NCBI RefSeq assembly: GCF_037031285.1
Contig: NZ_JAYEZO010000001.1
Coordinates: forward strand, 1,302,001 to 1,366,000
DNA: 64,000 nt
Origin: Halobellus sp. LT62
GTDB lineage: Archaea; Halobacteriota; Halobacteria; Halobacteriales; Haloferacaceae
Reading direction: 5' to 3'
In this document: positions 1-64,000 of the stretch, piece by piece
Position numbering within the stretch: position 1 is the first letter of the stretch
Layout of the letters: every line of letters begins with the position of its first letter
The notes under the pieces: model-generated
The model's database searches: none
Seen by the model: only the letters and a program-made list of their open reading frames with translations
Told to the model about the DNA's origin: nothing
Made by a program: the position numbers and the translations under genes

Positions 1-313
1 CGACCGCGTGATCTTCGACCGCGTCGAGGATCTCCTCGTGCGGGAAGCCCGCTTCGACGGCGGTGCTCACGGCGACGCCCGCGTCCTGCACTCGCGCCGC
101 CGCGTCGGTGACGACCCCTTCGAGTTCCGCTTCGACCTCCTTGCGCTCCGTGACGCTCGACAGTCCGTAGGGATCGACGACCGCCAAGAGCAGGATCTCG
201 GCGTCGGTGGCCGCCGCGACGCTGATCGCGTGGTCGAGCGCGGCCGACGCGCCGTCGCTCCCGTCGATCGGAACGAGAATGCGTCGGAGTTCGTCTCCGA
301 TAGAGTGGCTCAT
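1..313 (-). CDS. Universal stress protein (UspA family), partial
   Basis: The reading frame starts at an ATG (complement of 311-313) and runs off the left window edge, so only about the first 104 residues are visible. The N-terminus reads MSHSIGDELRRILVPIDGSD, followed by a segment of the type AAATDAEILLLAVVDP. This is the beta1-alpha1-beta2 start of a UspA domain, with the conserved VPIDGS strand. UspA proteins are small cytoplasmic nucleotide-binding stress proteins. The C-terminal ATP-binding G-x2-G-x9-G motif is outside the window, so nucleotide binding cannot be judged. It lies 95 bp downstream of the metal-binding protein gene on the same strand. Confidence 0.85.
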   Translation of the reverse strand, partial: MSHSIGDELRRILVPIDGSDGASAALDHAISVAAATDAEILLLAVVDPYGLSSVTERKEVEAELEGVVTDAAARVQDAGVAVSTAVEAGFPHEEILDAVEDHAV

Positions 314-408
314 ATCACCCCCTTCGCGCGGAGATGGAAAAAATCCGCACCCGGATTCGAGCCGCCCTCGAACGTCTCACCCCGCGGCGACATCTCGGTC
401 GATAATCG

Positions 409-612
409 CTATTCCGATGCGTGACTCGTCTCGTCGCCGACGGATTCGAGCGCGCGGGCGACCGCCAGACACCCCCGACAGCAGTACGAGCCCTCGACGT
501 CCGCCGCGGTGATGGGCGGCGTCGGCGTCGGCAACCCACAGTGCGTACAGTCGTTGCGTTCCGCTCGACGGGATGAATCGCGGTCGGGTCGTCCGTTGTT
601 CTCGACGGTCAT
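409..612 (-). CDS. Small metal-binding protein (cation-ATPase metal-binding domain, PF12156-like)
   Basis: 67 residues with a C-x2-C motif (CTHCGLP) and a downstream CCRGC motif. That arrangement is typical of the putative metal-binding domain found at the N-terminus of CcoI/CopA-type cation-transporting P-ATPases (PF12156). Here the domain stands alone: no ATPase follows, and the next gene on the strand is uspA. The start is the ATG at 610-612. It lies 36 bp downstream of the TauE/SafE-like membrane protein gene, so the two are probably cotranscribed. Family knowledge suggests copper or another soft metal as ligand. The function as a free-standing chaperone or adaptor is an inference. Confidence 0.7.
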   Translation of the reverse strand: MTVENNGRPDRDSSRRAERNDCTHCGLPTPTPPITAADVEGSYCCRGCLAVARALESVGDETSHASE

Positions 613-648
613 ATCGGTAGTTGTTAGCTGGAGTCAGTCGGTCGATCG

Positions 649-1464
649 CTAGCCGAGCGGTTGGTAGATCGGTACGGTCGGATGGGGGAGGTGGATCCCG
701 AGGAGCATCAGTCCGTGCGCCAGCGGTAAATATCCCAAGAGCAGGAAGGCGACACCCAAGACCCGATGGACCGTCCGTCGACGCCCTACCGACAGCGACC
801 CGAGCGCCAACCCGTAGACGAAAAGCGTCGGAATCGTGCCCAGACCGAGAAGCGAGAGCAGCGCCGCCGCCCGGATCGGATCGGCGATCGCGAACGCGTA
901 CAGGTAGGCCGGGAAGGTGATCGGACAGGGGAGAAACGCGTGTCCGAATCCGAGTCCGACGATCCGGACGTCGCCGACGAGCGCGTCCACGCGGGCCGTG
1001 AGCGCGGTGCTTACCCTCGTGAAGACCACCGAAATTCGGCCCGGCAACCTGATTCTGCCCCCGGTGCCGCGCCACAGGTACGACGCGCCGGACGTGATGA
1101 TCAGCGTGCCGATCAGGATGCCCATCGTTCCTCTGACACCGTTGCCGACGGAGATGACGGTGTCGACCGCGGCGAGCGCGAACGCCCCCACGACGGCGAG
1201 CACGGCCCCGACAATCGCGTAGCCGCCGGCCCGGCCGAGATTGAACAGCGCGTGCTGTCTGAGTTGCCGAAGCGACACCCCTCGGCCGTCCTCAGTCGCT
1301 CTGAGCCTGTCGGCGTAGACGCTCACGAGCGGACCACACATCCCGAGGCAGTGCGCGCCGCCGAGTGCCCCGATGAGGAGAAAGACGCCGATCTCGACGT
1401 TCGAGGGTCCGACTGCGTCCATCGCCGCGGACAACTCGATCGGGCCGATCCGTGATAGCAACAC
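649..1464 (-). CDS. Sulfite exporter TauE/SafE-family membrane protein (DsbD_2/PF13386-like)
   Basis: 271 residues with about six hydrophobic segments. The first contains GALGGAHCLGMCGPLVS, the H-C-x2-M-C-G signature of the DsbD_2/UreH-like branch of the TauE/SafE superfamily. A second such element, GFGHAFLPCPITFP, occurs in the second half, so the protein has two related halves. Members of this branch are often linked to copper trafficking and cytochrome oxidase assembly, which fits the neighbouring metal-binding protein and the nearby halocyanin. Two starts are plausible: the ATG at 1464, or an internal ATG at 1422 that begins MDAVGPSN. The gene follows a possible 69-codon reading frame by only 6 bp. 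The transported species is unknown. Confidence 0.82.
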   Translation of the reverse strand: MLLSRIGPIELSAAMDAVGPSNVEIGVFLLIGALGGAHCLGMCGPLVSVYADRLRATEDGRGVSLRQLRQHALFNLGRAGGYAIVGAVLAVVGAFALAAVDTVISVGNGVRGTMGILIGTLIITSGASYLWRGTGGRIRLPGRISVVFTRVSTALTARVDALVGDVRIVGLGFGHAFLPCPITFPAYLYAFAIADPIRAAALLSLLGLGTIPTLFVYGLALGSLSVGRRRTVHRVLGVAFLLLGYLPLAHGLMLLGIHLPHPTVPIYQPLG

Positions 1465-1470
1465 GGGAGT

Positions 1471-1680
1471 TCAGCGGACTCCGAACGGCGATCGGTCGAG
1501 CGACTGTTCTACGGCCTGCGCCGCAGCAGTCTCGGCACCTCCGAATACGGGGCAGGTCCGGTCTCCATCTCCCCCGCTGATCGCGGACTGTCGGAACCCG
1601 CCCGGACGCGACGCTGCGAACATGCTTTCGTTCCGACGGGGAGCGCAGCACGCACGATCGGGGGGATCTACAATCGCCAT
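1471..1680 (-). CDS. Possible small Cys-containing protein upstream of tauE/safE-like gene
   Basis: A 69-codon frame begins at the ATG ending at 1680 and stops 6 bp before the TauE/SafE-like start. It contains a CC pair near residue 11 and one further Cys, and resembles no family I recognise. Support is indirect: an AT-rich CTTACGTA element lies about 30 bp upstream, where a haloarchaeal TATA box would place a leaderless start, and spacing to the next gene is operon-like. Codon use is less GC-biased at third positions than in the neighbours, which argues against it. It may be only the leader of the tauE/safE transcript. Confidence 0.3.
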   Translation of the reverse strand: MAIVDPPDRACCAPRRNESMFAASRPGGFRQSAISGGDGDRTCPVFGGAETAAAQAVEQSLDRSPFGVR

Positions 1681-1771
1681 CGAATGGTGTTTGGTACCAC
1701 GACACGCTACGTAAGACTTGCGCTGAACGTGTCAATTAGCCGGTTACCCCACCGATTTCGACCGCGCTCCC

Positions 1772-1837
1772 GATCCGTCTCCGGTCCGTTCTCGACCCGT
1801 CTCTGGTTCGCCCCCGACTCGTCTCCGGTTCGCTTCT
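1772..1837. repeat. Three imperfect tandem copies of a 22-bp unit
   Basis: Units start at 1772, 1794 and 1816. Each has the form GAYYCGTCTCYGGTYCG followed by a pyrimidine-rich tail. The period is exactly 22 bp with a few substitutions between copies. The repeat is intergenic and not coding. Confidence 0.85.
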
Positions 1838-1980
1838 AATTCATTCCCGGGTCGCTCGTGTCATCGCACCCCGCTCTCGGTCGCGCGGATTCTCGACTGA
1901 TCACCCATCGTAACGAAAGTCCCGGCGAATATTGAACTTATTCCGCCCGTTTTCGCCAACTGGGAACGAGTGAGGTATCC

Positions 1981-1987
1981 TTATATC
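1981..1987 (+). promoter_or_regulatory. TATA box of the halocyanin gene
   Basis: TTATATC is centred 24 bp upstream of the ATG at 2008. This is the spacing expected for a leaderless haloarchaeal transcript starting at or next to the start codon. Confidence 0.7.
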
Positions 1988-2007
1988 TGGAGGGCCAACG
2001 AAAACTG

Positions 2008-2547
2008 ATGGCACGAATCAGTCTCACCCGTCGGACGCTCCTCGGCGGCACCGCCGCGCTCACTCTCGGTCTCGCCGGCTGCTCGGGCGGTTCCGGCGAC
2101 TCCGGAGGCGACACCGACGAAACGGACGGGTCTGACGACGAGTCCGGAGACAGCAGCGATTCCGGAAACGGCAGCGGTTCCGGCGATAGCGGCTCGCCGC
2201 CCTCGTTCGACGGCTACCTCGACGGTACCTCGAACTACGACGGGGTCGTCGATCGCACCGGCGACGACGAGGTGACCGTCACGGTCGGCGCGGAGGCCAA
2301 CGGCGGCAACTTCGGGTACGGCCCCGCCGCGGTCCGGGTCTCCACCGGAACGACGGTCGTCTGGGAGTGGAACGGTCGCGGCAGCGTTCACAACGTGGCC
2401 GCCGAGGACGGTTCCTTCGAGTCCGAACAGGTGCAGGAGGCCGGACACACCTTCTCGCAGACGTTCGAGGAGGTGGGAACGATCAAGTACTACTGCACGC
2501 CGCACGAGGCGGTGGGAATGAAGGGCGTCGTGGTGGTCGAGGAATAG
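2008..2547 (+). CDS. Halocyanin-like blue copper lipoprotein
   Basis: 179 residues. The N-terminus has a twin-arginine motif (LTRRTLLGG) and a lipobox ending at Cys25 (GLAGC), so the protein should be exported folded by Tat and lipid-anchored outside the cell. Residues 26-70 form a Gly/Ser/Asp-rich linker. The C-terminal half is a plastocyanin/halocyanin domain whose type-1 copper ligands can be assigned as His128 (VHNVA), Cys163 (YYC), His166 (TPH) and Met171. Halocyanins are peripheral one-electron carriers feeding terminal oxidases. A TATA box 24 bp upstream fixes the ATG start. It is divergent from a gene cluster that may also serve copper handling. Confidence 0.93.
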   Translation: MARISLTRRTLLGGTAALTLGLAGCSGGSGDSGGDTDETDGSDDESGDSSDSGNGSGSGDSGSPPSFDGYLDGTSNYDGVVDRTGDDEVTVTVGAEANGGNFGYGPAAVRVSTGTTVVWEWNGRGSVHNVAAEDGSFESEQVQEAGHTFSQTFEEVGTIKYYCTPHEAVGMKGVVVVEE

Positions 2548-2572
2548 CGGATCGTGGAGCGGTCCCCGTCAG

Positions 2573-2797
2573 TCAGTCGCGGATTACTCGAACGAGCGAG
2601 TCGCCGTCGTCGCATCGAGAATCGATGTACCCTAAGACCTCTTCGTACGCTTCGATTCGGCACGTCTCCTCGATGGCGGTTGCCGTTCGGTCCTCTTCTA
2701 TCGCGGCGATTCTGTCGGTCTCGGCATCGCGCTTGCGCTCGTCGATGAACGCGCGGAGACGGTCGGCTCTGATCCGACTGACGTCACTATCAAGCAT
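2573..2797 (-). CDS. Small hypothetical protein, 74 aa
   Basis: 74 residues, strongly charged (Asp/Glu/Arg-rich) and predicted mostly helical, with no signal peptide or membrane segment. Two Cys residues are visible (TCRI and SRCDD). I do not recognise the family. It reads as a real gene because codon use matches its neighbours and because a TATA-like TTTTTACG (complement of 2819-2828) sits about 26 bp before the ATG, as for a leaderless transcript. It is convergent with the halocyanin gene, with 25 bp between their stops. Confidence 0.6.
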   Translation of the reverse strand: MLDSDVSRIRADRLRAFIDERKRDAETDRIAAIEEDRTATAIEETCRIEAYEEVLGYIDSRCDDGDSLVRVIRD

Positions 2798-2892
2798 ACG
2801 ACCGCCACGGTGAGAGGACGTAAAAAGCCACGGCGACCGGCGCTCGAGAATCACGTCGGGAATCGAATCCCTCTCCGTCGGGACCGGTGCAG

Positions 2893-3954
2893 TCAGGCCT
2901 CGGCGGCCCGCTGTCGCCCGCCGCGCGGCGTCTCCCACGCTTCGAGCAGTTCCTGATACCGGTTGCGGATGGTGACCTCGGAGATGTCGGTCACGTCGCT
3001 GACGTCCGCCTGCGTCAGCTCGACGTTGGTCAACTGCGCCGCAGCGTACAGGGCCGCCGCCGCGAGTCCGACCGGCGACTTCCCCGAGTGGACGTTCTTC
3101 TGTTTGGCGTTTTCGAGCAGCTCTCGCGCCGTTCGCTCGGTCTCCTTGGGGATCTCCAAGTCCGACGCGAACCGCGGGACGTACTCGGTGGGGTCCGCAG
3201 GCTGAATTTCTAGGGAAAGCTCGCGGACGACGTACCGGTACGCCCGCTCGAACTCGTCTTCTTCGACGCGGGAGACGCGCGCGACCTCGTCGATGCTCCG
3301 GGGGACCTGCGCCATCCGGGCGGCCGCGTGCAGCGACGCGGTGGCGATTCCCTCGATGGAGCGGCCGGGGAGGAGGTCCTCGTCGAGTGCGCGGCGGTAG
3401 ATGACTGAGGCGGTCTCGCGGACGTTGTCGGGGAGACCGAGCGCGGACGCCATCCGGTCGATCTCGCCGAGCGCCTGCTTGAGGTTGCGCTCCTTCGAGT
3501 CTCGGGTGCGGAAGCGCTCGTTCCACGTGCGCAGCCGCTGCATCTTCTGTCGCTGCGTCGACGACAGCGAGTTGCCGTAGGCGTCTTTGTTCTGCCAGCC
3601 GATGTTCGTCGACAGCCCCTTGTCGTGCATCAGGTTCGTCGTCGGCGCGCCGACGCGGGACTTCTTGTCCCGCTCGGCGCTGTCGAAGGCGCGCCACTCC
3701 GGCCCGCGGTCGATCGAATCCTCGTCGACGACGAGGCCGCAGTCGCCACAGACCGTTTCACCGCGCTCATCGTTGGTCTGTAGGTCGGTCGAACCGCACT
3801 CGGGGCACCGAAGCGTTTCGTCTTCGGCCGACTGCTCCTCGCGCTCTTCGTGCTCGTCGGCGTCGTTCGTCGTCTCGTTCTCCGCGTCGTGGTCGCGCCA
3901 CGTTCGTCGTCGCTCGGTGCGCTCTCGTGTGCGAGTGTGAAGGGCGTCACTCAT
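2893..3954 (-). CDS. tfb: Transcription initiation factor IIB (TFB)
   Basis: 353 residues. An acidic/basic N-terminal tail is followed by a zinc ribbon with Cys50, Cys53, Cys69 and Cys72 (RCPECG, VCGDCG). A B-reader/linker segment follows, then two cyclin-like repeats ending in the helix-turn-helix (ADVSDVTDISEVTIRNRYQE) that contacts the BRE. TFB recruits RNA polymerase to TBP-bound promoters. Haloarchaea carry several TFBs that give promoter selectivity. I chose the ATG at 3954; a TTG 12 bp further upstream would add four residues. A DtxR-like palindrome lies 60-73 bp upstream, next to an AT-rich box, suggesting this paralogue may respond to iron. Confidence 0.96.
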   Translation of the reverse strand: MSDALHTRTRERTERRRTWRDHDAENETTNDADEHEEREEQSAEDETLRCPECGSTDLQTNDERGETVCGDCGLVVDEDSIDRGPEWRAFDSAERDKKSRVGAPTTNLMHDKGLSTNIGWQNKDAYGNSLSSTQRQKMQRLRTWNERFRTRDSKERNLKQALGEIDRMASALGLPDNVRETASVIYRRALDEDLLPGRSIEGIATASLHAAARMAQVPRSIDEVARVSRVEEDEFERAYRYVVRELSLEIQPADPTEYVPRFASDLEIPKETERTARELLENAKQKNVHSGKSPVGLAAAALYAAAQLTNVELTQADVSDVTDISEVTIRNRYQELLEAWETPRGGRQRAAEA

Positions 3955-4013
3955 TTTGTGTTGCAAGAGGCCGGTGAGAACTGAACCACCGCCTCGTTCT
4001 CATCACCTCGTTT

Positions 4014-4027
4014 GTAGGCGCGCCTAA
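4014..4027. promoter_or_regulatory. DtxR/IdeR-like palindrome upstream of tfb
   Basis: GTAGGCGCGCCTAA matches 10 of 14 positions of the 14-bp core of the bacterial DtxR consensus, keeping both TAGG and CCTA arms. On the minus strand it abuts TTTTTTAGG, a possible TATA element of tfb. It is also an AscI-type 8-bp palindrome, so chance is possible in GC-rich DNA. Confidence 0.4.
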
Positions 4028-4122
4028 AAAATGTGTCGGCCGTGTGCGAACACAATACCGATCCGATACATAATTCGGATACAATTTGGAGGCGATTTCA
4101 GGCGATGATAGAGAATCGGCCG

Positions 4123-5421
4123 CTAATTTCGGGTTTTCACCGGGAAGGCGTTTTCATCGGAAACGGCGTCGACGACAGCACTGGGAACATCCGATGGTTC
4201 GACCACCTGCGCCCGCGCTCGGAGCGACTCGTAGACGCGCCTCGCTTCGTCTCCCACGTAGTTCCGCTCGGCGAACGGCCGCTCCTCGACGAGGACGACG
4301 CGATCGGCGCGGGTCGCCGCGCGGAGGTTCGGAAGGTTCCCCGTCCCGACCTCCACGTCGGCGACGAGGACGCAATCGGCTGCGTCGACTCGTCGCTCGA
4401 CAGCCTCGCGGGTGTCGTCGTCGACGCCCGCGAACGGATCGACTGTCACGACGTCGAGCGCGAGGCTCCGGGCCGCCTCCGCGTCGGTGTCGCCCTCGTT
4501 CAGCGCCCCGGCGGACACCGCATAGCCCGCGGCGTCGAGGACGTAGAGGTATCTGGCCGCGGTCCCGCCGCCGCCGACGACGTGGACGCGCCCGGCGCGT
4601 TCTGTCTCCGCGTCACGGCGGCCTTCCGGAAGGGCGGTCACGTACACCGACCCGGTCACCGGGTGCCGGGAGACGACGGCGTTCGCGCCGAAGGCGTCAC
4701 CGAGGGCGCTTTCGGTCAACACCGACTCCGGCGGGCCGAACGCGGCGACCTTGCCGTCGGCGAGTAAGAGGAGTTCATCGCAGTACTGCGCCGCGAGGTT
4801 CAGGTCGTGAATCGCCGCGACGGCCGTCTTCCCCCGCGAAACGAGCGTGCGGACCAGTTCGAGCGTTCGGACTTGGTGGTTGATGTCGAGGCTGGCGGTC
4901 GGTTCGTCGAGGAGCAGTAGCGGGCTCTCCTGTGTCAGCGCGCGCGCGAGGAGGACGCGCTGGCGTTCCCCGCCGGAGAGCGTCGACACCGTGCGCTCGG
5001 CGAACTGCTCGGTGGCGGTCCACTCGAACGCCCGTTCGACGGCCTCCGTGTCGGCCTCGCTCCACCCGCCGAAGCGCGAGCGATGCGGGTTCCGGCCCAT
5101 CTCGACGACCGTCCGGACGTCGAACTCGAAGGCGATGGCGGTGTCCTGCGGGACGGTCGCGACGAGCCGACTCGCCGCTTTCGACGAGAGGTCGTGAACC
5201 CGCCGCCCCTCGACCGTGACGCCTCCCGCGTCGGGGGCGAGCGCGCCGTTGATCGTCCGGAGCAGCGTCGTCTTGCCCGCGCCGTTCGGGCCGACGAGGC
5301 CGACGAAGGTCCCCCGGTCGATCGAAGCGTCGACGCCGTCGAGGACTGTCGTCTCACCGAAGCCGACCCGGAGGTCCTCGATTTCGACGAGCGGCGCGTC
5401 AGCCCCGTCCGGTCGGCTCAC
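4123..5421 (-). CDS. btuD: ABC transporter ATP-binding protein (BtuD/FecE-like) with C-terminal extra domain
   Basis: 432 residues. Residues 10-260 form an ABC ATPase: Walker [10 protein letters not shown] near 44-52, signature LSGGERQR, Walker [11 protein letters not shown], and the H-loop in [13 protein letters not shown]. This class powers import of cobalamin, haem or iron-siderophores. The remaining ~170 residues form an extra alpha/beta domain starting near [17 protein letters not shown], with a Rossmann-like glycine cluster; its role is unknown to me. The GTG start overlaps the stop of btuC by four bases, so the genes are translationally coupled. The cobalamin name follows haloarchaeal convention; the DtxR-like operator at the operon promoter makes a siderophore substrate equally plausible. 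Confidence 0.88.
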
Positions 5422-6437
5422 AGCCCAGTCACCTCCCGCGATCGGAGGAGATACAGGAAGAAGGGCGCGCCGAGCGCCGCGGTCACGATGCCGACGGGGA
5501 TCTCGGCCGCCCCCGAACGCGCCAGCGTGTCGGTCGCGACGAGAAACGATGCCCCCGCGAGCGCGCTCGTCGGCAGCAGAATGCGGTGATCCGGGCCGAC
5601 GAGTAGCCGCATCCCGTGCGGGACGATCAGTCCGACGAAGCCGATCACGCCCGTCACGGCGACGGCGGCCGCGGTGACGACGCTCGACGCGGCGAGCAGC
5701 AGTCGCTTCGTCCGCTCGACCTCGATTCCGAGCGCGTGGGCGTCCTCCTCGCCGAGCAGCAGGACGTTCAGATCCCGCGCGTACGCCATTAGTAGAAGGA
5801 ACAGCGGCGGGAGCACGAGCGCGATCACGCGCACCTCCGCCCACGTCGTCCCGCCGAGGTGGCCCATCAGCCAGTAGACGACGCGACGAATGCTCTGGCC
5901 GCTGTGAAGCAACAGGAGCGAGATGATCGCACCCAGAAACGTCTGGACGGCGACGCCCGCGAGAAGCAGCGTTGCGGTCGGCGTCCGGCCGTCTTCGGTC
6001 GCGATGAGATAGACCGCGAAGGCCGTGAGGACGGCGGAAACGAACGCCGCGCCCTGCAGTTCGAGGCCGAACGGGAACGCGACGGGGAGCACGATCGTCG
6101 CGACGGCCCCGACGGCCGCCCCCGAGGAGACGCCGACGATCGACGGGTCCGCCATCGGGTTGCGGAAAAAGCCCTGCATCACCGTCCCGGCGGTCGCGAG
6201 CGCGAAGCCGACGAGCGCCGCGAGCGCGATGCGCGGCAGGCGGACGTCGACGACGATGATCCGGTTCGTCCGAGCGACGTCGAAGGCGAACGGCAGCGGG
6301 TCGGCGGACAAAAGCGCCTTCGCCACCGTCACCGGGGGGATCGACACCGACCCCATCCCTGCGCTGGCGACGGTTACGGCGGCGAGCACGCCGCAGAGCG
6401 CGCTCGACCACGCGACGGTACGCGTTCGGAGGGTCAC
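5418..6437 (-). CDS. btuC: ABC transporter permease (BtuC/FecCD family)
   Basis: About 339 residues from the GTG at 6437, very hydrophobic, with the 8-10 membrane spans typical of FecCD/BtuC. Family landmarks include [31 protein letters not shown] in the first half and [15 protein letters not shown] in the second. It forms the membrane channel for the ATPase encoded downstream. A TTG at 6464 would lengthen the protein by nine residues, but it lies inside the operator. The TATA-like AAGTATTT (complement of 6463-6470) is about 30 bp before GTG 6437, so I prefer the GTG as a leaderless start. It is divergent from btuF. Confidence 0.9.
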
Positions 6438-6451
6438 GGTGGAAAGCTCAG

Positions 6452-6465
6452 TTGGATTAGCCAAA
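6452..6465. promoter_or_regulatory. DtxR/IdeR-like operator in the btuC/btuF divergent promoter
   Basis: TTGGATTAGCCAAA keeps 11 of 14 bases of the DtxR core TTAGGTTAGCCTAA and has dyad arms TTGG/CCAA. It lies between the two divergent genes and overlaps the AT-rich box AAATACTT, so a bound repressor would block both promoters. Confidence 0.55.
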
Positions 6466-6470
6466 TACTT
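6463..6470. promoter_or_regulatory. Shared bidirectional TATA-like box for btuC and btuF
   Basis: AAATACTT lies about 29 bp before the btuF ATG (6496). Read on the other strand as AAGTATTT, it lies about 30 bp before the btuC GTG (6437). One AT-rich box thus has the spacing for leaderless transcription in both directions. Confidence 0.5.
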
Positions 6471-6495
6471 GTTGCATTAGCGGGCAGGAAGTCAT

Positions 6496-7656
6496 ATGCA
6501 ACGCAGCGCACTCGTCTTCGTGATGCTTCTCGCCGTCGCCGCGGCCGGGCCGTTCGTCGGCGGCGTCGGGGCCGCGACGGCGGTCGATGGCTCGACAGCC
6601 GCTGAACCGATTCCGCACGATCACCACTCCCAGACGGCGACCTGCGAGTTCCCGCACGAGACGACCGACGCCACCGGCGCGGCGGTGAACCTCACGTCCG
6701 ACCCCGACCGGATCGTGACGCTGAACCCGAGCGCCGCCCAGACGATGTGGGAGATCGGTGCCGAAGAGGAGGTCGTCGGCGTCTCCCAGTACGCGAGCTA
6801 TCTCGACGGCGCGGACGAGAAGGCGAACGTCTCCGGCGCGAGCGGTCCGGACGTCGAGCGCGTGCTCGACGCCGAGCCTGATCTCGTTCTCGTCCCGAAC
6901 AGTTCCTACGGCGCGTCCGCAGAGCGCGTCGAACAGATCCGCGCGCAGGGCGTCCCGGTCTACGTGTTCGGACAGCCGACGTCGCTGGAGTTCGTCGCCG
7001 ACAAGACCGAACGGATCGGCCGCCTCACCGGGAACTGCGAGGCCGGGACAGAGCGCGCCGACCAGATCCGCCAGTCAGTGGACAATATGGAACGGGCGCT
7101 CGAAGGGACCGAGAAACCCGTCGGACTGAACGTCTTTTACGGGTACACGTCGGGGTCGAACACGTTCATCGGCGATCTGATGCGGACCGGCGGGATCGAG
7201 AACGGCGCGGCCGACGCCGGGATTTCGGGCTTCGCGATGATTAACGACGAGGACGTCGTCGAAATCCAGCCGGAGTGGATTCTCGTGCCGACCGGCAGCT
7301 CGGTCCCGGAGACCGCCGCCTACGAGAGCACGCCGGCCGTCCAAGAGGACAATATCATCCGCGTGGAGACGAACCTGCTCCAGCAACCCGCGCCGCGCTC
7401 GGTGCGGGCAGCAGAGCAGATCCTCGAACAGGTGCACCCCGACGCGTACGAGGAGTACCAATCAATGCAAGAGGCGGAGTCGTCTGCGACGGCCGACGAG
7501 TCGGCATCGACGACTGACGCGGAAGCGACATCGACGAGCGACGCGGAGTCGTCGCCGGAGGAATCGCCCGCGACGTCGACTGAGTCGCCCGGATTCGGTG
7601 CGGTGGCGACGCTCGCCGGGCTCGCGGCCGTGGCGCTTCTCGCGACGCGCCGATAG
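6496..7656 (+). CDS. btuF: ABC transporter substrate-binding protein (BtuF/FepB-like), PGF-CTERM anchored
   Basis: 386 residues. An N-terminal hydrophobic signal sequence (about residues 5-25) leads into a class III periplasmic-binding-protein domain ([26 protein letters not shown], then [16 protein letters not shown] and [16 protein letters not shown]). Residues ~325-362 are a Ser/Thr/Ala/Glu-rich linker. The protein ends with [22 protein letters not shown], a PGF-CTERM tripartite signal, so archaeosortase should cut it and attach a lipid anchor at the cell surface. It captures cobalamin or a ferric siderophore for BtuCD, encoded divergently. The shared promoter carries a DtxR-like operator. 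Confidence 0.9.
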
Positions 7657-7754
7657 GCGACGAACGCCCACGCTCCTCTCGGGACGCGTCGAGGGGTGGC
7701 CTCGACGGCGCTCGGACAGCAAGTATCATACCGCCCCCGCGTCCTACGATACCT

Positions 7755-9056
7755 ATGGACGTCACCATCTCGCAGTCACGCGTTGCGGGGCGCGTGCGCT
7801 CACCGCCGTCGAAGAGCTACACGCACCGCGCGATCCTCGCGGCGGGCTACGGCGAAGCGGCCGCCGTCACCGACCCGCTCGTGAGCGCCGACACGCGGGC
7901 GACGATGCGCGCGGTCGAGGCGTTCGGCGGGGCGGTCGACCGCGCTCCCGACGACTCCCGAATCGACGTGACGGGATTCGGCGGTCGCCCGGACGTTCCG
8001 GACGACGTGATCGACTGCGCGAACTCGGGGACGACGACGCGACTCGTCACCGGCTGCGGGGCGCTCGCCGACGGCCTCTGCGTCTTCACCGGCGACGACT
8101 CGCTGCGGTCGCGGCCGCAGGGGCCGCTGCTCGACGCGATCGGACAGCTCGGCGGACGGGCGGAGTCGACGCGCGGCAACGGCCAAGCCCCGCTCGTCGT
8201 CGGCGGCAACACGCCCGGCGGTAGCGTGTCGATTCCCGGCGACGTCTCCTCGCAGTACATCACGGCCCTGCTGATGGCCGGCGCGGTAACCGACGAGGGG
8301 ATCGATATCGAACTCGAAACCGAACTCAAGTCCGCGCCGTACGTCGACATCACGCTGGAAGTTCTCCGGGATTTCGGCGTCGACGTCGAGCGGACCTCGG
8401 AGGGCTTTTCGGTCCCCGGCGGGCAGTCCTACGATCCCGTGGGCGGCGAGTACGCCGTCCCCGGCGACTTCTCCTCGATGTCGTATCTCCTCGCGGCGGG
8501 CGCGGTCGCCGCTGCGGACGGGGAGACCGTCGTCGTCGAGGGCGCGCGACCGAGCGCGCAGGGCGACAGCGCGATCGTCGAGATCCTCGGAGCGATGGGC
8601 GCGACGATCGACTGGGACCGCGAGGCGGGCGAGCTCACGATCACCCGCGCGTCGCTGTCGGGGACGACGGTCGACGTCGGCGACACGCCCGACTTACTGC
8701 CGACGATCGCCGCCCTCGGCGCGGTCGCCGACGGCGACACCGTCATCGAGAACTGCGAGCACGTCCGCTACAAGGAGACCGATCGCGTGAGCGCGATGGC
8801 CGAGGAGTTAGCGAAGATGGGGGCGTCGGTCACGGAGGAACGGGACCGGCTGACGGTCCACGGCGGCGAGACGGACCTCGAGGGCGCGCGCGTCGACGGT
8901 CGCGCGGACCACAGAATCGTGATGTCGCTGGCGGTCGCGGGGCTCGTCGCTGACGGCGAGACCACCATCGAAGGCGGCGAACACGTCGACGTGTCGTTCC
9001 CGGACTTCTTCGAGACGATGGCGTCGATCGGCGTCACGGTCGAGCAGACCGAGTAA
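7755..9056 (+). CDS. aroA: 3-phosphoshikimate 1-carboxyvinyltransferase (EPSP synthase)
   Basis: 433 residues, the usual family length. It catalyses transfer of the enolpyruvyl group of PEP to shikimate-3-phosphate, the sixth step of the shikimate pathway. Visible motifs are the N-terminal [10 protein letters not shown] (shikimate-3-phosphate binding), [13 protein letters not shown] (the N-[SA]-GT signature near residue 94) and GDxSS ([15 protein letters not shown] and [13 protein letters not shown]), plus the C-terminal [13 protein letters not shown]. The ATG start follows an AT-rich patch. aroC, the next enzyme in the pathway, lies 0.8 kb downstream on the same strand, with an oppositely oriented gene between them. 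Confidence 0.97.
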
Positions 9057-9078
9057 TTCGGGCGGCGGCGTCGACGCC

Positions 9079-9130
9079 GACAACTGAGCCGGACACTCGA
9101 TGTCGACAACTGAGTCGGATACTCGACGCC
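9079..9130. repeat. Tandem duplication, two copies of a 26-bp unit, downstream of aroA
   Basis: Copies at 9079-9104 and 9105-9130 both start GACAACTGAGYCGGAYACTC and differ at a handful of positions. They start 22 bp after the aroA stop codon. The beginning of a third unit follows. Confidence 0.85.
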
Positions 9131-9233
9131 GACGACCGGGCAGCGCGTGCCGCCTCGATGGCCGGACGCGGGTACGTTACGACGATGGTCACGACGATGC
9201 ATCCGACCACAGCACGACGGGAGACCCAATACC

Positions 9234-9698
9234 TCACGACGATTTCGAGGTCTCTCGGCCCGCGATCGACTCGATTTCGAGTTCGAGAATACGAATGTCG
9301 ATCTCGTCGATCTCCTCGCCGAAGACGCGGATTGGCGAGAACTGACTGTTGATCTCGGCGGTGTCGAACCGATCGTGTTCCGCGTTCGGTATCTCGCTGA
9401 GTGCGCCGCTGACGACGACGCTCCACGAGTCGAACTCTCGCGCGTCCTCGGTGGGTTCGGTGTCGTAGAGGACATACGTGGCGGTCTCCGTCGCGTCTAG
9501 AAACGCCTGCTTCGTGCTCCCCTCCGTCACGCCGAGTCGAAAGTAGAGCCCCTCGCCGTCGTAGTAGTGCGCCAGCGGGACGGCGTAGCTGTCGTTGTTT
9601 TTCGAGAGCGCCAACACGCCCGTCTCGGTCGTTTCGAGCCGCTCTCGAACCGCTTCGTCGTCCATACCGCACGTGTACGCGTACTCGATGTGTTCCAT
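9234..9698 (-). CDS. Pyridoxamine 5'-phosphate oxidase-family flavin-binding protein
   Basis: 154 residues from the ATG at 9698; an in-frame ATG at 9713 would add five. The sequence LETTETGVLALSKNNDSYAVPLAHYYDGEGLYFRLG followed by GSTKQAFLDATETATYVLYD is the split-barrel FMN-binding fold (PNPOx-like) common in haloarchaea, related to general-stress and F420/FMN-binding proteins. The substrate is unknown. It lies between aroA and aroC but on the opposite strand, convergent with aroA. A GATATTA element just upstream of the start could be its promoter, though the spacing is poor. Confidence 0.8.
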   Translation of the reverse strand: MEHIEYAYTCGMDDEAVRERLETTETGVLALSKNNDSYAVPLAHYYDGEGLYFRLGVTEGSTKQAFLDATETATYVLYDTEPTEDAREFDSWSVVVSGALSEIPNAEHDRFDTAEINSQFSPIRVFGEEIDEIDIRILELEIESIAGRETSKSS

Positions 9699-9858
9699 AA
9701 TATCCCGGGACATCGACTCCGAGCGAACCGGGCGTAGAACTACGTCGCACGTGCGGATAGTCGTTCCTGCGATCGGGGAGAGCCGACTCCCCGCCGGTCG
9801 ACGGCGGACCGAAATAGTCGTTCCCGCGCTGAGCCCTTCGATTGCGCGTTTCTGCAAC

Positions 9859-9866
9859 GTATATAT
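9859..9866 (+). promoter_or_regulatory. TATA box of aroC
   Basis: GTATATAT lies about 29 bp before the aroC ATG at 9891, consistent with a leaderless transcript. Confidence 0.7.
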
Positions 9867-9890
9867 GCCCGGAACCACGACGGCGAGGTA

Positions 9891-11042
9891 ATGAACGGGA
9901 ACCGATTCGGTCGGCTCTTTCAGGTCACCACCTACGGCGAGAGCCACGGCGACGCGATGGGCGTGACGGTCTCGGGCTGTCCGGCCGGGCTCGAACTCGA
10001 CGAGGACGACGTCCAAGCCGAGCTCGACCGACGAAAGCCGGGACAGTCGATGATCACCACCTCCAGAGGCGAACCCGACGCGGTGTCGATCAATTCGGGG
10101 GTCCAAGACGGCTACACGACGGGGACGCCGATCGGGATGGTCATCGAGAACAAGGACGCGCGCTCCGGCAAGTACGAGCCGTACGTGACGGCCCCGCGGC
10201 CGAGCCACGGCGACTTCACGTACTCGGCGAAGTTCGGGACGCGGAACTGGGGCGGCGGCGGGCGCTCCTCTGCGCGCGAGACGGTCAACTGGGTCGCGGC
10301 GGGCGCGGTCGCGAAGAAGATCCTCGAATCGCAGGACATCCGAGTAAAGGCGCACGTCAACCAGATCGGGGACATCGAGGCCCCCGAGGTCAGCTTCGAG
10401 CAGCTGCTCGAACACACAGAGGAGAATCCGGTGCGCTGTGCCGACCCTGACACGGCAGAGGAGATGCGCGAACTGATCGACGAGTACCAAGAGCAGGGCG
10501 ACTCGATCGGCGGCTCCATCTATTTCGAGGCGCAGGGCGTCCCGCGGGGCCTCGGTGCGCCGCGGTTCGACGCGTTCCCCTCGCGACTCGGCCAAGCGAT
10601 GATGTCGATCCCGGCGACGACGGCGTTCGAGTTCGGTCTCGGTCGGGAGGCTCGCGAGTGGACCGGCAAAGACCGAAACGAGGACTGGGAGTTCGATAGT
10701 GACGGCGACCCGGTTCCCGAGGGCAACAAACACGGCGGCCTGCAGGGCGGCATCACGACCGGCGAACCGATCTACGGCGAGATCACGTGGCACGCGCCGA
10801 CGTCGATTCCGAAAAAGCAGAAGACGGTGGACTGGGAGACCGGCGAGGAGAAGGAGATCCAAGTCGTCGGCCGACACGACCCCGTGTTGCCGCCGCGTGC
10901 GGTGCCCGTCGTTGAGGCGATGTTGAACCTCACGATCCTCGACTTTATGCTCCTCGGCGGTCGGATCAACCCCGACCGACTCGACGACCGACCCGGCGAG
11001 TACGACACCGACTATCACCCGTCTAGCCCCCAGAACGAGTAG
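9891..11042 (+). CDS. aroC: Chorismate synthase
   Basis: 383 residues. It converts EPSP to chorismate with reduced FMN, completing the shikimate pathway. The N-terminus GRLFQVTTYGESHGDAMGVTVSGCPAGL contains the first family signature (GESHG). RPSHGDFTYSAKFGTRNWGGGGRSSARETV holds the FMN-binding and catalytic region, and the C-terminal RHDPVLPPRAVPVVEAM is the third signature. Length and start agree with the family. A strong TATA box sits 29 bp before the ATG. Confidence 0.97.
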   Translation: MNGNRFGRLFQVTTYGESHGDAMGVTVSGCPAGLELDEDDVQAELDRRKPGQSMITTSRGEPDAVSINSGVQDGYTTGTPIGMVIENKDARSGKYEPYVTAPRPSHGDFTYSAKFGTRNWGGGGRSSARETVNWVAAGAVAKKILESQDIRVKAHVNQIGDIEAPEVSFEQLLEHTEENPVRCADPDTAEEMRELIDEYQEQGDSIGGSIYFEAQGVPRGLGAPRFDAFPSRLGQAMMSIPATTAFEFGLGREAREWTGKDRNEDWEFDSDGDPVPEGNKHGGLQGGITTGEPIYGEITWHAPTSIPKKQKTVDWETGEEKEIQVVGRHDPVLPPRAVPVVEAMLNLTILDFMLLGGRINPDRLDDRPGEYDTDYHPSSPQNE

Positions 11043-11368
11043 CCCCTGCGATAGAGGGATTCCGTATATTTCGGTCGAATCTGCGATTATATCGGGATTT
11101 GCGGGAAATAGACCGATATGTTCGGAAAGTGACTGCGGCTCCGACAGTGACGTTGTGACGGTCCCGTCAACTGATGCGGTAGAGTATCAAAATCTTCTAA
11201 ATATATTACTATTACTTTGGTTTTAATTCAATTACACGTGGATTGGCTACTCGTTTCGGTGGCAAATCAGGAACATCATCATCTTTCCTTGGTAACTTAT
11301 AGCAAAGGCTTTAATCGACTCCTTCCGAAAGTTTTCGGTAGTGGCCCACTCGGGCCGTGAGCTCAGAT
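11043..11368. other. AT-rich intergenic region before porAB
   Basis: 326 bp with no coding potential. AT-rich stretches lie at 11190-11240 and 11285-11316. Candidate porA TATA boxes are ACTTATA (11295-11301) and GCTTTAAT (11308-11315). A short perfect dyad lies at 11325-11338. The length of non-coding DNA here suggests a regulated promoter for the pyruvate oxidoreductase operon. Confidence 0.6.
11325..11338. promoter_or_regulatory. Palindrome at the predicted porA transcription start
   Basis: CCGAAAGTTTTCGG has 6-bp perfect arms (CCGAAA/TTTCGG) around a GT centre. It lies about 10-28 bp after the candidate TATA boxes, where a repressor would block initiation. The lrp-type gene 14344-14772 is a possible regulator. 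Confidence 0.4.
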
Positions 11369-13264
11369 ATGACTGACGACGAACTCATCTGGCGAATCGC
11401 GGGTGGTTCCGGAGACGGGATCGCCTCGACGAGTCAGAATTTTGCGAAGGCCCTGATGCGAGCGGGGTTACACGTATTCACCCATCGTCACTATCCGTCG
11501 CGCATCCGCGGCGGCCACACGTACACGGAGGTTCGCGTCTCGGCGGATCCGGTGCGGTCGCGTGGCGACGGGTACAACTTCCTGCTCGCTCTCGGTGACT
11601 CCTTCGCTCGAAACCCACAGGAGAACGCCTACTACGGCAACGAGGAGGTCAAACCGCTGTCGGAGAATCTGGACGAACTCGACGAGGGGGGCGTTATCGT
11701 CTACGACTCCGGCCTACTCGACACCGACGACATCCCGGACTTCGACGAACGCGTCGAGGAGAACGGCTGGCACGTCTACGACATCGACCTCCGGACCATC
11801 GCTCGCGATCACGGTCGCGAAGTGATGCGCAACACCGCCGGTGTCGCGGTCACCTGCGCCATCGCGGACATCGAGCCACAGGTCATCAAGAGCCTGATGG
11901 AGGACTCGATGCCGGAGAAAGTGTTCGAGCCGAATATGTCGGTCTTCGACGACGCCTACGACACCGTCCGCGAGGAGTTCGACGCCGACGCGCCGGACGT
12001 GTCGGTGCCGGCGGGCGAACACGACGAGGAGCAGGTCCTCATCTCGGGATCGGACGCCATCGCCTACGGCGCGCTCGACGAGGGCTGTCGCTTCATCGCC
12101 GGCTATCCGATGACGCCGTGGACCGAGGTCTTCACGATTATGTCGCAGAACCTCCCGGAGGTCGGCGGCATCTCCGAACAGGTCGAAGACGAAATCGCCG
12201 CGGCGGCGCTGGCGGTCGGCGCTTCCCACGCGGGCGTGAAGGCGATGTCCGGCTCCTCGGGCGGCGGCTTCGCGCTGATGTCGGAACCGCTCGGCCTCGC
12301 GGAGATGACCGAGACCCCGGTCGTCCTCGTCGAGGCGATGCGCGCCGGTCCCTCGACCGGAATGCCGACGAAACCCGAACAGGCCGACCTCGAACACGTC
12401 CTATACACCTCGCAGGGCGACTCCCACCGCGTCGTCTTCGCGCCCTCGAACGCCGAGGAAGCGTACAAACAGACGCGACGGGCGTTCCAGATCGCCTACG
12501 AGTACCAGATCCCGTCGATCGTCCTCTACGACCAGAAGAACGGCGGCGAACTGCAGAACGTGCCCGCGAGCGTCTTCGACGAGGAACCGAACGCCGATCT
12601 CGGCTCGATCATCACCGAGGCGGAGCTCGAAGACGCGCCGCACGACCCCTCCGGGAAGTACAACCGCTTCCAACACGAGGGCGAAAAGGGCGTGAGTCCG
12701 CGGTCGATCCCCGGCCAAGCGGGCGGTCGCTACCTCGCGACCGGCAACGAGCATATGCCCGCCGGACACATTTCGGAGGACCCCGACAACCGCGTCAATC
12801 AGGTCAACCGTCGGATGGAGAAGATGGAAGCTATCCGCGCCGACCTCGACGGAGACGAGGGAACGAACACCCACTACGGGCCCGAAGAGGCCGAATACGG
12901 CATTCTGACGTTCGGTTCCCAGCAGGGAACCGTCGAAGAGGCCATCGATCGCCTCAACGACGAGAGCCACGCGGTGAAGATGCTCGGCGTCTCCGAGATG
13001 GCACCCTTCCCAGTCGAGGAAGTGACGGCGTTCGTCGAGAGCGTCGATCAGGTGCTCGTCGTCGAGATGAACGCCTCAGCGCAGTTCCGCGGTCTGACGC
13101 AGAAGGAGCTCGGTCGCTACGGGGAGAAGCTCTCGAGCCTTCTCAAGTACAACGGTAACCCCTTCGAGCCCGCGGAGATCGTCGACGGGTTCGTCACCAG
13201 CATCGTCGAGGACGGGACTCTGCCCGGCCACGAGACCAAATTCGTCCCCGCAGCGAGTGATTAA
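11369..13264 (+). CDS. porA: Pyruvate:ferredoxin oxidoreductase alpha subunit (fused gamma-alpha)
   Basis: 631 residues from the ATG at 11369; a GTG at 11357 would add four. The N-terminal ~190 residues are the gamma domain (ELIWRIAGGSGDGIASTSQNFAKALM, RHYPSRIRGGHTYTEVR). The rest is the alpha/pyrimidine-binding domain (GSDAIAYGALDEGCRFIAGYPMTPWTE, with SGSSGGGFALMSE). With PorB it oxidatively decarboxylates pyruvate to acetyl-CoA and passes electrons to ferredoxin, replacing the pyruvate dehydrogenase complex. The length fits the haloarchaeal pyruvate enzyme rather than the shorter 2-oxoglutarate paralogue (KorA). porB starts 2 bp after the stop. Confidence 0.9.
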   Translation: MTDDELIWRIAGGSGDGIASTSQNFAKALMRAGLHVFTHRHYPSRIRGGHTYTEVRVSADPVRSRGDGYNFLLALGDSFARNPQENAYYGNEEVKPLSENLDELDEGGVIVYDSGLLDTDDIPDFDERVEENGWHVYDIDLRTIARDHGREVMRNTAGVAVTCAIADIEPQVIKSLMEDSMPEKVFEPNMSVFDDAYDTVREEFDADAPDVSVPAGEHDEEQVLISGSDAIAYGALDEGCRFIAGYPMTPWTEVFTIMSQNLPEVGGISEQVEDEIAAAALAVGASHAGVKAMSGSSGGGFALMSEPLGLAEMTETPVVLVEAMRAGPSTGMPTKPEQADLEHVLYTSQGDSHRVVFAPSNAEEAYKQTRRAFQIAYEYQIPSIVLYDQKNGGELQNVPASVFDEEPNADLGSIITEAELEDAPHDPSGKYNRFQHEGEKGVSPRSIPGQAGGRYLATGNEHMPAGHISEDPDNRVNQVNRRMEKMEAIRADLDGDEGTNTHYGPEEAEYGILTFGSQQGTVEEAIDRLNDESHAVKMLGVSEMAPFPVEEVTAFVESVDQVLVVEMNASAQFRGLTQKELGRYGEKLSSLLKYNGNPFEPAEIVDGFVTSIVEDGTLPGHETKFVPAASD

Positions 13265-13265
13265 T

Positions 13266-14204
13266 ATGAGCGCATTCAGTGCAATCGGCGAACACGCCGA
13301 ACACGACCGTAACGAGTACACGCCCGGCGTCGAACCGCAGCCCACGTGGTGTCCCGGCTGCGGCGACTTCGGGGTTCTGAAGGCCCTGAAAGGAGCCGCC
13401 GCCGAGTTGGGTCTCTCCCCCGAGGAGATGCTCGTCTGCACCGGCATCGGCTGCTCGGGCAAACTGAACAGCTACTTCGACAGCTATGGGTTCCACACGA
13501 TCCACGGCCGATCGCTCCCGATCGCGCGAGCGGCCAAACTGGCTAATCCCGGACTGACGGTCATCGCCGCCGGCGGCGACGGCGACGGCTACGGGATCGG
13601 CGGGAACCACTTCATACACACGGCCCGCGAGAACCACGATATGACGTACATCGTGTTCAACAACGAGATCTTCGGGCTGACGAAGGGCCAGACCTCGCCG
13701 ACGTCGCCGAAAGGCCACAAGTCGAAGACCCAACCCCACGGCTCCGCGAAGGACCCGATCCGGCCGCTCTCGATGTCGCTGAACGCCGGCGCGTCCTACA
13801 TCGCTCGGACCGCCGCTGTCAATCCAAACCAAGCGAAGGATATCATCGTCGAGGCCGTCGAGCACGACGGGTTCTCCCACATCGACTTCCTCACGCAGTG
13901 TCCGACGTGGAACAAGGACGCAAAGCAATACGTCCCGTACATCGACGTCAACGACTCCGAGGACTACGAGTTCGACAACACCGATCGGAACGAGGCCTCC
14001 GAGATGATGTTCGAGACGGAGAACGTCCTCAACGAGGGCACCGTCCTCACCGGCCGCTACTACGTCGACGAGGACCGACCGTCCTACCAGCAGGAGAAGC
14101 GACGAATCGGCGAAATCCCCGAGGAACCGCTCGCAGAGCGGTACTTCGACGAGGAGTACGAGTGGGAGCGGGTCTACGACACGTTCCTCGACAAGCACAA
14201 GTAG
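13266..14204 (+). CDS. porB: Pyruvate:ferredoxin oxidoreductase beta subunit (thiamine-diphosphate binding)
   Basis: 312 residues from the ATG at 13266; an upstream in-frame GTG overlaps porA. TWCPGCGDFGVLKAL supplies the first iron-sulfur Cys pair (CPGC), GIGCSGKLNSYF another Cys, and GGDGDGYGIGGNHFIHTARENHDMTYIVFNNEIFGLTKGQTSPTS is the ThDP/Mg-binding motif (GDG ... NN). This subunit carries ThDP and the 4Fe-4S cluster. It is cotranscribed with porA. The long product length again points to pyruvate rather than 2-oxoglutarate. Confidence 0.92.
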   Translation: MSAFSAIGEHAEHDRNEYTPGVEPQPTWCPGCGDFGVLKALKGAAAELGLSPEEMLVCTGIGCSGKLNSYFDSYGFHTIHGRSLPIARAAKLANPGLTVIAAGGDGDGYGIGGNHFIHTARENHDMTYIVFNNEIFGLTKGQTSPTSPKGHKSKTQPHGSAKDPIRPLSMSLNAGASYIARTAAVNPNQAKDIIVEAVEHDGFSHIDFLTQCPTWNKDAKQYVPYIDVNDSEDYEFDNTDRNEASEMMFETENVLNEGTVLTGRYYVDEDRPSYQQEKRRIGEIPEEPLAERYFDEEYEWERVYDTFLDKHK

Positions 14205-14343
14205 CGGCGACTGACGCCGGGTCGAGCGGTTATTTCGCCGTCCCGGTGCCGCGGTCTTCGGGTCCGACACCCGTTGTTTCGTCGTCGTGAGTTCGGTTTT
14301 TGCATTCGGAAGGTATTTTTTCTGGCACACGAAAGAGGTGGGT

Positions 14344-14772
14344 ATGGAAGCCACCTCGACGGAGAGCCGCATTCTCGACGTCCTCGAGGAAGACGCGCAA
14401 GCGTCGTACGCCGAGATCGCAGAGCGGGCAGAGGTCTCCAAACCCACCGTCCGGAAGTACATCCGGCAGATGGAGGAGGAAGGAGTCATCATCGGCTACT
14501 CCGCCGACGTCGACCCGAAGAAGCTCTCGGAGACGTCGATCGCGCTCGTCGGTCTCGACGTCGCCTCGGAACGCTACGTCGAGGCGACGCGCGAACTGAA
14601 AGCGCTCGACGCGGTCGAGTCGCTGTACACCTCCTCGGGCGATCATATGCTGATGGCGGAGGTCCGCGCTACCGACGGCGACGCGCTCGGCGAGGTCATC
14701 GCGGAGACGTTGCTCTCGATCGACGGGATTACTGCCGCGCACCCGTCGTTCCTGCAGGAACGGCTGAAGTAG
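14344..14772 (+). CDS. Lrp/AsnC-family transcriptional regulator
   Basis: 142 residues. An N-terminal winged HTH (ILDVLEEDAQASYAEIAERAEVSKPTVRKYIRQMEEEGVIIGYSADVDPKKL) is followed by an AsnC/RAM ligand-binding domain (ALVGLDVASERYVEATRELKALDAVESLYTSSGDHMLMAEVRA). The sequence recalls haloarchaeal LrpA1-type regulators that control central and amino-acid metabolism, but I assign no symbol. I chose MEATSTES at 14344; an upstream in-frame ATG at 14287 would add a poorly coding stretch of 19 residues. It follows porAB by 139 bp on the same strand and may regulate it. Confidence 0.9.
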   Translation: MEATSTESRILDVLEEDAQASYAEIAERAEVSKPTVRKYIRQMEEEGVIIGYSADVDPKKLSETSIALVGLDVASERYVEATRELKALDAVESLYTSSGDHMLMAEVRATDGDALGEVIAETLLSIDGITAAHPSFLQERLK

Positions 14773-14977
14773 CACGGCTCAACCGATCGAACCGAATGGC
14801 GAACTCCGTCGAGGGCCGCGATCGATCGGCTATTCGCACGGTTTCGCTTGATTTCACTTCCGGTCCGGTTTGCGAACGCTATAGTGACTCCTCCGCGTAG
14901 CCTCCCGTACCGATCCCCCGTCGAGACGTATCGATGAATCCAATCTCTGCGATCGACCTCTCGAGCCTCCGACGACG

Positions 14978-16285
14978 ATGAGCGAGGAGACTCTCCCGGG
15001 CGTCGAAGCCGAACGATCCCCGCGGATCGTCCTGCACGTCGATATGGACTGCTTTTACGCCTCGTGCGAACGGCTCCGTGAGCCGGGGCTCCGCGGCGAA
15101 CCGGTCGTCGTCGGAATGGGCTATGAGTCCGGCGAGACGTTCGGTGCCGTGGCGACGGCGAGCTACGAGGCGCGCGAGTACGGTGTCGAGAGCGCGCAAC
15201 CCATCTCACAGGCGCTCGAACGGCTCCCGCGCTCGGACGCCGACACCGACGGCACAACGGGAGACGAATCGACTTCCGGGGAGGTCGGTCACTACCGCTC
15301 GGTCGATCTGGAGTTTTACCGGTCGGTCGCGGCGGCGGTCAAGGAGATCCTTCACGAGTGCGCCGACGTCGTCCGCGAGGTGAGCATCGACGAGGCGTAT
15401 CTCGACGTTACCGATCGCACCGGGTGGCAGCGCGCTCCCGACGACGATCGAACGCTCGCAGAGGGGTACGCCCGCCACGTCAAACAGCGGATCGCCTGCG
15501 AGGTCGGCGTCCCGGCCAGCGTGGGCGTCGCTCCGAACCTGTCCGCGGCGAAGATCGCCTCCGATCACGACAAACCCGACGGGCTGGTCGTCGTCGAACC
15601 GGGCGACGTCCGCGAGTTTCTGGACCCGCTCTCGGTCAGCTCGGTCCACGGGGTCGGCCCGGTGACGGCCGATCGGCTCTCGGAACTGGGCGTCGAGACC
15701 GCCGGTGATCTGGCCGACGCCGACCCGTCGGCACTCCGCTCGCGATTCGGTTCGCGGGGCGTCGAACTGCACGACCGCGCCCGCGGTCGCGACGACCGCG
15801 AGGTGACGCCGACCGGTCGACCGAAGAGCCTCTCGCGGGAGTCGGCGTTCTCGGAGGCGACGGCCGACCGAGAGGCCAAACGCGAGACGCTGGCCGCGCT
15901 GGCCGAAGACGTCGCAGCGCGGGCACGAAGCCGAGACGCGACCTACCGGACGATCGGAATCAAGGCCGTTCTTCCGCCCTACAACGTCAACACGCGAGAG
16001 CGGTCGCTCCCGGGGCCGGTCGACGATCCAGACCTCGTCGAGTCGGTCGCACTCGAACTCATCGAGGAGTTCGACGACAGCGCGGTTCGGAAACTCGGCG
16101 TCCGGGTCTCGAATCTCTCCTTCGCCTCGGGCGAGCAGGCCCGGCTCGACGGATGGGACAGCGCGGAAGAGGCGGCGGACGGGGGAGCCACACCGAGCAG
16201 AGACTCTCGGTCGAGAGATGACGAGGGGCGATCAGAGACGTCGCGGGGGCAGATCTCGCTGGACGACTTCGAAAGCCAGCGCTGA
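14978..16285 (+). CDS. dinB: DNA polymerase IV (Y-family, translesion)
   Basis: 435 residues. Palm motifs carry the catalytic acidic residues: ILHVDMDCFYASCE near 20-32 and EVSIDEAYLDVT near 135-145. Thumb HhH elements follow (LSVSSVHGVGPVTADRLSELGVETAGDLADADP), then the little-finger domain (SLSRESAFSEATADREAKRETL). The C-terminus ends ISLDDFESQR, a likely PCNA-interacting tail (QISLDDF, close to a PIP box). Y-family polymerases bypass DNA lesions with low fidelity. It is a single gene; the 205 bp before it show no coding potential. Confidence 0.95.
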   Translation: MSEETLPGVEAERSPRIVLHVDMDCFYASCERLREPGLRGEPVVVGMGYESGETFGAVATASYEAREYGVESAQPISQALERLPRSDADTDGTTGDESTSGEVGHYRSVDLEFYRSVAAAVKEILHECADVVREVSIDEAYLDVTDRTGWQRAPDDDRTLAEGYARHVKQRIACEVGVPASVGVAPNLSAAKIASDHDKPDGLVVVEPGDVREFLDPLSVSSVHGVGPVTADRLSELGVETAGDLADADPSALRSRFGSRGVELHDRARGRDDREVTPTGRPKSLSRESAFSEATADREAKRETLAALAEDVAARARSRDATYRTIGIKAVLPPYNVNTRERSLPGPVDDPDLVESVALELIEEFDDSAVRKLGVRVSNLSFASGEQARLDGWDSAEEAADGGATPSRDSRSRDDEGRSETSRGQISLDDFESQR

Positions 16286-16421
16286 CGGGACTGACCGATT
16301 GACGGTCCGAACAGTGAGGCAAACAGGCGGCGCATCGACAGAACCCGCGACGGCGCGCCGCACACCCGCCGTGACCGCTCGCGGTCGAGGCTTAACTCAC
16401 GGCTCGACTGGCCGCGCTTTC

Positions 16422-16430
16422 GTATATAAA
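16422..16430 (+). promoter_or_regulatory. TATA box upstream of the zinc ribbon gene
   Basis: GTATATAAA is the strongest TATA match in the area. It predicts transcription starting near 16450-16456, giving a short leader before the candidate start codons at 16465 and 16492. Confidence 0.7.
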
Positions 16431-16491
16431 TCCGTGGCAACAGCGGGGTAGCGGGCAAAAACTGATGCCGGTGACGCGATTGGTTGTCCCT

Positions 16492-16710
16492 ATGGTCCCC
16501 CAACCAGACACCGATCGCGGATGCCCGAAGTGCGGTCACACCGAAACCGAGGTCGGAACGATCTCGACGACGGGTGGCGGTCTCTCGAAGATGTTCGACA
16601 TCCAGACGAACAGCTTCAAGGTCGTCTCGTGTACGAACTGCGGGTACTCGGAGCTCTATCGCGACGCGACGTCCGGCAGCAGCGACATCGTCGACGTCTT
16701 TCTCGGCTGA
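16492..16710 (+). CDS. Small zinc ribbon protein
   Basis: 72 residues with two C-x2-C knuckles (CPKCG at ~11-14 and CTNCG near 50) flanking KMFDIQTNSFKVVSC. It is a single rubredoxin-type zinc ribbon of a widespread haloarchaeal family often labelled nucleic-acid-binding; no partner or substrate is known to me. The ATG at 16492 leaves ten residues before the first Cys, as in relatives I recall. An ATG at 16465 is closer to the predicted transcription start and cannot be excluded. The stop overlaps the next start (TGATG). Confidence 0.8.
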   Translation: MVPQPDTDRGCPKCGHTETEVGTISTTGGGLSKMFDIQTNSFKVVSCTNCGYSELYRDATSGSSDIVDVFLG

Positions 16711-16913
16711 TGCTCGGCGGTGCGTTCGCGCTCGTCGTCCTGCTGTTCGCCGTCGCGGTTCCGCTCGTACTCTATGCGTTGGTGCGGGCCGAGCACGACC
16801 GGAGAGAGACGATGGACCGTCGCGAGGGTGAGCGGGCAGCACGGCGAGATGCCGAGCGAGCGTCCAGCGAAGAGTCCCGACGAGTCGCCCGATCGGACTC
16901 CCGTGACCGCTGA
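16710..16913 (+). CDS. Small single-span membrane protein
   Basis: 67 residues. Residues 2-25 (LGGAFALVVLLFAVAVPLVLYALV) form one membrane span, followed by a highly charged Arg/Glu/Asp tail likely to sit in the cytoplasm. The start overlaps the stop of the zinc ribbon gene by one base (TGATG), so the pair is translationally coupled. I recognise no family function. Confidence 0.65.
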   Translation: MLGGAFALVVLLFAVAVPLVLYALVRAEHDRRETMDRREGERAARRDAERASSEESRRVARSDSRDR

Positions 16914-16960
16914 CGAACTGCGGAGCGATCATAAGTGTCCTCCACGAACCGTCCCCACGG

Positions 16961-18085
16961 ATGGACGAGCCGACGCCGACACGCAGACGACTCCTCGGTT
17001 TCGGCGGGGCGGGGATCCTCGCCGCGCTCGCGGGGTGTAGCGCGGAGGCACCGAGCGCCGAGAGACAGGCGAAGACGACATCGACATCGAGTCCCGAGCG
17101 GTCTCCAGCGCGCTCGGCGACGCCGACGAGTCCCTACAGCCGGGTCTACCGCGAAACAATCGACGCCGTCGTGCTCGTCCAAACCGATCGGGGACGGGGG
17201 ACCGGATTCGTCGTCGACCCCGCTCTCGATACCGACTCCGCTGCAGTGGCCGACTCGAGGTGCGTCGTCACGAACGCCCACGTGGTCGATGACGCCGCGA
17301 CGGCGGACCTCCGGTTCAGCGGGGGCCAGTGGGCTGCCGGTGACATCGTCGGCACCGACTCCCGCAGCGACTTAGCAGTGGTCGAACTGCCCGCGTCGAC
17401 TCGAGACCGGGAACCGTTATCCTTCGCGGAAGGCGAGCCGACAGTCGGGCAGGAAGTCGTCGCCCTCGGCAATCCGTTCGACCTCGACGGGACGATGACG
17501 ACCGGCATCGTGAGCGGCGTCGACAGGTCCGCACCGGCTCCCACGGGAGCACAGATTCCGGACGCGATACAGACCGACGCGGCGGTCAATCCGGGGAACA
17601 GCGGCGGACCGCTGCTGTCGCTCGACGGCGACGTGGTCGCCGTGATCAACTCCGAGATCGGCGAGAACGTGGGTTTCGGGATCTCGGCCGCGCTCGCCGG
17701 ACGAGTCGTCCCGGGTCTCATCGCCAACGGGTCCTACGAGCACCCGTTCTTGGGCGTCACGCTCGCTGAGATGACTCCGGAATTGGCCGGTACGATGGGA
17801 CTGACAGGACCGAGGGGCGTACTGGTAACGTCGGTTCTCGAAGACGGGCCGTCAGCGGGGCTTCTCAGCGGCGGTTCCGAACTCCGAACTGTTGACGGTT
17901 CGCGCGTCAGGATCGGCGGTGACGTCGTCCTCTCGATCGGGGGTGAAACGATCCTTACTACCGAAGACCTCAGCAGCCACCTCGCGTTGGAAACGAGCCC
18001 CGGCGAGGTGGTGACGCTGACCGTCCAGCGGGACGGATACGTGACGACTGTCGACGTGACCCTCGGGGCGCGTCCCGGTACGTAG
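16961..18085 (+). CDS. HtrA/DegP-like trypsin-type serine protease lipoprotein with PDZ domain
   Basis: 374 residues. A Tat motif (TRRRLLGFGG) and lipobox (LAALAGC) predict a lipid-anchored extracellular protein. The chymotrypsin-like domain has a complete catalytic triad: His107 in TNAHVVD, Asp137 in SDLAVVELP and Ser214 in GNSGGPLL. The last ~90 residues form one PDZ domain (YEHPFLGVTLAEMTPELAGTMGLTGPRGVLVTSVLEDGPSAGLL...). HtrA proteases degrade or refold damaged exported proteins. It stands 47 bp after the small membrane protein gene. Confidence 0.93.
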   Translation: MDEPTPTRRRLLGFGGAGILAALAGCSAEAPSAERQAKTTSTSSPERSPARSATPTSPYSRVYRETIDAVVLVQTDRGRGTGFVVDPALDTDSAAVADSRCVVTNAHVVDDAATADLRFSGGQWAAGDIVGTDSRSDLAVVELPASTRDREPLSFAEGEPTVGQEVVALGNPFDLDGTMTTGIVSGVDRSAPAPTGAQIPDAIQTDAAVNPGNSGGPLLSLDGDVVAVINSEIGENVGFGISAALAGRVVPGLIANGSYEHPFLGVTLAEMTPELAGTMGLTGPRGVLVTSVLEDGPSAGLLSGGSELRTVDGSRVRIGGDVVLSIGGETILTTEDLSSHLALETSPGEVVTLTVQRDGYVTTVDVTLGARPGT

Positions 18086-18164
18086 CACGGGAGCCGAACG
18101 GCCTAGATACGCGCGCCGCTTCCGGTGGCCACACGCGGCGACCCTGTTTCACCGTGGCGTGTCC

Positions 18165-18172
18165 TTTATATC
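18165..18172 (+). promoter_or_regulatory. TATA box of the MBF1 gene
   Basis: TTTATATC lies about 27 bp before the ATG at 18195, supporting a leaderless transcript and this start. Confidence 0.75.
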
Positions 18173-18194
18173 GCCCCCTCGACTACGACGGAGT

Positions 18195-18737
18195 ATGCCC
18201 CAGTGCGAGATGTGCGGCAATGAGCGGCCGTCCCTCACGACGGTCAAGGTCGAGGGGGCCGAACTCGAACTGTGCGACGACTGCAAGGAGTTCGGCACCG
18301 AGGTCCGCACTGAGTCGAGCTCGTCTCAGTCGACGAAGTACTCGACGTCGAGCACCTCCAAATCGTCCGGGTCGAGCGGCGCTTCGAGCGCGTCCTCGTC
18401 GAGTGGCGGCGGTTCGTCGGGCGGATCGACCCGCCGACGCCGCGATATGTTCGATACGATGGACGAGGTCGCGGCCGACTACGACCAGCGCATTCGCGAG
18501 GCGCGGGAGGGACTCGGACTGAGCCAAGAGGACCTCGCGAAGTCGCTCAACGAGAAGGCGAGTCTGATCCGAAAACTCGAACGCGGTGATATCCTCCCCT
18601 CCGACGACGTGCAGAAGAAACTCGAACGGAAACTCGAAATTTCGCTCGTCGAGGGCGAGGACACCGACGACAGCGAGTGGTCGGGCGGGTCGTCGACGAC
18701 GACGACGCTCGGCGACGTCGTCAAGCGAAAGGACTGA
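18195..18737 (+). CDS. Multiprotein bridging factor 1 homologue (zinc ribbon plus HTH)
   Basis: 180 residues. An N-terminal zinc-binding motif has two C-x2-C pairs (CEMCG, CDDCK). A Ser/Gly-rich linker covers about residues 40-78. A Cro/C1-type HTH (DYDQRIREAREGLGLSQEDLAKSLNEKASLIRKLERGDILPS) is followed by the MBF1-characteristic KLERKLEISLVE segment. Archaeal MBF1 proteins associate with ribosomes and may bridge transcription and translation; the exact role is unsettled. The start is fixed by the TATA box 27 bp upstream. Confidence 0.92.
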   Translation: MPQCEMCGNERPSLTTVKVEGAELELCDDCKEFGTEVRTESSSSQSTKYSTSSTSKSSGSSGASSASSSSGGGSSGGSTRRRRDMFDTMDEVAADYDQRIREAREGLGLSQEDLAKSLNEKASLIRKLERGDILPSDDVQKKLERKLEISLVEGEDTDDSEWSGGSSTTTTLGDVVKRKD

Positions 18738-18848
18738 TCGGAACCGAAATCGATTCGATGCGGTTCTTCGGTGGAGAGAATCAGCCTCGCGTCTCCATCC
18801 AGAGCGTCAAGAGCAACCTATTTTGTGCCGTGGTTCACACGAACGCAC

Positions 18849-19493
18849 GTGTTCATCCTAGTTAATCTCAAGGCCTACCCGTGTGACCCGATCGAGGTCG
18901 CGACCGCCGCGCGCGACGTGGCAGACGCCGCGGACGTCCGTATCGCGGTCTCGCCGCAGGCGGCCGACGTCGCCCGCGTCGCCGACACCGGCGTCGAGAC
19001 GTGGGCCCAACACGTCGACTCGAACGGCCACGGCAGCCACACCGGCAGCACGCTCGCCGAATCCGTCGCGGAGGCGGGCGCAGTCGGGACGCTCATCAAC
19101 CACTCCGAGAAGCGGTTGAAGCTCGCGGACATCGACGGCGCAGTTCGCGCCGCAGAGCGCGCGGGTCTCGAAACGTGCGTCTGTGCGAACAACCCCACCC
19201 AGATCGGGGCGGCGGCGGCGCTCGGTCCCGACAGCGTCGCCGTCGAGCCGCCCGAACTCATCGGCGGCGACGTCTCGGTGGCGACTGCGGATCCGGACAT
19301 CGTCGAAGACGCCGTCGCGGCCGCGGGGGCCGTCGATTCGGACGTCGACGTCTTCTGCGGCGCGGGGATCTCCTCCGGCGAGGACGTCGTCACCGCGGGC
19401 GAGTTGGGAGCGACCGGCATCCTCCTCGCGTCGGGCGTCGCGAAAGCGGACGACCCGCGCGCGGCGCTGGAAGCGCTTGTCGAACCGCTCTGA
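18849..19493 (+). CDS. tpiA: Triosephosphate isomerase
   Basis: 214 residues, the short archaeal form. It interconverts glyceraldehyde-3-phosphate and dihydroxyacetone phosphate in glycolysis and gluconeogenesis. Key residues are visible: Lys in NLKAY (residue 8), the His/Glu pair in LINHSEKR, the catalytic Glu in [10 protein letters not shown], and the phosphate-binding loop [10 protein letters not shown]. The start is a GTG ([10 protein letters not shown]). An AT-rich CCTATTTTG about 30 bp upstream may be its TATA box. The final codons lie in a repeat that recurs just downstream. Confidence 0.95.
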
Positions 19494-19557
19494 GGAACCG
19501 ATCTCGATAGCGCTCGGACGACCCGCGCGCGGCGCTGGAAGCCCTCGGACGACCCGT
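19447..19557. repeat. Direct repeat duplicating the 3' end of tpiA
   Basis: A 28-bp sequence inside the last tpiA codons (19447-19474) recurs exactly at 19515-19542, after the stop codon. A third, 13-bp partial copy starts at 19545. The downstream copies are not in a gene. Confidence 0.85.
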
Positions 19558-19694
19558 CGGCGGTTCTTCGCGGTATCTCGGACGCTGCGAACCTCGTGTC
19601 CGAGAACGGGAAGGCTTATGCCGTCGAACACAAGTCTGTGACGGCTCTCGTCATCCCGAGACGAATCTCTCCAAACAGTTGTGTCGAAGGAGTG

Positions 19695-21476
19695 TCAGAC
19701 GCCGGAACGGTCGCCACCGTCGCTCTCTACGCTCGCTCCGTCGACTTCGGAATCTCCGTCGTCGGCGAGGTCCCCCTGAGAGACGAGTTTCTCGGGACGG
19801 AACGCGTCTTCGACGGCCGCGACGACGTCGCGAAGTTCGTCCTCGTCGAGCCGGTCGGCGAACTCCCGACGGACGAGCGCGGGGAGGGCGTACGCGTATC
19901 GGCCGCGACCGACGTGCTCGATGAACTCCGCTCGTCGGAGCAACCCGTTCCGACTGTAGGCGAGCTGTTTGTCGCCGGCCTCACCGGCGGCGACGTGGGC
20001 GTCGATCGGATCGCAGGCGTCGACTTCGCGGTAGAACGCCAGCATCCGTTGAGAGGCGGGCGGTAGCGACGCCACGACGTCGCGCAGTCGCTCGATGACG
20101 TCTTTTCGTCCGGTCAACGTCGCCGTCTCCTCGTGCGCGCGCTCGGGTTGGACGTCCCGATCGATCTCGTCGGCGTCTCGGTCGATTAGGCCGCCGTCGA
20201 ACCCCGGATAGGCCCCCGCGGCGGCGGCGGTGGCGATCTCCTCGTCGATCTCGTCGTCAGCGGCCTCCGCCGCGTGTTCGGACGATGCCCGTCCATCACC
20301 ATCAGCATCGGGAGACGCCTCAGGCTCGCCGGGAGCCCCCTCGGCCTCGTAGTGGTCGAGCGCGGACTGCCGTTCTTCCGGACGGTTCAGGTTTCTCCTG
20401 TCGCCGTCGCGATACGGCGATTCGGCCTTCTGAAACATCGCCTGTGCGAACTGGTCCGCCATCTGTGAGAGGTCGCGGGCCTCTTCGAGTTCGCGTTCGA
20501 GCTGCCGGATCTTCGCCTCCTTCGCTTCGAGTTCCTGGCGGAGATCCGCGAGTTCGCTCTCGCGGCGCTCCTTCTCGTCGGAGATGCTCTGTAATTCCGA
20601 GACGAGGTCGCCGTCGACCGATTTCAAGTCCGGTCGTTGGAAGTCGTCGAGACCGGGCGTCGCTCCCGCGTCGAACGTCCGCTTCTTGTGGAATTTGACC
20701 CGTCGGAGCGAATCGGACCAGTCGGTGACCAAGAACGCCTCACCGTCGCCCATCTCCTCGATCGCGTCGGCGTACTCCGAGCCGAGAATCCGACCGACGA
20801 CCTTCGTGTCGTTGTTCCACGTCAGTCGGTGCCAGACGAGCCAGTCGCACTGCGTGATGAAGTCCTTCTTGACGTCGGCGGGGCGCTGAGAGATGCCGAC
20901 GATCCCGAGGCCGTGTTTTCGACCCCGCTTGCCGATCTTGATGAGCATCTTCCCCGCCTCGGTCATCCCGCCGCCCTCCGGAATGTACTCGTGGCACTCC
21001 TCGATGAGCATCAAAAACGGCTTTTTGAGCTTCTTCTCCTTCGCGAACAACCGTTTGGACACCTCGGTCAGAAGCTCTTGGGCCTCGTCGTCTTCGAGGT
21101 AGCCGGAGACGTCGAGGATGATCGGTACGTTCTGTTCGAGCGCGAGGTGTGCGAGCTTCTCGGCGTGCTCGGGGCTGACAACGATGTCGCACTCCTCGTC
21201 CGCGCCCGCGTGCAACAGCTCGAACTGCTCTTTGAGCCCGTAGTACTCCCCGTCGGTGTCGACGATGAGCACCGGGAAGTTCTTCGAGAGCAGGTTCTCG
21301 ATGATCACCGACGCCGTGTTCGACTTTCCGGATCCGGATTTCCCGGTGATAAAGCCCCGGCCCGTGAGGATATCGACGACGGGCAGATCGACTGCCGTGC
21401 CCTGTGCTCGCTCGCCGTCGCCCCCCGGTCCCTCGCTGACGTTCGCGACGGTGATCGTCTCCGTGTCCTCGGTCAT
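19695..21476 (-). CDS. HerA-like ATP-binding protein (DUF87/helicase HerA domain)
   Basis: 593 residues. The ATPase core starts with Walker A GKSGSGKSN at 45-53 and contains VLIVDTDGEYYGL and FLMLIEECHEYIPEGGGMTE (Walker B with catalytic Glu), plus ISQRPADVKKDFITQCDWLVWHRL (sensor region). A coiled coil covers about residues 290-345, a low-complexity acidic stretch about 360-440, and a winged-helix-like domain ends the protein. HerA-type ATPases are hexameric DNA translocases, classically paired with NurA. No nurA is adjacent, so this is probably one of the haloarchaeal HerA paralogues of unknown role. A TATA-like box far upstream (21584-21589) implies a leader of roughly 85 nt. Confidence 0.82.
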   Translation of the reverse strand: MTEDTETITVANVSEGPGGDGERAQGTAVDLPVVDILTGRGFITGKSGSGKSNTASVIIENLLSKNFPVLIVDTDGEYYGLKEQFELLHAGADEECDIVVSPEHAEKLAHLALEQNVPIILDVSGYLEDDEAQELLTEVSKRLFAKEKKLKKPFLMLIEECHEYIPEGGGMTEAGKMLIKIGKRGRKHGLGIVGISQRPADVKKDFITQCDWLVWHRLTWNNDTKVVGRILGSEYADAIEEMGDGEAFLVTDWSDSLRRVKFHKKRTFDAGATPGLDDFQRPDLKSVDGDLVSELQSISDEKERRESELADLRQELEAKEAKIRQLERELEEARDLSQMADQFAQAMFQKAESPYRDGDRRNLNRPEERQSALDHYEAEGAPGEPEASPDADGDGRASSEHAAEAADDEIDEEIATAAAAGAYPGFDGGLIDRDADEIDRDVQPERAHEETATLTGRKDVIERLRDVVASLPPASQRMLAFYREVDACDPIDAHVAAGEAGDKQLAYSRNGLLRRAEFIEHVGRGRYAYALPALVRREFADRLDEDELRDVVAAVEDAFRPEKLVSQGDLADDGDSEVDGASVESDGGDRSGV

Positions 21477-21752
21477 CTATCGGGTGCTCTCCTTCGCAGG
21501 ACAATAGTTCCTTCCCCCACGTCGTCCACGACTCGTCAGGCGACGGCACCGAGGTCCATCCGGGTCTCCGGGTGCGCCAAGGGTTTATACCCGAACCCGC
21601 GGCCAAGACCGCCGTGATCTGACGAGAGCCCCACGTCGGGCCGCGGTTGCTCGGCACGTCGACGTGGGAGCGATGGCGGCGTCGAGAGAGCGCGTCGCTA
21701 GGGCGGGTGCCGACTGTTCGCCACGACTCGAATTCCTGAAACGGGCAGCCAG

Positions 21753-22379
21753 CTACGACTCCGCGAGGTCCGACCACGCGCCCCAGAAGCGCTGCAGCGC
21801 CGTGACGTGACCGATCACGGCGAAGAAGACCAAGAGCCAGCCGACGAGCGACAGCCCGAGCGGTCGAACGGGGCCGGATACGACGAGCGGCGCGACCGCG
21901 GCGACGAGCGCGACGACGCCGATGATCGCCAGTCGGTCCGCACGCCCGACGAGGCCGCCGTACGCGCGGCCGAGTCCGACGGCTTGGATCTGTGTGCCGA
22001 GATACGAGGTCATCAGCACGCCGGTCACCGCCGCGAGGCCGAGCGCGTAGGCGTCGATCCCGGCCGCGAGGCCGACGAGCATCGCGATATCGGCGTAGCG
22101 ATCGAGGACGTGATCGAGGAGGTCGCCGCCGTCGCTCTCGACGCCCTGCGCCCGCGCGAGCGCGCCGTCGACGAGGTCGAGCCAGCCGTTGCTGAGGACG
22201 AACAGCGCACCGAGCGCGTACCACAGCGGCGTCGCGAGCGCGAACGCGCCACCGGCGGCGACGGCGAAGCCGAACGCGACGACGCTGACGCCGTCCGGAC
22301 TCAGTCCCAGACGATCGGCGGCGGCGACGAACGGGCCGAGCAGTCGGTCCGCGAGGTCGCGGTACTGATCCAGTGTCAT
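21753..22379 (-). CDS. CDP-alcohol phosphatidyltransferase-family membrane enzyme
   Basis: 208 residues with several hydrophobic spans. The family motif D-G-x2-A-R-x8-G-x3-D-x3-D is complete, beginning at Asp71 (DGALARAQG...GDLLDHVLD). These enzymes transfer a phosphorylated alcohol onto CDP-archaeol to make archaeal phospholipid head groups. Which alcohol is used (glycerol-phosphate, inositol-phosphate or serine) cannot be told from this sequence. It is the last gene of the hisC-kinase-transferase operon, 31 bp after the kinase gene. Confidence 0.88.
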   Translation of the reverse strand: MTLDQYRDLADRLLGPFVAAADRLGLSPDGVSVVAFGFAVAAGGAFALATPLWYALGALFVLSNGWLDLVDGALARAQGVESDGGDLLDHVLDRYADIAMLVGLAAGIDAYALGLAAVTGVLMTSYLGTQIQAVGLGRAYGGLVGRADRLAIIGVVALVAAVAPLVVSGPVRPLGLSLVGWLLVFFAVIGHVTALQRFWGAWSDLAES

Positions 22380-22410
22380 CGTTCCTCCGTCGGCGTCGGT
22401 GATCCCCGAG

Positions 22411-22959
22411 TCATAGGTACTCGACGAAGTCGACGACGCCGACCCGTGGCTCGGTTTCGCCCTCGATAGCGGCCGCGACGTCGCTCGCGACTTCCGCGGG
22501 CGCTCGATCCGTCGTGTCGATCTCCCAGACGGCCTCCGCGCCGTGACGCTCCACCGCCTCCGCGAGGATCACGTCGAGCGCCTCGCTCTCGGCGTTCTCG
22601 GCGATCGACGCCTCCGACTCGCCGCGCTCTCGGAGCCGCGGCTTCAGTTCGTCGGGGTGACACCGAAGCACGATCACGCGCGCGACGTCGAGGAGGTGTG
22701 AGAGGTGCGATTCGACGAGCGTGTCGCGGTCGGCGTCGTCACCGCTGTCACCCTGCACCTCGCGGTCCGCGAGCCACGCTTCGACCGCGTCGAGGTCGGC
22801 GACGAGCGAGTCGCGCTCGACGTCGCGCTCGGTGAACAGGTCGGCCTCTCGAATCGCGTCGTTCAAGTGAACGACCTCGGTTCCGATCTCTTCGGCGACG
22901 AGGTTCGAGATAGTCGTCTTCCCCGTTCCGGGCGTTCCGGTGAGCGCGATTCGACTCAC
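22411..22959 (-). CDS. Adenylate kinase, Fap7/AK6 (hCINAP) type
   Basis: 182 residues. The P-loop GTPGTGKTT is at residues 8-16, followed by NLVAEEIGTEVVHLNDAIREADL, the pattern of the AK6/Fap7 family. These kinases phosphorylate AMP, and in archaea and eukaryotes also help small-subunit ribosome maturation with uS11. The length is right for the family. The start overlaps the hisC stop by four bases (ATGA), so translation is coupled. Confidence 0.88.
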   Translation of the reverse strand: MSRIALTGTPGTGKTTISNLVAEEIGTEVVHLNDAIREADLFTERDVERDSLVADLDAVEAWLADREVQGDSGDDADRDTLVESHLSHLLDVARVIVLRCHPDELKPRLRERGESEASIAENAESEALDVILAEAVERHGAEAVWEIDTTDRAPAEVASDVAAAIEGETEPRVGVVDFVEYL

Positions 22960-24053
22960 GGATCTGTCGCCTCCGGCGTGACCTCGGCGACGACCTCGTT
23001 GAGCACGTCGACCGCTCTGCGCGTCTCCTCACGGGTGCCACAGGAGACGCGGACGCACTCCGAGAGGCCGAAGCTGGATGTGTCGCGGACGATGACGCCC
23101 CGGCGCTGTGCGGCGTCGGCGACGGCCGTCGCGTCGCCGACCTCACAGAGGACGAAGTTGCCGCCGGAGTCCCACGTCGGCACGTCGAACTCGTCGCGGT
23201 AGTACTCCCGCGCCCAGCGGGCGGTCTCCACGGAGCGTTCGAGGTGCTCGTCGTCGTCGATCGCGGCGAGTGCGGCGCGACAGGCGAGTTCGTTGGCCGC
23301 GAACGGGGTGTTCACCCGCGCGTACGCGTCTGCCCACTCCGAGGGGACGACCGCGTAGCCGATCCGAAGCCCCGCCAGCCCGTAGGCCTTCGAGAACGTC
23401 CGAAGCACCGCGAGGTTGTCGTACTCCTCGAGCAGATCGATGGCGGTCGGCTCTTCGGCGTACTCGGCGTACGCCTCGTCGACGACGACGAGCGTCTGCT
23501 CGTCGACGCGTTCGGCGAGTGTGCGGATGTCAGCTCGCGAAAGAACCGATCCCGTTGGGTTGTGCGGCGTCGTCGCGAAGAGGATTCGCTCGCCGTCGTA
23601 GGCCGACAGGATCGTCTCGGCGGACTGCTCGAAGTCCGTCTCCTTCGAGATCCGGTACGTCGAGGCGTCGCCGTGGTGATACCGCGCCGACATCGAGTAG
23701 TACGAAAAGCCCGGCGCGGGCACGAGGATGTCGTCGTTGGGTTCTAAAAACGCCCGCGAGAGGTAGTCGATCGACCCGTCGGCACCCGCGCTCAGCCACA
23801 CCTGTTCGGCGTCGACGCCCCACTTCTCGGCGATCCGATCGGTGAGGTCCGTGTGGGAGGCCTTCGGGTAGACGTTCACGTCGGGCGCGGCCGCCTCGAC
23901 CGCTTCCACGGCGGCGGGGCTCGGGCCGTGGGGGTTCTCGTTCGACGAGAGCTTCGTCAGTTCCTCGGGGTCCATTCCGAGATCGCGGGCGACCTCCTCG
24001 GCCCCGCGTCCGGGAACGTACGCCTCGTGTTCAGAGAGGTCCCTCGGTTGCAT
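22956..24053 (-). CDS. hisC: Histidinol-phosphate aminotransferase
   Basis: 365 residues. This class I/II PLP-dependent aminotransferase converts imidazole-acetol phosphate and glutamate to histidinol phosphate. Motifs include LSSNENPHGPSP (substrate arm), VVVDEAYAEYA (PLP-contacting Asp/Tyr), and LRTFSKAYGLAGLRIGYAV, which holds the PLP lysine. It leads a three-gene operon with an adenylate kinase and a CDP-alcohol transferase. A TATA-like CCTTAAAG (complement of 24077-24086) is about 28 bp before the ATG. Confidence 0.95.
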   Translation of the reverse strand: MQPRDLSEHEAYVPGRGAEEVARDLGMDPEELTKLSSNENPHGPSPAAVEAVEAAAPDVNVYPKASHTDLTDRIAEKWGVDAEQVWLSAGADGSIDYLSRAFLEPNDDILVPAPGFSYYSMSARYHHGDASTYRISKETDFEQSAETILSAYDGERILFATTPHNPTGSVLSRADIRTLAERVDEQTLVVVDEAYAEYAEEPTAIDLLEEYDNLAVLRTFSKAYGLAGLRIGYAVVPSEWADAYARVNTPFAANELACRAALAAIDDDEHLERSVETARWAREYYRDEFDVPTWDSGGNFVLCEVGDATAVADAAQRRGVIVRDTSSFGLSECVRVSCGTREETRRAVDVLNEVVAEVTPEATDP

Positions 24054-24134
24054 ACCCGTACGCTGTCGCCGGCGGGTCTTTAAGGGTGTGTCTCGCGGTC
24101 GACGCCGACGCGTTCCCCGGTTCCAGTCTCGAAT

Positions 24135-25742
24135 CTACAGCGAATCGGCAAGCGAGTCGGCCGCCCGGAGCGACAGCGCTGCGATGGTGAGCGTCGGGTT
24201 CATCGCGCCGCCGGTGGGGAACACCGACGAGCCGACGACCCAGAGGTTCGAGAGGTCGTGCGTCCGGCAGGTGCTGTCGACGACGCTCTCGTCGGGGTCT
24301 GTCCCCATCCGCGTCGTCCCCATCTGGTGGTAGGCGGGGCCGGTCGCGCCCGGTCCGACCGTCCACTCGATCGACGCGCCGAGTTCCTCGAGGATCGCGT
24401 GCTGGACCTCGTTGGCCCGTCGGATCGCGTCTCGCGTCCGTTCGGAGAGCGACCACTCGATGTGCGGGACGGGGTTGCCGTGATCGTCGCGGCGCTCCGG
24501 ATCGAGCGTGACGCGGTTCTCCGCGTCGGGCAACTGCTCGACGAGGCCGCCCATCGCGATGTGGGTGCCGTAAGACTCTCGGAGCTGATCGAGCAGCTCG
24601 TCGCCCCACGTCTCCGCGTGCAGGGCTTCGATCACCGGCGACGGCCCGGCGTAGTTGAGGAACTCCAGTTTCACGCCCTCGATCGGCTCTTCGTCGTCGT
24701 AGAACTGGTGGCACTCGCTGGTGATGAACCCGATGTGGTTCTGCCGTGTCGGTTCGTCGAGTCGGCCGCCCGCCCCGGCGAAGAGGTGGTCCATAAAGAA
24801 GCGACCGACTGCGCCGGAGGTGTTGGCCAAGCCGTCCGGGTACCGCTCGGACTCCGACAGGAGGAGCAGGCGCGCGTTCTCGACGCCGCCGCAGGCGACG
24901 ACGAACCGTCGGGCCGTCTGTCGGTGTTCGTTCCCGTCGGGGGTCGCGTACACCGCGGCCTCGACGACCTCGCCCGACTCGTCGTGTTCGAGCCGTTGCA
25001 CGGGTGCGTGATCGATCACGCGCGCGCCGGCTGTTTCGGCCTTGTCGACGTGGGACTCGGCGGTGTACTTCGCCCCGGAGGGACAGACCGGTCGGCACGT
25101 CCCGTAGCCCTGACAGGCCGACCGTCCGTCGTAGGACTCGGAGTTCCGCGCGTTCGGCACCGAGTGCATATCGATCCCTAGACGCTCGCAGGCCTCCGCG
25201 AACAGCGAGTCCGAGTGGGAGGGCGGAAACGCCGAGAGCGGAAACGGCTCCTCGCGCGGCGGCGCGTAGGGGTTGTCCATCGCGCCCGCGACGCCGAGTT
25301 CGCGCTCGGCGTCGGCGTAGTGGGGTCGGAGGTCCTCGTAGTCGATCGGCCAGTCGGCCCCGAGACCGTAGCGCGTGTCCATCTCGAAGTCGCGCTCGTG
25401 GAGACGCATCACCATTCCCTGCCAGTGCAGCGTCGAGCCGCCGACGCCCTTGACGCGCGCCGCGTTCAGCGGGTAGTGCTTCCCGGCAGTCGTGTAGTCG
25501 TCGCGGGGGCCGCCCATTCCCCACAGGTCGTCCATCCCCGGTCGGATGTGTTCTTCCTGCTGCTCGCGCCGCCGGGAAAAGTCGAACCGCGGCCCGGCTT
25601 CGAGGACGACGACGTCGGCTCCAGCGTCCGCGAGCCGATGAGCGACGAGCGCGCCGGCGGGACCGGAACCGACGACGCAGACGTCCGCACGGGCCGACGG
25701 CGTGCGGTCGCGGCCGTCGCCGACGCCGCCGTCCTCAGCCAT
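24135..25742 (-). CDS. GMC-family FAD-dependent oxidoreductase
   Basis: 535 residues. An N-terminal FAD-binding dinucleotide fold (VCVVGSGPAGALVAHRLADAGADVVVLEAG) is followed by the GMC element GVGGSTLHWQGMVMR and the C-terminal active-site region (GPAYHQMGTTRMG ... NLWVVGSSVFPTGGAMNPTLTIAAL). A Cys-rich motif (CQGYGTCRPVC) is typical of the gluconate/sorbitol/fructose-dehydrogenase large-subunit branch. The substrate is probably a sugar or polyol. Its start overlaps the upstream subunit-3 gene by 8 bp, so the two make one complex. The shared promoter carries a DtxR-like operator. Confidence 0.88.
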   Translation of the reverse strand: MAEDGGVGDGRDRTPSARADVCVVGSGPAGALVAHRLADAGADVVVLEAGPRFDFSRRREQQEEHIRPGMDDLWGMGGPRDDYTTAGKHYPLNAARVKGVGGSTLHWQGMVMRLHERDFEMDTRYGLGADWPIDYEDLRPHYADAERELGVAGAMDNPYAPPREEPFPLSAFPPSHSDSLFAEACERLGIDMHSVPNARNSESYDGRSACQGYGTCRPVCPSGAKYTAESHVDKAETAGARVIDHAPVQRLEHDESGEVVEAAVYATPDGNEHRQTARRFVVACGGVENARLLLLSESERYPDGLANTSGAVGRFFMDHLFAGAGGRLDEPTRQNHIGFITSECHQFYDDEEPIEGVKLEFLNYAGPSPVIEALHAETWGDELLDQLRESYGTHIAMGGLVEQLPDAENRVTLDPERRDDHGNPVPHIEWSLSERTRDAIRRANEVQHAILEELGASIEWTVGPGATGPAYHQMGTTRMGTDPDESVVDSTCRTHDLSNLWVVGSSVFPTGGAMNPTLTIAALSLRAADSLADSL

Positions 25743-26346
25743 CGCGGTCGCCTCCCCACGGCTCCTCACCGCGGTCCGGCATTGAGCCGCGCTGGTAGCT
25801 CTCGATGCCGCCGGGGTAGCCGATCGGATTCTCGATGCCGACGAGGCGGCCCCCCGCCGGTGACGCGTAGAACGCGAAGAGGAGGTTATCGACGAGGTAG
25901 AACCGGATCCGGTCGGTGATCGGTCCCTCAGGATCCGGTTCAGCTGTCTCGACGCCCAGCCGACGGAGTAGTGTGTCCCGCGTCTCGGCGTCCAGATCCG
26001 CGTACGAATCGCCGTGCCAGTCGCGGGCGACCGCATCGAGCTGCGCCGCGGCCTCCCGAACGCCGTCACGATAGATCGGTCGACCCTCCGTTCGTCCCAG
26101 CGCGTACTCTTCGACGAACGCGCGACGGCCCGAAGCCTCACGGGGGTAGAGCACCTCGGCGACGGCGTCGAGGAGGTCCAGTAGGTCCGTCGACAGCGAC
26201 GGGTTCGCGGACGATGCCGGTCCGGGAGCGGCGTCCGCGTCGCTGTCCGCTCGCGGCGGCTCGATACGGCCGGCGAGCGCGCCCCCGCCGACTGTCGCCC
26301 CTGCCGCCGCCACCGCGGCCAACGCGTCGCGTCGCGTCAGTTTCAC
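25735..26346 (-). CDS. Gluconate 2-dehydrogenase subunit 3-like protein, Tat-exported
   Basis: 203 residues from a GTG start. A twin-arginine signal ([24 protein letters not shown]) predicts Tat export. The body (LLDAVAEVLYPREASGRRAFVEEYALGR ... GWHGDSYAD-like) matches the gluconate 2-dehydrogenase subunit 3 family (PF13618), which helps export and anchor the FAD subunit that lacks its own signal. This fits the downstream GMC gene, with which it overlaps. A DtxR-like operator lies 10-23 bp before the start codon, covering the expected promoter. Confidence 0.85.
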   Translation of the reverse strand: MKLTRRDALAAVAAAGATVGGGALAGRIEPPRADSDADAAPGPASSANPSLSTDLLDLLDAVAEVLYPREASGRRAFVEEYALGRTEGRPIYRDGVREAAAQLDAVARDWHGDSYADLDAETRDTLLRRLGVETAEPDPEGPITDRIRFYLVDNLLFAFYASPAGGRLVGIENPIGYPGGIESYQRGSMPDRGEEPWGGDRDG

Positions 26347-26355
26347 GGACTCGGA

Positions 26356-26369
26356 TTAGGTTAGCCTAA
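26356..26369. promoter_or_regulatory. DtxR/IdeR-like operator upstream of the GMC operon
   Basis: TTAGGTTAGCCTAA is a perfect match to the 14-bp core of the bacterial DtxR consensus, with dyad arms TTAGG/CCTAA. On the minus strand it overlaps GTTTAGG, the likely TATA element for the GTG at 26346, so binding should repress the operon. Confidence 0.75.
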
Positions 26370-26429
26370 ACTTATGGGTTGTCCTTCTCGCTCGTCAGTG
26401 GCTCCGAAAAGAACGGCGATGGCCGCGGA

Positions 26430-28676
26430 TCACCGACCGAATAACCGCTCTCTCACCGACCGCGCTGTCGGGCGCTCGGTTAGCAGGACTGATGTGTCGA
26501 GATCTTCGAGGACCGACATCGACAGCGATCCGCGGACGACGCGGGAGAGCAGCCCCTCTTCGGTCGCACCGATCAGCACGAGCGTCCGGTCTGCGGCCGC
26601 CCGCTCGATCGCCGCCTCGACGTCACCGGTTTCGACGAGCAGTTCGGCGTCGGCGAGGCCGTGCTCAGCCGCCCACTCGGTAACGAACTCGCGGCCGGCT
26701 TCCCTATCGTCGTCGTCGACGACATACAACACGGAGACCGTCGAGTCGAGCCGGTCGCGAAGCGCTCGCGCGACGTCCGCAGAGAGGTCCGAGGAGTATC
26801 CGCCCGCGGTCGGGAGCAGGACCTCCGAGGGATCGAACTGTCGCTCGTTGAGCACGAGCACGTCGCACGGGGGATTGCCGGCGAGCGCGCCCTCGGCGCG
26901 TCCGCCGCCCAACCGCGCACCGCCGTATCCCATAACGACAGCGTCGACGTCGTGTTCTCGCGCCGCGTCGAACACCTCTGTCGCTCCCTGATGTGAGAGG
27001 ATGGTTCGCGTCTCGACCGGGACACCGAACGATTCGGCGTGCCCGCGGGCGTCTTCGAGGAGCTGTTCGGACTCCGACGCGATCTGCTCGCGCCGTTCGG
27101 CGGCCGCCGCCAGAGAGGTCTGATCCGGGACTTGAATCACGTGCGTCGCCAGCACGCGGGAATCGTTGGTCGACGCGAGCGCGCTCGCGAGCGTCACGAG
27201 CGCCCGTTCGGTCCGCGGGTTCGAGAGCGCGACCATCACGGTCGACGTCGACTCCGACTCCCCCGAGCCGTTGGGCGCGACGGTTTCGGCTGCGTCGACG
27301 ACTGGTGGTGGGAGCTCTCCGCTACGCGTTCGGATATACTTCGAGAGCAGTCCTTCACTCGTCGTGTGGTTTCGCGCGTAGGCGAAGTACCACACGATCG
27401 CCCCGACGACGAACACGGCCGACAGCGCGAGCTCGCGCGTCCCGACGAACGCCAGCAGTCCGAGAGAGAGCACCAATCCGACGATCGGCGTGATCGGATA
27501 CAGCGGGACCGTGAAGTCGGGATCGTACTCGGGGTCGTCGGTCTCGCGGAAGACGATGAGCGCGGCGTTCATCAGCGCGTACACGACGAGGTGAAGCACG
27601 CTCGCGGCCTTCGAGAGGATTTCGAGGTCCTGCCCGAGTGCCACGATGAAGGCGAGAATCAGTCCACCGGTGACGAGGATCGAGCGGTACGGCGTGGCGA
27701 ACTGCGGATGGATCTCGTTGAGCCAGTCGGTGACGATCTGATCGCGTCCCATCGCGAAGTTGATCCGCGCGGATGCGAGGATCGACGCGTTGGCGCTGGA
27801 GGCCGTCGCGAGCAGCGCGCCCGCGGTGACGATCGTGACCGCGATACCGGACCAGCCGCCGGGAAACGCCGCCTCCGTCGCCTGCGTGAGCGGTGCGCTC
27901 TGGCTCAAGTCGGGCCACGGGACCACGCCCAGCATAATGCTGACGAGAATCGCATAGATGACGGTCACGAGCGCGACGCTGCCGATGATTGCGATCGGGA
28001 GGTTCCTGCCCGGGTTCTTCAACTCCTCTGCGACCGTGGCGATCTTCGCGTACCCGAGGAACGAGACGAACACCAGCGCGGTGCCGGGGAGAATCGCTCC
28101 GTACCCCATCGGGGCCAGTCCGCCGTCGCCGGTCAGCGTCGCGAAGTCGAACGAGAGCCATCCACGGACCGCGAACAGCGTGAGGATTAGGAGTAACACC
28201 GAGACGATGATCGTCTGGATGCCGCCGGTTTCTTTCGCGCCGACGTAGTTCACGAGGACGAACGCCGCACCGGCGATCAACGCGCCGACCTGGATGTCGG
28301 TGAGGATGAACGCGCCAGGAACCGGGAGGAGCGTGGCGAGGTACTGACCGAACCCGATGCTGTAGAACGCGGAGGCGAAGGCCAATCCCATCCAGTCGCC
28401 GAGCCCGGCGATCGAACCGAACAGCGGACCGAGCGCCCGGTTGACGAAGTAGTAGCCGCCGCCCGCTTTCGGCATCGCCGTCCCGAGTTCCGAGATCGAG
28501 AGGGCGTTGACCATCGCGATGACGCCGCCGACGACGAACGAGACGACGACGACCGGTCCCGCCGCTCTGGCGGCGACGCCGGGGAGCACGAAGATTCCCG
28601 CCCCGATCATCGTCCCGATCCCGATCGTCATCGCCGAGACCAAGCCGAGGTCCTTCGCGAGCTCTTCGTCGCTCAC
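26430..28676 (-). CDS. Amino acid/polyamine transporter with C-terminal UspA domains
   Basis: 748 residues. Residues 1-~435 are an APC-superfamily permease with about 12 membrane spans (GLVSAMTIGIGTMIGAGIFVLPG at the start; KAGGGYYFVNRALGPLFG; LGYAKIATVAEELKNPGRNLP). Residues ~465-748 are cytoplasmic and hold two UspA-like domains (MVALSNPRTERALVTLASAL; VLLPTAGGYSSDLSADVAR). Such fusions are common in haloarchaea and may let nucleotide or stress status control transport. The substrate is an inference from the family. The start is a GTG, 51 bp after a separate uspA gene. An Lrp-TrkA_C regulator is divergent beyond that. Confidence 0.9.
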   Translation of the reverse strand: MSDEELAKDLGLVSAMTIGIGTMIGAGIFVLPGVAARAAGPVVVVSFVVGGVIAMVNALSISELGTAMPKAGGGYYFVNRALGPLFGSIAGLGDWMGLAFASAFYSIGFGQYLATLLPVPGAFILTDIQVGALIAGAAFVLVNYVGAKETGGIQTIIVSVLLLILTLFAVRGWLSFDFATLTGDGGLAPMGYGAILPGTALVFVSFLGYAKIATVAEELKNPGRNLPIAIIGSVALVTVIYAILVSIMLGVVPWPDLSQSAPLTQATEAAFPGGWSGIAVTIVTAGALLATASSANASILASARINFAMGRDQIVTDWLNEIHPQFATPYRSILVTGGLILAFIVALGQDLEILSKAASVLHLVVYALMNAALIVFRETDDPEYDPDFTVPLYPITPIVGLVLSLGLLAFVGTRELALSAVFVVGAIVWYFAYARNHTTSEGLLSKYIRTRSGELPPPVVDAAETVAPNGSGESESTSTVMVALSNPRTERALVTLASALASTNDSRVLATHVIQVPDQTSLAAAAERREQIASESEQLLEDARGHAESFGVPVETRTILSHQGATEVFDAAREHDVDAVVMGYGGARLGGGRAEGALAGNPPCDVLVLNERQFDPSEVLLPTAGGYSSDLSADVARALRDRLDSTVSVLYVVDDDDREAGREFVTEWAAEHGLADAELLVETGDVEAAIERAAADRTLVLIGATEEGLLSRVVRGSLSMSVLEDLDTSVLLTERPTARSVRERLFGR

Positions 28677-28727
28677 AGCGCCGCCCTCCGAGTTGTGGAC
28701 GTCCGTCGACGCGCGGGCGACACCATC

Positions 28728-29153
28728 TCAGTCGTCCCTCCGCAACGGCAGCGAAACGACCGGGACCGCCGGATTCGTCACGATGTTCGTGGCGGTGTCG
28801 CCCGCGAGCAGCCGAGCGATTCGATTCCCTCCCCGCGGCCGAAACGCGACGGCCGTGGCGTCGACCTCGGTCGCCGTGTCGAATATCGCCTCGACGACGC
28901 TGCGGCCGAACACCGTCCGCGTCTCGACGACGACCTCGTCGCCGATCCGCTCTTCGACCACCGAGAGAAACGCCGCGGCGTCCTCGCGGCGCTTTCCGAT
29001 GGGTGCTTTGTCGATCGCTCCCTCGGCCTTCTCGATGACGTGGATCGCCGTGACGCGCCCCACGTTCGAGAGGTGGGGTTCGATCGCCTCGCACGTCGAG
29101 ATCGCATCCTCCTCGCTCGCGATGGGGAGGAGTACGTGATCGAGTATCGTCAT
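28728..29153 (-). CDS. Universal stress protein (UspA family)
   Basis: 141 residues. MTILDHVLLPIASEEDAISTCEAIEPHL is the first strand and helix of the UspA fold, and FRPRGGNRIARLLAGDTATNIVTNPAVPVVSLP carries the C-terminal nucleotide-loop region. The glycine motif is looser than in ATP-binding Usps, so it may not bind ATP. It precedes the transporter-UspA gene on the same strand and is divergent from the Lrp-type regulator gene; together they look like one functional unit. The ATG at 29153 fits the fold start. Confidence 0.87.
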   Translation of the reverse strand: MTILDHVLLPIASEEDAISTCEAIEPHLSNVGRVTAIHVIEKAEGAIDKAPIGKRREDAAAFLSVVEERIGDEVVVETRTVFGRSVVEAIFDTATEVDATAVAFRPRGGNRIARLLAGDTATNIVTNPAVPVVSLPLRRDD

Positions 29154-29382
29154 CGGCTCCCCTCCGACCGTGGACGGGCAGTGAATCCGATTCGGTTGGC
29201 GTCCGTGGTTGCGATGCGAGCCATACGAGAGGATCTTCAGGGAGAACACATAATATTTCCGATCAGATTGTTGAATCCGCAAATATACATCTAAATTCTA
29301 CTCTATGAGTAATGAAATCGGGATTGTTATGTATTCGGGCTCAGTCGACTACAGTAAAGTGGTCGCCCCACGTTCACGTCGT

Positions 29383-30144
29383 ATGGATTATCGGCTCGAT
29401 GAAATCGACCGGCGCATCATCTACGAGCTGATGCGTGACGCGCGGAACACCTCCGCGCCGACCGTCGCCGACGCGGTGGGCGTCTCCCCCGGAACGATCC
29501 GGAACCGCATCGCACAGCTCGAAGAACACGACATCATCCGCGGCTACACCGCACAGGTCGACTTCGAGCAGGCTGAAGGGCACTTGACGAACCTCTACGT
29601 CTGCAACGCACCGGTGTCCGAACGGAAGACGCTCGCGCGGGAGGCCGGCGTGATCCCGGGCGTCATCAACGTCCGAGAGCTGATGACCGGTCGGCGAAAC
29701 CTCCACATCGTCGCGGTCGGGGCCGACACCGAATCGTTGCGCCGAATCACGCGGGCCCTCTCGAAGCTCGGGATCGAAATCGAAGACGAGACGCTCGTCG
29801 AGGCGGAGGTGGGCTATCCGTACGGGCCGTTCGGCCCTGACGAGGATCGTCCGGCGAGCGAGGCGACCGATTTCATCAGCCTCGCGGGCGACGCGAACGT
29901 CGTCGACGTGACCGTCCAAGCCGACGCGCCGATCGTCGACCAGTCGCTCGAAGAGGCGGTGCAAAGCGACGTTCTCGACGAGGACTCGCTGGTGATCGCG
30001 ATCGAGCGCGACGATCAGGTGCTGACGCCGCACGGGACGACCGTGATCCGCCGCGACGACATCGTCACGGTGCTCTCACGGAAGGGGAAAACGGATCGAG
30101 TGCTCGACGCCTTCGTCGCCGAGGAAACGGCCGCGAACGGCTGA
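29383..30144 (+). CDS. Lrp/AsnC-type regulator with C-terminal TrkA_C (RCK_C) domain
   Basis: 253 residues from MDYRLDEIDRR. The N-terminal winged HTH (IIYELMRDARNTSAPTVADAVGVSPGTIRNRIAQLEEHDIIRGYTAQVDF) is followed by an AsnC-like ligand domain, then a TrkA_C domain (VDVTVQADAPIVDQSLEEAV ... HGTTVIRRDDIVTVLSRKG) that in other proteins binds small ligands such as nucleotides. It is divergent from uspA and the APC-UspA transporter, so it probably regulates them. An in-frame ATG at 29305 would add 26 residues that look unrelated to the family. Confidence 0.88.
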   Translation: MDYRLDEIDRRIIYELMRDARNTSAPTVADAVGVSPGTIRNRIAQLEEHDIIRGYTAQVDFEQAEGHLTNLYVCNAPVSERKTLAREAGVIPGVINVRELMTGRRNLHIVAVGADTESLRRITRALSKLGIEIEDETLVEAEVGYPYGPFGPDEDRPASEATDFISLAGDANVVDVTVQADAPIVDQSLEEAVQSDVLDEDSLVIAIERDDQVLTPHGTTVIRRDDIVTVLSRKGKTDRVLDAFVAEETAANG

Positions 30145-30163
30145 TTTTTCGATTGCGCCGGCG

Positions 30164-30895
30164 CTACGGGATTCGGACGTCGTGTTCGAGGACGCCGACG
30201 CCTTCCAACTCGACCTCGACGGTGTCGCCGTCTTCGAGCGGGCCGACGCCGGCGGGCGTACCGGTCGCGATGACGTCGCCCGCTTCGAGCGTGAGGTACG
30301 TCGTGATCTCCTCGATGAGGTCCGGCACCGAGAAGGCGAGGTGATCGCGCGAGGACGACTGCCGCGTCTCTCCGTTGACGCGCAGTTCGATGCTCGCGTC
30401 GTCCGGCACCTCGTCGGGCGTCGCCAGCACCGGCCCCGTCGGTGCTGCGTTGTCGAAGGCCTTCCCGCGAACCCAGTTCGTCTCTCGACGCTGATCGTCG
30501 CGGTTCGAGAGGTCGTTCAGGCACGTGAACCCGGCGACGTACTCCATCGCGTCGTCGGCGTCGACGTTCCGCGCGGCCTCGCTGATGACGACCGCCATCT
30601 CGGCCTCGTGATCGATCCGTTCCTTTCGGGCGGGCAGCGTCACCGTGTCGCCGTGCGCCGAGAGCGCGTTCGGCGGCTTGAGGAACAACAGCGGTCGATC
30701 CGGGATCTCGTTATCCATCTCCGCGGCGTGGTCGGCGTAGTTGCGGCCGACGCAGACGATCTTCGTCGGCTCCGACGGCGGCAGGACGTCGATGTCCGCG
30801 AGGTCGTGCGTCTCCCCGCCGAAGGAGACGCTGTCGCCGTGCCACTCGCCCGCTCGGATCGATCCCGCGGGATCTCTGAATCTGACCGTGTGCAT
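30164..30895 (-). CDS. Fumarylacetoacetate hydrolase-family protein
   Basis: 243 residues. The FAH C-terminal fold is clear: [34 protein letters not shown], and the metal site in [12 protein letters not shown] (E-x-E) with a later Asp. Relatives include acylpyruvases and 2-hydroxyhepta-diene-dioate isomerases, so the substrate is probably a small 2-oxo or dioxo acid; oxaloacetate decarboxylase activity is also known in the family. It is convergent with the Lrp-TrkA_C gene, 19 bp between stops. Confidence 0.87.
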
Positions 30896-30930
30896 ACGCG
30901 TCGGGTCGTCCGCGCTCGGTTTCGTTCTTT

Positions 30931-30984
30931 CTATCTCGTCGGCTCCGATCGACGTTGCTATCCCGTCGGCTCCGATCGACGTCC
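30931..30984. repeat. Tandem duplication, two copies of a 27-bp unit
   Basis: Copies at 30931-30957 and 30958-30984 share CTATCYCGTCGGCTCCGATC and differ at only three positions. They lie in the divergent intergenic region between the FAA-hydrolase and UPF0173 genes. Confidence 0.85.
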
Positions 30985-31074
30985 GTCACCGCTCCCCACC
31001 GTTCGCCGCCGGGCAAACCCACGCACCTCGACAGTACGCTTTATTGTCGATCCGGTAGAATATCGAGGTGGACG

Positions 31075-31797
31075 ATGACGATGGAACTCACTTGGCACGG
31101 CCACTCCACGTGGCACGTCGACGTCGACGGCACCACCTTCCTGATCGACCCGTTCTTCGACAACCCGAAGACGAGCCTCTCCGCGGACGACGTCGAGACG
31201 CCCGACTACCTGCTCCTCACCCACGGCCACGCCGACCACATCGCCGACGCCGGGGCGTTTACCGACGCGACGGTCGTCGGCGTCCCGGAGATGACCGGCT
31301 ATATGGAGGCGGAAGTCGGCTTCTCCGAGAGCATCGGGATGAACATGGGCGGCACCGTCGAGTGCGGCGAGGCGTTCGTGACGATGCACCGCGCGGACCA
31401 CACGAACGGGCTCAACACGGGCTACGAACACAGCCTCGGCACCCCCGTCGGCTTCCTCATCAGCGACAAGAAGCCCACCCAAGAGTCCGACGCGGACGCG
31501 ACGACGTTCTATCACGCCGGCGACACCGGCCTGATGACGGAGATGCGAGAGGTGATCGGGCCGTATCTGGAGCCCGACGCCGCGGCGCTCCCGGTCGGCG
31601 ATCACTTCACGATGGGTCCGGTTCAGGGGGCGATCGCGACCGACTGGCTCGACGTCGATTACGTCTTCCCGATGCATTACGACTCGTTCCCGCCGATCGA
31701 GATCGACACCGACGACTTCGTCCGCGAGGTGAAGGCCGCCGGCTCCAACGCGGAGGTCCACGCCCTCGACGGCGACGAGTCGTTCACGCTCGAATAG
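31075..31797 (+). CDS. UPF0173 metal-dependent hydrolase (metallo-beta-lactamase fold)
   Basis: 240 residues. The metallo-beta-lactamase signature is LTHGHADHI (H-x-H-x-D-H), supported by [10 protein letters not shown] at the start, [16 protein letters not shown] (metal-bridging Asp) and a final [14 protein letters not shown]0173 proteins are UlaG-like hydrolases of unknown physiological substrate. The ATG at 31075 follows a TATA-like TTTATTG by about 33 bp; an ATG six bases later is an alternative. Confidence 0.9.
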
Positions 31798-31923
31798 CGC
31801 GCGGAAGCGATCGAAGCCGACGAGCAGTCGGGGCCCCGAGCGATCCGCCCTCCGTCGCAGGTCGGGGCGAATACGACCCGGTCGGCAACCTTTAGGACGC
31901 ACCCATCCGTTCTTCCGGACGGA

Positions 31924-32322
31924 ATGAGCGACATTCAGACTTCGACAGTCAGCGAGGAAGGGTTCGCGAGTACCAGCCAAGTCGGCGACTTCGAGCTCAC
32001 GATCGACGCGCTCGGCGAGTCGGGACCGGACCCGAACTCCGTGCTCGTCGCCGACTACGCGTCCTGTTTCCTGCCCGCGTTCCGCGTCGGCGGCCAACAG
32101 CGGGGTCACGATGACCTCGGGAAGGTCCAGATCGACGCGGACGCCGACCTCGACGAGGACGATGACCTCGAAGCGATCCGATTCGACATCTACGTCGAGG
32201 CCGACCTCGACGAGGAGACGCTCGCGGAGATCCTCGATCGCGCGAAGGGAATCTGTCACGTCCACTCGGCGCTCCGAGAGGGCCTGCACGCGGACGCGAC
32301 GGTCCACGGCGACGCGTTCTGA
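31924..32322 (+). CDS. OsmC-family peroxiredoxin-like protein
   Basis: 132 residues. The fold shows the OsmC pattern with the two redox Cys: one in ADYASCFLPAF near residue 44 and one in AKGICHVHSALREGL near residue 107. OsmC/Ohr proteins reduce organic hydroperoxides with a Cys pair. The sequence is acidic as expected. It is a single gene, 126 bp after the UPF0173 gene. Confidence 0.88.
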   Translation: MSDIQTSTVSEEGFASTSQVGDFELTIDALGESGPDPNSVLVADYASCFLPAFRVGGQQRGHDDLGKVQIDADADLDEDDDLEAIRFDIYVEADLDEETLAEILDRAKGICHVHSALREGLHADATVHGDAF

Positions 32323-32385
32323 ACGGGCCGCTTCGAGGAGTTACGCCTCGAAGAATTCCGATTCGAGAATCAGTCCAGTACGCAC

Positions 32386-32559
32386 TCAGCGCCGGTGATA
32401 CGCGCGGAAGCTCATCGCCTGTCCGTCGGCGATGATCACGTCTCGGCCCTCCGGATCCGGAAGGGTCTGTTCTTCGACTTCGTCGTGTGAGACGTACGGT
32501 TCGGCTGGTTCCGAGATCTCCTCGGAGTAGACGTACGGACTGTTCGGCTGACTGTCCAT
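32386..32559 (-). CDS. Small conserved-type haloarchaeal protein, 57 aa
   Basis: 57 codons, from the ATG ending at 32559 to a TGA at 32386. The product starts MDSQPNSPYVYSEEI and ends with an ADGQAMSFRAYHRR tail. It is acidic, with no Cys and no membrane span. I do not recognise a named family. Evidence that it is real: GC-biased codon use throughout and an excellent TATA box (GATATAAAT on the plus strand, 32582-32590) about 28 bp before the ATG. It is convergent with the OsmC gene. Confidence 0.7.
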   Translation of the reverse strand: MDSQPNSPYVYSEEISEPAEPYVSHDEVEEQTLPDPEGRDVIIADGQAMSFRAYHRR

Positions 32560-32581
32560 ACGAACGGGAACGCCACGATTA

Positions 32582-32590
32582 GATATAAAT
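32582..32590 (-). promoter_or_regulatory. TATA box of the 57-aa gene
   Basis: On the minus strand it reads ATTTATATC, centred 28 bp before the ATG at 32559. It predicts a leaderless transcript. Confidence 0.75.
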
Positions 32591-32675
32591 CTTTGTCAGA
32601 CGGTACCACGCCTCGTGGAGGTCCGCGTGAGATGTCGACCGGCGGCAACGAGTCCCGGCGATCGAGCAGTCGAGT

Positions 32676-33266
32676 TCAATCGTCGGCAGCGGCGGGTTCG
32701 CCCGCTTCGATCTCCGTGCCGAGGAGGTCTAAGAACGCCGCGAGCCACTCGGGGTGGTCGGGCCACGCCTGCCCGGTGACGAGGTTGCCGTCGACGGTCA
32801 CCTCGTCGACCCACGAGCAGCCCGCCGCCTCGACCTCCGCGCGGACCGCCGGATAGGCGGTCATCTCGTAGCCGTCGAGGACCCCCGCGGCGGCGAGAAT
32901 CTGCGGGCCGTGACAGACCGCCGCGACGGGCTTGTCGGTCTCGAAGAAGTGCCGGACGGTATCCAACACCTCGTCGTAGGTCCGGAGATACTCCGGCGCT
33001 CGACCGCCGGGAACGACGAGTGCGTCGTAGTCTGCGGGATCGATCTCGTCCATCGTCGCGTTCACCGCGAAGTCGTGCCCGCGCGTTTCGAGATACGTCT
33101 GATCGCCTCGGAAGTCGTGAATCGCGGTTTTGACCGTGTCCCCGGCCTCCTTCTCCGGACAGACAGCGTCGACGTCGTGGCCGACCATCTCTAGGGCCTG
33201 ATACGGGACCATCGTCTCGTAGTCTTCGCCGAAGTCACCGACGACCATCAGAATCTGTTTTCCCAT
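32676..33266 (-). CDS. DJ-1/PfpI-family protein
   Basis: 196 residues. The nucleophile elbow is [10 protein letters not shown] with the conserved Cys and His, and the supporting Glu is in [23 protein letters not shown] is also typical. Family members act as chaperones, glyoxalases, putative deglycases or (in PfpI) proteases; which one applies here is not evident. The AT-rich 184 bp upstream separate it from the divergent gch3. Confidence 0.9.
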
Positions 33267-33422
33267 CGTATTGCCTCGGTGAGTCTCTCGGTCTGTACGC
33301 CAGTAACCGTTGTGTCGGGTTAGTGGTGTTTCATCAAATCTCCGGATATCTCCCGATATTTACGGATTGTTTCGATATCATCCCAATTATGAGACGGTGA
33401 TCTAATCTGATACGGAAAGAGG

Positions 33423-33429
33423 CATATAC
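33423..33429 (+). promoter_or_regulatory. TATA box of gch3
   Basis: CATATAC is centred about 26 bp before the GTG at 33451, supporting a leaderless GTG start. Confidence 0.65.
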
Positions 33430-33450
33430 GCGAGGTCCCACGGAACGGAT

Positions 33451-34242
33451 GTGACGAACTCCCAGCTCACTCTCGTTCAGATCGACAATTACGGGCCGTG
33501 GACGGTGACGCCGGAACCGCGCCGCGAGATGGATCTGCAGACGCTGCAGTCTCGACTCTTCGCGGACTTGGCGCAGTTCGTCGGCAGCCGCGACGGGTAC
33601 GTGTTCTTCACGCGGTTCGACAATATGGTGGCGATCACGAACGGACTGGACGCGGCGGATCACGCGCTCTTACAGGAGACGATCGGGAACCGCTACCCGG
33701 TGACGATCAGCCTCAGTATCGGCATCGACGCCTCGCCCGTCGAAGCGCTCGAAACGGCGACTGCCGGACTCCAGCGCGCCGGATCAGCCCAAGACGGCGA
33801 TCGCCGCGAGGTGCTCGCGGGTGAGTTCCTTTCGGAATCCGATCGGACCCAAGGGGACGTCCAGATCGCACACTTCGACGTCAACGACGCCACCGGCAAG
33901 TACACCGATCGGCTCAACGAGTTCGACTCGTTCATCCGGATCGAGCAGGGGTACGCGGCGCTGATGCGGTACCTCCGCGAGGAGTACGGCGCGCTCTCCT
34001 TCTTCGTCGGCGGCGACAACATCATCTCGATCTGTCCGGCGATGGACGCCGACGACTACCGCGAGGCGATCGACCACGTCGAGGCCGAGGCGGGGGTCGA
34101 ACTCAAGGTCGGTGTCGGTGCCGCACGCACGCCGCACGAGGCCGGAATGGACGCCAAGCACGCGCTCGAACGATGCCGCCACGACGGAACGATCGTAGAA
34201 CTGAGCCACCCCGTCGGTGACATCGAAATCGCGACTGACTGA
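33451..34242 (+). CDS. gch3: GTP cyclohydrolase III (ArfA/MptA-independent type)
   Basis: 263 residues from a GTG. The protein is a tandem of two GGDEF-like (palm) domains: DGYVFFTRFDNMVAITNG in the first and YGALSFFVGGDNIISICPAMDADDYREA in the second, where GGDN is the metal-binding loop. Archaeal GTP cyclohydrolase III opens the GTP ring to give a formamidopyrimidine, the first step of riboflavin and F420 synthesis. The length and two-domain layout match the family. Confidence 0.92.
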   Translation: MTNSQLTLVQIDNYGPWTVTPEPRREMDLQTLQSRLFADLAQFVGSRDGYVFFTRFDNMVAITNGLDAADHALLQETIGNRYPVTISLSIGIDASPVEALETATAGLQRAGSAQDGDRREVLAGEFLSESDRTQGDVQIAHFDVNDATGKYTDRLNEFDSFIRIEQGYAALMRYLREEYGALSFFVGGDNIISICPAMDADDYREAIDHVEAEAGVELKVGVGAARTPHEAGMDAKHALERCRHDGTIVELSHPVGDIEIATD

Positions 34243-34406
34243 GCGGGGTCGACGGGAGTCCCGGGACGCGAACGCCGCTGCGGACGAACCGCGTCGACGA
34301 CGTCGACCCGCTTGCCTCGATATGAATATATTTTATTCTCGTTTGGAAAAAACATTTTTGTTCAGGTCGAAGTATTAAGTCACTGGCGAACCAACGTGAA
34401 GGCGCA

Positions 34407-34943
34407 ATGAGCACACAGAAGACGGTCCGACAGCACGCGGGCGAAGTCGAGGGAAGCGAGGCGCTCCGGGTCGACGCGGAGAAGGCGACGCAGCTCGTCG
34501 ACGCGTTGAACACGGATCTCGCGTCGACGTACGTCCTCTACCACCAATTGAAGAAGCACCACTGGAACGTCGAGGGCGCGGAGTTCCGCGACCTCCATCT
34601 GTTCCTCGGTGAGGCCGCCGCAGAGGCCGAAGAATTCGCCGACGAACTCGCCGAACGAGCGCAGGCGCTCGGCGGCGTGCCGGTCGCCGGTATGGGTGTG
34701 CTGGAGGAGCAGGCAGCGGTGACGCCCGAAGACGAGGACGTCTACGACATCCGCACGTCGCTCCGCAACGATATGGAGATGTACGGCGACATTATCGAGA
34801 CGCTCCGAGACCACGTCGAACTCGCGGAGAACCTCGGTGACCCGACGACCGCGCATATGCTTCGCGAGAACCTCATCGACGTCGAGGATGCCGCACACCA
34901 CATCGAGCATTACCTCGAAGACGACACGCTCGTCGTCGAATAA
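34407..34943 (+). CDS. dpsA: Dps-family ferritin (DpsA)
   Basis: 178 residues. The Dps ferroxidase site can be read across the subunit interface: HHWNVEGAEFRDLHLFLGEAAAEAEEFADELAERA, with the His and Asp/Glu ligands. The rest is the four-helix bundle. The protein forms a 12-mer that oxidises and stores iron and protects DNA from peroxide; haloarchaeal DpsA is known to respond to iron and peroxide. A TATA-like GTATTAAG at 34372-34379 is about 31 bp before the ATG. A second AT-rich block (34320-34360) lies upstream. Confidence 0.93.
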   Translation: MSTQKTVRQHAGEVEGSEALRVDAEKATQLVDALNTDLASTYVLYHQLKKHHWNVEGAEFRDLHLFLGEAAAEAEEFADELAERAQALGGVPVAGMGVLEEQAAVTPEDEDVYDIRTSLRNDMEMYGDIIETLRDHVELAENLGDPTTAHMLRENLIDVEDAAHHIEHYLEDDTLVVE

Positions 34944-35007
34944 GTCACGCAGTCGGAGCGTCGAACCCGCAGTCGGTCGTTGTTATCGGCGAAACCGGTC
35001 GACCGTA

Positions 35008-35193
35008 TTACCGGCGAACGCGACTCGCGAGATCCGCGTCGATCGAGATCCACCCGTCGCAGTTGCCGCTCTCCGTGAAGACGACGCGCTCGGGCGAGGA
35101 CTGGTGCGCCGAAACGTTCGTCGCCACCGCCGTCGGTTCCTCAGAATCGAGTTCGTTCCCGCCGTCTCCTTCGACGGCATCCGTTCCGTTCAT
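35008..35193 (-). CDS. Small haloarchaeal protein, 61 aa, behind a DtxR-like operator
   Basis: 61 residues from the ATG at 35193. An acidic N-terminal half is followed by SPERVVFTESGNCDGWISIDADLASRVRR. I have a loose memory of similar VVFTE-GN-DGWI small proteins in haloarchaea but assign no family. The start is chosen because TTTTAT (complement of 35218-35223) is about 27 bp upstream. A GTG at 35226 would put the box inside the gene. A DtxR-like palindrome sits immediately beyond the box, suggesting expression under iron limitation. dpsA is its neighbour. Confidence 0.65.
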   Translation of the reverse strand: MNGTDAVEGDGGNELDSEEPTAVATNVSAHQSSPERVVFTESGNCDGWISIDADLASRVRR

Positions 35194-35227
35194 CACCAGA
35201 GAGTGATCGGGGGGCGAATAAAACACT

Positions 35228-35241
35228 TTTGGTCAGCCTAA
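35228..35241. promoter_or_regulatory. DtxR/IdeR-like operator upstream of the 61-aa gene
   Basis: TTTGGTCAGCCTAA matches 12 of 14 positions of the DtxR core and keeps the GCCTAA half. It abuts the TATA-like box of the leftward gene. It could also act on the rightward old-yellow-enzyme gene 107 bp away. Confidence 0.6.
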
Positions 35242-35347
35242 AACAAAATGGGACGGACGCGATCGTCTGTCCACCGCGTCGTGGCGGACCGTCCGCGGAC
35301 CGACCGCGGACGTCAACTGTTTACTCGCGCGAACCGATGTTCCGGCG

Positions 35348-36436
35348 ATGACCGAGTCGCTGTTCACGCCGTTGGACCTCCGCGGGACGACGGTCCCGAA
35401 CCGAGTGATGGTATCGCCGATGTGTCAGTACTCCGCCGAAGACGGGTTCGCGACCGAGTGGCACCGCGTGCACTTGGGGAGCCGCGCCGTCGGCGGGGCC
35501 GGAATCGTAATGACCGAAGCGACCGCCGTCTCGCCGGCGGGTCGCATCTCGCCGGGCGACCTCGGCATCTGGTCCGACGACCACGCCGACGCCCTGCGGG
35601 AGACGGTCGCGTTTATGCGAGAGCGCGGCACCGTCCCCGGAATACAGCTCGCGCACGCCGGGCGAAAGGGCAGCGTGACGCCGCCGTGGGACGGGGGCGA
35701 CCCGATTTCGCTCGACGACGGCGGCTGGGAAGTGCTCGCGCCGAGCGCCGAGCCCTACCCGCACGCCGAGGGGGAACCGGTTCCCACGCGGGCGATGACC
35801 CGCGACGATATGGACCGCGTGAGAGGGCAGTTCCGTCTCGCCGCCGAACGCGCGCTCGACGTCGGCTTTCAGATCGCGGAGGTTCACCTCGCACACGGAT
35901 ACCTCCTCCACGAGTTCCTCTCACCGGTCACCAACCAGCGCGACGACGAGTACGGCGGCGATTTCGAGAACCGCGCTCGTTTCCCGCTGGAAGTGGTCGA
36001 GACGGTGCGCGAGGCGTGGCCGGACGACCGCCCCGTATTCGTGCGGATCTCCGCGACAGACTGGCTCCCGGATCGTCCCTCGTGGGACCTCGAGGACTCC
36101 GCGCGGCTCGCACCCCTGCTCGCCGAGGCCGGAGCCGATCTGATCGACGTCAGTTCGGGGGGCATCCACCCCGAGCAACGGGTCCCCGAGAGCGGTCCCG
36201 GCTATCAGGTCCCGTACGCAGAGCGCGTACGCGAGGCCACGGACGCGGCCGTCGGGGCCGTCGGCGGGATCACGACGCCCGAGCAGGCTGATCAACTGAT
36301 CAGGAACGAGCGCGCTGATCTGGCGATTCTCGGCCGGGAGCACCTCCGAAACCCCTACTTCACGCTCGAAGCCGCCCACGAACTCGGCGTCGACATCGAG
36401 TGGCCGAAGCAGTACGAGCGCGGTCGATTCCGGTAG
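35348..36436 (+). CDS. Old yellow enzyme-family NADH:flavin oxidoreductase (YqjM-like)
   Basis: 362 residues. An FMN-binding TIM barrel with PNRVMVSPMCQYSAEDG (the thermophilic/YqjM Cys and Tyr) at the N-terminus, GIQLAHAGRKG, the family signature EVHLAHGYLLHEFLSPVTNQRDDEYGGDFENRARFPLEVV (substrate His and catalytic loop), and AILGREHLRNPYF at the end. These enzymes reduce activated C=C bonds with NAD(P)H. The stop codon falls in the first unit of a 21-bp tandem repeat that continues downstream. Confidence 0.92.
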   Translation: MTESLFTPLDLRGTTVPNRVMVSPMCQYSAEDGFATEWHRVHLGSRAVGGAGIVMTEATAVSPAGRISPGDLGIWSDDHADALRETVAFMRERGTVPGIQLAHAGRKGSVTPPWDGGDPISLDDGGWEVLAPSAEPYPHAEGEPVPTRAMTRDDMDRVRGQFRLAAERALDVGFQIAEVHLAHGYLLHEFLSPVTNQRDDEYGGDFENRARFPLEVVETVREAWPDDRPVFVRISATDWLPDRPSWDLEDSARLAPLLAEAGADLIDVSSGGIHPEQRVPESGPGYQVPYAERVREATDAAVGAVGGITTPEQADQLIRNERADLAILGREHLRNPYFTLEAAHELGVDIEWPKQYERGRFR

Positions 36437-36504
36437 GATCGCGGTCGGTTCGACTAGGAGTCCGGTCGATTCCACTCGAAACCCGGTCGGTTCCGCTAGC
36501 ACGG
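36421..36504. repeat. Four tandem copies of a 21-bp unit starting in the OYE stop region
   Basis: CGGTCG recurs at 36421, 36442, 36463 and 36484, an exact 21-bp period. Each unit reads CGGTCGRTTCSRCTMG-like, then diverges. The first unit encodes the last codons and stop of the oxidoreductase; the other three are intergenic. Confidence 0.9.
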
Positions 36505-36577
36505 TTCGCTCGGCTCGTCGATCGAGTAGTCGCTTTCCGGCGCACACGTTTTTGACCGCGCGAACCCTACGCCGAGT

Positions 36578-37567
36578 ATGGCCCCACGCGACTCCGAGGA
36601 GGACCTCCGGGCGCTCGTCGCCGAGTTGGAAGCGACGCTCTCGGCGCTTCGATCCGAACTCGATGAGACCGACGCGTCGTCGGGAACACATTCGGAGCGT
36701 GACGGACGAGCTTCCGGGGAGAATAGCACCGATGCGCCCCCAGACCGCCGATCCCGACGAACGCGACCCCGACGAACGGATTCCCCGCGTCGATCGAGTC
36801 CTCCGCGTCCGCCGTCGCTTTCGGAGCTGTTCCGGTTCACCGAACAGCACACGCTGCCGACGCTCGTCGCGACGCTCGAAGCGACGATCCAGTCGCTGGA
36901 ACTCCTCCGCGGGGCGCTTCGGCTCGCCGATCCGGAACGATCTGCGTTCGACGGCTCCGACCGCGCGGATCGGTCGTCGGCAGCGCGGTTGAGCGACGGG
37001 GTCGCGGGCGTCGGCCGCGGGGCCGTCTCCGGCGTCGAACGGGCGCTCTCGGAGCTGCAGACCGCGCTGTCGGAGGCGGATCTCCCCGAAGAGGAGTCGT
37101 CCAGAACGCTCCTCGAAGACGCCCGACGGCTCTCCGATGAGGTCTCAGGTCGGCTCGCCGAGGCGTCCGGCGAGCGCGACTCATCGGTCTCGGACGCGAC
37201 AACGCAGGCTAGCGGCGTCGAAATCAGCGTCCGGGACGCGCGCGAATCGGAGGGGGCTGCCGACGGACCGGATTCTGCCGACGGATCGGGTTCTGACGAC
37301 GGACGGAAACCCGGTGGAACCGAGACTGGCGACGACTCGCCGGCCGTGGACGTCGAAGCCGAACTCGCATCGATCAAGGACGAGGTAGACGGGCGGTCGG
37401 GGTCGGAAGCCGATGCCGACGCATCAGATTCGTCAGAGAATGACGCGTCGAATACGCCCGAGAATGAGGAATCGGGGAGTCACGGCGACGCATCGGAGAG
37501 TCACGACGACGCATCGGAGGATCGCCCCGACGATTCAGGTGACCGCGACGAGGAGTCGAATTCGTAA
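36578..37567 (+). CDS. Hypothetical acidic protein with RFTEQHTLPTLVATLE core (DUF7547-like)
   Basis: 329 residues. The N-terminus is a short coiled helix (EEDLRALVAELEATLSALRSEL). An Arg/Pro-rich linker leads to the only conserved-looking core, PPSLSELFRFTEQHTLPTLVATLEATIQSLELLRGALRLAD, which I associate with the haloarchaeal DUF7547 family. The last ~110 residues are low-complexity Asp/Ser/Glu with short repeats (for instance SESHDDASE-like units). No signal peptide. Function unknown; the acidic tail may simply be disordered. Confidence 0.75.
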   Translation: MAPRDSEEDLRALVAELEATLSALRSELDETDASSGTHSERDGRASGENSTDAPPDRRSRRTRPRRTDSPRRSSPPRPPSLSELFRFTEQHTLPTLVATLEATIQSLELLRGALRLADPERSAFDGSDRADRSSAARLSDGVAGVGRGAVSGVERALSELQTALSEADLPEEESSRTLLEDARRLSDEVSGRLAEASGERDSSVSDATTQASGVEISVRDARESEGAADGPDSADGSGSDDGRKPGGTETGDDSPAVDVEAELASIKDEVDGRSGSEADADASDSSENDASNTPENEESGSHGDASESHDDASEDRPDDSGDRDEESNS

Positions 37568-37584
37568 CGCGCTCGTCGGGGTGT

Positions 37585-39057
37585 TCAGGGTGAGACGAGC
37601 CGAGCGACCGATCCGGTCTCGCCGCCGCCGTCGCTCTCCTCGGTCGTGAGGACGTAGACGTCGCCACGCTGATCGCGTCCGAAGCCGAGGACGAATCGTC
37701 CGAGGTCGTCGTCCGCAACGTCGACGGGAACGATGTCCCACGGCGGGGTCGAGCCGGGGTCGACCGCGAACAACCGCCCCCGTGCAACGAAATCCGCGAA
37801 GACGTACGCGCCACGCAGCGCACCGACCGAGTCGTCGGCGGCGACGACCCCGCCGATGATCGACACGCCTGAGACGTCCTCGCCGTCGTGGGGGTACTCC
37901 GCGACGGGGTCGACGAAGGGCTCGCCGTTCGGGGTCGTGGTCGGGCACTCGTCAGTTCGAAAGCAGTGCGCACCCTCGCGGACGTTCCAGCCGTAGTTGC
38001 CGCCGCGTTCGAGCAGGTTCAGCTCCTCCCACGCGTTCTGGCCGACGTCGGCGACGTAGCAGTCCCGGCCGTGAAACGAGAGCCGCCACGGGTTCCGAAA
38101 GCCCCACGCGTACTGTTCGTCGAGTCCCTCACGACCGACGAGCGGGTTGTCCTCGGGGATCGCGTAGGGCTTCTCGTCGTCGCCCGCGGTTGCACTGCTT
38201 CCGGCGACGCCCCCGCGGCCGTCCACGTCGATCCGGAGGACGCTCCCGAGCAAGTTCTCCGTGACGTCCTGTCCGTTCCCGCCGTCGACGGCGTCGTACC
38301 AGTCGTCGACGTGACCCGTCCCGACGTCGTTACCCCCACCGCCGTCGCCGAACGCGACGTAGAGGTATCCCTCGGGGCCGAACGCGAGCGCGCCGGCGTT
38401 GTGGTTCGACTGCGGCTGCGGGACTTCGAGGACGGTCCGCTCGTCGGGGTCGTCCTCAGCCGCGCCGGCGTCGGCCACAGCCGAGTCGGCGTCGGCCACA
38501 GCCGGGTCGGGATCGACAGTCAACTCCGCGAGGACGGCCGTGTGACTGAAATTGCTCGGCGTCCCCTCGCGAGACTCGGCGCTGTAGCGGACGTAAAGCC
38601 GGCCGTTTTCGGAAAAATCCGGATGGGCGGCCGCGCCGAGAAGCCCGCGCTCGCCGCCGAGGAGGACGCGTTCTGAGAGGTCGACGAGGGGCGCATCCCG
38701 CCGACCGCCGTCGGTGAGTTCCCAGATCCGACCGTCGCGATCGACGACGAAGCGTCGGTCGGTCCCGGCGGGCGCGACGAAATCGAGCGGCGCGGCGAAC
38801 CCCGTCGCGACCGGTTCGAGTGCGACCGAGGGGTCGGTGAGGTCGGGGCGCGGGCTGTCCGTCTCGGTCGGCGTCGGAATTCGAGGGGGGCGCTCGTCGC
38901 CGCTCGAATCCGATGTTTCCGATCGGGTCGCAGATTGCCCCGATCCGTCCGAGTCGTCCCCACTCTGTGGGGCTTCGACTCCTGCACATCCCGCGAGCGA
39001 CGCGAGTCCCGCGGCGAAGCCGGCTCGGAGGAACTGCCGTCTGCGGCGACTGTCCAT
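37585..39057 (-). CDS. PQQ-dependent sugar dehydrogenase-like lipoprotein
   Basis: 490 residues. Tat motif (SRRRRQFLRAGF) and lipobox (LASLAGC) predict a surface lipoprotein. A low-complexity linker is followed by a six-bladed beta-propeller of the soluble glucose dehydrogenase/Hhip family: FAAPLDFVAPAGTDRRFVVDRDGRIW, ERGLLGAAAHPDF, SNHNAGALAFGPEGYLYVAFGDGG, and NPWRLSFHGRDCYVADVGQNAWEELNLLERGGNYGWNVREG. Such proteins oxidise sugars with PQQ and Ca2+ when the cofactor is available. Whether this organism makes PQQ is unknown. Internal 18-bp direct repeats occur near 38465-38515. Confidence 0.88.
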   Translation of the reverse strand: MDSRRRRQFLRAGFAAGLASLAGCAGVEAPQSGDDSDGSGQSATRSETSDSSGDERPPRIPTPTETDSPRPDLTDPSVALEPVATGFAAPLDFVAPAGTDRRFVVDRDGRIWELTDGGRRDAPLVDLSERVLLGGERGLLGAAAHPDFSENGRLYVRYSAESREGTPSNFSHTAVLAELTVDPDPAVADADSAVADAGAAEDDPDERTVLEVPQPQSNHNAGALAFGPEGYLYVAFGDGGGGNDVGTGHVDDWYDAVDGGNGQDVTENLLGSVLRIDVDGRGGVAGSSATAGDDEKPYAIPEDNPLVGREGLDEQYAWGFRNPWRLSFHGRDCYVADVGQNAWEELNLLERGGNYGWNVREGAHCFRTDECPTTTPNGEPFVDPVAEYPHDGEDVSGVSIIGGVVAADDSVGALRGAYVFADFVARGRLFAVDPGSTPPWDIVPVDVADDDLGRFVLGFGRDQRGDVYVLTTEESDGGGETGSVARLVSP

Positions 39058-39192
39058 ACGGGAACAACGGGACGCACACACAAGGACGGTTCGGCCGATC
39101 GATCGAGACAACGACAGTTGTCGCATAACGGAGGTTGCCGCCGGTCGGTCGGATCCGAACGGCTTACCAGCCGACGGTACCCAGTGAGTGGT

Positions 39193-40209
39193 ATGACAGC
39201 GGCACTCGTCGCCGACGGGGTCCGGAAGTCCTACGGCGACGTGACGGCGCTCGACGGCGTCTCGATCGACGTCGGTCGGGGGGAAGTGTTCGGTCTCGTG
39301 GGCCCGAACGGCGCGGGAAAGACGACGCTGGTCCGCGCGCTCACCGGAACGACTGATATCGACGGGGCGGTGTCCGTTCTCGGACGCGACCCCGAGACCG
39401 TCGAGAAGTCGAAGATCGGACTCCTCCCGCAGTCGTTCTCGCCCGCCGCGCGACTCACGCCCCGCGAACTCCTCGCGCAGTACGGCGGGCGCTACGACGT
39501 GGCGCGCGACCCCGAGAGCGTCCTCTCGGACGTCGGCATCGATAGCGAGACCGCCGAGCAGTGGTACGAAACGCTTTCGGGCGGTCAGAAGCGTCGCGTC
39601 TGCGTCGCAATCGCGCTCGTGAACGATCCGGACGTGCTCTTTCTCGACGAGCCGACGACCGGAATCGACCCGGCGGGCCGCCGCGCGCTGTGGTCGCTGC
39701 TCGACGGCCTCGCCGCCGGCGGAACGACCGTGTTCCTGACGAGCCACTCGATGGCCGAGGTCGAACGGCTCGCCGACCGCGTCGGGTTCCTGAGCGAGGG
39801 CCGACTCGTCGCCGTCGGCCGACCGACCGACCTCATCGACGAACACGGCGGTCGCAGTCGCCTCGTCGTCGAGAGCGAGCGCGCCCGCTCGAACTTGGCC
39901 TTTGACGACGCCGGCTTCCCGTTCGAGACCTCGATGACCGACGGCGTCCTGTCCGTCGAGGGTGTGGGGCCCCGCGAGATCGACGACGTCGTGAGCGCAC
40001 TCGAATCCCGCGGTATCGCGTTCGAGTCGCTGACGTGGAAACAGCCCGACCTCGAAGACGTCTACCTCGAACTCACCGGAGAGCGGTTCGCGGCGGGCGA
40101 TGAGGGGTTCGTCGGCGCTGGCGACGGTGACATCTCCGGTGTTGACGACGGTGACATCGCCGATGTGGGCGACGACGCGTCCGGCTCCGCTCGGGGGAGA
40201 GAGCGATGA
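39193..40209 (+). CDS. ABC exporter ATP-binding protein (ABC-2 type)
   Basis: 338 residues. Walker [15 protein letters not shown] near residue 39, Q-loop LLPQSF, signature LSGGQKRRV, Walker B VLFLDEPTTGIDPAG, and H-loop in LTSHSMAEVERLADR. The C-terminal ~90 residues follow the layout of CcmA/NatA-type ATPases (LTWKQPDLEDVYLELTGE) and end in an Asp/Gly repeat tail. It pairs with the downstream permease, whose start overlaps its stop by four bases. It probably exports a small hydrophobic compound or drug; the substrate is unknown. Confidence 0.92.
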   Translation: MTAALVADGVRKSYGDVTALDGVSIDVGRGEVFGLVGPNGAGKTTLVRALTGTTDIDGAVSVLGRDPETVEKSKIGLLPQSFSPAARLTPRELLAQYGGRYDVARDPESVLSDVGIDSETAEQWYETLSGGQKRRVCVAIALVNDPDVLFLDEPTTGIDPAGRRALWSLLDGLAAGGTTVFLTSHSMAEVERLADRVGFLSEGRLVAVGRPTDLIDEHGGRSRLVVESERARSNLAFDDAGFPFETSMTDGVLSVEGVGPREIDDVVSALESRGIAFESLTWKQPDLEDVYLELTGERFAAGDEGFVGAGDGDISGVDDGDIADVGDDASGSARGRER

Positions 40210-40967
40210 GCCGCCGCCGACGGATCCGCGCGGAGTTCGTCGCGTCGTGGCACGCCTTCCTGCGGCGGCGGACGGCGGTCTTCTTCACCTTCTTCTTCCC
40301 GGCGATCATCGTCGTGATCTTCGGGGCGCTGGTGCAGACGCAACCGACGGGCGGCGGCCTCTTCGCGGAGCCGAAGGGCTACTACATCGCGGGCTACCTC
40401 GCCGTCGTCGTGCTGTTCACGCCGCTGTCGCGGATCGGTAGCACGGTCGCGCGCTACCGCGAGGGGAGCCGCTTCGAGAAACTGGCGACGACGCCGCTGA
40501 CGCGGGGAGAGTGGCTCTTGGCGCAGTCGCTCGTGAACGTCGCCGTGATCGGAGCCGCGGCGCTCCTCCTGCTCGCGCTCTCTGTACTCGTCACCGGCAC
40601 GGCGGTCCCGACGACGCCCGCGACGCTGCTCGTCGTCCCGTTCGTCGCCCTCGGCGTCGTGCTCTTCTGCGGACTCGGCGCGATTATCGGACGCGTCGCC
40701 GACTCCCAAGACGGCGTCATCGCGGCCTCGAACGCCGTCGCGCTTCCTCTCCTGTTCCTCTCGGAGACGTTCGTCACCCCGGATCTGCTGCCCGCGTGGT
40801 TCCGCCCCGCACTCGGGCTGTCGCCGCTGACCTACGTCGCGCGGGGGATTCGCGCAGTGACGTATCCCGAGGCGACGACGGCTGCGCTTCCGAACCTCGT
40901 CGTGGTCGCAGTCCTCGCGGCGGCGTTCTTCGTCGCCGGCGCGTACGCGGTGCCGAGAACGGACTGA
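40206..40967 (+). CDS. ABC-2 type permease
   Basis: 253 residues with six hydrophobic segments. RRTAVFFTFFFPAIIVVIFGALVQTQ is the first span of the ABC-2 family. RYREGSRFEKLATTPLTRGEWLLAQSLVNV is the family coupling-helix region, and GLSPLTYVARGIRAVTYPE is the conserved element before the last span. It forms the membrane part of an exporter with the overlapping ATPase gene (ATGA overlap). Confidence 0.92.
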   Translation: MSRRRRIRAEFVASWHAFLRRRTAVFFTFFFPAIIVVIFGALVQTQPTGGGLFAEPKGYYIAGYLAVVVLFTPLSRIGSTVARYREGSRFEKLATTPLTRGEWLLAQSLVNVAVIGAAALLLLALSVLVTGTAVPTTPATLLVVPFVALGVVLFCGLGAIIGRVADSQDGVIAASNAVALPLLFLSETFVTPDLLPAWFRPALGLSPLTYVARGIRAVTYPEATTAALPNLVVVAVLAAAFFVAGAYAVPRTD

Positions 40968-41025
40968 CCCGTCCGGCCGACCGAGGAGCGAAGTTCCTTA
41001 GTCCGTCACCCGCGAACACCCTGCT

Positions 41026-41490
41026 ATGGCCGAAGACGAGATCGACCACGTCGACAGAGCGATCCTCCACGCGCTCCAAGAGGACGCCCGAAACACGTCC
41101 TCTGGCGACATCGCCGAGCGGACCGGGACGTCGGGCAGCACCGTCCGCAAGCGGATCCAGCGGCTCGAATCTGACGGGATGATCAAGGGCTACAGCGCAG
41201 ACGTGGACTATCAGGCCTCCGGCTACCCGCTCCGGATGCTGTTGTTCTGCACGGCCTCGATCCCGGAACGCGGCGACCTCATCCCGGACATCCTCGAGAT
41301 TGACGGCGTCGTCTCGGTACAGGAACTCGTCACCGGCGAGCGGAACCTCCTCGTCACCGTGGTCGGGGAGACGGACGACGACATCACTCCCGTCGCCCAA
41401 GAGCTACTGGAGATGGGGCTGACAGTGGCCGACGAGGTGCTCGTCCGCAGCCACGAGACGAAACCGTTCGGCGAGTTCGATTCTTCTTAG
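41026..41490 (+). CDS. Lrp/AsnC-family transcriptional regulator
   Basis: 154 residues. HTH (AILHALQEDARNTSSGDIAERTGTSGSTVRKRIQRLESDGMIKGYSADVDYQ) followed by an AsnC ligand domain (LLFCTASIPERGDLIPDILEIDGVVSVQELVTGERNLLVTVVGE). It is the gene just before the dabBA operon, on the same strand. The two palindromes between them are plausible binding sites for it or a relative. Its own start follows the ABC exporter by 58 bp. Confidence 0.9.
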   Translation: MAEDEIDHVDRAILHALQEDARNTSSGDIAERTGTSGSTVRKRIQRLESDGMIKGYSADVDYQASGYPLRMLLFCTASIPERGDLIPDILEIDGVVSVQELVTGERNLLVTVVGETDDDITPVAQELLEMGLTVADEVLVRSHETKPFGEFDSS

Positions 41491-41610
41491 CCGTCTCGGC
41501 ATCGTCGCTGGACGGATCGACAGGTAGCTCTCGGCCGCTGTCTGAGTCGAGCGCCGCAGCAGGGCGACAGGGGCGTCGACGCCGCGGTTTGACCTCTCGC
41601 CGGGAATTGG

Positions 41611-41623
41611 GAACATAATGTTC
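41611..41623. promoter_or_regulatory. Palindromic operator 1 upstream of dabB
   Basis: GAACATAATGTTC is a perfect 13-nt palindrome (arms GAACAT/ATGTTC). Its centre is 31 bp from that of a second GAACA-n3-TGTTC site, i.e. about three helical turns on the same face. Confidence 0.6.
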
Positions 41624-41641
41624 TATAACTCTCTTTCTAGT

Positions 41642-41654
41642 GAACAATCTGTTC
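41642..41654. promoter_or_regulatory. Palindromic operator 2 upstream of dabB
   Basis: GAACAATCTGTTC has perfect 5-bp arms (GAACA/TGTTC). It sits just upstream of the AT-rich GGATTTAATA (41663-41672), the likely dabB TATA region. Confidence 0.6.
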
Positions 41655-41718
41655 GGAATAGGTGGATTTAATAGTCAGTCTGTTCTCGAATCTGGCGAGA
41701 AGATCTGTCACTGCAACT

Positions 41719-41738
41719 GACGACCGGGGTAGGTCGTC
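41719..41738 (+). promoter_or_regulatory. Hairpin in the predicted dabB 5' leader
   Basis: GACGACC/GGTCGTC, 7-bp perfect stem with a six-base loop, ends 33 bp before the dabB ATG. If transcription starts near 41695-41700, this lies in the leader. A role is unproven. Confidence 0.35.
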
Positions 41739-41771
41739 GGGCGGACTGGCAGATCGCCCAGACACCAAAGG

Positions 41772-43265
41772 ATGACAGGACAGAAGCAACCGACGACAAT
41801 CGGAGAGTTACCGGGCGGGGAACCGCAAACGGACGCGCTAACGCCCGTCGCAGTCACGCGACTCACGTGGGCGCTGTTCGTCGCAAGCCTCGGGGGGACC
41901 GTCGGTCAGGCCCTCGGATGGTGGACGTCGCTCCCGTCTGTGGGTCCGTTCGCTATCGACGGGCTGACGCTTCTCCTGTGGGCCGTCGTGACTTTCTTCG
42001 CCGGCATCGTCAACAGCTACTCGCGCCGGTATATGGCAGGGTCCCACGGGATCGAGCGGTTCTTCGGCCGGACGTTCGGCTTCACGCTGGTCGTGATGGT
42101 GCTGGCGGCCGCGGACCACGCGCTGCTTTTCGCCGCCGCGTGGCTGGCGATGGGACTCGTGATGGCCGACCTGATCGGCCACGTTCGCGGCTGGCCGCAG
42201 GCGCAGTCGGCCGCGCGGTTCGCCCGCCGGTACTTCCTCGCGAGCAGCGCGCTTCTCGCTGTTTCCATCGCGGTCCTGTGGTGGGAGACGGGCGCGACGA
42301 CCGTCGCGGGGTTCGCCGCGGCCGGCGAGTCGCTGCCCGCGACGACGGCGTTCGCCGTCTCGGGCACGCTCGTCCTCGCGGCGATGATCCAGTCGGCGCT
42401 GCTGCCGTTCCACGGCTGGCTCCTCGGCTCGATGACCGCCCCCACGCCCGCATCGGCGCTGATGCACGCGGGGTTCGTCAACGCCGGCGGGATCTTGCTC
42501 CTCCGGTTCTCGCCCGTCGTCACCGCGGAGCCGTCGGTGATGCTCGCTATCGTCCTCGTCGGCGCGGTCAGCGCGCTGGGCGGGAAGCTCCTGAAGTCGG
42601 TCCAGACCGACGTCAAACGCCGTCTCGGCTGCTCGACTGTCGGGCAGATGGGCTTCATGATTATGCAGGCCGGACTCGGCTTCTTCGGTGCCGCGATCAC
42701 GCACCTGATCCTCCACGGGTTCTACAAGGCCTACAAGTTCCTCTCGGCGGGGAGCCGAGTCGAGCGGACGAGCCCGACCGCGGACTCCGACGACGGCGCT
42801 CTCGGTCCCGGCGGCGTCGCGGTGACGCTCCTCTCGGCGATCGCCGGCGGCGCGGTGTTCGCCGCGGTAACCGGCAAAGGAACCGGATTCGACAGCGGCG
42901 CGCTGCTGCTGCTGATCGTGGTCCTGACGACGCTGCACGCGGCGCGGACGTCGCTCTCGCAGACCGCACTGTCCGCGTCGGTCCGGATCGCCGCGGTCCC
43001 GCTCGTGTTCCTCCCGGCGATCGCGCTGTACGGAGCGGCCTACCGGGCCGTCGGGGCGGTCCTGCGCGACGTGCCGCTCGTCACCGCACCGGCCGAACTG
43101 ACGGTCGGACACGCCGTCGTGGCCGCCGCGTTCCTCCTCGCCTACTTCGCGATCGAGACGGGCGCGTACCGGCGCAGCCGTCGGCTCTACGTGGCGCTGC
43201 TGAACGCGACCCGGCCGCCGTCTGCGACGCTTCTGACCGCCACGGAGGACTACAATGAGTACTGA
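41772..43265 (+). CDS. dabB: DabB, proton-conducting subunit of a dissolved inorganic carbon transporter
   Basis: 497 residues, very hydrophobic, in the NADH dehydrogenase subunit 5/MrpA (proton-conducting transporter) family: MQSALLPFHGWLLGSMTAPTPASALMHAGFVNAGGILLLRFSP (discontinuous helix with the key Lys/His region), then KLLKSVQTDVKRRLGCSTVGQMGFMIMQAGLGFFGAAITHLILHGFYKAYKFLSAGS. It lacks the rest of complex I in the neighbourhood and is followed by a DUF2309 gene overlapping by 11 bp. That pair defines the DAB complex, which uses ion flow to drive CO2 hydration to bicarbonate inside the cell. Confidence 0.9.
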   Translation: MTGQKQPTTIGELPGGEPQTDALTPVAVTRLTWALFVASLGGTVGQALGWWTSLPSVGPFAIDGLTLLLWAVVTFFAGIVNSYSRRYMAGSHGIERFFGRTFGFTLVVMVLAAADHALLFAAAWLAMGLVMADLIGHVRGWPQAQSAARFARRYFLASSALLAVSIAVLWWETGATTVAGFAAAGESLPATTAFAVSGTLVLAAMIQSALLPFHGWLLGSMTAPTPASALMHAGFVNAGGILLLRFSPVVTAEPSVMLAIVLVGAVSALGGKLLKSVQTDVKRRLGCSTVGQMGFMIMQAGLGFFGAAITHLILHGFYKAYKFLSAGSRVERTSPTADSDDGALGPGGVAVTLLSAIAGGAVFAAVTGKGTGFDSGALLLLIVVLTTLHAARTSLSQTALSASVRIAAVPLVFLPAIALYGAAYRAVGAVLRDVPLVTAPAELTVGHAVVAAAFLLAYFAIETGAYRRSRRLYVALLNATRPPSATLLTATEDYNEY

Positions 43266-45786
43266 AACCGCCATCCGCGACAGCATCGAACAGGCGAAAC
43301 GCGCGGTCGGACGCACTTGGCCGCTCCACTCGTTCGTGACGGCCAACCCGCTCTCGGGGTTCGAGGACCGACCCTTCCACGAGGCGGTTCGGGAGGGGGA
43401 ACGCCTGTACGGGGGACAGGGCTACCCGAGCGCGTCGGTCTTCCGCCGCGCTTGGGAGCAGGGTCGGATCGACCCCGACAGGCTGCGCGAGGCGCTAGCG
43501 CGGCACGGGTACGGCGATCCCGAGGCCGACGGGTTCGACCCCGAGACGCACCTCGACCGGATGGCGGCCGCGGAGACCGAGGCGGAGGACGCGACTCCAG
43601 ACGTCGACGACCGGGCGACGACGCCGTCCGACCGGGTCGATGCCGTCCTGACGAAGTGGCTGTCGGCGTTCCTTGACGAGGGAGCCGCCGAGTGGCCGAT
43701 GCCGGATCGGTCCCGCGGGTTCTACTGCGCGTTCCGCGCCGCCGCGCAGTACGACCGCGAGATACCCGATCGGTCGTCGATCGCGGCGCTCCCGAACGAT
43801 CCGATCGACGCGCTCGCCGACCGCCTCACGGATCACCCGCGCGACCGTTGGCCGTCGGCGTTCGAGCACCACCTGAGCGCGCTCCCCGGCTGGACCGGGC
43901 TGATCAAACGCCGCGTCGAAGACGGCGACGTCTGGCAGTCGGCCTGTCCGATCACGCTGCCCGGGTACTTGGCCGTCCGGCTGACGCTCGCGGACCGGTT
44001 CGACGCGCCGATCGTCCCCGACGCGGCGACGGCCGGTTCGGGATCGACTCCCGGGAGCGCGGACGGCGCGGACGATGCCCCGCTCGCGGAGGCGTGGCTG
44101 ACCGCGTGGGAGGCGACGTACCGCGAGCGCCTCGTCGACGAAGTCGCCGCGAGGAGCCCTCGCGTCGGCGAGGAGGGCGACGAACCCGGAGACGACGCAC
44201 CGCACGGGGCCGACGATGGAGTGCGCCCGGACGCACAGTTGGTCTTCTGCATCGACACCCGCTCTGAGGTAATCCGCCGGCACGTCGAATCGGCCGGGAA
44301 CTACGAGACGCACGGCTACGCCGGGTTCTTCGGCATCCCGATGCGCTATGAGGGATTCGACTCGGCGGTCGGCACCGACGCGTGTCCGCCGATCGTCGAC
44401 GTCGCCCACCGGATCGAGGACCGGCCGTCGGGAGCCCACCAGCATAGCCACGAGCGCCACGCGCGGTGGACGAACCTGCTGGAGGCCGGCGAGTCCGTCC
44501 TCGAAGGGCTCAAGTCGAACGCCGCGACCGCGTTCAGCTTCGTCGAGACCGCCGGGAGCGGCTACGGGGCCGCGCTCGCGGCGCGGACGCTCCTGCCGGG
44601 GCGCGTCCACGACGCCCTCGACGCGATCGACGAGCGGACCCCCTGTGCACGCGAGTTCTGTCGACCGGCGCTCGATCGCGACGGCTCCGACGATGGGGAG
44701 ATCCCGCGAGGGATGACGTTCGAAGAGCGCGTCGAGTACGCCGCGAACGCCTTCGAGCTGATGGGCTGGGAGGAGTTCGCACGCCTTGTCGTGTTCACGG
44801 GTCACGCCAGCGAGACGGAGAACAACCCCTTCGGGTCGAGCCTAGACTGCGGGGCCTGCGCCGGCAACCCCGGCGGTCCGAACGCCCGCGTTCTCGCGGC
44901 GATTTGCAACGAGGACAGGGTGCAGTCGGCGCTGGCCGAGCGGGGGATCGAGATTCCCGACGACACCGTCTTCGTCGCCGGCGAGCACAACACCACGACC
45001 GACGAGGTAACGCTGTTCGCCGGAGACGTCCCCGAAAGTCACGAGCGCGACGTCGAAGCGCTCCGGGTCGACCTCGCGAGCGCCACCGCGGACGCCACCG
45101 CCGAACGCGCGGCGTCGATGGGGGTCGCTCCCGACGACGCCGGGCGCGAGACGAAGCGCCGCGCTGCCGACTGGGCGGAGACACGCCCCGAGTGGGGCCT
45201 CGCCGGGAACGCGGGGTTCGTCGTCGGACGGCGTGAGCTCACGGCGGATCTGGACCTCGCCGGGCGCTCGTTCCTCCACTCGTACGACTGGCGCACCGAT
45301 TCCGAGGGCGACGCCTTGGAGGCGATCCTGACGGGGCCGATGGTGGTCACCCAGTGGATCAACGCCCAGTACTACTTCGCCACCGTCGACACCGCCGCCT
45401 ACGGCAGCGGATCGAAGGTGACGCAGAACCCGATCGGAAACGTCGGCGTCTACCAAGGCAACGGGGGCGACCTCTTGGCCGGACTGCCGCTGCAGTCGGT
45501 GATGCGCGCCGCCGACGAGCCCTACCACCAGCCGCTTCGCCTCTCGACGGTCGTCCACGCGCCGGTCGACCGCGTCACCGACGTCCTCTCGGGGCACGAC
45601 CACCTCACCGAGCTCTTGGACAACGACTGGCTCTCGCTGACCGTCGTCGACCCCACTCGGGATCACGCGGCCTTCCAGTACGAGGAGGAGCTCGCGTGGA
45701 CCGGCCTCAGCGAGGCGGCGAAGCCGACGGTCGAGGAGGCGCAGAGAGAATCGATCGAAGTGAGCGCCGCCGTCGCCGACGACTGA
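43255..45786 (+). CDS. dabA: DabA, carbonic-anhydrase-like subunit of the DIC transporter (DUF2309/UPF0753)
   Basis: 843 residues. The zinc site of DabA can be assigned by comparison with the studied bacterial protein: Cys332 and Asp334 in LVFCIDTRSE, and His517 and Cys532 in VFTGHASETENN and LDCGACAGNPGGPNARV. The His-Cys spacing of 15 is as I recall for the characterised enzyme. Other family landmarks: PLHSFVTANPLSGFEDRPF at the start, YGSGSKVTQNPIGNVGVYQGNGGDLLAGLPLQSVM near the end. DabA is thought to convert CO2 to bicarbonate vectorially, coupled to DabB. A low-complexity insert at ~residues 258-325 breaks the core. Confidence 0.93.
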   Translation: MSTETAIRDSIEQAKRAVGRTWPLHSFVTANPLSGFEDRPFHEAVREGERLYGGQGYPSASVFRRAWEQGRIDPDRLREALARHGYGDPEADGFDPETHLDRMAAAETEAEDATPDVDDRATTPSDRVDAVLTKWLSAFLDEGAAEWPMPDRSRGFYCAFRAAAQYDREIPDRSSIAALPNDPIDALADRLTDHPRDRWPSAFEHHLSALPGWTGLIKRRVEDGDVWQSACPITLPGYLAVRLTLADRFDAPIVPDAATAGSGSTPGSADGADDAPLAEAWLTAWEATYRERLVDEVAARSPRVGEEGDEPGDDAPHGADDGVRPDAQLVFCIDTRSEVIRRHVESAGNYETHGYAGFFGIPMRYEGFDSAVGTDACPPIVDVAHRIEDRPSGAHQHSHERHARWTNLLEAGESVLEGLKSNAATAFSFVETAGSGYGAALAARTLLPGRVHDALDAIDERTPCAREFCRPALDRDGSDDGEIPRGMTFEERVEYAANAFELMGWEEFARLVVFTGHASETENNPFGSSLDCGACAGNPGGPNARVLAAICNEDRVQSALAERGIEIPDDTVFVAGEHNTTTDEVTLFAGDVPESHERDVEALRVDLASATADATAERAASMGVAPDDAGRETKRRAADWAETRPEWGLAGNAGFVVGRRELTADLDLAGRSFLHSYDWRTDSEGDALEAILTGPMVVTQWINAQYYFATVDTAAYGSGSKVTQNPIGNVGVYQGNGGDLLAGLPLQSVMRAADEPYHQPLRLSTVVHAPVDRVTDVLSGHDHLTELLDNDWLSLTVVDPTRDHAAFQYEEELAWTGLSEAAKPTVEEAQRESIEVSAAVADD

Positions 45787-45840
45787 GGATCGGATGAGAC
45801 TCGATTCCCGGTCTGGTCCCGATCCGCGGTCGCGTCCCGG

Positions 45841-47436
45841 TTACGTCTCTTCTCCGCGCCGTTCCCAGTCGCCCGTCGAGTCGTCGGCCTCGTCGCCATC
45901 GCTCGCTCCCGGCTCGTCCTCGGAGCCGATTCCGGCGCGACCGGCGCGGTAGGCGTCGACGGCGTCTTCGAGCCGCGTTTCGAGCCCCTCGCGCAACTCG
46001 TCGGCCCGGGCGCCCGACACGTCCACTGCGGCCGCGTCTTGCCCCCCGAGCGAGAGCGACCCCGCGGTGTCGATGGTAACGGTCGCGAGGCCCAGCCGGC
46101 GTTGGAAGACGTTGCGGGAATCGATGACCGTCTGGATCCGGTAGTAGGGGACGATCTTCGTCTCGCGTCTGAGCACGCCGTTTCGGGTGACGACGTGGTG
46201 CTCGCCCAGCCAGTGCCCGCGGTTGCGCCACGTCGCGTGCGCGAACAGTACCGCCAGCGGCGCGAGCAGCAGGGGAAGCCACGGCGGGAACGGGAGCGGA
46301 AACAGCGTCTCCGCACCGTAGGTGATCCCGGTGAGCACGCCGACCACGAGTAGATAGCGGACTAGGTACCGCCGCCGAGCCAATCGCGGGGGCCGCTCGA
46401 AATCGACCTCGCCGACCGGTTCGAGTTCCTCGACGAGTTCGAGCACGTGATCTCGCTTTGCCAGCGGGATCGCCGCCTCAGAGCCGCGGGACCCGCCCGA
46501 ACTGCCGGGCGCGTAGCCCGCCGTCTCGATGTACAGCGTCGCGTAGCCGAAGTGCCGCTTCAGCGGGTTGTCCGCGATCGTCAGCGTCTGGATCTTGTCG
46601 AAGGGGATCGAGCCGTCGTAGCGCTGGAGCAGGCCGCGTTCGTACTGTAGCTCGTCGCCCGAGCGAACCAGCCGGAAGTCGTAGTACTCGATGATCGCCG
46701 CGGCGGCCCCGACGAGCCACGAGACGAGCGCGACGACGACGACGAGCACGCCCGCGGCGAGCGCGAGCGCGACGCCGGGGACCGCTTCGAGGTACGTGGA
46801 GATGACCGTAGAACCGATCGTCGAGACGAGGAGAAAGAGGATCCCCGGAACGCGCAGATCGACCGACAGCGCGCCGAGGATCGCGAGTTCGCTCCGATCG
46901 AGCGCGAACAGCTCAGTCGATTCGGGCTCTGCGGTGACCGCCCGCGTCTCCTCCTCGCCGTCGGCCGTCGCTTCCTCGGCGGCGGCTTCCCGCTTCAACC
47001 GCGCGAGTTCGCGCTGGAGCCGCTTGGCTTCCTCGAAGGTGACGAATTTGAGTTGCGCCTCGGTCTCGCCGCCGCCGGCGGTCTCGAAGGAGACGAGCGC
47101 GATACCGAGCAGGCGCTGGACGACGTTCCGAGAGATGTCGACGTTCTGGATCCGCCGGAGCGGGATCTCGCGGTTCCGACGCGAGAGCACCCCCGAATCG
47201 ATGTCGAGCGTTTCCGTCGCGAGTTCGTAGCTGAACCGCCTGACGTACGCGATCTCGTAGCCGACGAGTGCCGCCACGGCGAGCAGGCCGATACCGAGGA
47301 CGATCAGCGGGCCCGCGGGACCGACGCCCGGGATCGTGACGCCGCCGCTGAGCACGAACGCGAGGAAGACGGCGATGCCGCCGCCGCGCTGGAACGCGCG
47401 GTACGGAATCGACAGCGGCGAGAGGCTTCGGGGCAT
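45841..47436 (-). CDS. PH-domain membrane protein (YdbT-like, bacterial PH domain)
   Basis: 531 residues with repeated units: each has membrane spans followed by a bPH_2 domain. The first unit contains SYELATETLDIDSGVLSRRNREIPLRRIQNVDISRNVVQRLLGIALVSFETAGGG. The second and third show LVRSGDELQYERGLLQRYDGSIPFDKIQTLTI and NRGHWLGEHHVVTRNGVLRRETKIVPYYRIQTVIDSRNVFQRRLGLATV. YdbT pairs with YdbS, as here. The role is unknown, perhaps membrane stress or lipid homeostasis. One base separates it from the upstream YdbS-like gene. Confidence 0.88.
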   Translation of the reverse strand: MPRSLSPLSIPYRAFQRGGGIAVFLAFVLSGGVTIPGVGPAGPLIVLGIGLLAVAALVGYEIAYVRRFSYELATETLDIDSGVLSRRNREIPLRRIQNVDISRNVVQRLLGIALVSFETAGGGETEAQLKFVTFEEAKRLQRELARLKREAAAEEATADGEEETRAVTAEPESTELFALDRSELAILGALSVDLRVPGILFLLVSTIGSTVISTYLEAVPGVALALAAGVLVVVVALVSWLVGAAAAIIEYYDFRLVRSGDELQYERGLLQRYDGSIPFDKIQTLTIADNPLKRHFGYATLYIETAGYAPGSSGGSRGSEAAIPLAKRDHVLELVEELEPVGEVDFERPPRLARRRYLVRYLLVVGVLTGITYGAETLFPLPFPPWLPLLLAPLAVLFAHATWRNRGHWLGEHHVVTRNGVLRRETKIVPYYRIQTVIDSRNVFQRRLGLATVTIDTAGSLSLGGQDAAAVDVSGARADELREGLETRLEDAVDAYRAGRAGIGSEDEPGASDGDEADDSTGDWERRGEET

Positions 47437-47437
47437 C

Positions 47438-47905
47438 TCAGACGGCGTCCTCGCCCTCCGAGCGGATTGCCAGCCGCTTCAGCCGTTCACGCAGGTCGTC
47501 GGCGTCGTCCGGCGTGAGTCCGGGAACCGATACGTCGGCACCGCGCGACCCCGCCGTGTAGACGACGGTGCTCGCGAGACCGACGAACCGCTCGGTCGGC
47601 GAGCGGGACGTGTCGACGTGTTGAATCCGGACGAACGGAACGACCGTCCGGACCCTCGTGAACACGCCGCGTTCGAGATAGAGTGAATCCTCGCGGACCT
47701 CGTAGCGCCACACGCGATAGCGGAGGACGGCGAGCGTCACGCCGAGGCCGCCGAACGCGACGAAAATGACCGCGGGAGCCCACGCGGGGAGCCACGCCGG
47801 ATCGATGACGCGGCCGACGCCGAAGGCGATCCCGGCGAGCACTGCAGCCGTGATCAGAGAGCGGACGATCCACAGCAGCCGGATGCGGGGATTGAGTCGG
47901 TTCAT
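47438..47905 (-). CDS. PH-domain membrane protein (YdbS-like)
   Basis: 155 residues. Two N-terminal spans (LLWIVRSLITAAVLAGIAFGVG; WAPAVIFVAFGGLGVTLAVLRYRVW) precede one bPH_2 domain (EVREDSLYLERGVFTRVRTVVPFVRIQHVDTSRSPTERFVGLASTVVYTAG). It is the usual small partner of the YdbT-like protein encoded immediately downstream, so the two presumably form a complex. Start ATG at 47905, 7 bp after the CopD-like gene. Confidence 0.9.
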   Translation of the reverse strand: MNRLNPRIRLLWIVRSLITAAVLAGIAFGVGRVIDPAWLPAWAPAVIFVAFGGLGVTLAVLRYRVWRYEVREDSLYLERGVFTRVRTVVPFVRIQHVDTSRSPTERFVGLASTVVYTAGSRGADVSVPGLTPDDADDLRERLKRLAIRSEGEDAV

Positions 47906-47912
47906 TTCCGGT

Positions 47913-48371
47913 TCAGTAGAGCGTCAGTCCCGAAGCGAGCAGTCCGGCGTCGACGAGGAGGAGCACGCCGACGACGGCCGCCGCGCGGAAGACGGTCGCC
48001 GACTCCGCGACGGGCGTCCGAACGCGCTTCTCCTGTAAGCCGTCGACGAGTCGACTCCGGCCGATCTCGACGAGCGCGGTGAGCACGAGCCACAGCGCGA
48101 GCATCGCGAGGACGAGGTGGCCACGTCCGGATCCGGTGAGCGTCTCGACGGTGTAGCGCGTCCCGGCGAGGTGGCCGCCGGTGAGGAACATCACGACCGA
48201 CGCGCCGCGGGAGAGGTAAACCAACCTGTCGGTGATTGTCTCCAGCGGGGCCGCATCGAGCGCGCCCTCGGCGGCGGCGGGGAGGATCGCACCGGCGACG
48301 AAGACGACGCTACCGACCCACAGCGCGCCCACGAGGACGTGCAGAGTCACCATCACAGTGTCGAGTACCAT
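47913..48371 (-). CDS. CopD-like four-span membrane protein
   Basis: 152 residues with four hydrophobic spans. The N-terminus TVMVTLHVLVGALWVGSVVFVAGAILP has the H-x5-W-x-G pattern of the CopD/DUF2269-like group, and SVVMFLTGGHLAGTRYT is its second. Such proteins are linked to copper uptake or haem-membrane chemistry, but function is unproven. It is the first gene of a cluster with the YdbS/YdbT pair, spacing 7 bp. Confidence 0.65.
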   Translation of the reverse strand: MVLDTVMVTLHVLVGALWVGSVVFVAGAILPAAAEGALDAAPLETITDRLVYLSRGASVVMFLTGGHLAGTRYTVETLTGSGRGHLVLAMLALWLVLTALVEIGRSRLVDGLQEKRVRTPVAESATVFRAAAVVGVLLLVDAGLLASGLTLY

Positions 48372-48434
48372 AGCCGTCGGCAGGGACCGACGGCGCTTGA
48401 AACCCGGCGGTTTCGAGCGGCCTCTCCGCTCGGT

Positions 48435-48520
48435 GTCGATCGAGAACCCTCACCGCCGGGTCGACCGCGACCGGGGAACCGTCATCGCCACGTCGACGTC
48501 AATCGAGAACCGTCATCGCC
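48435..48520. repeat. Three imperfect copies of a ~31-bp unit overlapping the IMPase 3' end
   Basis: The core GAACCSTCAYCGCC occurs at 48444-48457, 48476-48489 (as part of GGAACCGTCATCGCC) and 48507-48520, periods 32 and 31 bp. The third copy encodes the last residues of the inositol-phosphatase-like protein; the other two are downstream of its stop. Confidence 0.8.
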
Positions 48521-49347
48521 GCCTCGACGAGTCGGTCACACGTCTCGCGGTCCGTCGCCGCCACGTAGAGGCCGTCGATCCCCTTCGCGTCGGTATCGCT
48601 CGTGCGCTCTTCGAGGCCCGTTCCGCCCTCCTCGACGTCGAAGACTCTGTGGACGACGCCGCTCTCCTCGGCGAGCAGCGCGCCCGCGTACTGCTCGTAG
48701 ACGTCGGGTCGGTAGGCGACGAGCCCCTCGATCGATCCGCGCGCGAGCAGCCCCCAGTCGACGCAGGGCGACCACGTGTTGATGACGCGCTTACAGCGAT
48801 CCTCGAGAGCATCTTCTAACCCTTCGGCTTGCTCTCGATACGCCTCGTCGCGGAGCGCCGGGAGGCCGACGACGAACGAGACGGTTCCGTGCGGGAGCGA
48901 TCGGCCGTTCTCGGCGACGAGCGGGTCGCCGTCGATCGTCGCTCCGCCGCCCCGCCGCGCGAGATACAGCGAGTCTGGGAGGGGTTCGTAGACCGCCGAC
49001 ACGAGCGGGTCGCCGTCGTCGAGGACGCACGCCGCCGCCGCGAAAAGCGGGATGTCGGCGGCGAAGTTGTTCGTCCCGTCGAGCGGGTCGACGACCCACT
49101 CGTAGCGATGTTCGCCGTCGCGACCGTATTCCTCGCTGTGAACCGCGTGCTCGGGGAAGGCCTCTCGAATTACCCCCAGCGCGCGCTCCTCGGCGGCTCG
49201 GTCCGCGGCCGTCTTCACGTCATCGATGCCGTACTCCGCCTCGACCGCGTCGCCGCGGAACGCATCCGCGAGGTAGTCGCCGCTGGCCCGGACGGCTCGG
49301 GCGGCCACAGCCTCCAAGAGCGGGCGGTCCACCGATCGATCGCTCAT
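48499..49347 (-). CDS. Inositol monophosphatase-family phosphatase
   Basis: 282 residues. Metal-binding motifs of the Li+-sensitive phosphatase superfamily are visible: HSEEYG (Glu), WVVDPLDGTNNFAADIPLFA (D-P-L-D-G-T), and STWSPCVDWGLLARGSIEGLVAY for the third site region (the usual WD appears as VDWG). Archaeal homologues act as inositol-1-phosphatase and/or fructose-1,6-bisphosphatase; the dual activity cannot be told from sequence. Its last codons belong to a repeat that continues downstream. Confidence 0.9.
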   Translation of the reverse strand: MSDRSVDRPLLEAVAARAVRASGDYLADAFRGDAVEAEYGIDDVKTAADRAAEERALGVIREAFPEHAVHSEEYGRDGEHRYEWVVDPLDGTNNFAADIPLFAAAACVLDDGDPLVSAVYEPLPDSLYLARRGGGATIDGDPLVAENGRSLPHGTVSFVVGLPALRDEAYREQAEGLEDALEDRCKRVINTWSPCVDWGLLARGSIEGLVAYRPDVYEQYAGALLAEESGVVHRVFDVEEGGTGLEERTSDTDAKGIDGLYVAATDRETCDRLVEAAMTVLD

Positions 49348-49462
49348 ACCCGCGAGAGTACCCAGCGCGACAAGAGGAGTTCGGTTCCCGGGGTCGGTCC
49401 ATTCGGCCGACGGCGAGAAAGGACGCCACAGACGTTTTTTCTTCGCGGGTCAGATATCGTGT

Positions 49463-49978
49463 ATGGAGTTTACTGTCGTCCACGGAGACATCGCACGGCA
49501 GTCGGCGGACGCGCTCGTCAACGCCGCCGGGACGAGCCTCCAGATGGGCTCGGGGGTCGCGGGCGCGCTCAGACGAGCGGGCGGCGAGGCGGTGAACCGC
49601 GAGGCCGTCTCGAAGGGTCCGGTCGATCTCGGCGGCGTCGCCGTCACCGACGCCTACGACCTCGACGCCGAGTACGTGATCCACGCCGCGGCGATGCCGC
49701 ATTACGGGGACGGAAAGGCGACCGTCGAGAGCGTCCGCGAGGCCACCCGAAACACGCTGCGACGCGCCGACGAACTCGGCTGTGAGTCGCTCGTAATCCC
49801 GGCGCTCGGCTGCGGTGTCGCGGGGTTCGATCTCGAAGCGGGTGCGCGAATCATTCTGCGCGAGATCGACACCTTCGACCCCGGTTCGCTCGAAGACGTC
49901 CGATTCATCGCGTACGGAGACGGCGAGTACGAAACCGTCTCGCGAGTCGCCGCCGAAATCCGCCAACGAGAGACGTGA
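49463..49978 (+). CDS. Macro-domain protein (ADP-ribose binding)
   Basis: 171 residues, one macro domain from end to end: VVHGDIARQSADALVNAAGTSLQMGSGVAGALRRAGGEAVNREAV has the ADP-ribose-binding Asp and the NAAxxxxxxGxGVA loop, and SLVIPALGCGVAGFDLEAGARIILREI the phosphate loop. Family members bind ADP-ribose, remove mono-ADP-ribose, or hydrolyse ADP-ribose-1''-phosphate. Divergent from the IMPase-like gene. It is the last ordinary gene before the repeat-rich ParA region. Confidence 0.93.
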   Translation: MEFTVVHGDIARQSADALVNAAGTSLQMGSGVAGALRRAGGEAVNREAVSKGPVDLGGVAVTDAYDLDAEYVIHAAAMPHYGDGKATVESVREATRNTLRRADELGCESLVIPALGCGVAGFDLEAGARIILREIDTFDPGSLEDVRFIAYGDGEYETVSRVAAEIRQRET

Positions 49979-50206
49979 GTTCCGTTGTCGCCCGCTATCG
50001 GCGTCTCTGAGACGAATCGAGCGGATTGACAATCGTCGTCTGACTCCCGCCGCCGAGGATGCTGCGAGAACGTCCTCGGCGGGCCCGACGACGGTTTGTA
50101 TAGCGTATAGAAGTATATGGCTACTGAACTATCGTCGTGAACCGTTAGAAGAACCAAACCACCGACGGAACGCGGAGCCACTCTGCCTTTCTGCGATTGA
50201 ATTCCA

Positions 50207-50246
50207 AAAATCAATGACTCAGTGATTCACAGATTCACTGATTGTC
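50207..50246. repeat. 8-bp repeat array A (5 units) at the ParA-partner stop codon
   Basis: Units of period 8 start at 50207, 50215, 50223, 50231 and 50239: TGACTCAG, TGATTCAC, AGATTCAC and relatives. The array runs through the stop codon of the small partner gene (50235-50237). Its left flank (TTGAATTCCAAAAATCA) closely resembles that of array C near 51741. Confidence 0.85.
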
Positions 50247-50672
50247 GTCTTGCATCGCGATTTCGCGAATTTTCGCTTTCGTTTCCTCTCGGTGCTCATC
50301 GAACGCGACCTCGAAAATCGCGCGGTAGAAGTGCTTGTTCTTCTCCAGCGTCACGTTTTCGCGCTTCAACTGCTTTTTCAGGCGCGTGAAAGCGATCTCG
50401 ATGTCTTCGCTCTGTTCGGGCTCGACGTATATCGTCGCCGGATCCCAATCTTCGCGGATGTTCAGCGGTTCGTCCTCCGGCTCTCGGTCCGGATCCGACG
50501 CGTCGCCGTCGGTCGCGGGCGCGTCTTCCGGCCCATTCGATTGCGTAGACGTCTCGCCTGCGTCGGCGTTTTGCTCTTCGGACTCTCGCGCTGTCGTTCG
50601 ATTCGCGGCTGATTCCGCTTCGTCGACTTCATCAGCGGGATCCTCGAACCGCTCGTCCATTCCTCGGGGCAT
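50235..50672 (-). CDS. Small ParA partner, predicted ribbon-helix-helix DNA-binding protein
   Basis: 145 residues. Residues 1-~68 are Asp/Glu/Ser/Thr-rich and probably disordered. The C-terminal part reads as beta strand (ATIYVEPEQ), helix A (SEDIEIAFTRLKKQLKREN), helix B (KNKHFYRAIFEVAFDEHREE). That order and spacing fit a ribbon-helix-helix domain such as omega, ParG or CopG, though no signature motif proves it. It begins one base before the parA stop ends (TGATG), so it is coupled to parA. By position it replaces ParB as centromere-binding protein. An 8-bp repeat array overlaps its stop. Confidence 0.7.
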   Translation of the reverse strand: MPRGMDERFEDPADEVDEAESAANRTTARESEEQNADAGETSTQSNGPEDAPATDGDASDPDREPEDEPLNIREDWDPATIYVEPEQSEDIEIAFTRLKKQLKRENVTLEKNKHFYRAIFEVAFDEHREETKAKIREIAMQDDNQ

Positions 50673-51583
50673 CAGACCTTCGCCTCCGTTCTGCCGAAGG
50701 CGCGTTCCATCGTCGCGGCGATTTCGACGAAGAGGTCGCGCTCTACGTCCTGATCGTTCGCGTCTTCCCACTCGAAGATGTCGCGCCCGTTGTCCCACGC
50801 GCGCTGTATCGCGACCCGCATCGGGAGCTTGAAAATCGGTGCCATCGAGGCGAACGACTCGGTGAACACGGTCTCGAACTTCCGCGATTGGCCGTCGTCG
50901 CGGTACATATTCGCGAGCAGTCCCACGATCGCGATCTCGATTCCTTGGTTCTCCTCTATCGATTCGAGCTGATCCCACAGATCGTCTAACGCGTCTCGCG
51001 ACGTCGCTTGGGTTTGTGCCGCCAAGAACGCGTTCTGCGCCGCGATGAACGCCGCGTCGGTCAGGACCGACAGATCGGGAGGGCAATCGATCAGGACGAA
51101 ATCGTACTCGTAGCCGTCCTCGACCAAGTCTTCGAGCGCGGATTTCAGCGAGAGGCGAGCGTTCGCGTCGTCCATCCAGTCCCGAGCGAGACCCATATCT
51201 TTGTGGCTCGGGACCAGATCGAAGTTCAGGTGCTCGTACTCGTCGGCTTCGACGACGATCTCCGAGAGCCTCGTATCGTGCGTGCGCGGGTTGTCGACGA
51301 GCACATCGAGTAGGTTCGCCTCGTCGGTGACGAGGACGTTCGGCAGCTCGTTTTTCGGATTCGACGAATCGGTGTCGTCGCCCGGTCCCAGTCCGAGCCC
51401 CTTCGTCATATCCGCCTGCGGGTCCATATCGATCGCGAGGACGTCGTGGCCCCGGGTGGCCAAGGCCGCCGCACTGTTGATCGTCCCGGTCGTCTTCCCA
51501 GTCCCCCCCTTCTGGTTGCCGAAAGCGACAGTCGGGATTCCGGTCGACGGCGTGACGCCCCATCCGACAGGTAGTTCCGTCAT
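50672..51583 (-). CDS. parA: ParA-family partition ATPase
   Basis: 303 residues. Deviant Walker A NQKGGTGKTT at residues 23-32 with signature Lys25 and Lys30; Walker A' DMDPQADMTKGLG; Walker B DFVLIDCPPDLSVLTDAAF; later IAIVGLLANMYRDD. There is no long N-terminal HTH domain, so it is a small ParA (type Ib/Soj-like) and cannot self-regulate through its own DNA-binding domain. ParA ATPases move DNA over the nucleoid when stimulated by a centromere-bound partner. The partner gene overlaps it downstream. The TATA-like box about 28 bp before the ATG is covered by an 8-bp repeat array. Confidence 0.95.
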   Translation of the reverse strand: MTELPVGWGVTPSTGIPTVAFGNQKGGTGKTTGTINSAAALATRGHDVLAIDMDPQADMTKGLGLGPGDDTDSSNPKNELPNVLVTDEANLLDVLVDNPRTHDTRLSEIVVEADEYEHLNFDLVPSHKDMGLARDWMDDANARLSLKSALEDLVEDGYEYDFVLIDCPPDLSVLTDAAFIAAQNAFLAAQTQATSRDALDDLWDQLESIEENQGIEIAIVGLLANMYRDDGQSRKFETVFTESFASMAPIFKLPMRVAIQRAWDNGRDIFEWEDANDQDVERDLFVEIAATMERAFGRTEAKV

Positions 51584-51586
51584 CGA

Positions 51587-51618
51587 TCGATCATTGAGTC
51601 AGTGATTCATAAATCCAT
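51587..51618. repeat. 8-bp repeat array B (4 units) over the parA promoter
   Basis: Units start at 51587, 51595, 51603 and 51611 (TCGATCAT, TGAGTCAG, TGATTCAT, AAATCCAT). On the minus strand the last two form ATTTATGAATC, the likely parA TATA region, whose centre is about 28 bp before the ATG at 51583. A protein bound to the repeats would repress parA. Confidence 0.8.
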
Positions 51619-51741
51619 AGTGAACTTTCGGTGAGAGATCCGATCACTAATTCGGTTACTCGTACGTTTTTGGCGCTGTCGGTGGTATATACCGTCAATT
51701 AGCCGTGGTAGATGTCATCGAGTTCCGTCCGATGGTCTCTT

Positions 51742-51773
51742 TGAATCCAAAAATCATTGAATCATTGAAATTC
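51742..51773. repeat. 8-bp repeat array C (4 units)
   Basis: Units at 51742, 51750, 51758 and 51766 (TGAATCCA, AAAATCAT, TGAATCAT, TGAAATTC). Together with its left flank it resembles array A. Confidence 0.75.
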
Positions 51774-51807
51774 GTATCGGGCTTAAGCGGGCGTTTTAGA
51801 CGAGTTA

Positions 51808-51935
51808 TGACTCATTGAGTCAGTATATCAATGAGTCATAGAGGCTTTGAATCACGGACTCAGTGGATCAGTGAGTTATTGATTCTTTGAATCACTGATG
51901 AATTGATTCAAAGAATCTCTGAATACTTGAGTCCA
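51808..51935. repeat. 8-bp repeat array D, 16 in-phase units (candidate centromere)
   Basis: Sixteen consecutive 8-bp units start at every eighth base from 51808 to 51928 with no phase break. Consensus TGANTCAN; clear units include TGACTCAT, TGAGTCAG, TGAATCAC, TGATTCAA. Two units (51824, 51840) are degenerate. The array includes a perfect 15-nt palindrome (TGACTCATTGAGTCA, 51808-51822) and a 14-bp perfect inverted repeat (51881-51894 / 51904-51917). It lies 225 bp upstream of the parA start. Confidence 0.9.
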
Positions 51936-52127
51936 GATCTCTCTGACTACTTGATCGTCGAGCAGTTTGCAGACGTTCACGTGTCTTCACACGGCGGCAT
52001 ACGATCGGGCGGGGACTCATCGGAGTTTCGTACCTATCTCTCGATTCTCGCGATACCGTCCGACGAGAGTTCGATGGAGAGCGGACGGACAGTAGTCCCT
52101 ACCAGTTGCAGGCGCTGTATACGCCGA

Positions 52128-52159
52128 TATCTCACGGAATCAATGAATCAGTGATTCAA
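52128..52159. repeat. 8-bp repeat array E (4 units)
   Basis: Units at 52128, 52136, 52144 and 52152 (TATCTCAC, GGAATCAA, TGAATCAG, TGATTCAA). It is the outermost array, 545 bp from the parA start. Confidence 0.75.
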
Positions 52160-52542
52160 AGAGCAGTTACTCGTGGTAGACAGGTGAAAAATCAGCTGGG
52201 GCGTCACGTCGGTTTCGGGACCGAAGTCCGTTTGAGGTCGGGTTCGCAGGTCTGTGTAGTGAAGAGAGAATATGTCGCGAGGCGACAGTCGGTCTTGTGT
52301 ATGGAGCCAAAGCATCAGCTGGGGTGTCGATGCTATCGCTATCGTGATGCAGTGGTGTTTTCGTTCGATTTGTCGAAAAGCAGGAGAGATGGAGTTATGG
52401 ATTTCCGTTGAAGCGTGTTCTGCCTCACCAATAAATCAAATGCCGCGATATAGATATTGTCGGTGGGAGTAGAGACTACAGGGGTACACCGCGCGGTAAT
52501 ACGTGGTTTCGGACGAATCCGCTCTCGGTGGGTATGACCGAT

Positions 52543-52620
52543 AGTAGCGTGTGCAACCCATTGCTCATCCGATCGCACGCTGTCGTGCGATCGGGTGAGT
52601 GAAGACTTGCACACGCTACT
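52543..52620. repeat. 78-bp nested inverted repeat (MITE-like element or structured RNA)
   Basis: Perfect 14-bp terminal arms (AGTAGCGTGTGCAA at 52543-52556; TTGCACACGCTACT at 52607-52620) enclose a second stem of 16 bp with a single T-G mismatch (52564-52579 / 52584-52599, loop CTGT). Seven unpaired bases lie on each side between the stems. No flanking target-site duplication is obvious. No transposase gene is in the window. Confidence 0.8.
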
Positions 52621-52701
52621 GTAACGGGGTCGGTGCCCCGGCGACACGTCCGCTACCCTCGGTAATGCGATGGCAGTCTAGCCGTATACAGTGAGGGCTA
52701 C

Positions 52702-53532
52702 TCAGGCTTCGCCTTCTCTCGGGTCGTTCTCAACTAGTAGCCCGGTAGCCATCAGCCGTCGAACAATCGCGACGAGGCCGTTGTCGAATCCTCGCCCGAA
52801 CACGCCCTGTTCGTGTTCTCGCCCGTCGTAACGGCCCTCGGTGAACGAGCTCACCAGAATCGCCTCTCGGTCAGTCAGTAACAACCGGCTGATCTCGGTG
52901 TCATCTCCCGGGAGTGGCGAGCGACTCACCCAGTCCAGCTCGGATACGAACACTTCTACATCCGGAAGCGCGTCTTGAATCGCGATCCGGAGTTCCTCAT
53001 CAACCGTCCCGACCACAACGTTGACGCCCCGTCCTTTAGCCGCCCGCAGCTGCTCGGCCAACTGGTCGGTGAATATACTCTCGTGCCCGATAACGAGGAT
53101 CGCCTCGTCGGTCGCCCCCTCGATCAACTGCTGGGTCCGACTCGTGATACCCTGATCACCCGAAATTGCCCACACCTCGTGAGTGGCTTCGGTGACGGTT
53201 TCATCATCAGTCGGTTCGAGCCCGCTCAGTGCGTCTCGGAGTGATTCCGCGCGCTCTACATACTCGGTCTGGAGTGTGTTGACAGCCTCGTCGATGGAGA
53301 CAGCACGAAACACCTGCGGGCTCGAATGCTGGGTCTCGACGAGGCCTTTCGATTCCAACACTCGAATCGCGTCATAGACGCGCGTCCGGGGCACCTCAGA
53401 TGTCTCGCTGATATCTTTCGCTGTTCCACTCTGGCGGCGTGCGAGTGCCACGAACGACTTGGCCTCGTACTCTTTGAGCCCGAGTTCTTGGAGCAGTTCG
53501 ATCGCTTGATCTTGATTTGAAGTATCGTCCAT
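52702..53532 (-). CDS. TrmB-family transcriptional regulator
   Basis: 276 residues from the ATG at 53532. The N-terminal winged HTH is AIELLQELGLKEYEAKSFVALARRQSGTAKDISETSEVPRTRVYDAIRVLESKGLVETQHSSPQVFRAVS, a typical TrmB domain. A short coiled stretch follows, then a phospholipase-D-like/TrmB C-terminal domain (VWAISGDQGITSRTQQLIEGATDEAILVIGHESIFTDQLAEQLRAA). TrmB proteins sense sugars or other metabolites. It differs from sugar-sensing TrmB in its short C-terminal domain. A degraded relative lies divergently upstream. Confidence 0.92.
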   Translation of the reverse strand: MDDTSNQDQAIELLQELGLKEYEAKSFVALARRQSGTAKDISETSEVPRTRVYDAIRVLESKGLVETQHSSPQVFRAVSIDEAVNTLQTEYVERAESLRDALSGLEPTDDETVTEATHEVWAISGDQGITSRTQQLIEGATDEAILVIGHESIFTDQLAEQLRAAKGRGVNVVVGTVDEELRIAIQDALPDVEVFVSELDWVSRSPLPGDDTEISRLLLTDREAILVSSFTEGRYDGREHEQGVFGRGFDNGLVAIVRRLMATGLLVENDPREGEA

Positions 53533-53738
53533 TGGTCCCAACCTCGGCTGCTAGAATCTCTTTGCCTCCTAGATGTTTAGTACGTCGCACCGAGATTCAA
53601 CTGTGTCACTCGCACAGTTACACAATTAAGGAGGGATGAGGTTTTTTGAGCCCAGTGGGGCCGCATCACACAGGCATTCACCCACTTAATCACAATACTT
53701 CTTTGTACGGGTAGCACGGAGAGTACTGTGGCGTGTAA
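53533..53738. other. Intergenic region upstream of trmB
   Basis: 206 bp of lower-GC DNA between the TrmB gene and the start of the broken TrmB-like frame. It should hold the leftward trmB promoter, but I see no clear TATA box at the expected spacing. No other feature recognised. Confidence 0.5.
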
Positions 53739-54112
53739 CCACAGAACTGGTCCCAACCTCTCTGTCGCTACACGTCAGAAGCCACCACAACCGGTGGTTT
53801 TCACGAAACTGGTGCCGACATACTGTCCGGCGACTCATCGGACCAAGCACGGTCGACGGCCGTCAAGCATCCCAAAGCACTCGGGCTCAGTACCTACGCC
53901 GTACGGACGTTCGTCGCTCTCGTCAGCCTCGGGAAAAGGACTGCTCAAGACGTGGGTGAAGTTGCCGACGTGCCTCGAACACGTGTTCACCAGGATGGTC
54001 ACAACAACGCTATACAGACACGGGACGAATGGCTACAGAAGGAACTCTCCGGTGGAATTCTGTTTCCCGCCGGTTCTCTATCGACGCAATCGGTGATACA
54101 TAATGTGCCATA
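53739..54112 (+). pseudogene. Remnant of a TrmB-like HTH regulator
   Basis: The frame open from 53739 has no usable start codon. At about 53862-53994 it encodes a clear TrmB HTH: ALGLSTYAVRTFVALVSLGK then RTAQDVGEVADVPRTRV. Directly after RTRV the family sequence (normally Y-D-x-hydrophobic) is lost and replaced by HQDGHNNAIQTRDEWLQKE, ending at a TAA at 54110-54112, inside the next gene. The N-terminal segment before the HTH is also unlike the family. It is most simply a decayed copy of a trmB gene with both ends replaced. Confidence 0.65.
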
Positions 54113-54444
54113 ACACGAATGATGCGGGTGATTCGGACACCCCCGACCGGACCACAGACGAAGAGACGCACCCAACCACAGTTCGTCACGAGTGGATGCA
54201 GTCGGAGCACCCTAGCGCAACTCTCGTCGAAGCAGTTGCTGCCGCTACTGGTCAAGCGATGACTGACCTCCCACCACTCCACCGGAGCATCGACCCTGAT
54301 GCGCTCGATGCATTGCTCACCCGGGGACAGTCGTCGTCGGTAACAGTCTCGTTCAGGTACGCCGACACCGACGTCTCGATGAACGAGAACGGCAGCATCG
54401 AAATCCAAGTCGATGGAACGTTCCGCGAGGGAGACGACGAGTAG
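54103..54444 (+). CDS. HalOD1 output-domain protein
   Basis: 113 residues. After a short acidic N-terminus, SATLVEAVAAATGQAMTDLPPLHRSIDPDALDALLTRGQSSSVTVSFRYADTDVSMNENGSIEIQV matches the haloarchaeal output domain HalOD1 (PF18545), including the L-P-P-L-x3-I-D-P-D-A-L core. HalOD1 occurs alone or after sensor domains in haloarchaeal signalling proteins; its target is unknown. Start ATG at 54103 just inside the end of the trmB-like remnant. Confidence 0.88.
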   Translation: MCHNTNDAGDSDTPDRTTDEETHPTTVRHEWMQSEHPSATLVEAVAAATGQAMTDLPPLHRSIDPDALDALLTRGQSSSVTVSFRYADTDVSMNENGSIEIQVDGTFREGDDE

Positions 54445-54536
54445 TGTCTATGTGGCACTGAACCACACGGTACCGAATGATCGCGATCTGACTGTTTCCA
54501 CACCCTCTGTGTGAAATCGATGGAGGTAGTCTGTGA

Positions 54537-54920
54537 TTAGGAAAACGTCGTTGACGTCTCTTTTCGGTGGGCGTCAATCACTTCGAGCAGAGAGAGCACG
54601 CCTTGGAACTCTCGGCCGCGATGGACAGTGCCCTGACTGGCGTCGTAATCAACCACGTTCGCGTCCTGTAACATCGGCAGGTGAACGTGGTGAAGCTCGA
54701 TACCTCGATGTTCGAAGGATCCGTTTCCGTCTGGGTGAATCGAGTTCGCCGCTCCTAGCTGTTTCACAAGCTGGTCGATAGTCGCCCCGTCGGGTGTGTC
54801 AGCTATCCGGCGAAGGATCTGCCGTCGCTGCTGATTGGTCAGCAACTCTAGTGCTGTCTCGGTCGATATCTGCTGTTGTAAGTCGCTCATAGATGGTCTC
54901 ACTATGTCCAGTTGGGACAT
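54537..54920 (-). CDS. DUF7344-like HTH protein
   Basis: 127 residues from the ATG at 54920. The core (TETALELLTNQQRRQILRRIADTPDGATIDQLVKQLGA ... IELHHVHLPMLQDANVVDYDASQGTVHRGREFQGVLSLLEVIDAH) is a winged HTH of the type now called DUF7344 in haloarchaea. The start is chosen because TTAAATAC (54940-54947) is about 24 bp upstream, giving a leaderless transcript; an internal ATG at 54890 would begin MSDLQQQI. A transcriptional role is inferred from the fold. Confidence 0.8.
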   Translation of the reverse strand: MSQLDIVRPSMSDLQQQISTETALELLTNQQRRQILRRIADTPDGATIDQLVKQLGAANSIHPDGNGSFEHRGIELHHVHLPMLQDANVVDYDASQGTVHRGREFQGVLSLLEVIDAHRKETSTTFS

Positions 54921-54939
54921 CGGCTCGCGTGAACACGGA

Positions 54940-54947
54940 TTAAATAC
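54940..54947 (-). promoter_or_regulatory. TATA box of the DUF7344-like gene
   Basis: On the minus strand it reads GTATTTAA, about 24 bp before the ATG at 54920. Confidence 0.65.
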
Positions 54948-55164
54948 TTCGCAGACCTAGCCGAAAACCCGTGTCGTTAACCCGAATCCTCAAACTATGG
55001 CGGAGGATTAAAACACAGATGGTCGATTCGAGAGCCAATTAATCTCAAAAACCGTCTCATTGAGGCGGTCAGTGTCCTGTTAGCGATCTACCGAGAGAGT
55101 ATCGACAGTACCCGCTACGTATGACTGCAGTTTCAGTTGGATTCATCCTGCGCGAATCCCGGGA

Positions 55165-55172
55165 GATTAATA
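55165..55172 (+). promoter_or_regulatory. TATA box of the HTH/membrane-protein pair
   Basis: GATTAATA lies about 29 bp before the ATG at 55197, consistent with leaderless transcription of the two-gene unit. Confidence 0.65.
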
Positions 55173-55196
55173 CGGCCCCTTATCCAGCATCCCATA

Positions 55197-55571
55197 ATGG
55201 CGCGCGAGTCGTCCGCGAGAGAGTCAGCGGACCTGCGGACCGTCCTCGACGCACTCGACGACGCAGACGCGAGAGCCATCATCAGAGCGCTCGAAGAGCC
55301 GCAAACGGCGAGCGAACTCTCAGAGCGCACTGACATACCGCTCTCGACGACGTATCGGAAACTGGATCTCCTGACCGAGGCGGAACTCCTCGAAGAGGGA
55401 ACGGAGATCAGGTCGGACGGACACCACACGACGACGTACGCCGTCGCCTTCGAGGAGGTTCGCATCGCGATCACGGAGTCTCGCGAACTCGACGTACAGA
55501 TCGCCCACGTCGACAAGGGGCCCGAAGAGCGACTCGCAGACATCTGGACCGCCGTACGGGAGGAAACATAA
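55197..55571 (+). CDS. ArsR-type winged HTH regulator
   Basis: 124 residues. ADLRTVLDALDDADARAIIRALEEPQTASELSERTDIPLSTTYRKLDLLTEAELLEEGTEIRSDGHHTTTYAVAFEEVRIAI is an ArsR/HTH_20-type domain. No metal-binding Cys motif is present, so it is not a metal sensor of the classic kind. It overlaps the next gene by one base (TAATG) and is a common haloarchaeal pairing of an HTH protein with a three-span membrane protein; the pair probably acts together. Confidence 0.88.
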   Translation: MARESSARESADLRTVLDALDDADARAIIRALEEPQTASELSERTDIPLSTTYRKLDLLTEAELLEEGTEIRSDGHHTTTYAVAFEEVRIAITESRELDVQIAHVDKGPEERLADIWTAVREET

Positions 55572-55864
55572 TGCCACACGATACCGCAACGACCAGCATC
55601 GCAACGGGAATCATCGTGGTGAAGACCGGGATTCTCATCCTCGGAGGGCTCATCACGTACTTCTCTTGGAAGGCCTACCGGAAGACCGGCACGGGAGCGC
55701 TCCGCGCGCTCGCACTCGGATTCGGCATCATCACGCTCGGCGCGCTTCTCGGAGGGACGCTGGATTTCATCCTCGGCGTCGACCTCGCGACCGGCATCCT
55801 CATCGACGCGATCTTGACGTTCGTCGGCTTCGCGGTCATCACGTACTCGTTGTACGCCGACTGA
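55571..55864 (+). CDS. DUF7521-like small membrane protein
   Basis: 97 residues with three hydrophobic spans: TGIIVVKTGILILGGLITYFSWKAYRKTGTGALRALALGFGIITLGALLGGTLDFILGVDL and a third near the C-terminus. The pattern K-T-G at the end of the first span and G-x-G-F-x-I-I-x-L-G-A fits the DUF7521 group found beside ArsR-type regulators in haloarchaea. Function unknown; perhaps a membrane-bound sensor or partner for the HTH protein. Confidence 0.82.
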   Translation: MPHDTATTSIATGIIVVKTGILILGGLITYFSWKAYRKTGTGALRALALGFGIITLGALLGGTLDFILGVDLATGILIDAILTFVGFAVITYSLYAD

Positions 55865-55865
55865 C

Positions 55866-56120
55866 GTCAAGGGGACTGTATACGACATCGTCCTCGTCGA
55901 CTTCTACGCGGACTGGTGCCGTCCGTGCCAGATGCTCGAACCGACCGTCGAATCGCTGGCGGAATCGACGGTCGCGGCGGTCGTGAAGGTCGACATCGAC
56001 AGCAACCAACAGCTCGCCCAGCAGTACCAGGTCCGCGGCGTGCCGACCCTCCTGCTCTTCAGCGACAGTGAAGTCTCGGGAGCGTTCTTTTTACCAACGA
56101 GCCCGAAACGGACGGTATGA
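55866..56120 (+). pseudogene. Truncated thioredoxin
   Basis: The frame encodes DIVLVDFYADWCRPCQMLEP, VKVDIDSNQQLAQQYQVRGVPTLLLFSDSE, i.e. the thioredoxin active site (CRPC in place of CGPC) and the cis-Pro loop (GVPT). It lacks a start codon and the first ~20 residues of the fold (preceding sequence runs into the DUF7521 gene). After LLLFSDSE the last strand and helix are replaced by unrelated VSGAFFLPTSPKRTV before the stop. An internal ATG (55932) would leave out the active site. It is a decayed or recombined trxA, not a working thioredoxin. Confidence 0.75.
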
Positions 56121-57085
56121 ACCGTTCCGAGGACGACGTCGACGTGGCGGAGGCCGTCCACCGAACCGCCGAGGACATCGGATCGATGGAGATCCGAGGT
56201 GCGGCGACCATCGCCGCCGCCGCGGCGAAGGCTCTCGGCGAGCAGGCGGCCGCGAGCGAGGCGGAGTCCCCCGAAGAGTTCCGGGCCGAGCTCCGGGCGG
56301 CCGCGCGCGTGCTCTACGACACCCGGCCGACGGCGGTGAGTCTCCCGAACGCGCTCCGGTACGTCTTTCGCGACGTCGAGGGCGAAACCGTCGAACGCCT
56401 GCGCGCGAGCGTCCGCGCCAGCGTCTCGGAGTTCTGTCGACGACTCGATACCGCGCAGAAAGATCTCGGGCGAGTGGGGGCGAACAGACTCCGCGACGGC
56501 GACACGCTCTTGACGCACTGTCACTCGACGGACGTGCTCGCCTGCGTCGAGACCGCCGTCGAGCAGGGGAAGTCGCTGTCGGCGTACGTCAAGGAGACGC
56601 GGCCGCGGAATCAGGGCCACATCACTGCGGAGGCGCTGACGGAGTTGGGCGTCGACGTGACGCTCATCGTCGATTCCGCGGCGCGCCGGTACCTCAACGA
56701 GGTCGATCACGTCCTCGTCGGTGCCGACAGCATCGCCGCCGACGGATCGGTGATCAACAAGATCGGCACGAGCGGGCTCGCGGTCAACGCCCGCGATCGG
56801 GGCACGCCGATCGTCTGCGCGGCCCAGACGATCAAACTCCACCCCGACACCCTGACGGGGCAGACCGTGGACATCGAGATGCGCGACGAGCGGGAGGTCA
56901 TAAGCGAGTCAGAGGAGCGCGAGATCGGCGAGATCACCGTATTGAACCCCGCCTTCGACGTGACGCCGCCGCGCTACGTCGACGCCATCGTGACCGAGCG
57001 CGGGCAGTTCCCGCCGGAGAGCATCGTCACGCTGATGCGCGAACTGTTCGGCGAGAGCACGTCGGAGCCGTGGACTGAAACCTGA
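56117..57085 (+). CDS. Ribose 1,5-bisphosphate isomerase (eIF2B-alpha/MtnA-like)
   Basis: 322 residues. The eIF2B/MtnA/R15P-isomerase fold is clear: IRGAATIAAAAAKALGEQA, TRPTAVSLPNALRYVFRDVEG, LLTHCHSTDVLACVETAVEQGKSLSAYVKETRPRNQG (catalytic Cys in THCHS), and VGADSIAADGSVINKIGTSGLAVNARDRGTPIVCAAQTIKL (catalytic Asp, GTSG, and phosphate loop). The R-P-R-N-Q-G rather than an S6K/MTR1P-specific pattern supports the archaeal AMP-salvage enzyme that makes ribulose-1,5-bisphosphate. Start ATG at 56117 overlaps the end of the thioredoxin remnant. Confidence 0.87.
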   Translation: MNRSEDDVDVAEAVHRTAEDIGSMEIRGAATIAAAAAKALGEQAAASEAESPEEFRAELRAAARVLYDTRPTAVSLPNALRYVFRDVEGETVERLRASVRASVSEFCRRLDTAQKDLGRVGANRLRDGDTLLTHCHSTDVLACVETAVEQGKSLSAYVKETRPRNQGHITAEALTELGVDVTLIVDSAARRYLNEVDHVLVGADSIAADGSVINKIGTSGLAVNARDRGTPIVCAAQTIKLHPDTLTGQTVDIEMRDEREVISESEEREIGEITVLNPAFDVTPPRYVDAIVTERGQFPPESIVTLMRELFGESTSEPWTET

Positions 57086-57173
57086 CAGGTAGAGGGAGCA
57101 GGGCAGATATCGTCGCCGCCGATCAGCGCCCAGCACAGAAGAGTTTTATCGACGCGGCGGGGACCCCGGACCG

Positions 57174-57785
57174 ATGGAGTCCCTCCCGCACTTCTCCCCG
57201 AAGCTCGTCGTCGGGGCCGGTTCCCTCCTGCTCACGCTCGTCGCGACGTGGGCGACGACGCGAACGTCGGGCTATCCCGACCACCGCTCTCTCCCGTCGT
57301 GGCCGAGACACCTCGCCGTGCGGCTCCGCCGCGAACTTCCCCGCGGCGACCCCCTGACGGGCGCGTGGGCCGCGCTCGCGGCGTGGTCCCTTCTCGTGTC
57401 GGGGTTGCACTTCGGCGGCGTCCACTACAACGTCTACACCGCGCTCCCGTGGTGGGACCTGATGACGCACGCGATGGGCGGGTTCGGCGTCGCGGTGCTG
57501 TTGGCACTGACCTTCCGCGAGTCGACGCTCCGATCGCCGACGTGGCTCGTCGCGGCCGTGCTCGCGATCGGCGCGGGCTTCGAGGTCTACGAGTTCGTCT
57601 TCAAGACCTTCTGGTACCACTGGTCCTTGGAGTTCTACGTCGAGGACACGGTGATCGACTTACTCGTCAACACGACCGGCGCGGCGCTGTTCGCGGCGGC
57701 GACGCTGCTCTACCGGAGTCGCGTCGACACGCGCTCGCTCGACGGCGAGCGCGGCGACGAATCGATCGGTACCGATTCCGACTGA
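57174..57785 (+). CDS. Membrane protein of DUF2238/YjdF-like type
   Basis: 203 residues with about five spans. Polar residues within or beside the spans are distinctive: NVYTALPWWDLMTHAMGGFGVAVLLAL, AIGAGFEVYEFVFK and EDTVIDLLVNTTGAALFA. The D-x-x-T-H-x2-G-G, E-x2-E and D-x4-N-x2-G pattern resembles the DUF2238/YjdF group of unknown function. No signal peptide cleavage is suggested. It stands 88 bp after the isomerase gene, in the same direction. Confidence 0.7.
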   Translation: MESLPHFSPKLVVGAGSLLLTLVATWATTRTSGYPDHRSLPSWPRHLAVRLRRELPRGDPLTGAWAALAAWSLLVSGLHFGGVHYNVYTALPWWDLMTHAMGGFGVAVLLALTFRESTLRSPTWLVAAVLAIGAGFEVYEFVFKTFWYHWSLEFYVEDTVIDLLVNTTGAALFAAATLLYRSRVDTRSLDGERGDESIGTDSD

Positions 57786-57846
57786 CCGACGGATTCCCCG
57801 TCCTCCGCGCGCCTCGTCCTTCACGCGCGCAGTTCCGACGTCCCGC

Positions 57847-59877
57847 TCACCGCGGCCGTCTCCGTTCGACGTCGTCCTCGCCCAGCGATTCGGCGAGTCG
57901 CTGTCGAACCGCCTCGAACACGGTCACCTCCGAGTCGAGCGTCCCCGCGAGCGCGTCGCCCGCGCCGAGGAGCCACGCCGCGCGCTCGACGTGCGATTCG
58001 ACGTCGCCGGGGCCGACGCGGAACCGGTCGACGAGGTCCTCGATCGTCGCGCCCTCACCCCACTCGAAGACGAGACGCGCGAGTTTGACCGCGCAGAGCC
58101 ACGCCTCGAAGTCCTCCGCCGCGTCGGGCGCGGTCGTGAACTCCGCGGCGTGCCGGGAGGCGTACCGGTAGATGTCGGCGCGTTCGCGGTTGCCGAGGTA
58201 CGTCCCGCGCATATCCGGCGTCGCGCAGACGACCCCGAGGGCCGTGAGCGGCGTGACGGTCTCCTCGGTCATCGTCTCGATCGTTCTGATTCCCTCGATG
58301 AGCCGCGCGCCCGTCTCGGGGCGGACGTACTGCCGGGAAACGGTCTCGCCGAGAGCCGTCGCAGCGAGTGCGGTCGAGCCGTCCCGCGACACCCCTTCCG
58401 CCTCGTCGTCGCCGACCTCCAGCAACTCCATCGCGCCCAACTCGTCGACGACGCTCCCGAGCAGCCCCGAGAGGTCGACATCGGGCGACTGGTGGGCGAA
58501 GAACGTCGCGTCCAACAGGTCGAGCACGCCCGCCGTCGAGTCGGCGAAGCCGGAGGCGACGACAGAGAGGACGTGCGTGCGGAGCGCCTCCCGCTCGGTC
58601 AGTTGCGACTCGACCGCCTCGGGGCCGGCCTCGACGTACCGCTCCCACAGGTCGTCCGCCGTACGTTCCTCGCCGATCAGGACGGCCTCGCCGTAGGGGT
58701 CGAGGTGCGGACGGCCCGCGCGCCCGCACATCTGATGAACTTCCAGCACCGGCAGCGGCGACATCTCCTCGCCAGTGTACCGTTCGAGGTCTCTGATCAC
58801 GACGCGGCGCGCGGGGACGTTGACGCCTGCTGCCAGCGTCGGCGTCGCACACAGCACGCCCAGTTCGCGCTCGCGGAACCCGCGCTCGACGAGCGCGCGG
58901 TGTTCGCTCACGAGGCCGGCGTGGTGGAACGCGACGCCCGACTCGACCGCCGCCGCCAGCCGACGTCCGGTCGAGGTGCCGTCGACGTCGCGTATCCCCG
59001 TCGCGAGATCCGCCGCGGCCGACTCGTCGACGGCCAAGTCCTCCGCGGCGAGCCGCGCTGCCAACGACTCCGCCTCGCTCCGCGAGCGAACGAACGCGAG
59101 GCACTGCCCGCCCGCGGCGATCGCGTCGGCGACGAGATCTGCCGTCGCCTCGGTGTCCCGATCGCCGTTCGCTCCGCCGGCTTCTGCCCCGTCGTCGGTC
59201 GCGCCGCTATCGACGTTCACGTCGAGCGCCGACCCGTCGTCGAACTCGACGTCGTCGCCGTCGTAGACGCCCGTCCGGAGGGTGACCGGCCGCCACGTCG
59301 ACTCGACGAGTCCGGCGTCCAGCCACGACGCGATGTCCTCGGGGTTGTCGACGGTCGCCGAGAGCGCGACGATCTGTACGCCGGGCGCGCGCCGCTGCAG
59401 CGTCGCGAGCGTGACTTCGAGCGTCGGGCCGCGCCGCTCCTGTCCGAGTAGGTGGACCTCGTCGACGACGACGCAGGCGAGGTCTTCGACCCACGACGCG
59501 CCGTTCCTGATCGCGGAGTCGACCTTCTCCGCCGTGGCGACGACGACGTCCTCGTCACCGAGTTCCTCGGCGGGCGAGTCGAAATCGCCCGTCGAGATGC
59601 CGACGCTGACACCGGGCAGTTCCGCGAACGACTCGTACTTCTCGCGAGCGAGCGCGCGCAGGGGAACGGCGTACAGCGCGGGTCCGTCGGCCGTCAGCAT
59701 CGCCAGTTCGGCGATCAGCGTCTTGCCCGACGCCGTCGGGATCGCGGCGACGACGTTCTCGCCCTCGGCGATCCCGGCGTCGACGGCCGCGGCCTGCGGC
59801 GGGTAAAGCTCCTCGATCCCCGAATCGCGGTAGTGCTCGCGGACGGCCGCGGAGACGGGGAGGTCGCTGACGTGCAC
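57847..59877 (-). CDS. hel308: Hel308-type Ski2-family DNA helicase (short form)
   Basis: 676 residues from the GTG at 59877. Motif Q region IEELYPPQAAAV, Walker A AIPTASGKT at ~45-53, DEVH box VVVDEVHLLGQ, SAT motif VALSATVDNPEDIASWLDA, motif IV/V FHHAGLVSEHRALVERGFRERELGVLCATPTLAAGVNVPARRV, and motif VI QMCGRAGRPHLDPYGEA. Winged-helix and ratchet domains follow. Hel308 unwinds lagging strands at stalled forks. This copy is shorter than the ~750-800 residues usual in haloarchaea, so it is probably the second, smaller paralogue. The TATA box 26 bp upstream fixes the GTG. Confidence 0.9.
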   Translation of the reverse strand: MHVSDLPVSAAVREHYRDSGIEELYPPQAAAVDAGIAEGENVVAAIPTASGKTLIAELAMLTADGPALYAVPLRALAREKYESFAELPGVSVGISTGDFDSPAEELGDEDVVVATAEKVDSAIRNGASWVEDLACVVVDEVHLLGQERRGPTLEVTLATLQRRAPGVQIVALSATVDNPEDIASWLDAGLVESTWRPVTLRTGVYDGDDVEFDDGSALDVNVDSGATDDGAEAGGANGDRDTEATADLVADAIAAGGQCLAFVRSRSEAESLAARLAAEDLAVDESAAADLATGIRDVDGTSTGRRLAAAVESGVAFHHAGLVSEHRALVERGFRERELGVLCATPTLAAGVNVPARRVVIRDLERYTGEEMSPLPVLEVHQMCGRAGRPHLDPYGEAVLIGEERTADDLWERYVEAGPEAVESQLTEREALRTHVLSVVASGFADSTAGVLDLLDATFFAHQSPDVDLSGLLGSVVDELGAMELLEVGDDEAEGVSRDGSTALAATALGETVSRQYVRPETGARLIEGIRTIETMTEETVTPLTALGVVCATPDMRGTYLGNRERADIYRYASRHAAEFTTAPDAAEDFEAWLCAVKLARLVFEWGEGATIEDLVDRFRVGPGDVESHVERAAWLLGAGDALAGTLDSEVTVFEAVRQRLAESLGEDDVERRRPR

Positions 59878-59898
59878 ACTCCGAGTGGCGGCGTCAAC

Positions 59899-59907
59899 GT
59901 ATAAAAA
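59899..59907 (-). promoter_or_regulatory. TATA box of the Hel308 gene
   Basis: On the minus strand it reads TTTTTATAC, about 26 bp before the GTG at 59877. It supports a leaderless GTG-started message and excludes the longer upstream frame. Confidence 0.75.
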
Positions 59908-59992
59908 CTCGCGGGCGACAGACCGGCTCGACGGTGCGTTCCGCAGACCACGCCATTTTATTACCCGCGAATAAAACTGTGTGGTGAGCGAT

Positions 59993-59999
59993 GATATAC
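59993..59999 (+). promoter_or_regulatory. TATA box of the Nramp-like gene
   Basis: GATATAC lies about 27 bp before the ATG at 60023. An alternative GTG at 59981 would be served by TTTTATTA at 59955-59962. Confidence 0.6.
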
Positions 60000-60022
60000 G
60001 AGACGTTTCGGGGTGCGTATCG

Positions 60023-61342
60023 ATGAACGTCGACAGGTTCCGCGGGTACGCCGGCGAGATGGGGCCCTCGTGGGTCGCGGGTGCCATCGCGGCCGGACCG
60101 GCGACGATGGCGACGCTGATCACCGCCGGGGCGGGCTACGGGTACGACCTGCTGTGGGTCGTGCTCCTGTCGGCCGCCGCCGGCACGCTCGCGCAGTATC
60201 TGGCGATGCGTCTCGGCCTGCTCACTGAGCGGGGCATCGTCGGCGTGGTCGAAGACCACCTCGGCGAGTGGTGGGCGTGGCTGCTCGTCGTCGACGTCGT
60301 CGTCGCCGCCGGCGTCGCACAGCTCGTGATAATGAACACGCTCGCGAGCGTCTCCGCGACGATGACCGGTCTCGACCCCCGCGTCTGGGGGCTCACGTGG
60401 GCGGTCGTGCTCGCGGTCGGCCTCGCCGGACGGGGTTACGGCGTCCTCGAGACCGCGGCGAAAGTTCTCGTCGCGGGCGTCGTGGTCGCCTTCGTCGCGT
60501 CGCTGTTCGTCGTCCCCGTCGATCCGGGGGCAGCGGCCGGGGGGCTCGTTCCGACGCTTCCCGGCGGGACCGCGCTGGTCGCCGCGGGCATCCTCGGCGG
60601 GGCAGTTCACGTCACCCTCATAACGATGCACTCCTACACTATGCGCGCGCGGGGGTGGGGCGACGAGGAGTACGGGCTCGCGACGTTCGACGTCGGCGCG
60701 TCGATGCTCGTCGCCTTCGGCGTCTACAGCGTCGCCATCTTTCTCGTCGCCGCGAGCGTGCTCACCGATCCGGACCTCAGCACCGTCGCCGCCGCGGAGG
60801 CGCTCGGGCCGCTCGCAGGCGACGGCGCGAAGTGGCTCTTCCTGCTCGGACTCGGCGGCGCTTCGGTCTCGACGCTCGGCGGCAACACCATCGTCCCGCC
60901 GTTCGTCGTCGCGGACAAACTCGGCTGGGAAACGTCGGTCGAGGACGCGCGCTATCGGGCGCTGCTCGCCGCGGTCTCGCTCCTGTCCGCGTTCGGGGCC
61001 GTAATCGGCGGGGAGGTCCTCGGCCAGCTCGTGCTCGTGCTCGCGCTTGGCACGGTCGGGACGCCGTTCGCCATCGCGCTCGTCGTCTACCTCCTCAACT
61101 CCTCGGCGGTGTCGCGGCCGACCGCGACGCCCACCAACGCGGCCGGCCTCGCGCTCCTATTGGTTTCGGGAACGCTCGCGGCCAACTTCGTCAGGGAACA
61201 GCTAGCCCGCGGCGTCACTCTCCTCTCGGGTGCCGTCCTCGCGTTCGCCGTCCTCTTGGCTCTCGCCGTCGTCGGGCTGTTCGCGAAGTACGTCCGCCGT
61301 CGGGTGGTCGGTGGATCGACGGTCCCGGAGTGGGCTGATTGA
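60023..61342 (+). CDS. Nramp-family divalent-metal transporter-like protein, atypical
   Basis: 439 residues with about 11 spans. GPSWVAGAIAAGPATMATLITAGAGYGYDLLWVVLLSAAAGTLAQYLAMRLGLLTERGI is the TM1-TM2 region of the Nramp/SLC11 family, but the metal-binding D-P-G-N of TM1 is missing (ATLITAG in its place). The TM6 M-P-H motif appears as GAVHVTLITMHSYTMRARG. So the overall fold is Nramp-like while the metal site is altered; substrate may not be Mn2+/Fe2+. The ATG at 60023 is set by the TATA box. A P-loop protein gene follows by 1 bp. Confidence 0.82.
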   Translation: MNVDRFRGYAGEMGPSWVAGAIAAGPATMATLITAGAGYGYDLLWVVLLSAAAGTLAQYLAMRLGLLTERGIVGVVEDHLGEWWAWLLVVDVVVAAGVAQLVIMNTLASVSATMTGLDPRVWGLTWAVVLAVGLAGRGYGVLETAAKVLVAGVVVAFVASLFVVPVDPGAAAGGLVPTLPGGTALVAAGILGGAVHVTLITMHSYTMRARGWGDEEYGLATFDVGASMLVAFGVYSVAIFLVAASVLTDPDLSTVAAAEALGPLAGDGAKWLFLLGLGGASVSTLGGNTIVPPFVVADKLGWETSVEDARYRALLAAVSLLSAFGAVIGGEVLGQLVLVLALGTVGTPFAIALVVYLLNSSAVSRPTATPTNAAGLALLLVSGTLAANFVREQLARGVTLLSGAVLAFAVLLALAVVGLFAKYVRRRVVGGSTVPEWAD

Positions 61343-61343
61343 G

Positions 61344-61862
61344 ATGGAGTCGCTGCCGATTCCGCTCTCCGGCCGCACGCTCGTCACCGGGCCCTCGAAC
61401 GTCGGAAAGACCCGGCTGACCGCGCGCGCGCTGGACGCGTGGGTGACCGAACGGGGCACCGACGGCAGGCTGCTAGGGGGGAGACTCACGCGGTTCGTCG
61501 ACGTCCCGGACGGCGTTCGCTACGAGGCCATCGAAGCGCAAGCTCCCCGAGCAGCCGGTGAGACGGAAGCGGAGACGCTGGCGTTCGCGGCCGAGAACGC
61601 ACGTCGGTCCCGACGGATCGTCGAGTCGGCTCCCGAGCGCCCGCGGGCGGTCTTCGTCAACGATGCGACCATTCCCTTCCAGGCCGGCGACGCCGTCGAA
61701 TTCGACGCCTCGACGCTGTTGGACTACTGCAAGGACGCCGCGGTCGTCGTCTGCAACGCCTTCGAGAGCGACGAACTCGGCGTCGACGGCCCCGTATCGC
61801 GGAACGAGCGAGCGGCGCTCGATGACCTGCGAGTGTGGGCGGATCGGGTCGTAACCCCGTAG
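61344..61862 (+). CDS. P-loop nucleotide-binding protein of unknown function
   Basis: 172 residues. MESLPIPLSGRTLVTGPSNVGKTRL carries a Walker A (GPSNVGKT, residues 16-23). FDASTLLDYCKDAAVVVCNAFESDEL suggests a later core strand, and a Walker B-like AVFVND precedes it. It matches no family I can name. Its ATG follows the Nramp-like stop by one base, so it is probably cotranscribed and may serve that transporter. Confidence 0.75.
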   Translation: MESLPIPLSGRTLVTGPSNVGKTRLTARALDAWVTERGTDGRLLGGRLTRFVDVPDGVRYEAIEAQAPRAAGETEAETLAFAAENARRSRRIVESAPERPRAVFVNDATIPFQAGDAVEFDASTLLDYCKDAAVVVCNAFESDELGVDGPVSRNERAALDDLRVWADRVVTP

Positions 61863-61933
61863 TTTCGAGACGGGATATTCTTTGGTTGTATACGTCAGTT
61901 ATATCACGGCGGATCCGAATCTTCCAGACACAG

Positions 61934-62617
61934 ATGGGTTTCAGCGACCACCTCGTCGACGCCGGGGAAGACCTCTGGGACGCGCAGTTGCACCACCCGT
62001 TCGTCCGCGAACTAGCTGACGGCAGCCTCGACGAGTCGGCGTTCCGAGTGTGGCTCGAACAGGACTACCGCTACCTGCTCGATTACGCGCGGACGTTCGC
62101 GACGCTCGGGACGAAGGCGGCCGACGAGCCGACGATGGCCCACTGCTTCGAGGTGGCCAACGCCATCGTCGACGAGGAGATGGATCTCCACCGGTCGTTC
62201 GCCGCGGACTACGGTCTCACCGCGGACGACTTGGCCGCCGTCGAGAAGTCGCCCACGTGTGAAGCCTATACCAACTTCCTCCTCCGAACGGCTCAACAGC
62301 GCCCGTTCCCGGTGGGAGCGGCCGCGATCTACCCCTGCGGCCAAGGATACCTCGACGTCGCCGATCACATGGCCGATCTCGCGGACGGCGAACACCGCTA
62401 CACGCCGTTCATCGAGAAGTACACGAGCGACGCCTTCCGCGAATCGGTCGCGTGGATGGGCGAGTTGGTCGACCGCTCTGCCGAGGCCCACCCGTCGCTT
62501 CGCGACGATATGAAGGCGGCCTTCCGTCGGAGCGCCGAACTGGAATACGCCTTCTGGGAGATGGCCCACACCGAAGAGGAATGGCCCAGCGAGCGCGCGA
62601 GCGCGGAGGTGGTGTGA
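61934..62617 (+). CDS. tenA: Aminopyrimidine aminohydrolase / thiaminase II (TenA)
   Basis: 227 residues. TenA helical fold with catalytic residues in place: the Cys in SPTCEAYTNFLLRTA, AAIYPCGQGYLDVADHM and the Glu in SAELEYAFWEMAHTEEEW, plus Asp/Tyr of the pocket (EQDYRYLLDYARTFA). TenA hydrolyses 4-amino-5-aminomethyl-2-methylpyrimidine to HMP in thiamine salvage. The start follows TTATATC (61898-61904) by about 33 bp. thiDN follows directly, which confirms the pathway. Confidence 0.92.
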   Translation: MGFSDHLVDAGEDLWDAQLHHPFVRELADGSLDESAFRVWLEQDYRYLLDYARTFATLGTKAADEPTMAHCFEVANAIVDEEMDLHRSFAADYGLTADDLAAVEKSPTCEAYTNFLLRTAQQRPFPVGAAAIYPCGQGYLDVADHMADLADGEHRYTPFIEKYTSDAFRESVAWMGELVDRSAEAHPSLRDDMKAAFRRSAELEYAFWEMAHTEEEWPSERASAEVV

Positions 62618-63976
62618 GTGACGGCTCCCCCGATCGCCCTGACGGTCGCGGGCTCCGACAGCGGCGGCGGTGCCGGCGTCCAAGCGGACCTCAAGACGAT
62701 GGAGGCGCTGGGCGTCTTCGGCACCAGCGCCGTGACCAGCGTCACCGCGCAGAACACGCGAGGGGTCGACGCGATCGGCGACGTCGACGCGGACGTCGTC
62801 GAAGCCCAGATCCGAGCCGTCACAGAGGACTTCGACGTCGGTGCCGCGAAGACGGGAATGCTCAGTTCCGCTTCGATCGTCGAGACGGTGTCAGACTGCC
62901 TCGCCGAGTGCGACTTCCCGCTGGTGGTCGACCCCGTGATGGTCGCCCAGAGCGGCGACCGACTCCTCGCGGCGGAGGCAGAGGAGACGCTCCGAGATCA
63001 ACTGCTCCCCCGGGCGACGCTCGTCACGCCGAACCTCCCCGAAGCGGAAGTCCTCACAGGGAGAGAAATCACGGACGAGCGCGAGATGCGGGCGGCCGCC
63101 GAGTCCATCGTCGATGCGGGGCCCGCGGCGGCCCTCGTGACCGGGGGGCACCTCGACGACGACGAACTCGTGGACGTCCTCCACACCGACGACGAGACGC
63201 GAACGTATCGGAAGCGCCCTCAGGACACCGAGAACACCCACGGCAGCGGCTGTACCCTCTCGTCGGCCGTTGCCGCCGGTCTCGCTGCCGGCGACGACCT
63301 GCCGAGGGCCGTCGACCGCGCGGAGGCGATCATCGACCGGGCGATTCGCTACGGCCTCGACGTCGGCGACGGTGCCGGCCCCGTTCATCACTCCGTGGCG
63401 ATCCGCAACGACGCCGCCCGGCACGACGCGGTCGAGGGCGTTCGCGAGGTGGTCAGAGCGCTCCGGGAACACGACGCGTCCGCGCTCGTTCCCGAGGTCG
63501 GACTGAACGTCGCCGTGGCGACGCCGTACGCGACGGGAGCCGACGAGGTGGCCGCCGTGGAGGGCCGACTCCACCGGACCGCCGACGGGATGACGCCGAC
63601 CGGCGACGTTCGGCTCGGGGCGTCGAGCCACGTCGCGCGGCTCCTGCTCGCGGTTCGCTCGTACGATCCGAGCGTCGCCGCGGCGGCGAACGTCCGCCTC
63701 GACGACGCCGTCGCCGCCGCCGTCGACGAGCGGTTGGACGCCGTCGAGGTGGACCGCACAGCCGAACCCGACGCCGATCCGACCGAGGGACGGGACGGCG
63801 GGACGATGGCGTGGACGGTCGAGCGCGCGATGACCGACCGCGAGGCGGTCCCCGACGGGATCTACGACCGCGGGGCCGTCGGAAAGGAGGCGATGTGCCG
63901 GCTGTTCGCCGACTCGGCGGCCGAACTGCGGAACGAACTGCTGCGAGTGAACGCCGCAGTCGTCGCGGCGGAGTAA
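62618..63976 (+). CDS. thiDN: Bifunctional HMP/HMP-P kinase and thiamine-phosphate synthase (ThiDN)
   Basis: 452 residues from a GTG right after the tenA stop. Residues 1-~265 are ThiD: GSDSGGGAGVQADLKTMEALGVFG, TAKTGML-like (GAAKTGMLSS), VDPVMVAQSGDRLL, TPNLPEAEVL, and the active-site ENTHGSGCTLSSAVAAGLAAG (T-x-G-x-G-C). Residues ~275-452 are ThiN (REVVRALREHDASALVPEVGLNVAVATPYATGADEVAAVEGRL), the archaeal thiamine-phosphate synthase domain that substitutes for ThiE. The fusion phosphorylates HMP and couples it to the thiazole. Its final codons are complete at 63976. Confidence 0.95.
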   Translation: MTAPPIALTVAGSDSGGGAGVQADLKTMEALGVFGTSAVTSVTAQNTRGVDAIGDVDADVVEAQIRAVTEDFDVGAAKTGMLSSASIVETVSDCLAECDFPLVVDPVMVAQSGDRLLAAEAEETLRDQLLPRATLVTPNLPEAEVLTGREITDEREMRAAAESIVDAGPAAALVTGGHLDDDELVDVLHTDDETRTYRKRPQDTENTHGSGCTLSSAVAAGLAAGDDLPRAVDRAEAIIDRAIRYGLDVGDGAGPVHHSVAIRNDAARHDAVEGVREVVRALREHDASALVPEVGLNVAVATPYATGADEVAAVEGRLHRTADGMTPTGDVRLGASSHVARLLLAVRSYDPSVAAAANVRLDDAVAAAVDERLDAVEVDRTAEPDADPTEGRDGGTMAWTVERAMTDREAVPDGIYDRGAVGKEAMCRLFADSAAELRNELLRVNAAVVAAE

Positions 63977-64000
63977 CACCTCGCCCGGAGGTCACCGCGA

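Follow-up and report, generated by a model that had tools for sequence, protein, structure and literature searches.

A ParA-partner gene pair with contiguous 8-bp repeats in Halobellus sp. LT62: a probable ParABS-type partition module of haloarchaea

The window, a stretch of 64,000 nucleotides from Halobellus sp. LT62, contains a parA gene and a small partner gene that are joined at an ATG (position 50672) and surrounded by five arrays of a repeat with the consensus TGANTCAN and a step of 8 bp. The features of the locus, in window coordinates, were as follows:

50207..50246, no strand: downstream array of 5 units, 2 perfect and the others weaker; overlaps the partner stop codon
50235..50672, minus strand: partner gene, 145 aa, putative centromere-binding protein; homologues always directly downstream of parA
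50238..50474, minus strand: C-terminal domain of the partner, ribbon-helix-helix (RHH)-like, candidate DNA-binding domain; a strand and three helices in an AF2 model
50646..50672, minus strand: N-terminal box of the partner, MPRGMDERF; invariant in 23 sequences
50672..51583, minus strand: parA, 303 aa, Soj/ParA-type ATPase; deviant Walker A motif KGGTGKTT; Pfam AAA_31, 3.8e-34
51587..51618, no strand: putative operator array immediately before the parA start, 2 perfect units and weaker ones; 3 units conserved in homologues
51607..51614, minus strand: TATA-like element ATTTATGA, spanning roughly -31 to -24 relative to the parA ATG; overlaps the first operator unit
51742..51773, no strand: weak array of 4 units matching 5, 4, 6, and 3 of 6 fixed bases; one perfect
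51808..51935, no strand: main array of 16 contiguous units in a single 8-bp phase, putative centromere core
52128..52159, no strand: distal array of 4 units, 2 perfect and the others weaker

The ATPase resembles that of ParABS systems in its deviant Walker A motif, its AAA_31 match, and its nearest solved structures: Soj (1wcv) matched at 1.4e-18 and SegA (7dut), much more weakly, at 1.7e-7. Across about 40 haloarchaeal homologues, ParA is 82-89% identical. Also as in ParABS, the partner gene is adjacent, lying directly 3' of parA in all intact homologues. Homologues of the partner are 55-67% identical and are annotated as 'hypothetical' or 'uncharacterized' almost everywhere. In an alignment of 23 partner sequences, the N-terminal box is invariant and the C-terminal domain almost so, and the acidic linker varies. 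From its sequence, the MPRGMDERF box, with Arg3 and Arg8, is a candidate ParA-contact motif, and a related box, G-[MI]-x-x-[RN]-[FY], is found at the N-terminus of partners from distant subfamilies. The box of the subfamily B partner contains no arginine; an arginine-finger mechanism therefore cannot be general.

The fold of the partner was predicted using AF2. The full-length protein gave a pLDDT of 52 with a low-confidence linker. Modelled from a 35-sequence alignment, the C-terminal domain was predicted confidently (pLDDT 84, pTM 0.64) as an extended segment or strand followed by helices at residues 19-37, 45-59, and 62-77. In hhalign comparisons with RHH profiles, which included five RHH control sequences, this domain scored 16.4 vs a maximum of 12.4 in 60 shuffles; the alignment is of low probability and covers about 20 columns, spanning the strand and the first helix (helix A). 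One partner relative weakly matched RHH_5 (E 0.098). A Foldseek search of the C-terminal domain against the PDB and viral models returned no significant structure, RHH or other, and searches of the partner against Pfam, NCBIfam, and PDB sequences yielded sub-threshold noise only, such as Ribosomal_S21. The suggestion in the initial annotation that the partner looks like an RHH protein is compatible with the strand-helix-helix model and with a profile score above that of the shuffles, and finds no backing from Foldseek or Pfam. Because Foldseek gave no significant match, we do not present the RHH fold as demonstrated; on the model, it is plausible.

Rescoring of the repeats reproduced the five arrays of the initial annotation, with their coordinates and 8-bp phase, and the 16 units without a phase break at 51808-51935. 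Specifically, six units of this main array match all six fixed bases, five match 5/6, and five match 3-4/6. The proposed total of at least 33 units was generous since the array at 51742-51773 is weak and many units match poorly: of the 33, 13 are perfect, 21 match at least five of the six fixed bases, and the remaining 12, which are degenerate, match three or four. Taken alone, 51742-51773 falls below the array threshold used; the same region holds a clearer array in several homologues, and the array downstream of the partner is also present in most of them. A chance origin was rejected: no arrays arose in first-order Markov simulations of the window (30 runs over 64 kb), and no comparable ones in 500 local-composition simulations. 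The two-unit pattern had 8 matches vs 0.04 expected. A scan of the whole 3.2-Mb genome for this pattern gave four perfect matches, all of them at the par locus, and six sites with one mismatch, of which four are there as well; strong copies of the repeat are thus restricted to the surroundings of the pair.

At the start of parA, three repeat units overlap the TATA-like box in a position that is conserved over 45 non-redundant loci, for which the consensus ahead of the gene is GATTTATGAgTCAtTGAtTCAATGATcgaact-ATG. The distance of the box from the ATG is that expected for a leaderless haloarchaeal transcript. The TATA-like element is presumably the parA promoter and the three units probably its operator; by acting there, the partner would repress its own operon. 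As had been proposed, one array covers this putative promoter: 51587-51618 spans the element at 51607-51614.

We searched 148 genomes of the family for partner homologues. Besides Halobellus sp. LT62, 22 genomes encode a close homologue (60-68% identity), for the most part on contigs of plasmid size, and arrays lie beside the pair in 21 of the 22. In the exception, L002, two units are left; it was dropped as an example of a partner without arrays because parA there is truncated. Using a three-unit pattern, whose reversed control gave 0 matches, strong arrays were detected in 21/23 genomes with the partner (Halobellus sp. LT62 included) vs 2/125 without it (Fisher p 3.7e-21, a value that ignores phylogeny). 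In G099, arrays are present, yet the strict three-unit pattern failed. Among 37 loci of named haloarchaea, all 34 intact pairs carry 10-48 units; in the three loci that lack such a pair, 0-2 are present. Damage to the pair goes with loss or reduction of the arrays: L095 has a truncated parA and 2 units, and L120 has two broken genes and 0 units. The counts of the genome survey and of the named loci are not fully independent because the homologues are related and the genomes partly the same. The expectation that parA, partner, and arrays recur together was confirmed, in that every intact pair examined has arrays; homologues consistently lacking them were not encountered.

The two strong arrays in genomes that lack the partner are orphan TGANTCAN arrays on chromosomes. 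The array in G005 (L129 6015-6403) adjoins a parA start that reads ATG ACC GAG TCG TAG; since this reading frame stops after four codons, we regard the array as a relic, and G005 was set aside as a counter-example. No parA or partner gene lies near the array in G109 (L130 7085-7271), whose history is harder to read. Separately, a 305-kb contig encodes two subfamily-A partners, each with arrays (G101:C2:193102-193536 and 271099-271533). This contig would be dicentric and may represent a cointegrate, an assembly issue, or a tolerated duplication.

More distant relatives, whose partners are ~20-30% identical and whose ParAs are ~30% identical, keep the two-gene layout and differ in their repeats. 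De novo period detection returned 8 bp in subfamily A and 9 bp in nearly all others. Specifically, the repeats are 8-bp TGANTCAN in subfamily A, 9-bp NNGAAACGA in subfamily B, and other 9-bp motifs in further subfamilies. The type A system was found on 27 plasmids, and relatives of type B on 70. The presence of the repeats with the gene pair, and their co-variation with it, are as for the cis site of ParABS systems, which they putatively represent. In the 9-bp subfamilies, units occur upstream of parA and within the DNA coding for the partner linker, where one unit equals three codons. Coding repeats alone could be caused by peptide repeats. In subfamily B, the same motif also occurs in noncoding upstream DNA, which argues for selection on the DNA itself; the case for such selection appears less clear in the other 9-bp subfamilies.

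A second, distant pair belonging to subfamily B lies on the same contig of Halobellus sp. LT62, 216 kb from the window locus (G000:C1:1135389-1136587; L041 7231-8591), with 9-bp GAAACGANN arrays upstream of and inside the partner gene. The halovirus ChaoS9 (L140 1342-2737) encodes ChaoS9_260 (ParA) followed by ChaoS9_255, a relative of the partner, again with 9-bp GAAACGANN arrays. In this pair and in the halovirus pair of L139 (about 1430-2500), the repeats form the 5' end of parA and the partner linker, and the annotation is limited to ParA and an uncharacterized protein. ChaoS9 and PhiH1 were published as encoding ParA and an 'uncharacterized protein'; the parts of these publications considered here report neither a partner role nor repeats for ParA (PMC6471424, PMC6210493).

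What the sequences show is the layout of the locus, the co-occurrence of arrays and pair, the joint variation of repeat and partner, and signs of conservation and selection; beyond this, we consider the locus very probably a ParABS-type partition module whose partner binds and coats the arrays. The arrays are probably both centromere and operator, as first proposed for this ParA/partner operon; their presence with every intact pair supports that proposal. We infer that binding, ATPase stimulation, repression, and segregation would proceed as follows. ParA would be the ATP-driven motor and the partner a DNA-binding adaptor whose C-terminal domain, probably an RHH dimer, would bind the TGANTCA units. 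Partners aligned next to one another on the 8-bp arrays would form the partition complex, from which the flexible acidic linker would present the N-terminal box to ParA and thereby stimulate ATP hydrolysis. Coating of the long arrays would activate ParA, and the three-unit promoter array would mainly serve repression. The system would be mainly plasmid-borne, and its copy on the chromosome of Halobellus sp. LT62 would have been retained by vertical descent.

The par locus of this strain is chromosomal and has a macro-domain gene on one side and a conserved block of genes on the other. Its place and orientation are the same in Halobellus captivus; seven other Halobellus-genus genomes have no par locus at that place. 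The ParAs of the two species pair in a quick tree (SH-aLRT 96). Vertical inheritance of the chromosomal locus is the simplest reading; an alternative origin would be two insertions at one hot spot. The locus could also be the functionless remnant of a plasmid that had integrated, a reading that we regard as unlikely. Its chromosomal position, the relic arrays in the related chromosomes of G005 and G109, and the 12/33 units of poor match would fit such a relic, but both frames are open, and dN/dS relative to the H. captivus orthologues is 0.09 for parA (dS 0.81) and 0.39 for the partner, whose C-terminal domain is nearly unchanged. Similarly, the 27 bp ahead of the parA ATG are almost identical in the two species, and the TGANTCAN units are kept although the spacers between them are unalignable. 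Low dN/dS and the retention of arrays despite spacer turnover point to maintained function rather than decay.

Two other functions of the arrays were weighed. They could be iterons of a replication origin, recognised by an initiator of the Orc1/Cdc6 or RepH type; parA would then be a mere neighbour. On plasmids, an orc1/cdc6 gene is often 2-10 kb from par, and a small extra TGANTCAN array adjoins such a gene in one genome (G027:C2:27202-27235; L131 5203-5234); on this plasmid, some 165 kb separate the array from the par locus. However, the nearest orc gene is 30-100 kb away on some plasmids, and the nearest found in the Halobellus sp. LT62 genome is about 269 kb away. Based on these distances, origin iterons were judged very unlikely. 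The dependence of repeat type on partner subfamily and the fixed distance of the operator units from parA also argue against them. Alternatively, the arrays could be a large autoregulatory operator only, with partition occurring at another, unseen site. Almost all homologues have a three-unit array over the parA promoter, which is consistent with this reading, but the majority of units, often 20-40 in number, are sited 100-600 bp upstream or after the partner gene and exceed what an operator needs. The contiguous heptads of pSM19035 are bound by omega dimers, and ParA activation requires four or more contiguous repeats (PMC9499535); by this measure, the main arrays suffice and the operator falls short. 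An exclusively regulatory role is thus quite improbable, and a partition module with arrays serving as centromere and operator remains our preferred reading.

Among known systems, delta-omega-parS of pSM19035 (Firmicutes) similarly combines ParA and a small partner with repeats over the par promoters that are both centromere and operator. The pSM19035 repeat is a 7-bp non-palindromic WATCACW in both orientations, whereas the haloarchaeal unit is an 8-bp palindromic TGANTCA in one phase; the 9-bp direct units of the distant relatives are likewise unlike the heptads. Periods among the subfamilies are 8 or 9 bp only, never 7, and Pfam and PDB sequence searches revealed no kinship of the partner to omega. 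The description 'omega/delta-like' therefore applies to the logic of the arrangement and does not extend to membership, given the step of 8 or 9, the palindromic unit, the Soj-like ParA, and the unrelated partner.

The likeness to ParF-ParG-parH of TP228 (Enterobacteria) is at least as close. ParG combines an RHH domain with flexible tails that bear arginine finger-like motifs, and its centromere parH consists of degenerate, interspaced tetramer boxes with AT-rich spacers, the operator being separate (PMC7308502); degenerate units and an operator apart from the main arrays are a likeness. A flexible N-terminal tail and a C-terminal DNA-binding domain, both candidates in the haloarchaeal partner, would be common to the two; the tail likened to that of ParG consists of the low-confidence linker and the invariant N-terminal box, a predicted contact. 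In contrast, the boxes differ, the haloarchaeal ParA is larger and Soj-like, and RHH is only plausible for the partner, which had no match to ParG in PDB sequence searches. SegA-SegB of Sulfolobales likewise joins a ParA-type ATPase to a small DNA-binding protein of archaea, the RHH protein SegB, and has sites directly upstream of the first gene; the chromosomal copy in Halobellus is a further likeness. The sites of SegB are 13 bp long (TCTAGASTCTAGA) and dispersed across the chromosome (PMC12284271). By the published definition of these TCTAGA-type sites, the repeats tied to the haloarchaeal pair differ, being contiguous TGANTCAN units at the par locus only. Moreover, bacterial Soj rather than SegA is the closer relative of the haloarchaeal ParA, and searches of all PDB chains gave no match between the partner and SegB. 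Because step, palindromic unit, partner kinship, and site layout differ, we did not file the system in omega/delta or SegAB.

The locus would thus be a variant of ParABS, a known kind; what appears new, on sequence grounds, is the candidate repeat centromere and its partner. No earlier description of such a system was found in the open-access literature, consistent with the initial annotation, whose author knew of no haloarchaeal centromere of this form. The type apparently has not been described before, and it occurs on dozens of haloarchaeal plasmids. A 2016 review listed the archaeal plasmid centromere as an open question; a candidate and its probable binding protein can now be named. Carriers among named strains include Haloarcula marismortui pNG600 (9-bp type) and Natrinema pellirubrum pNATPE01 (8-bp type). 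Since the candidate is present in named strains and ChaoS9, plasmid and provirus inheritance in polyploid archaea is directly testable.

More tentatively, these systems may form a haloarchaea-wide partition superfamily in which the sequence and step (8 or 9 bp) of the repeat co-evolve with the partner. Most 9-bp subfamilies would write part of their centromere in the codons of the disordered linker, as TET/SET-type peptide repeats with three codons per unit. At least one lineage, that of the two Halobellus species, would hold a stable chromosomal locus that may help to segregate or organise the polyploid chromosome. We consider this extended scheme possible, with the balance somewhat against it.

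Two further repeats lie near the locus. Beyond the distal array, at 52546-52621, is a long inverted repeat (TAGCGTGTGCAA...TTGCACACGCTA) that looks like a terminal-repeat element or a strong hairpin. Finally, three copies of a 31-bp tandem repeat at 48435-48529 overlap the gene of an inositol-monophosphatase-like protein at its 3' end.
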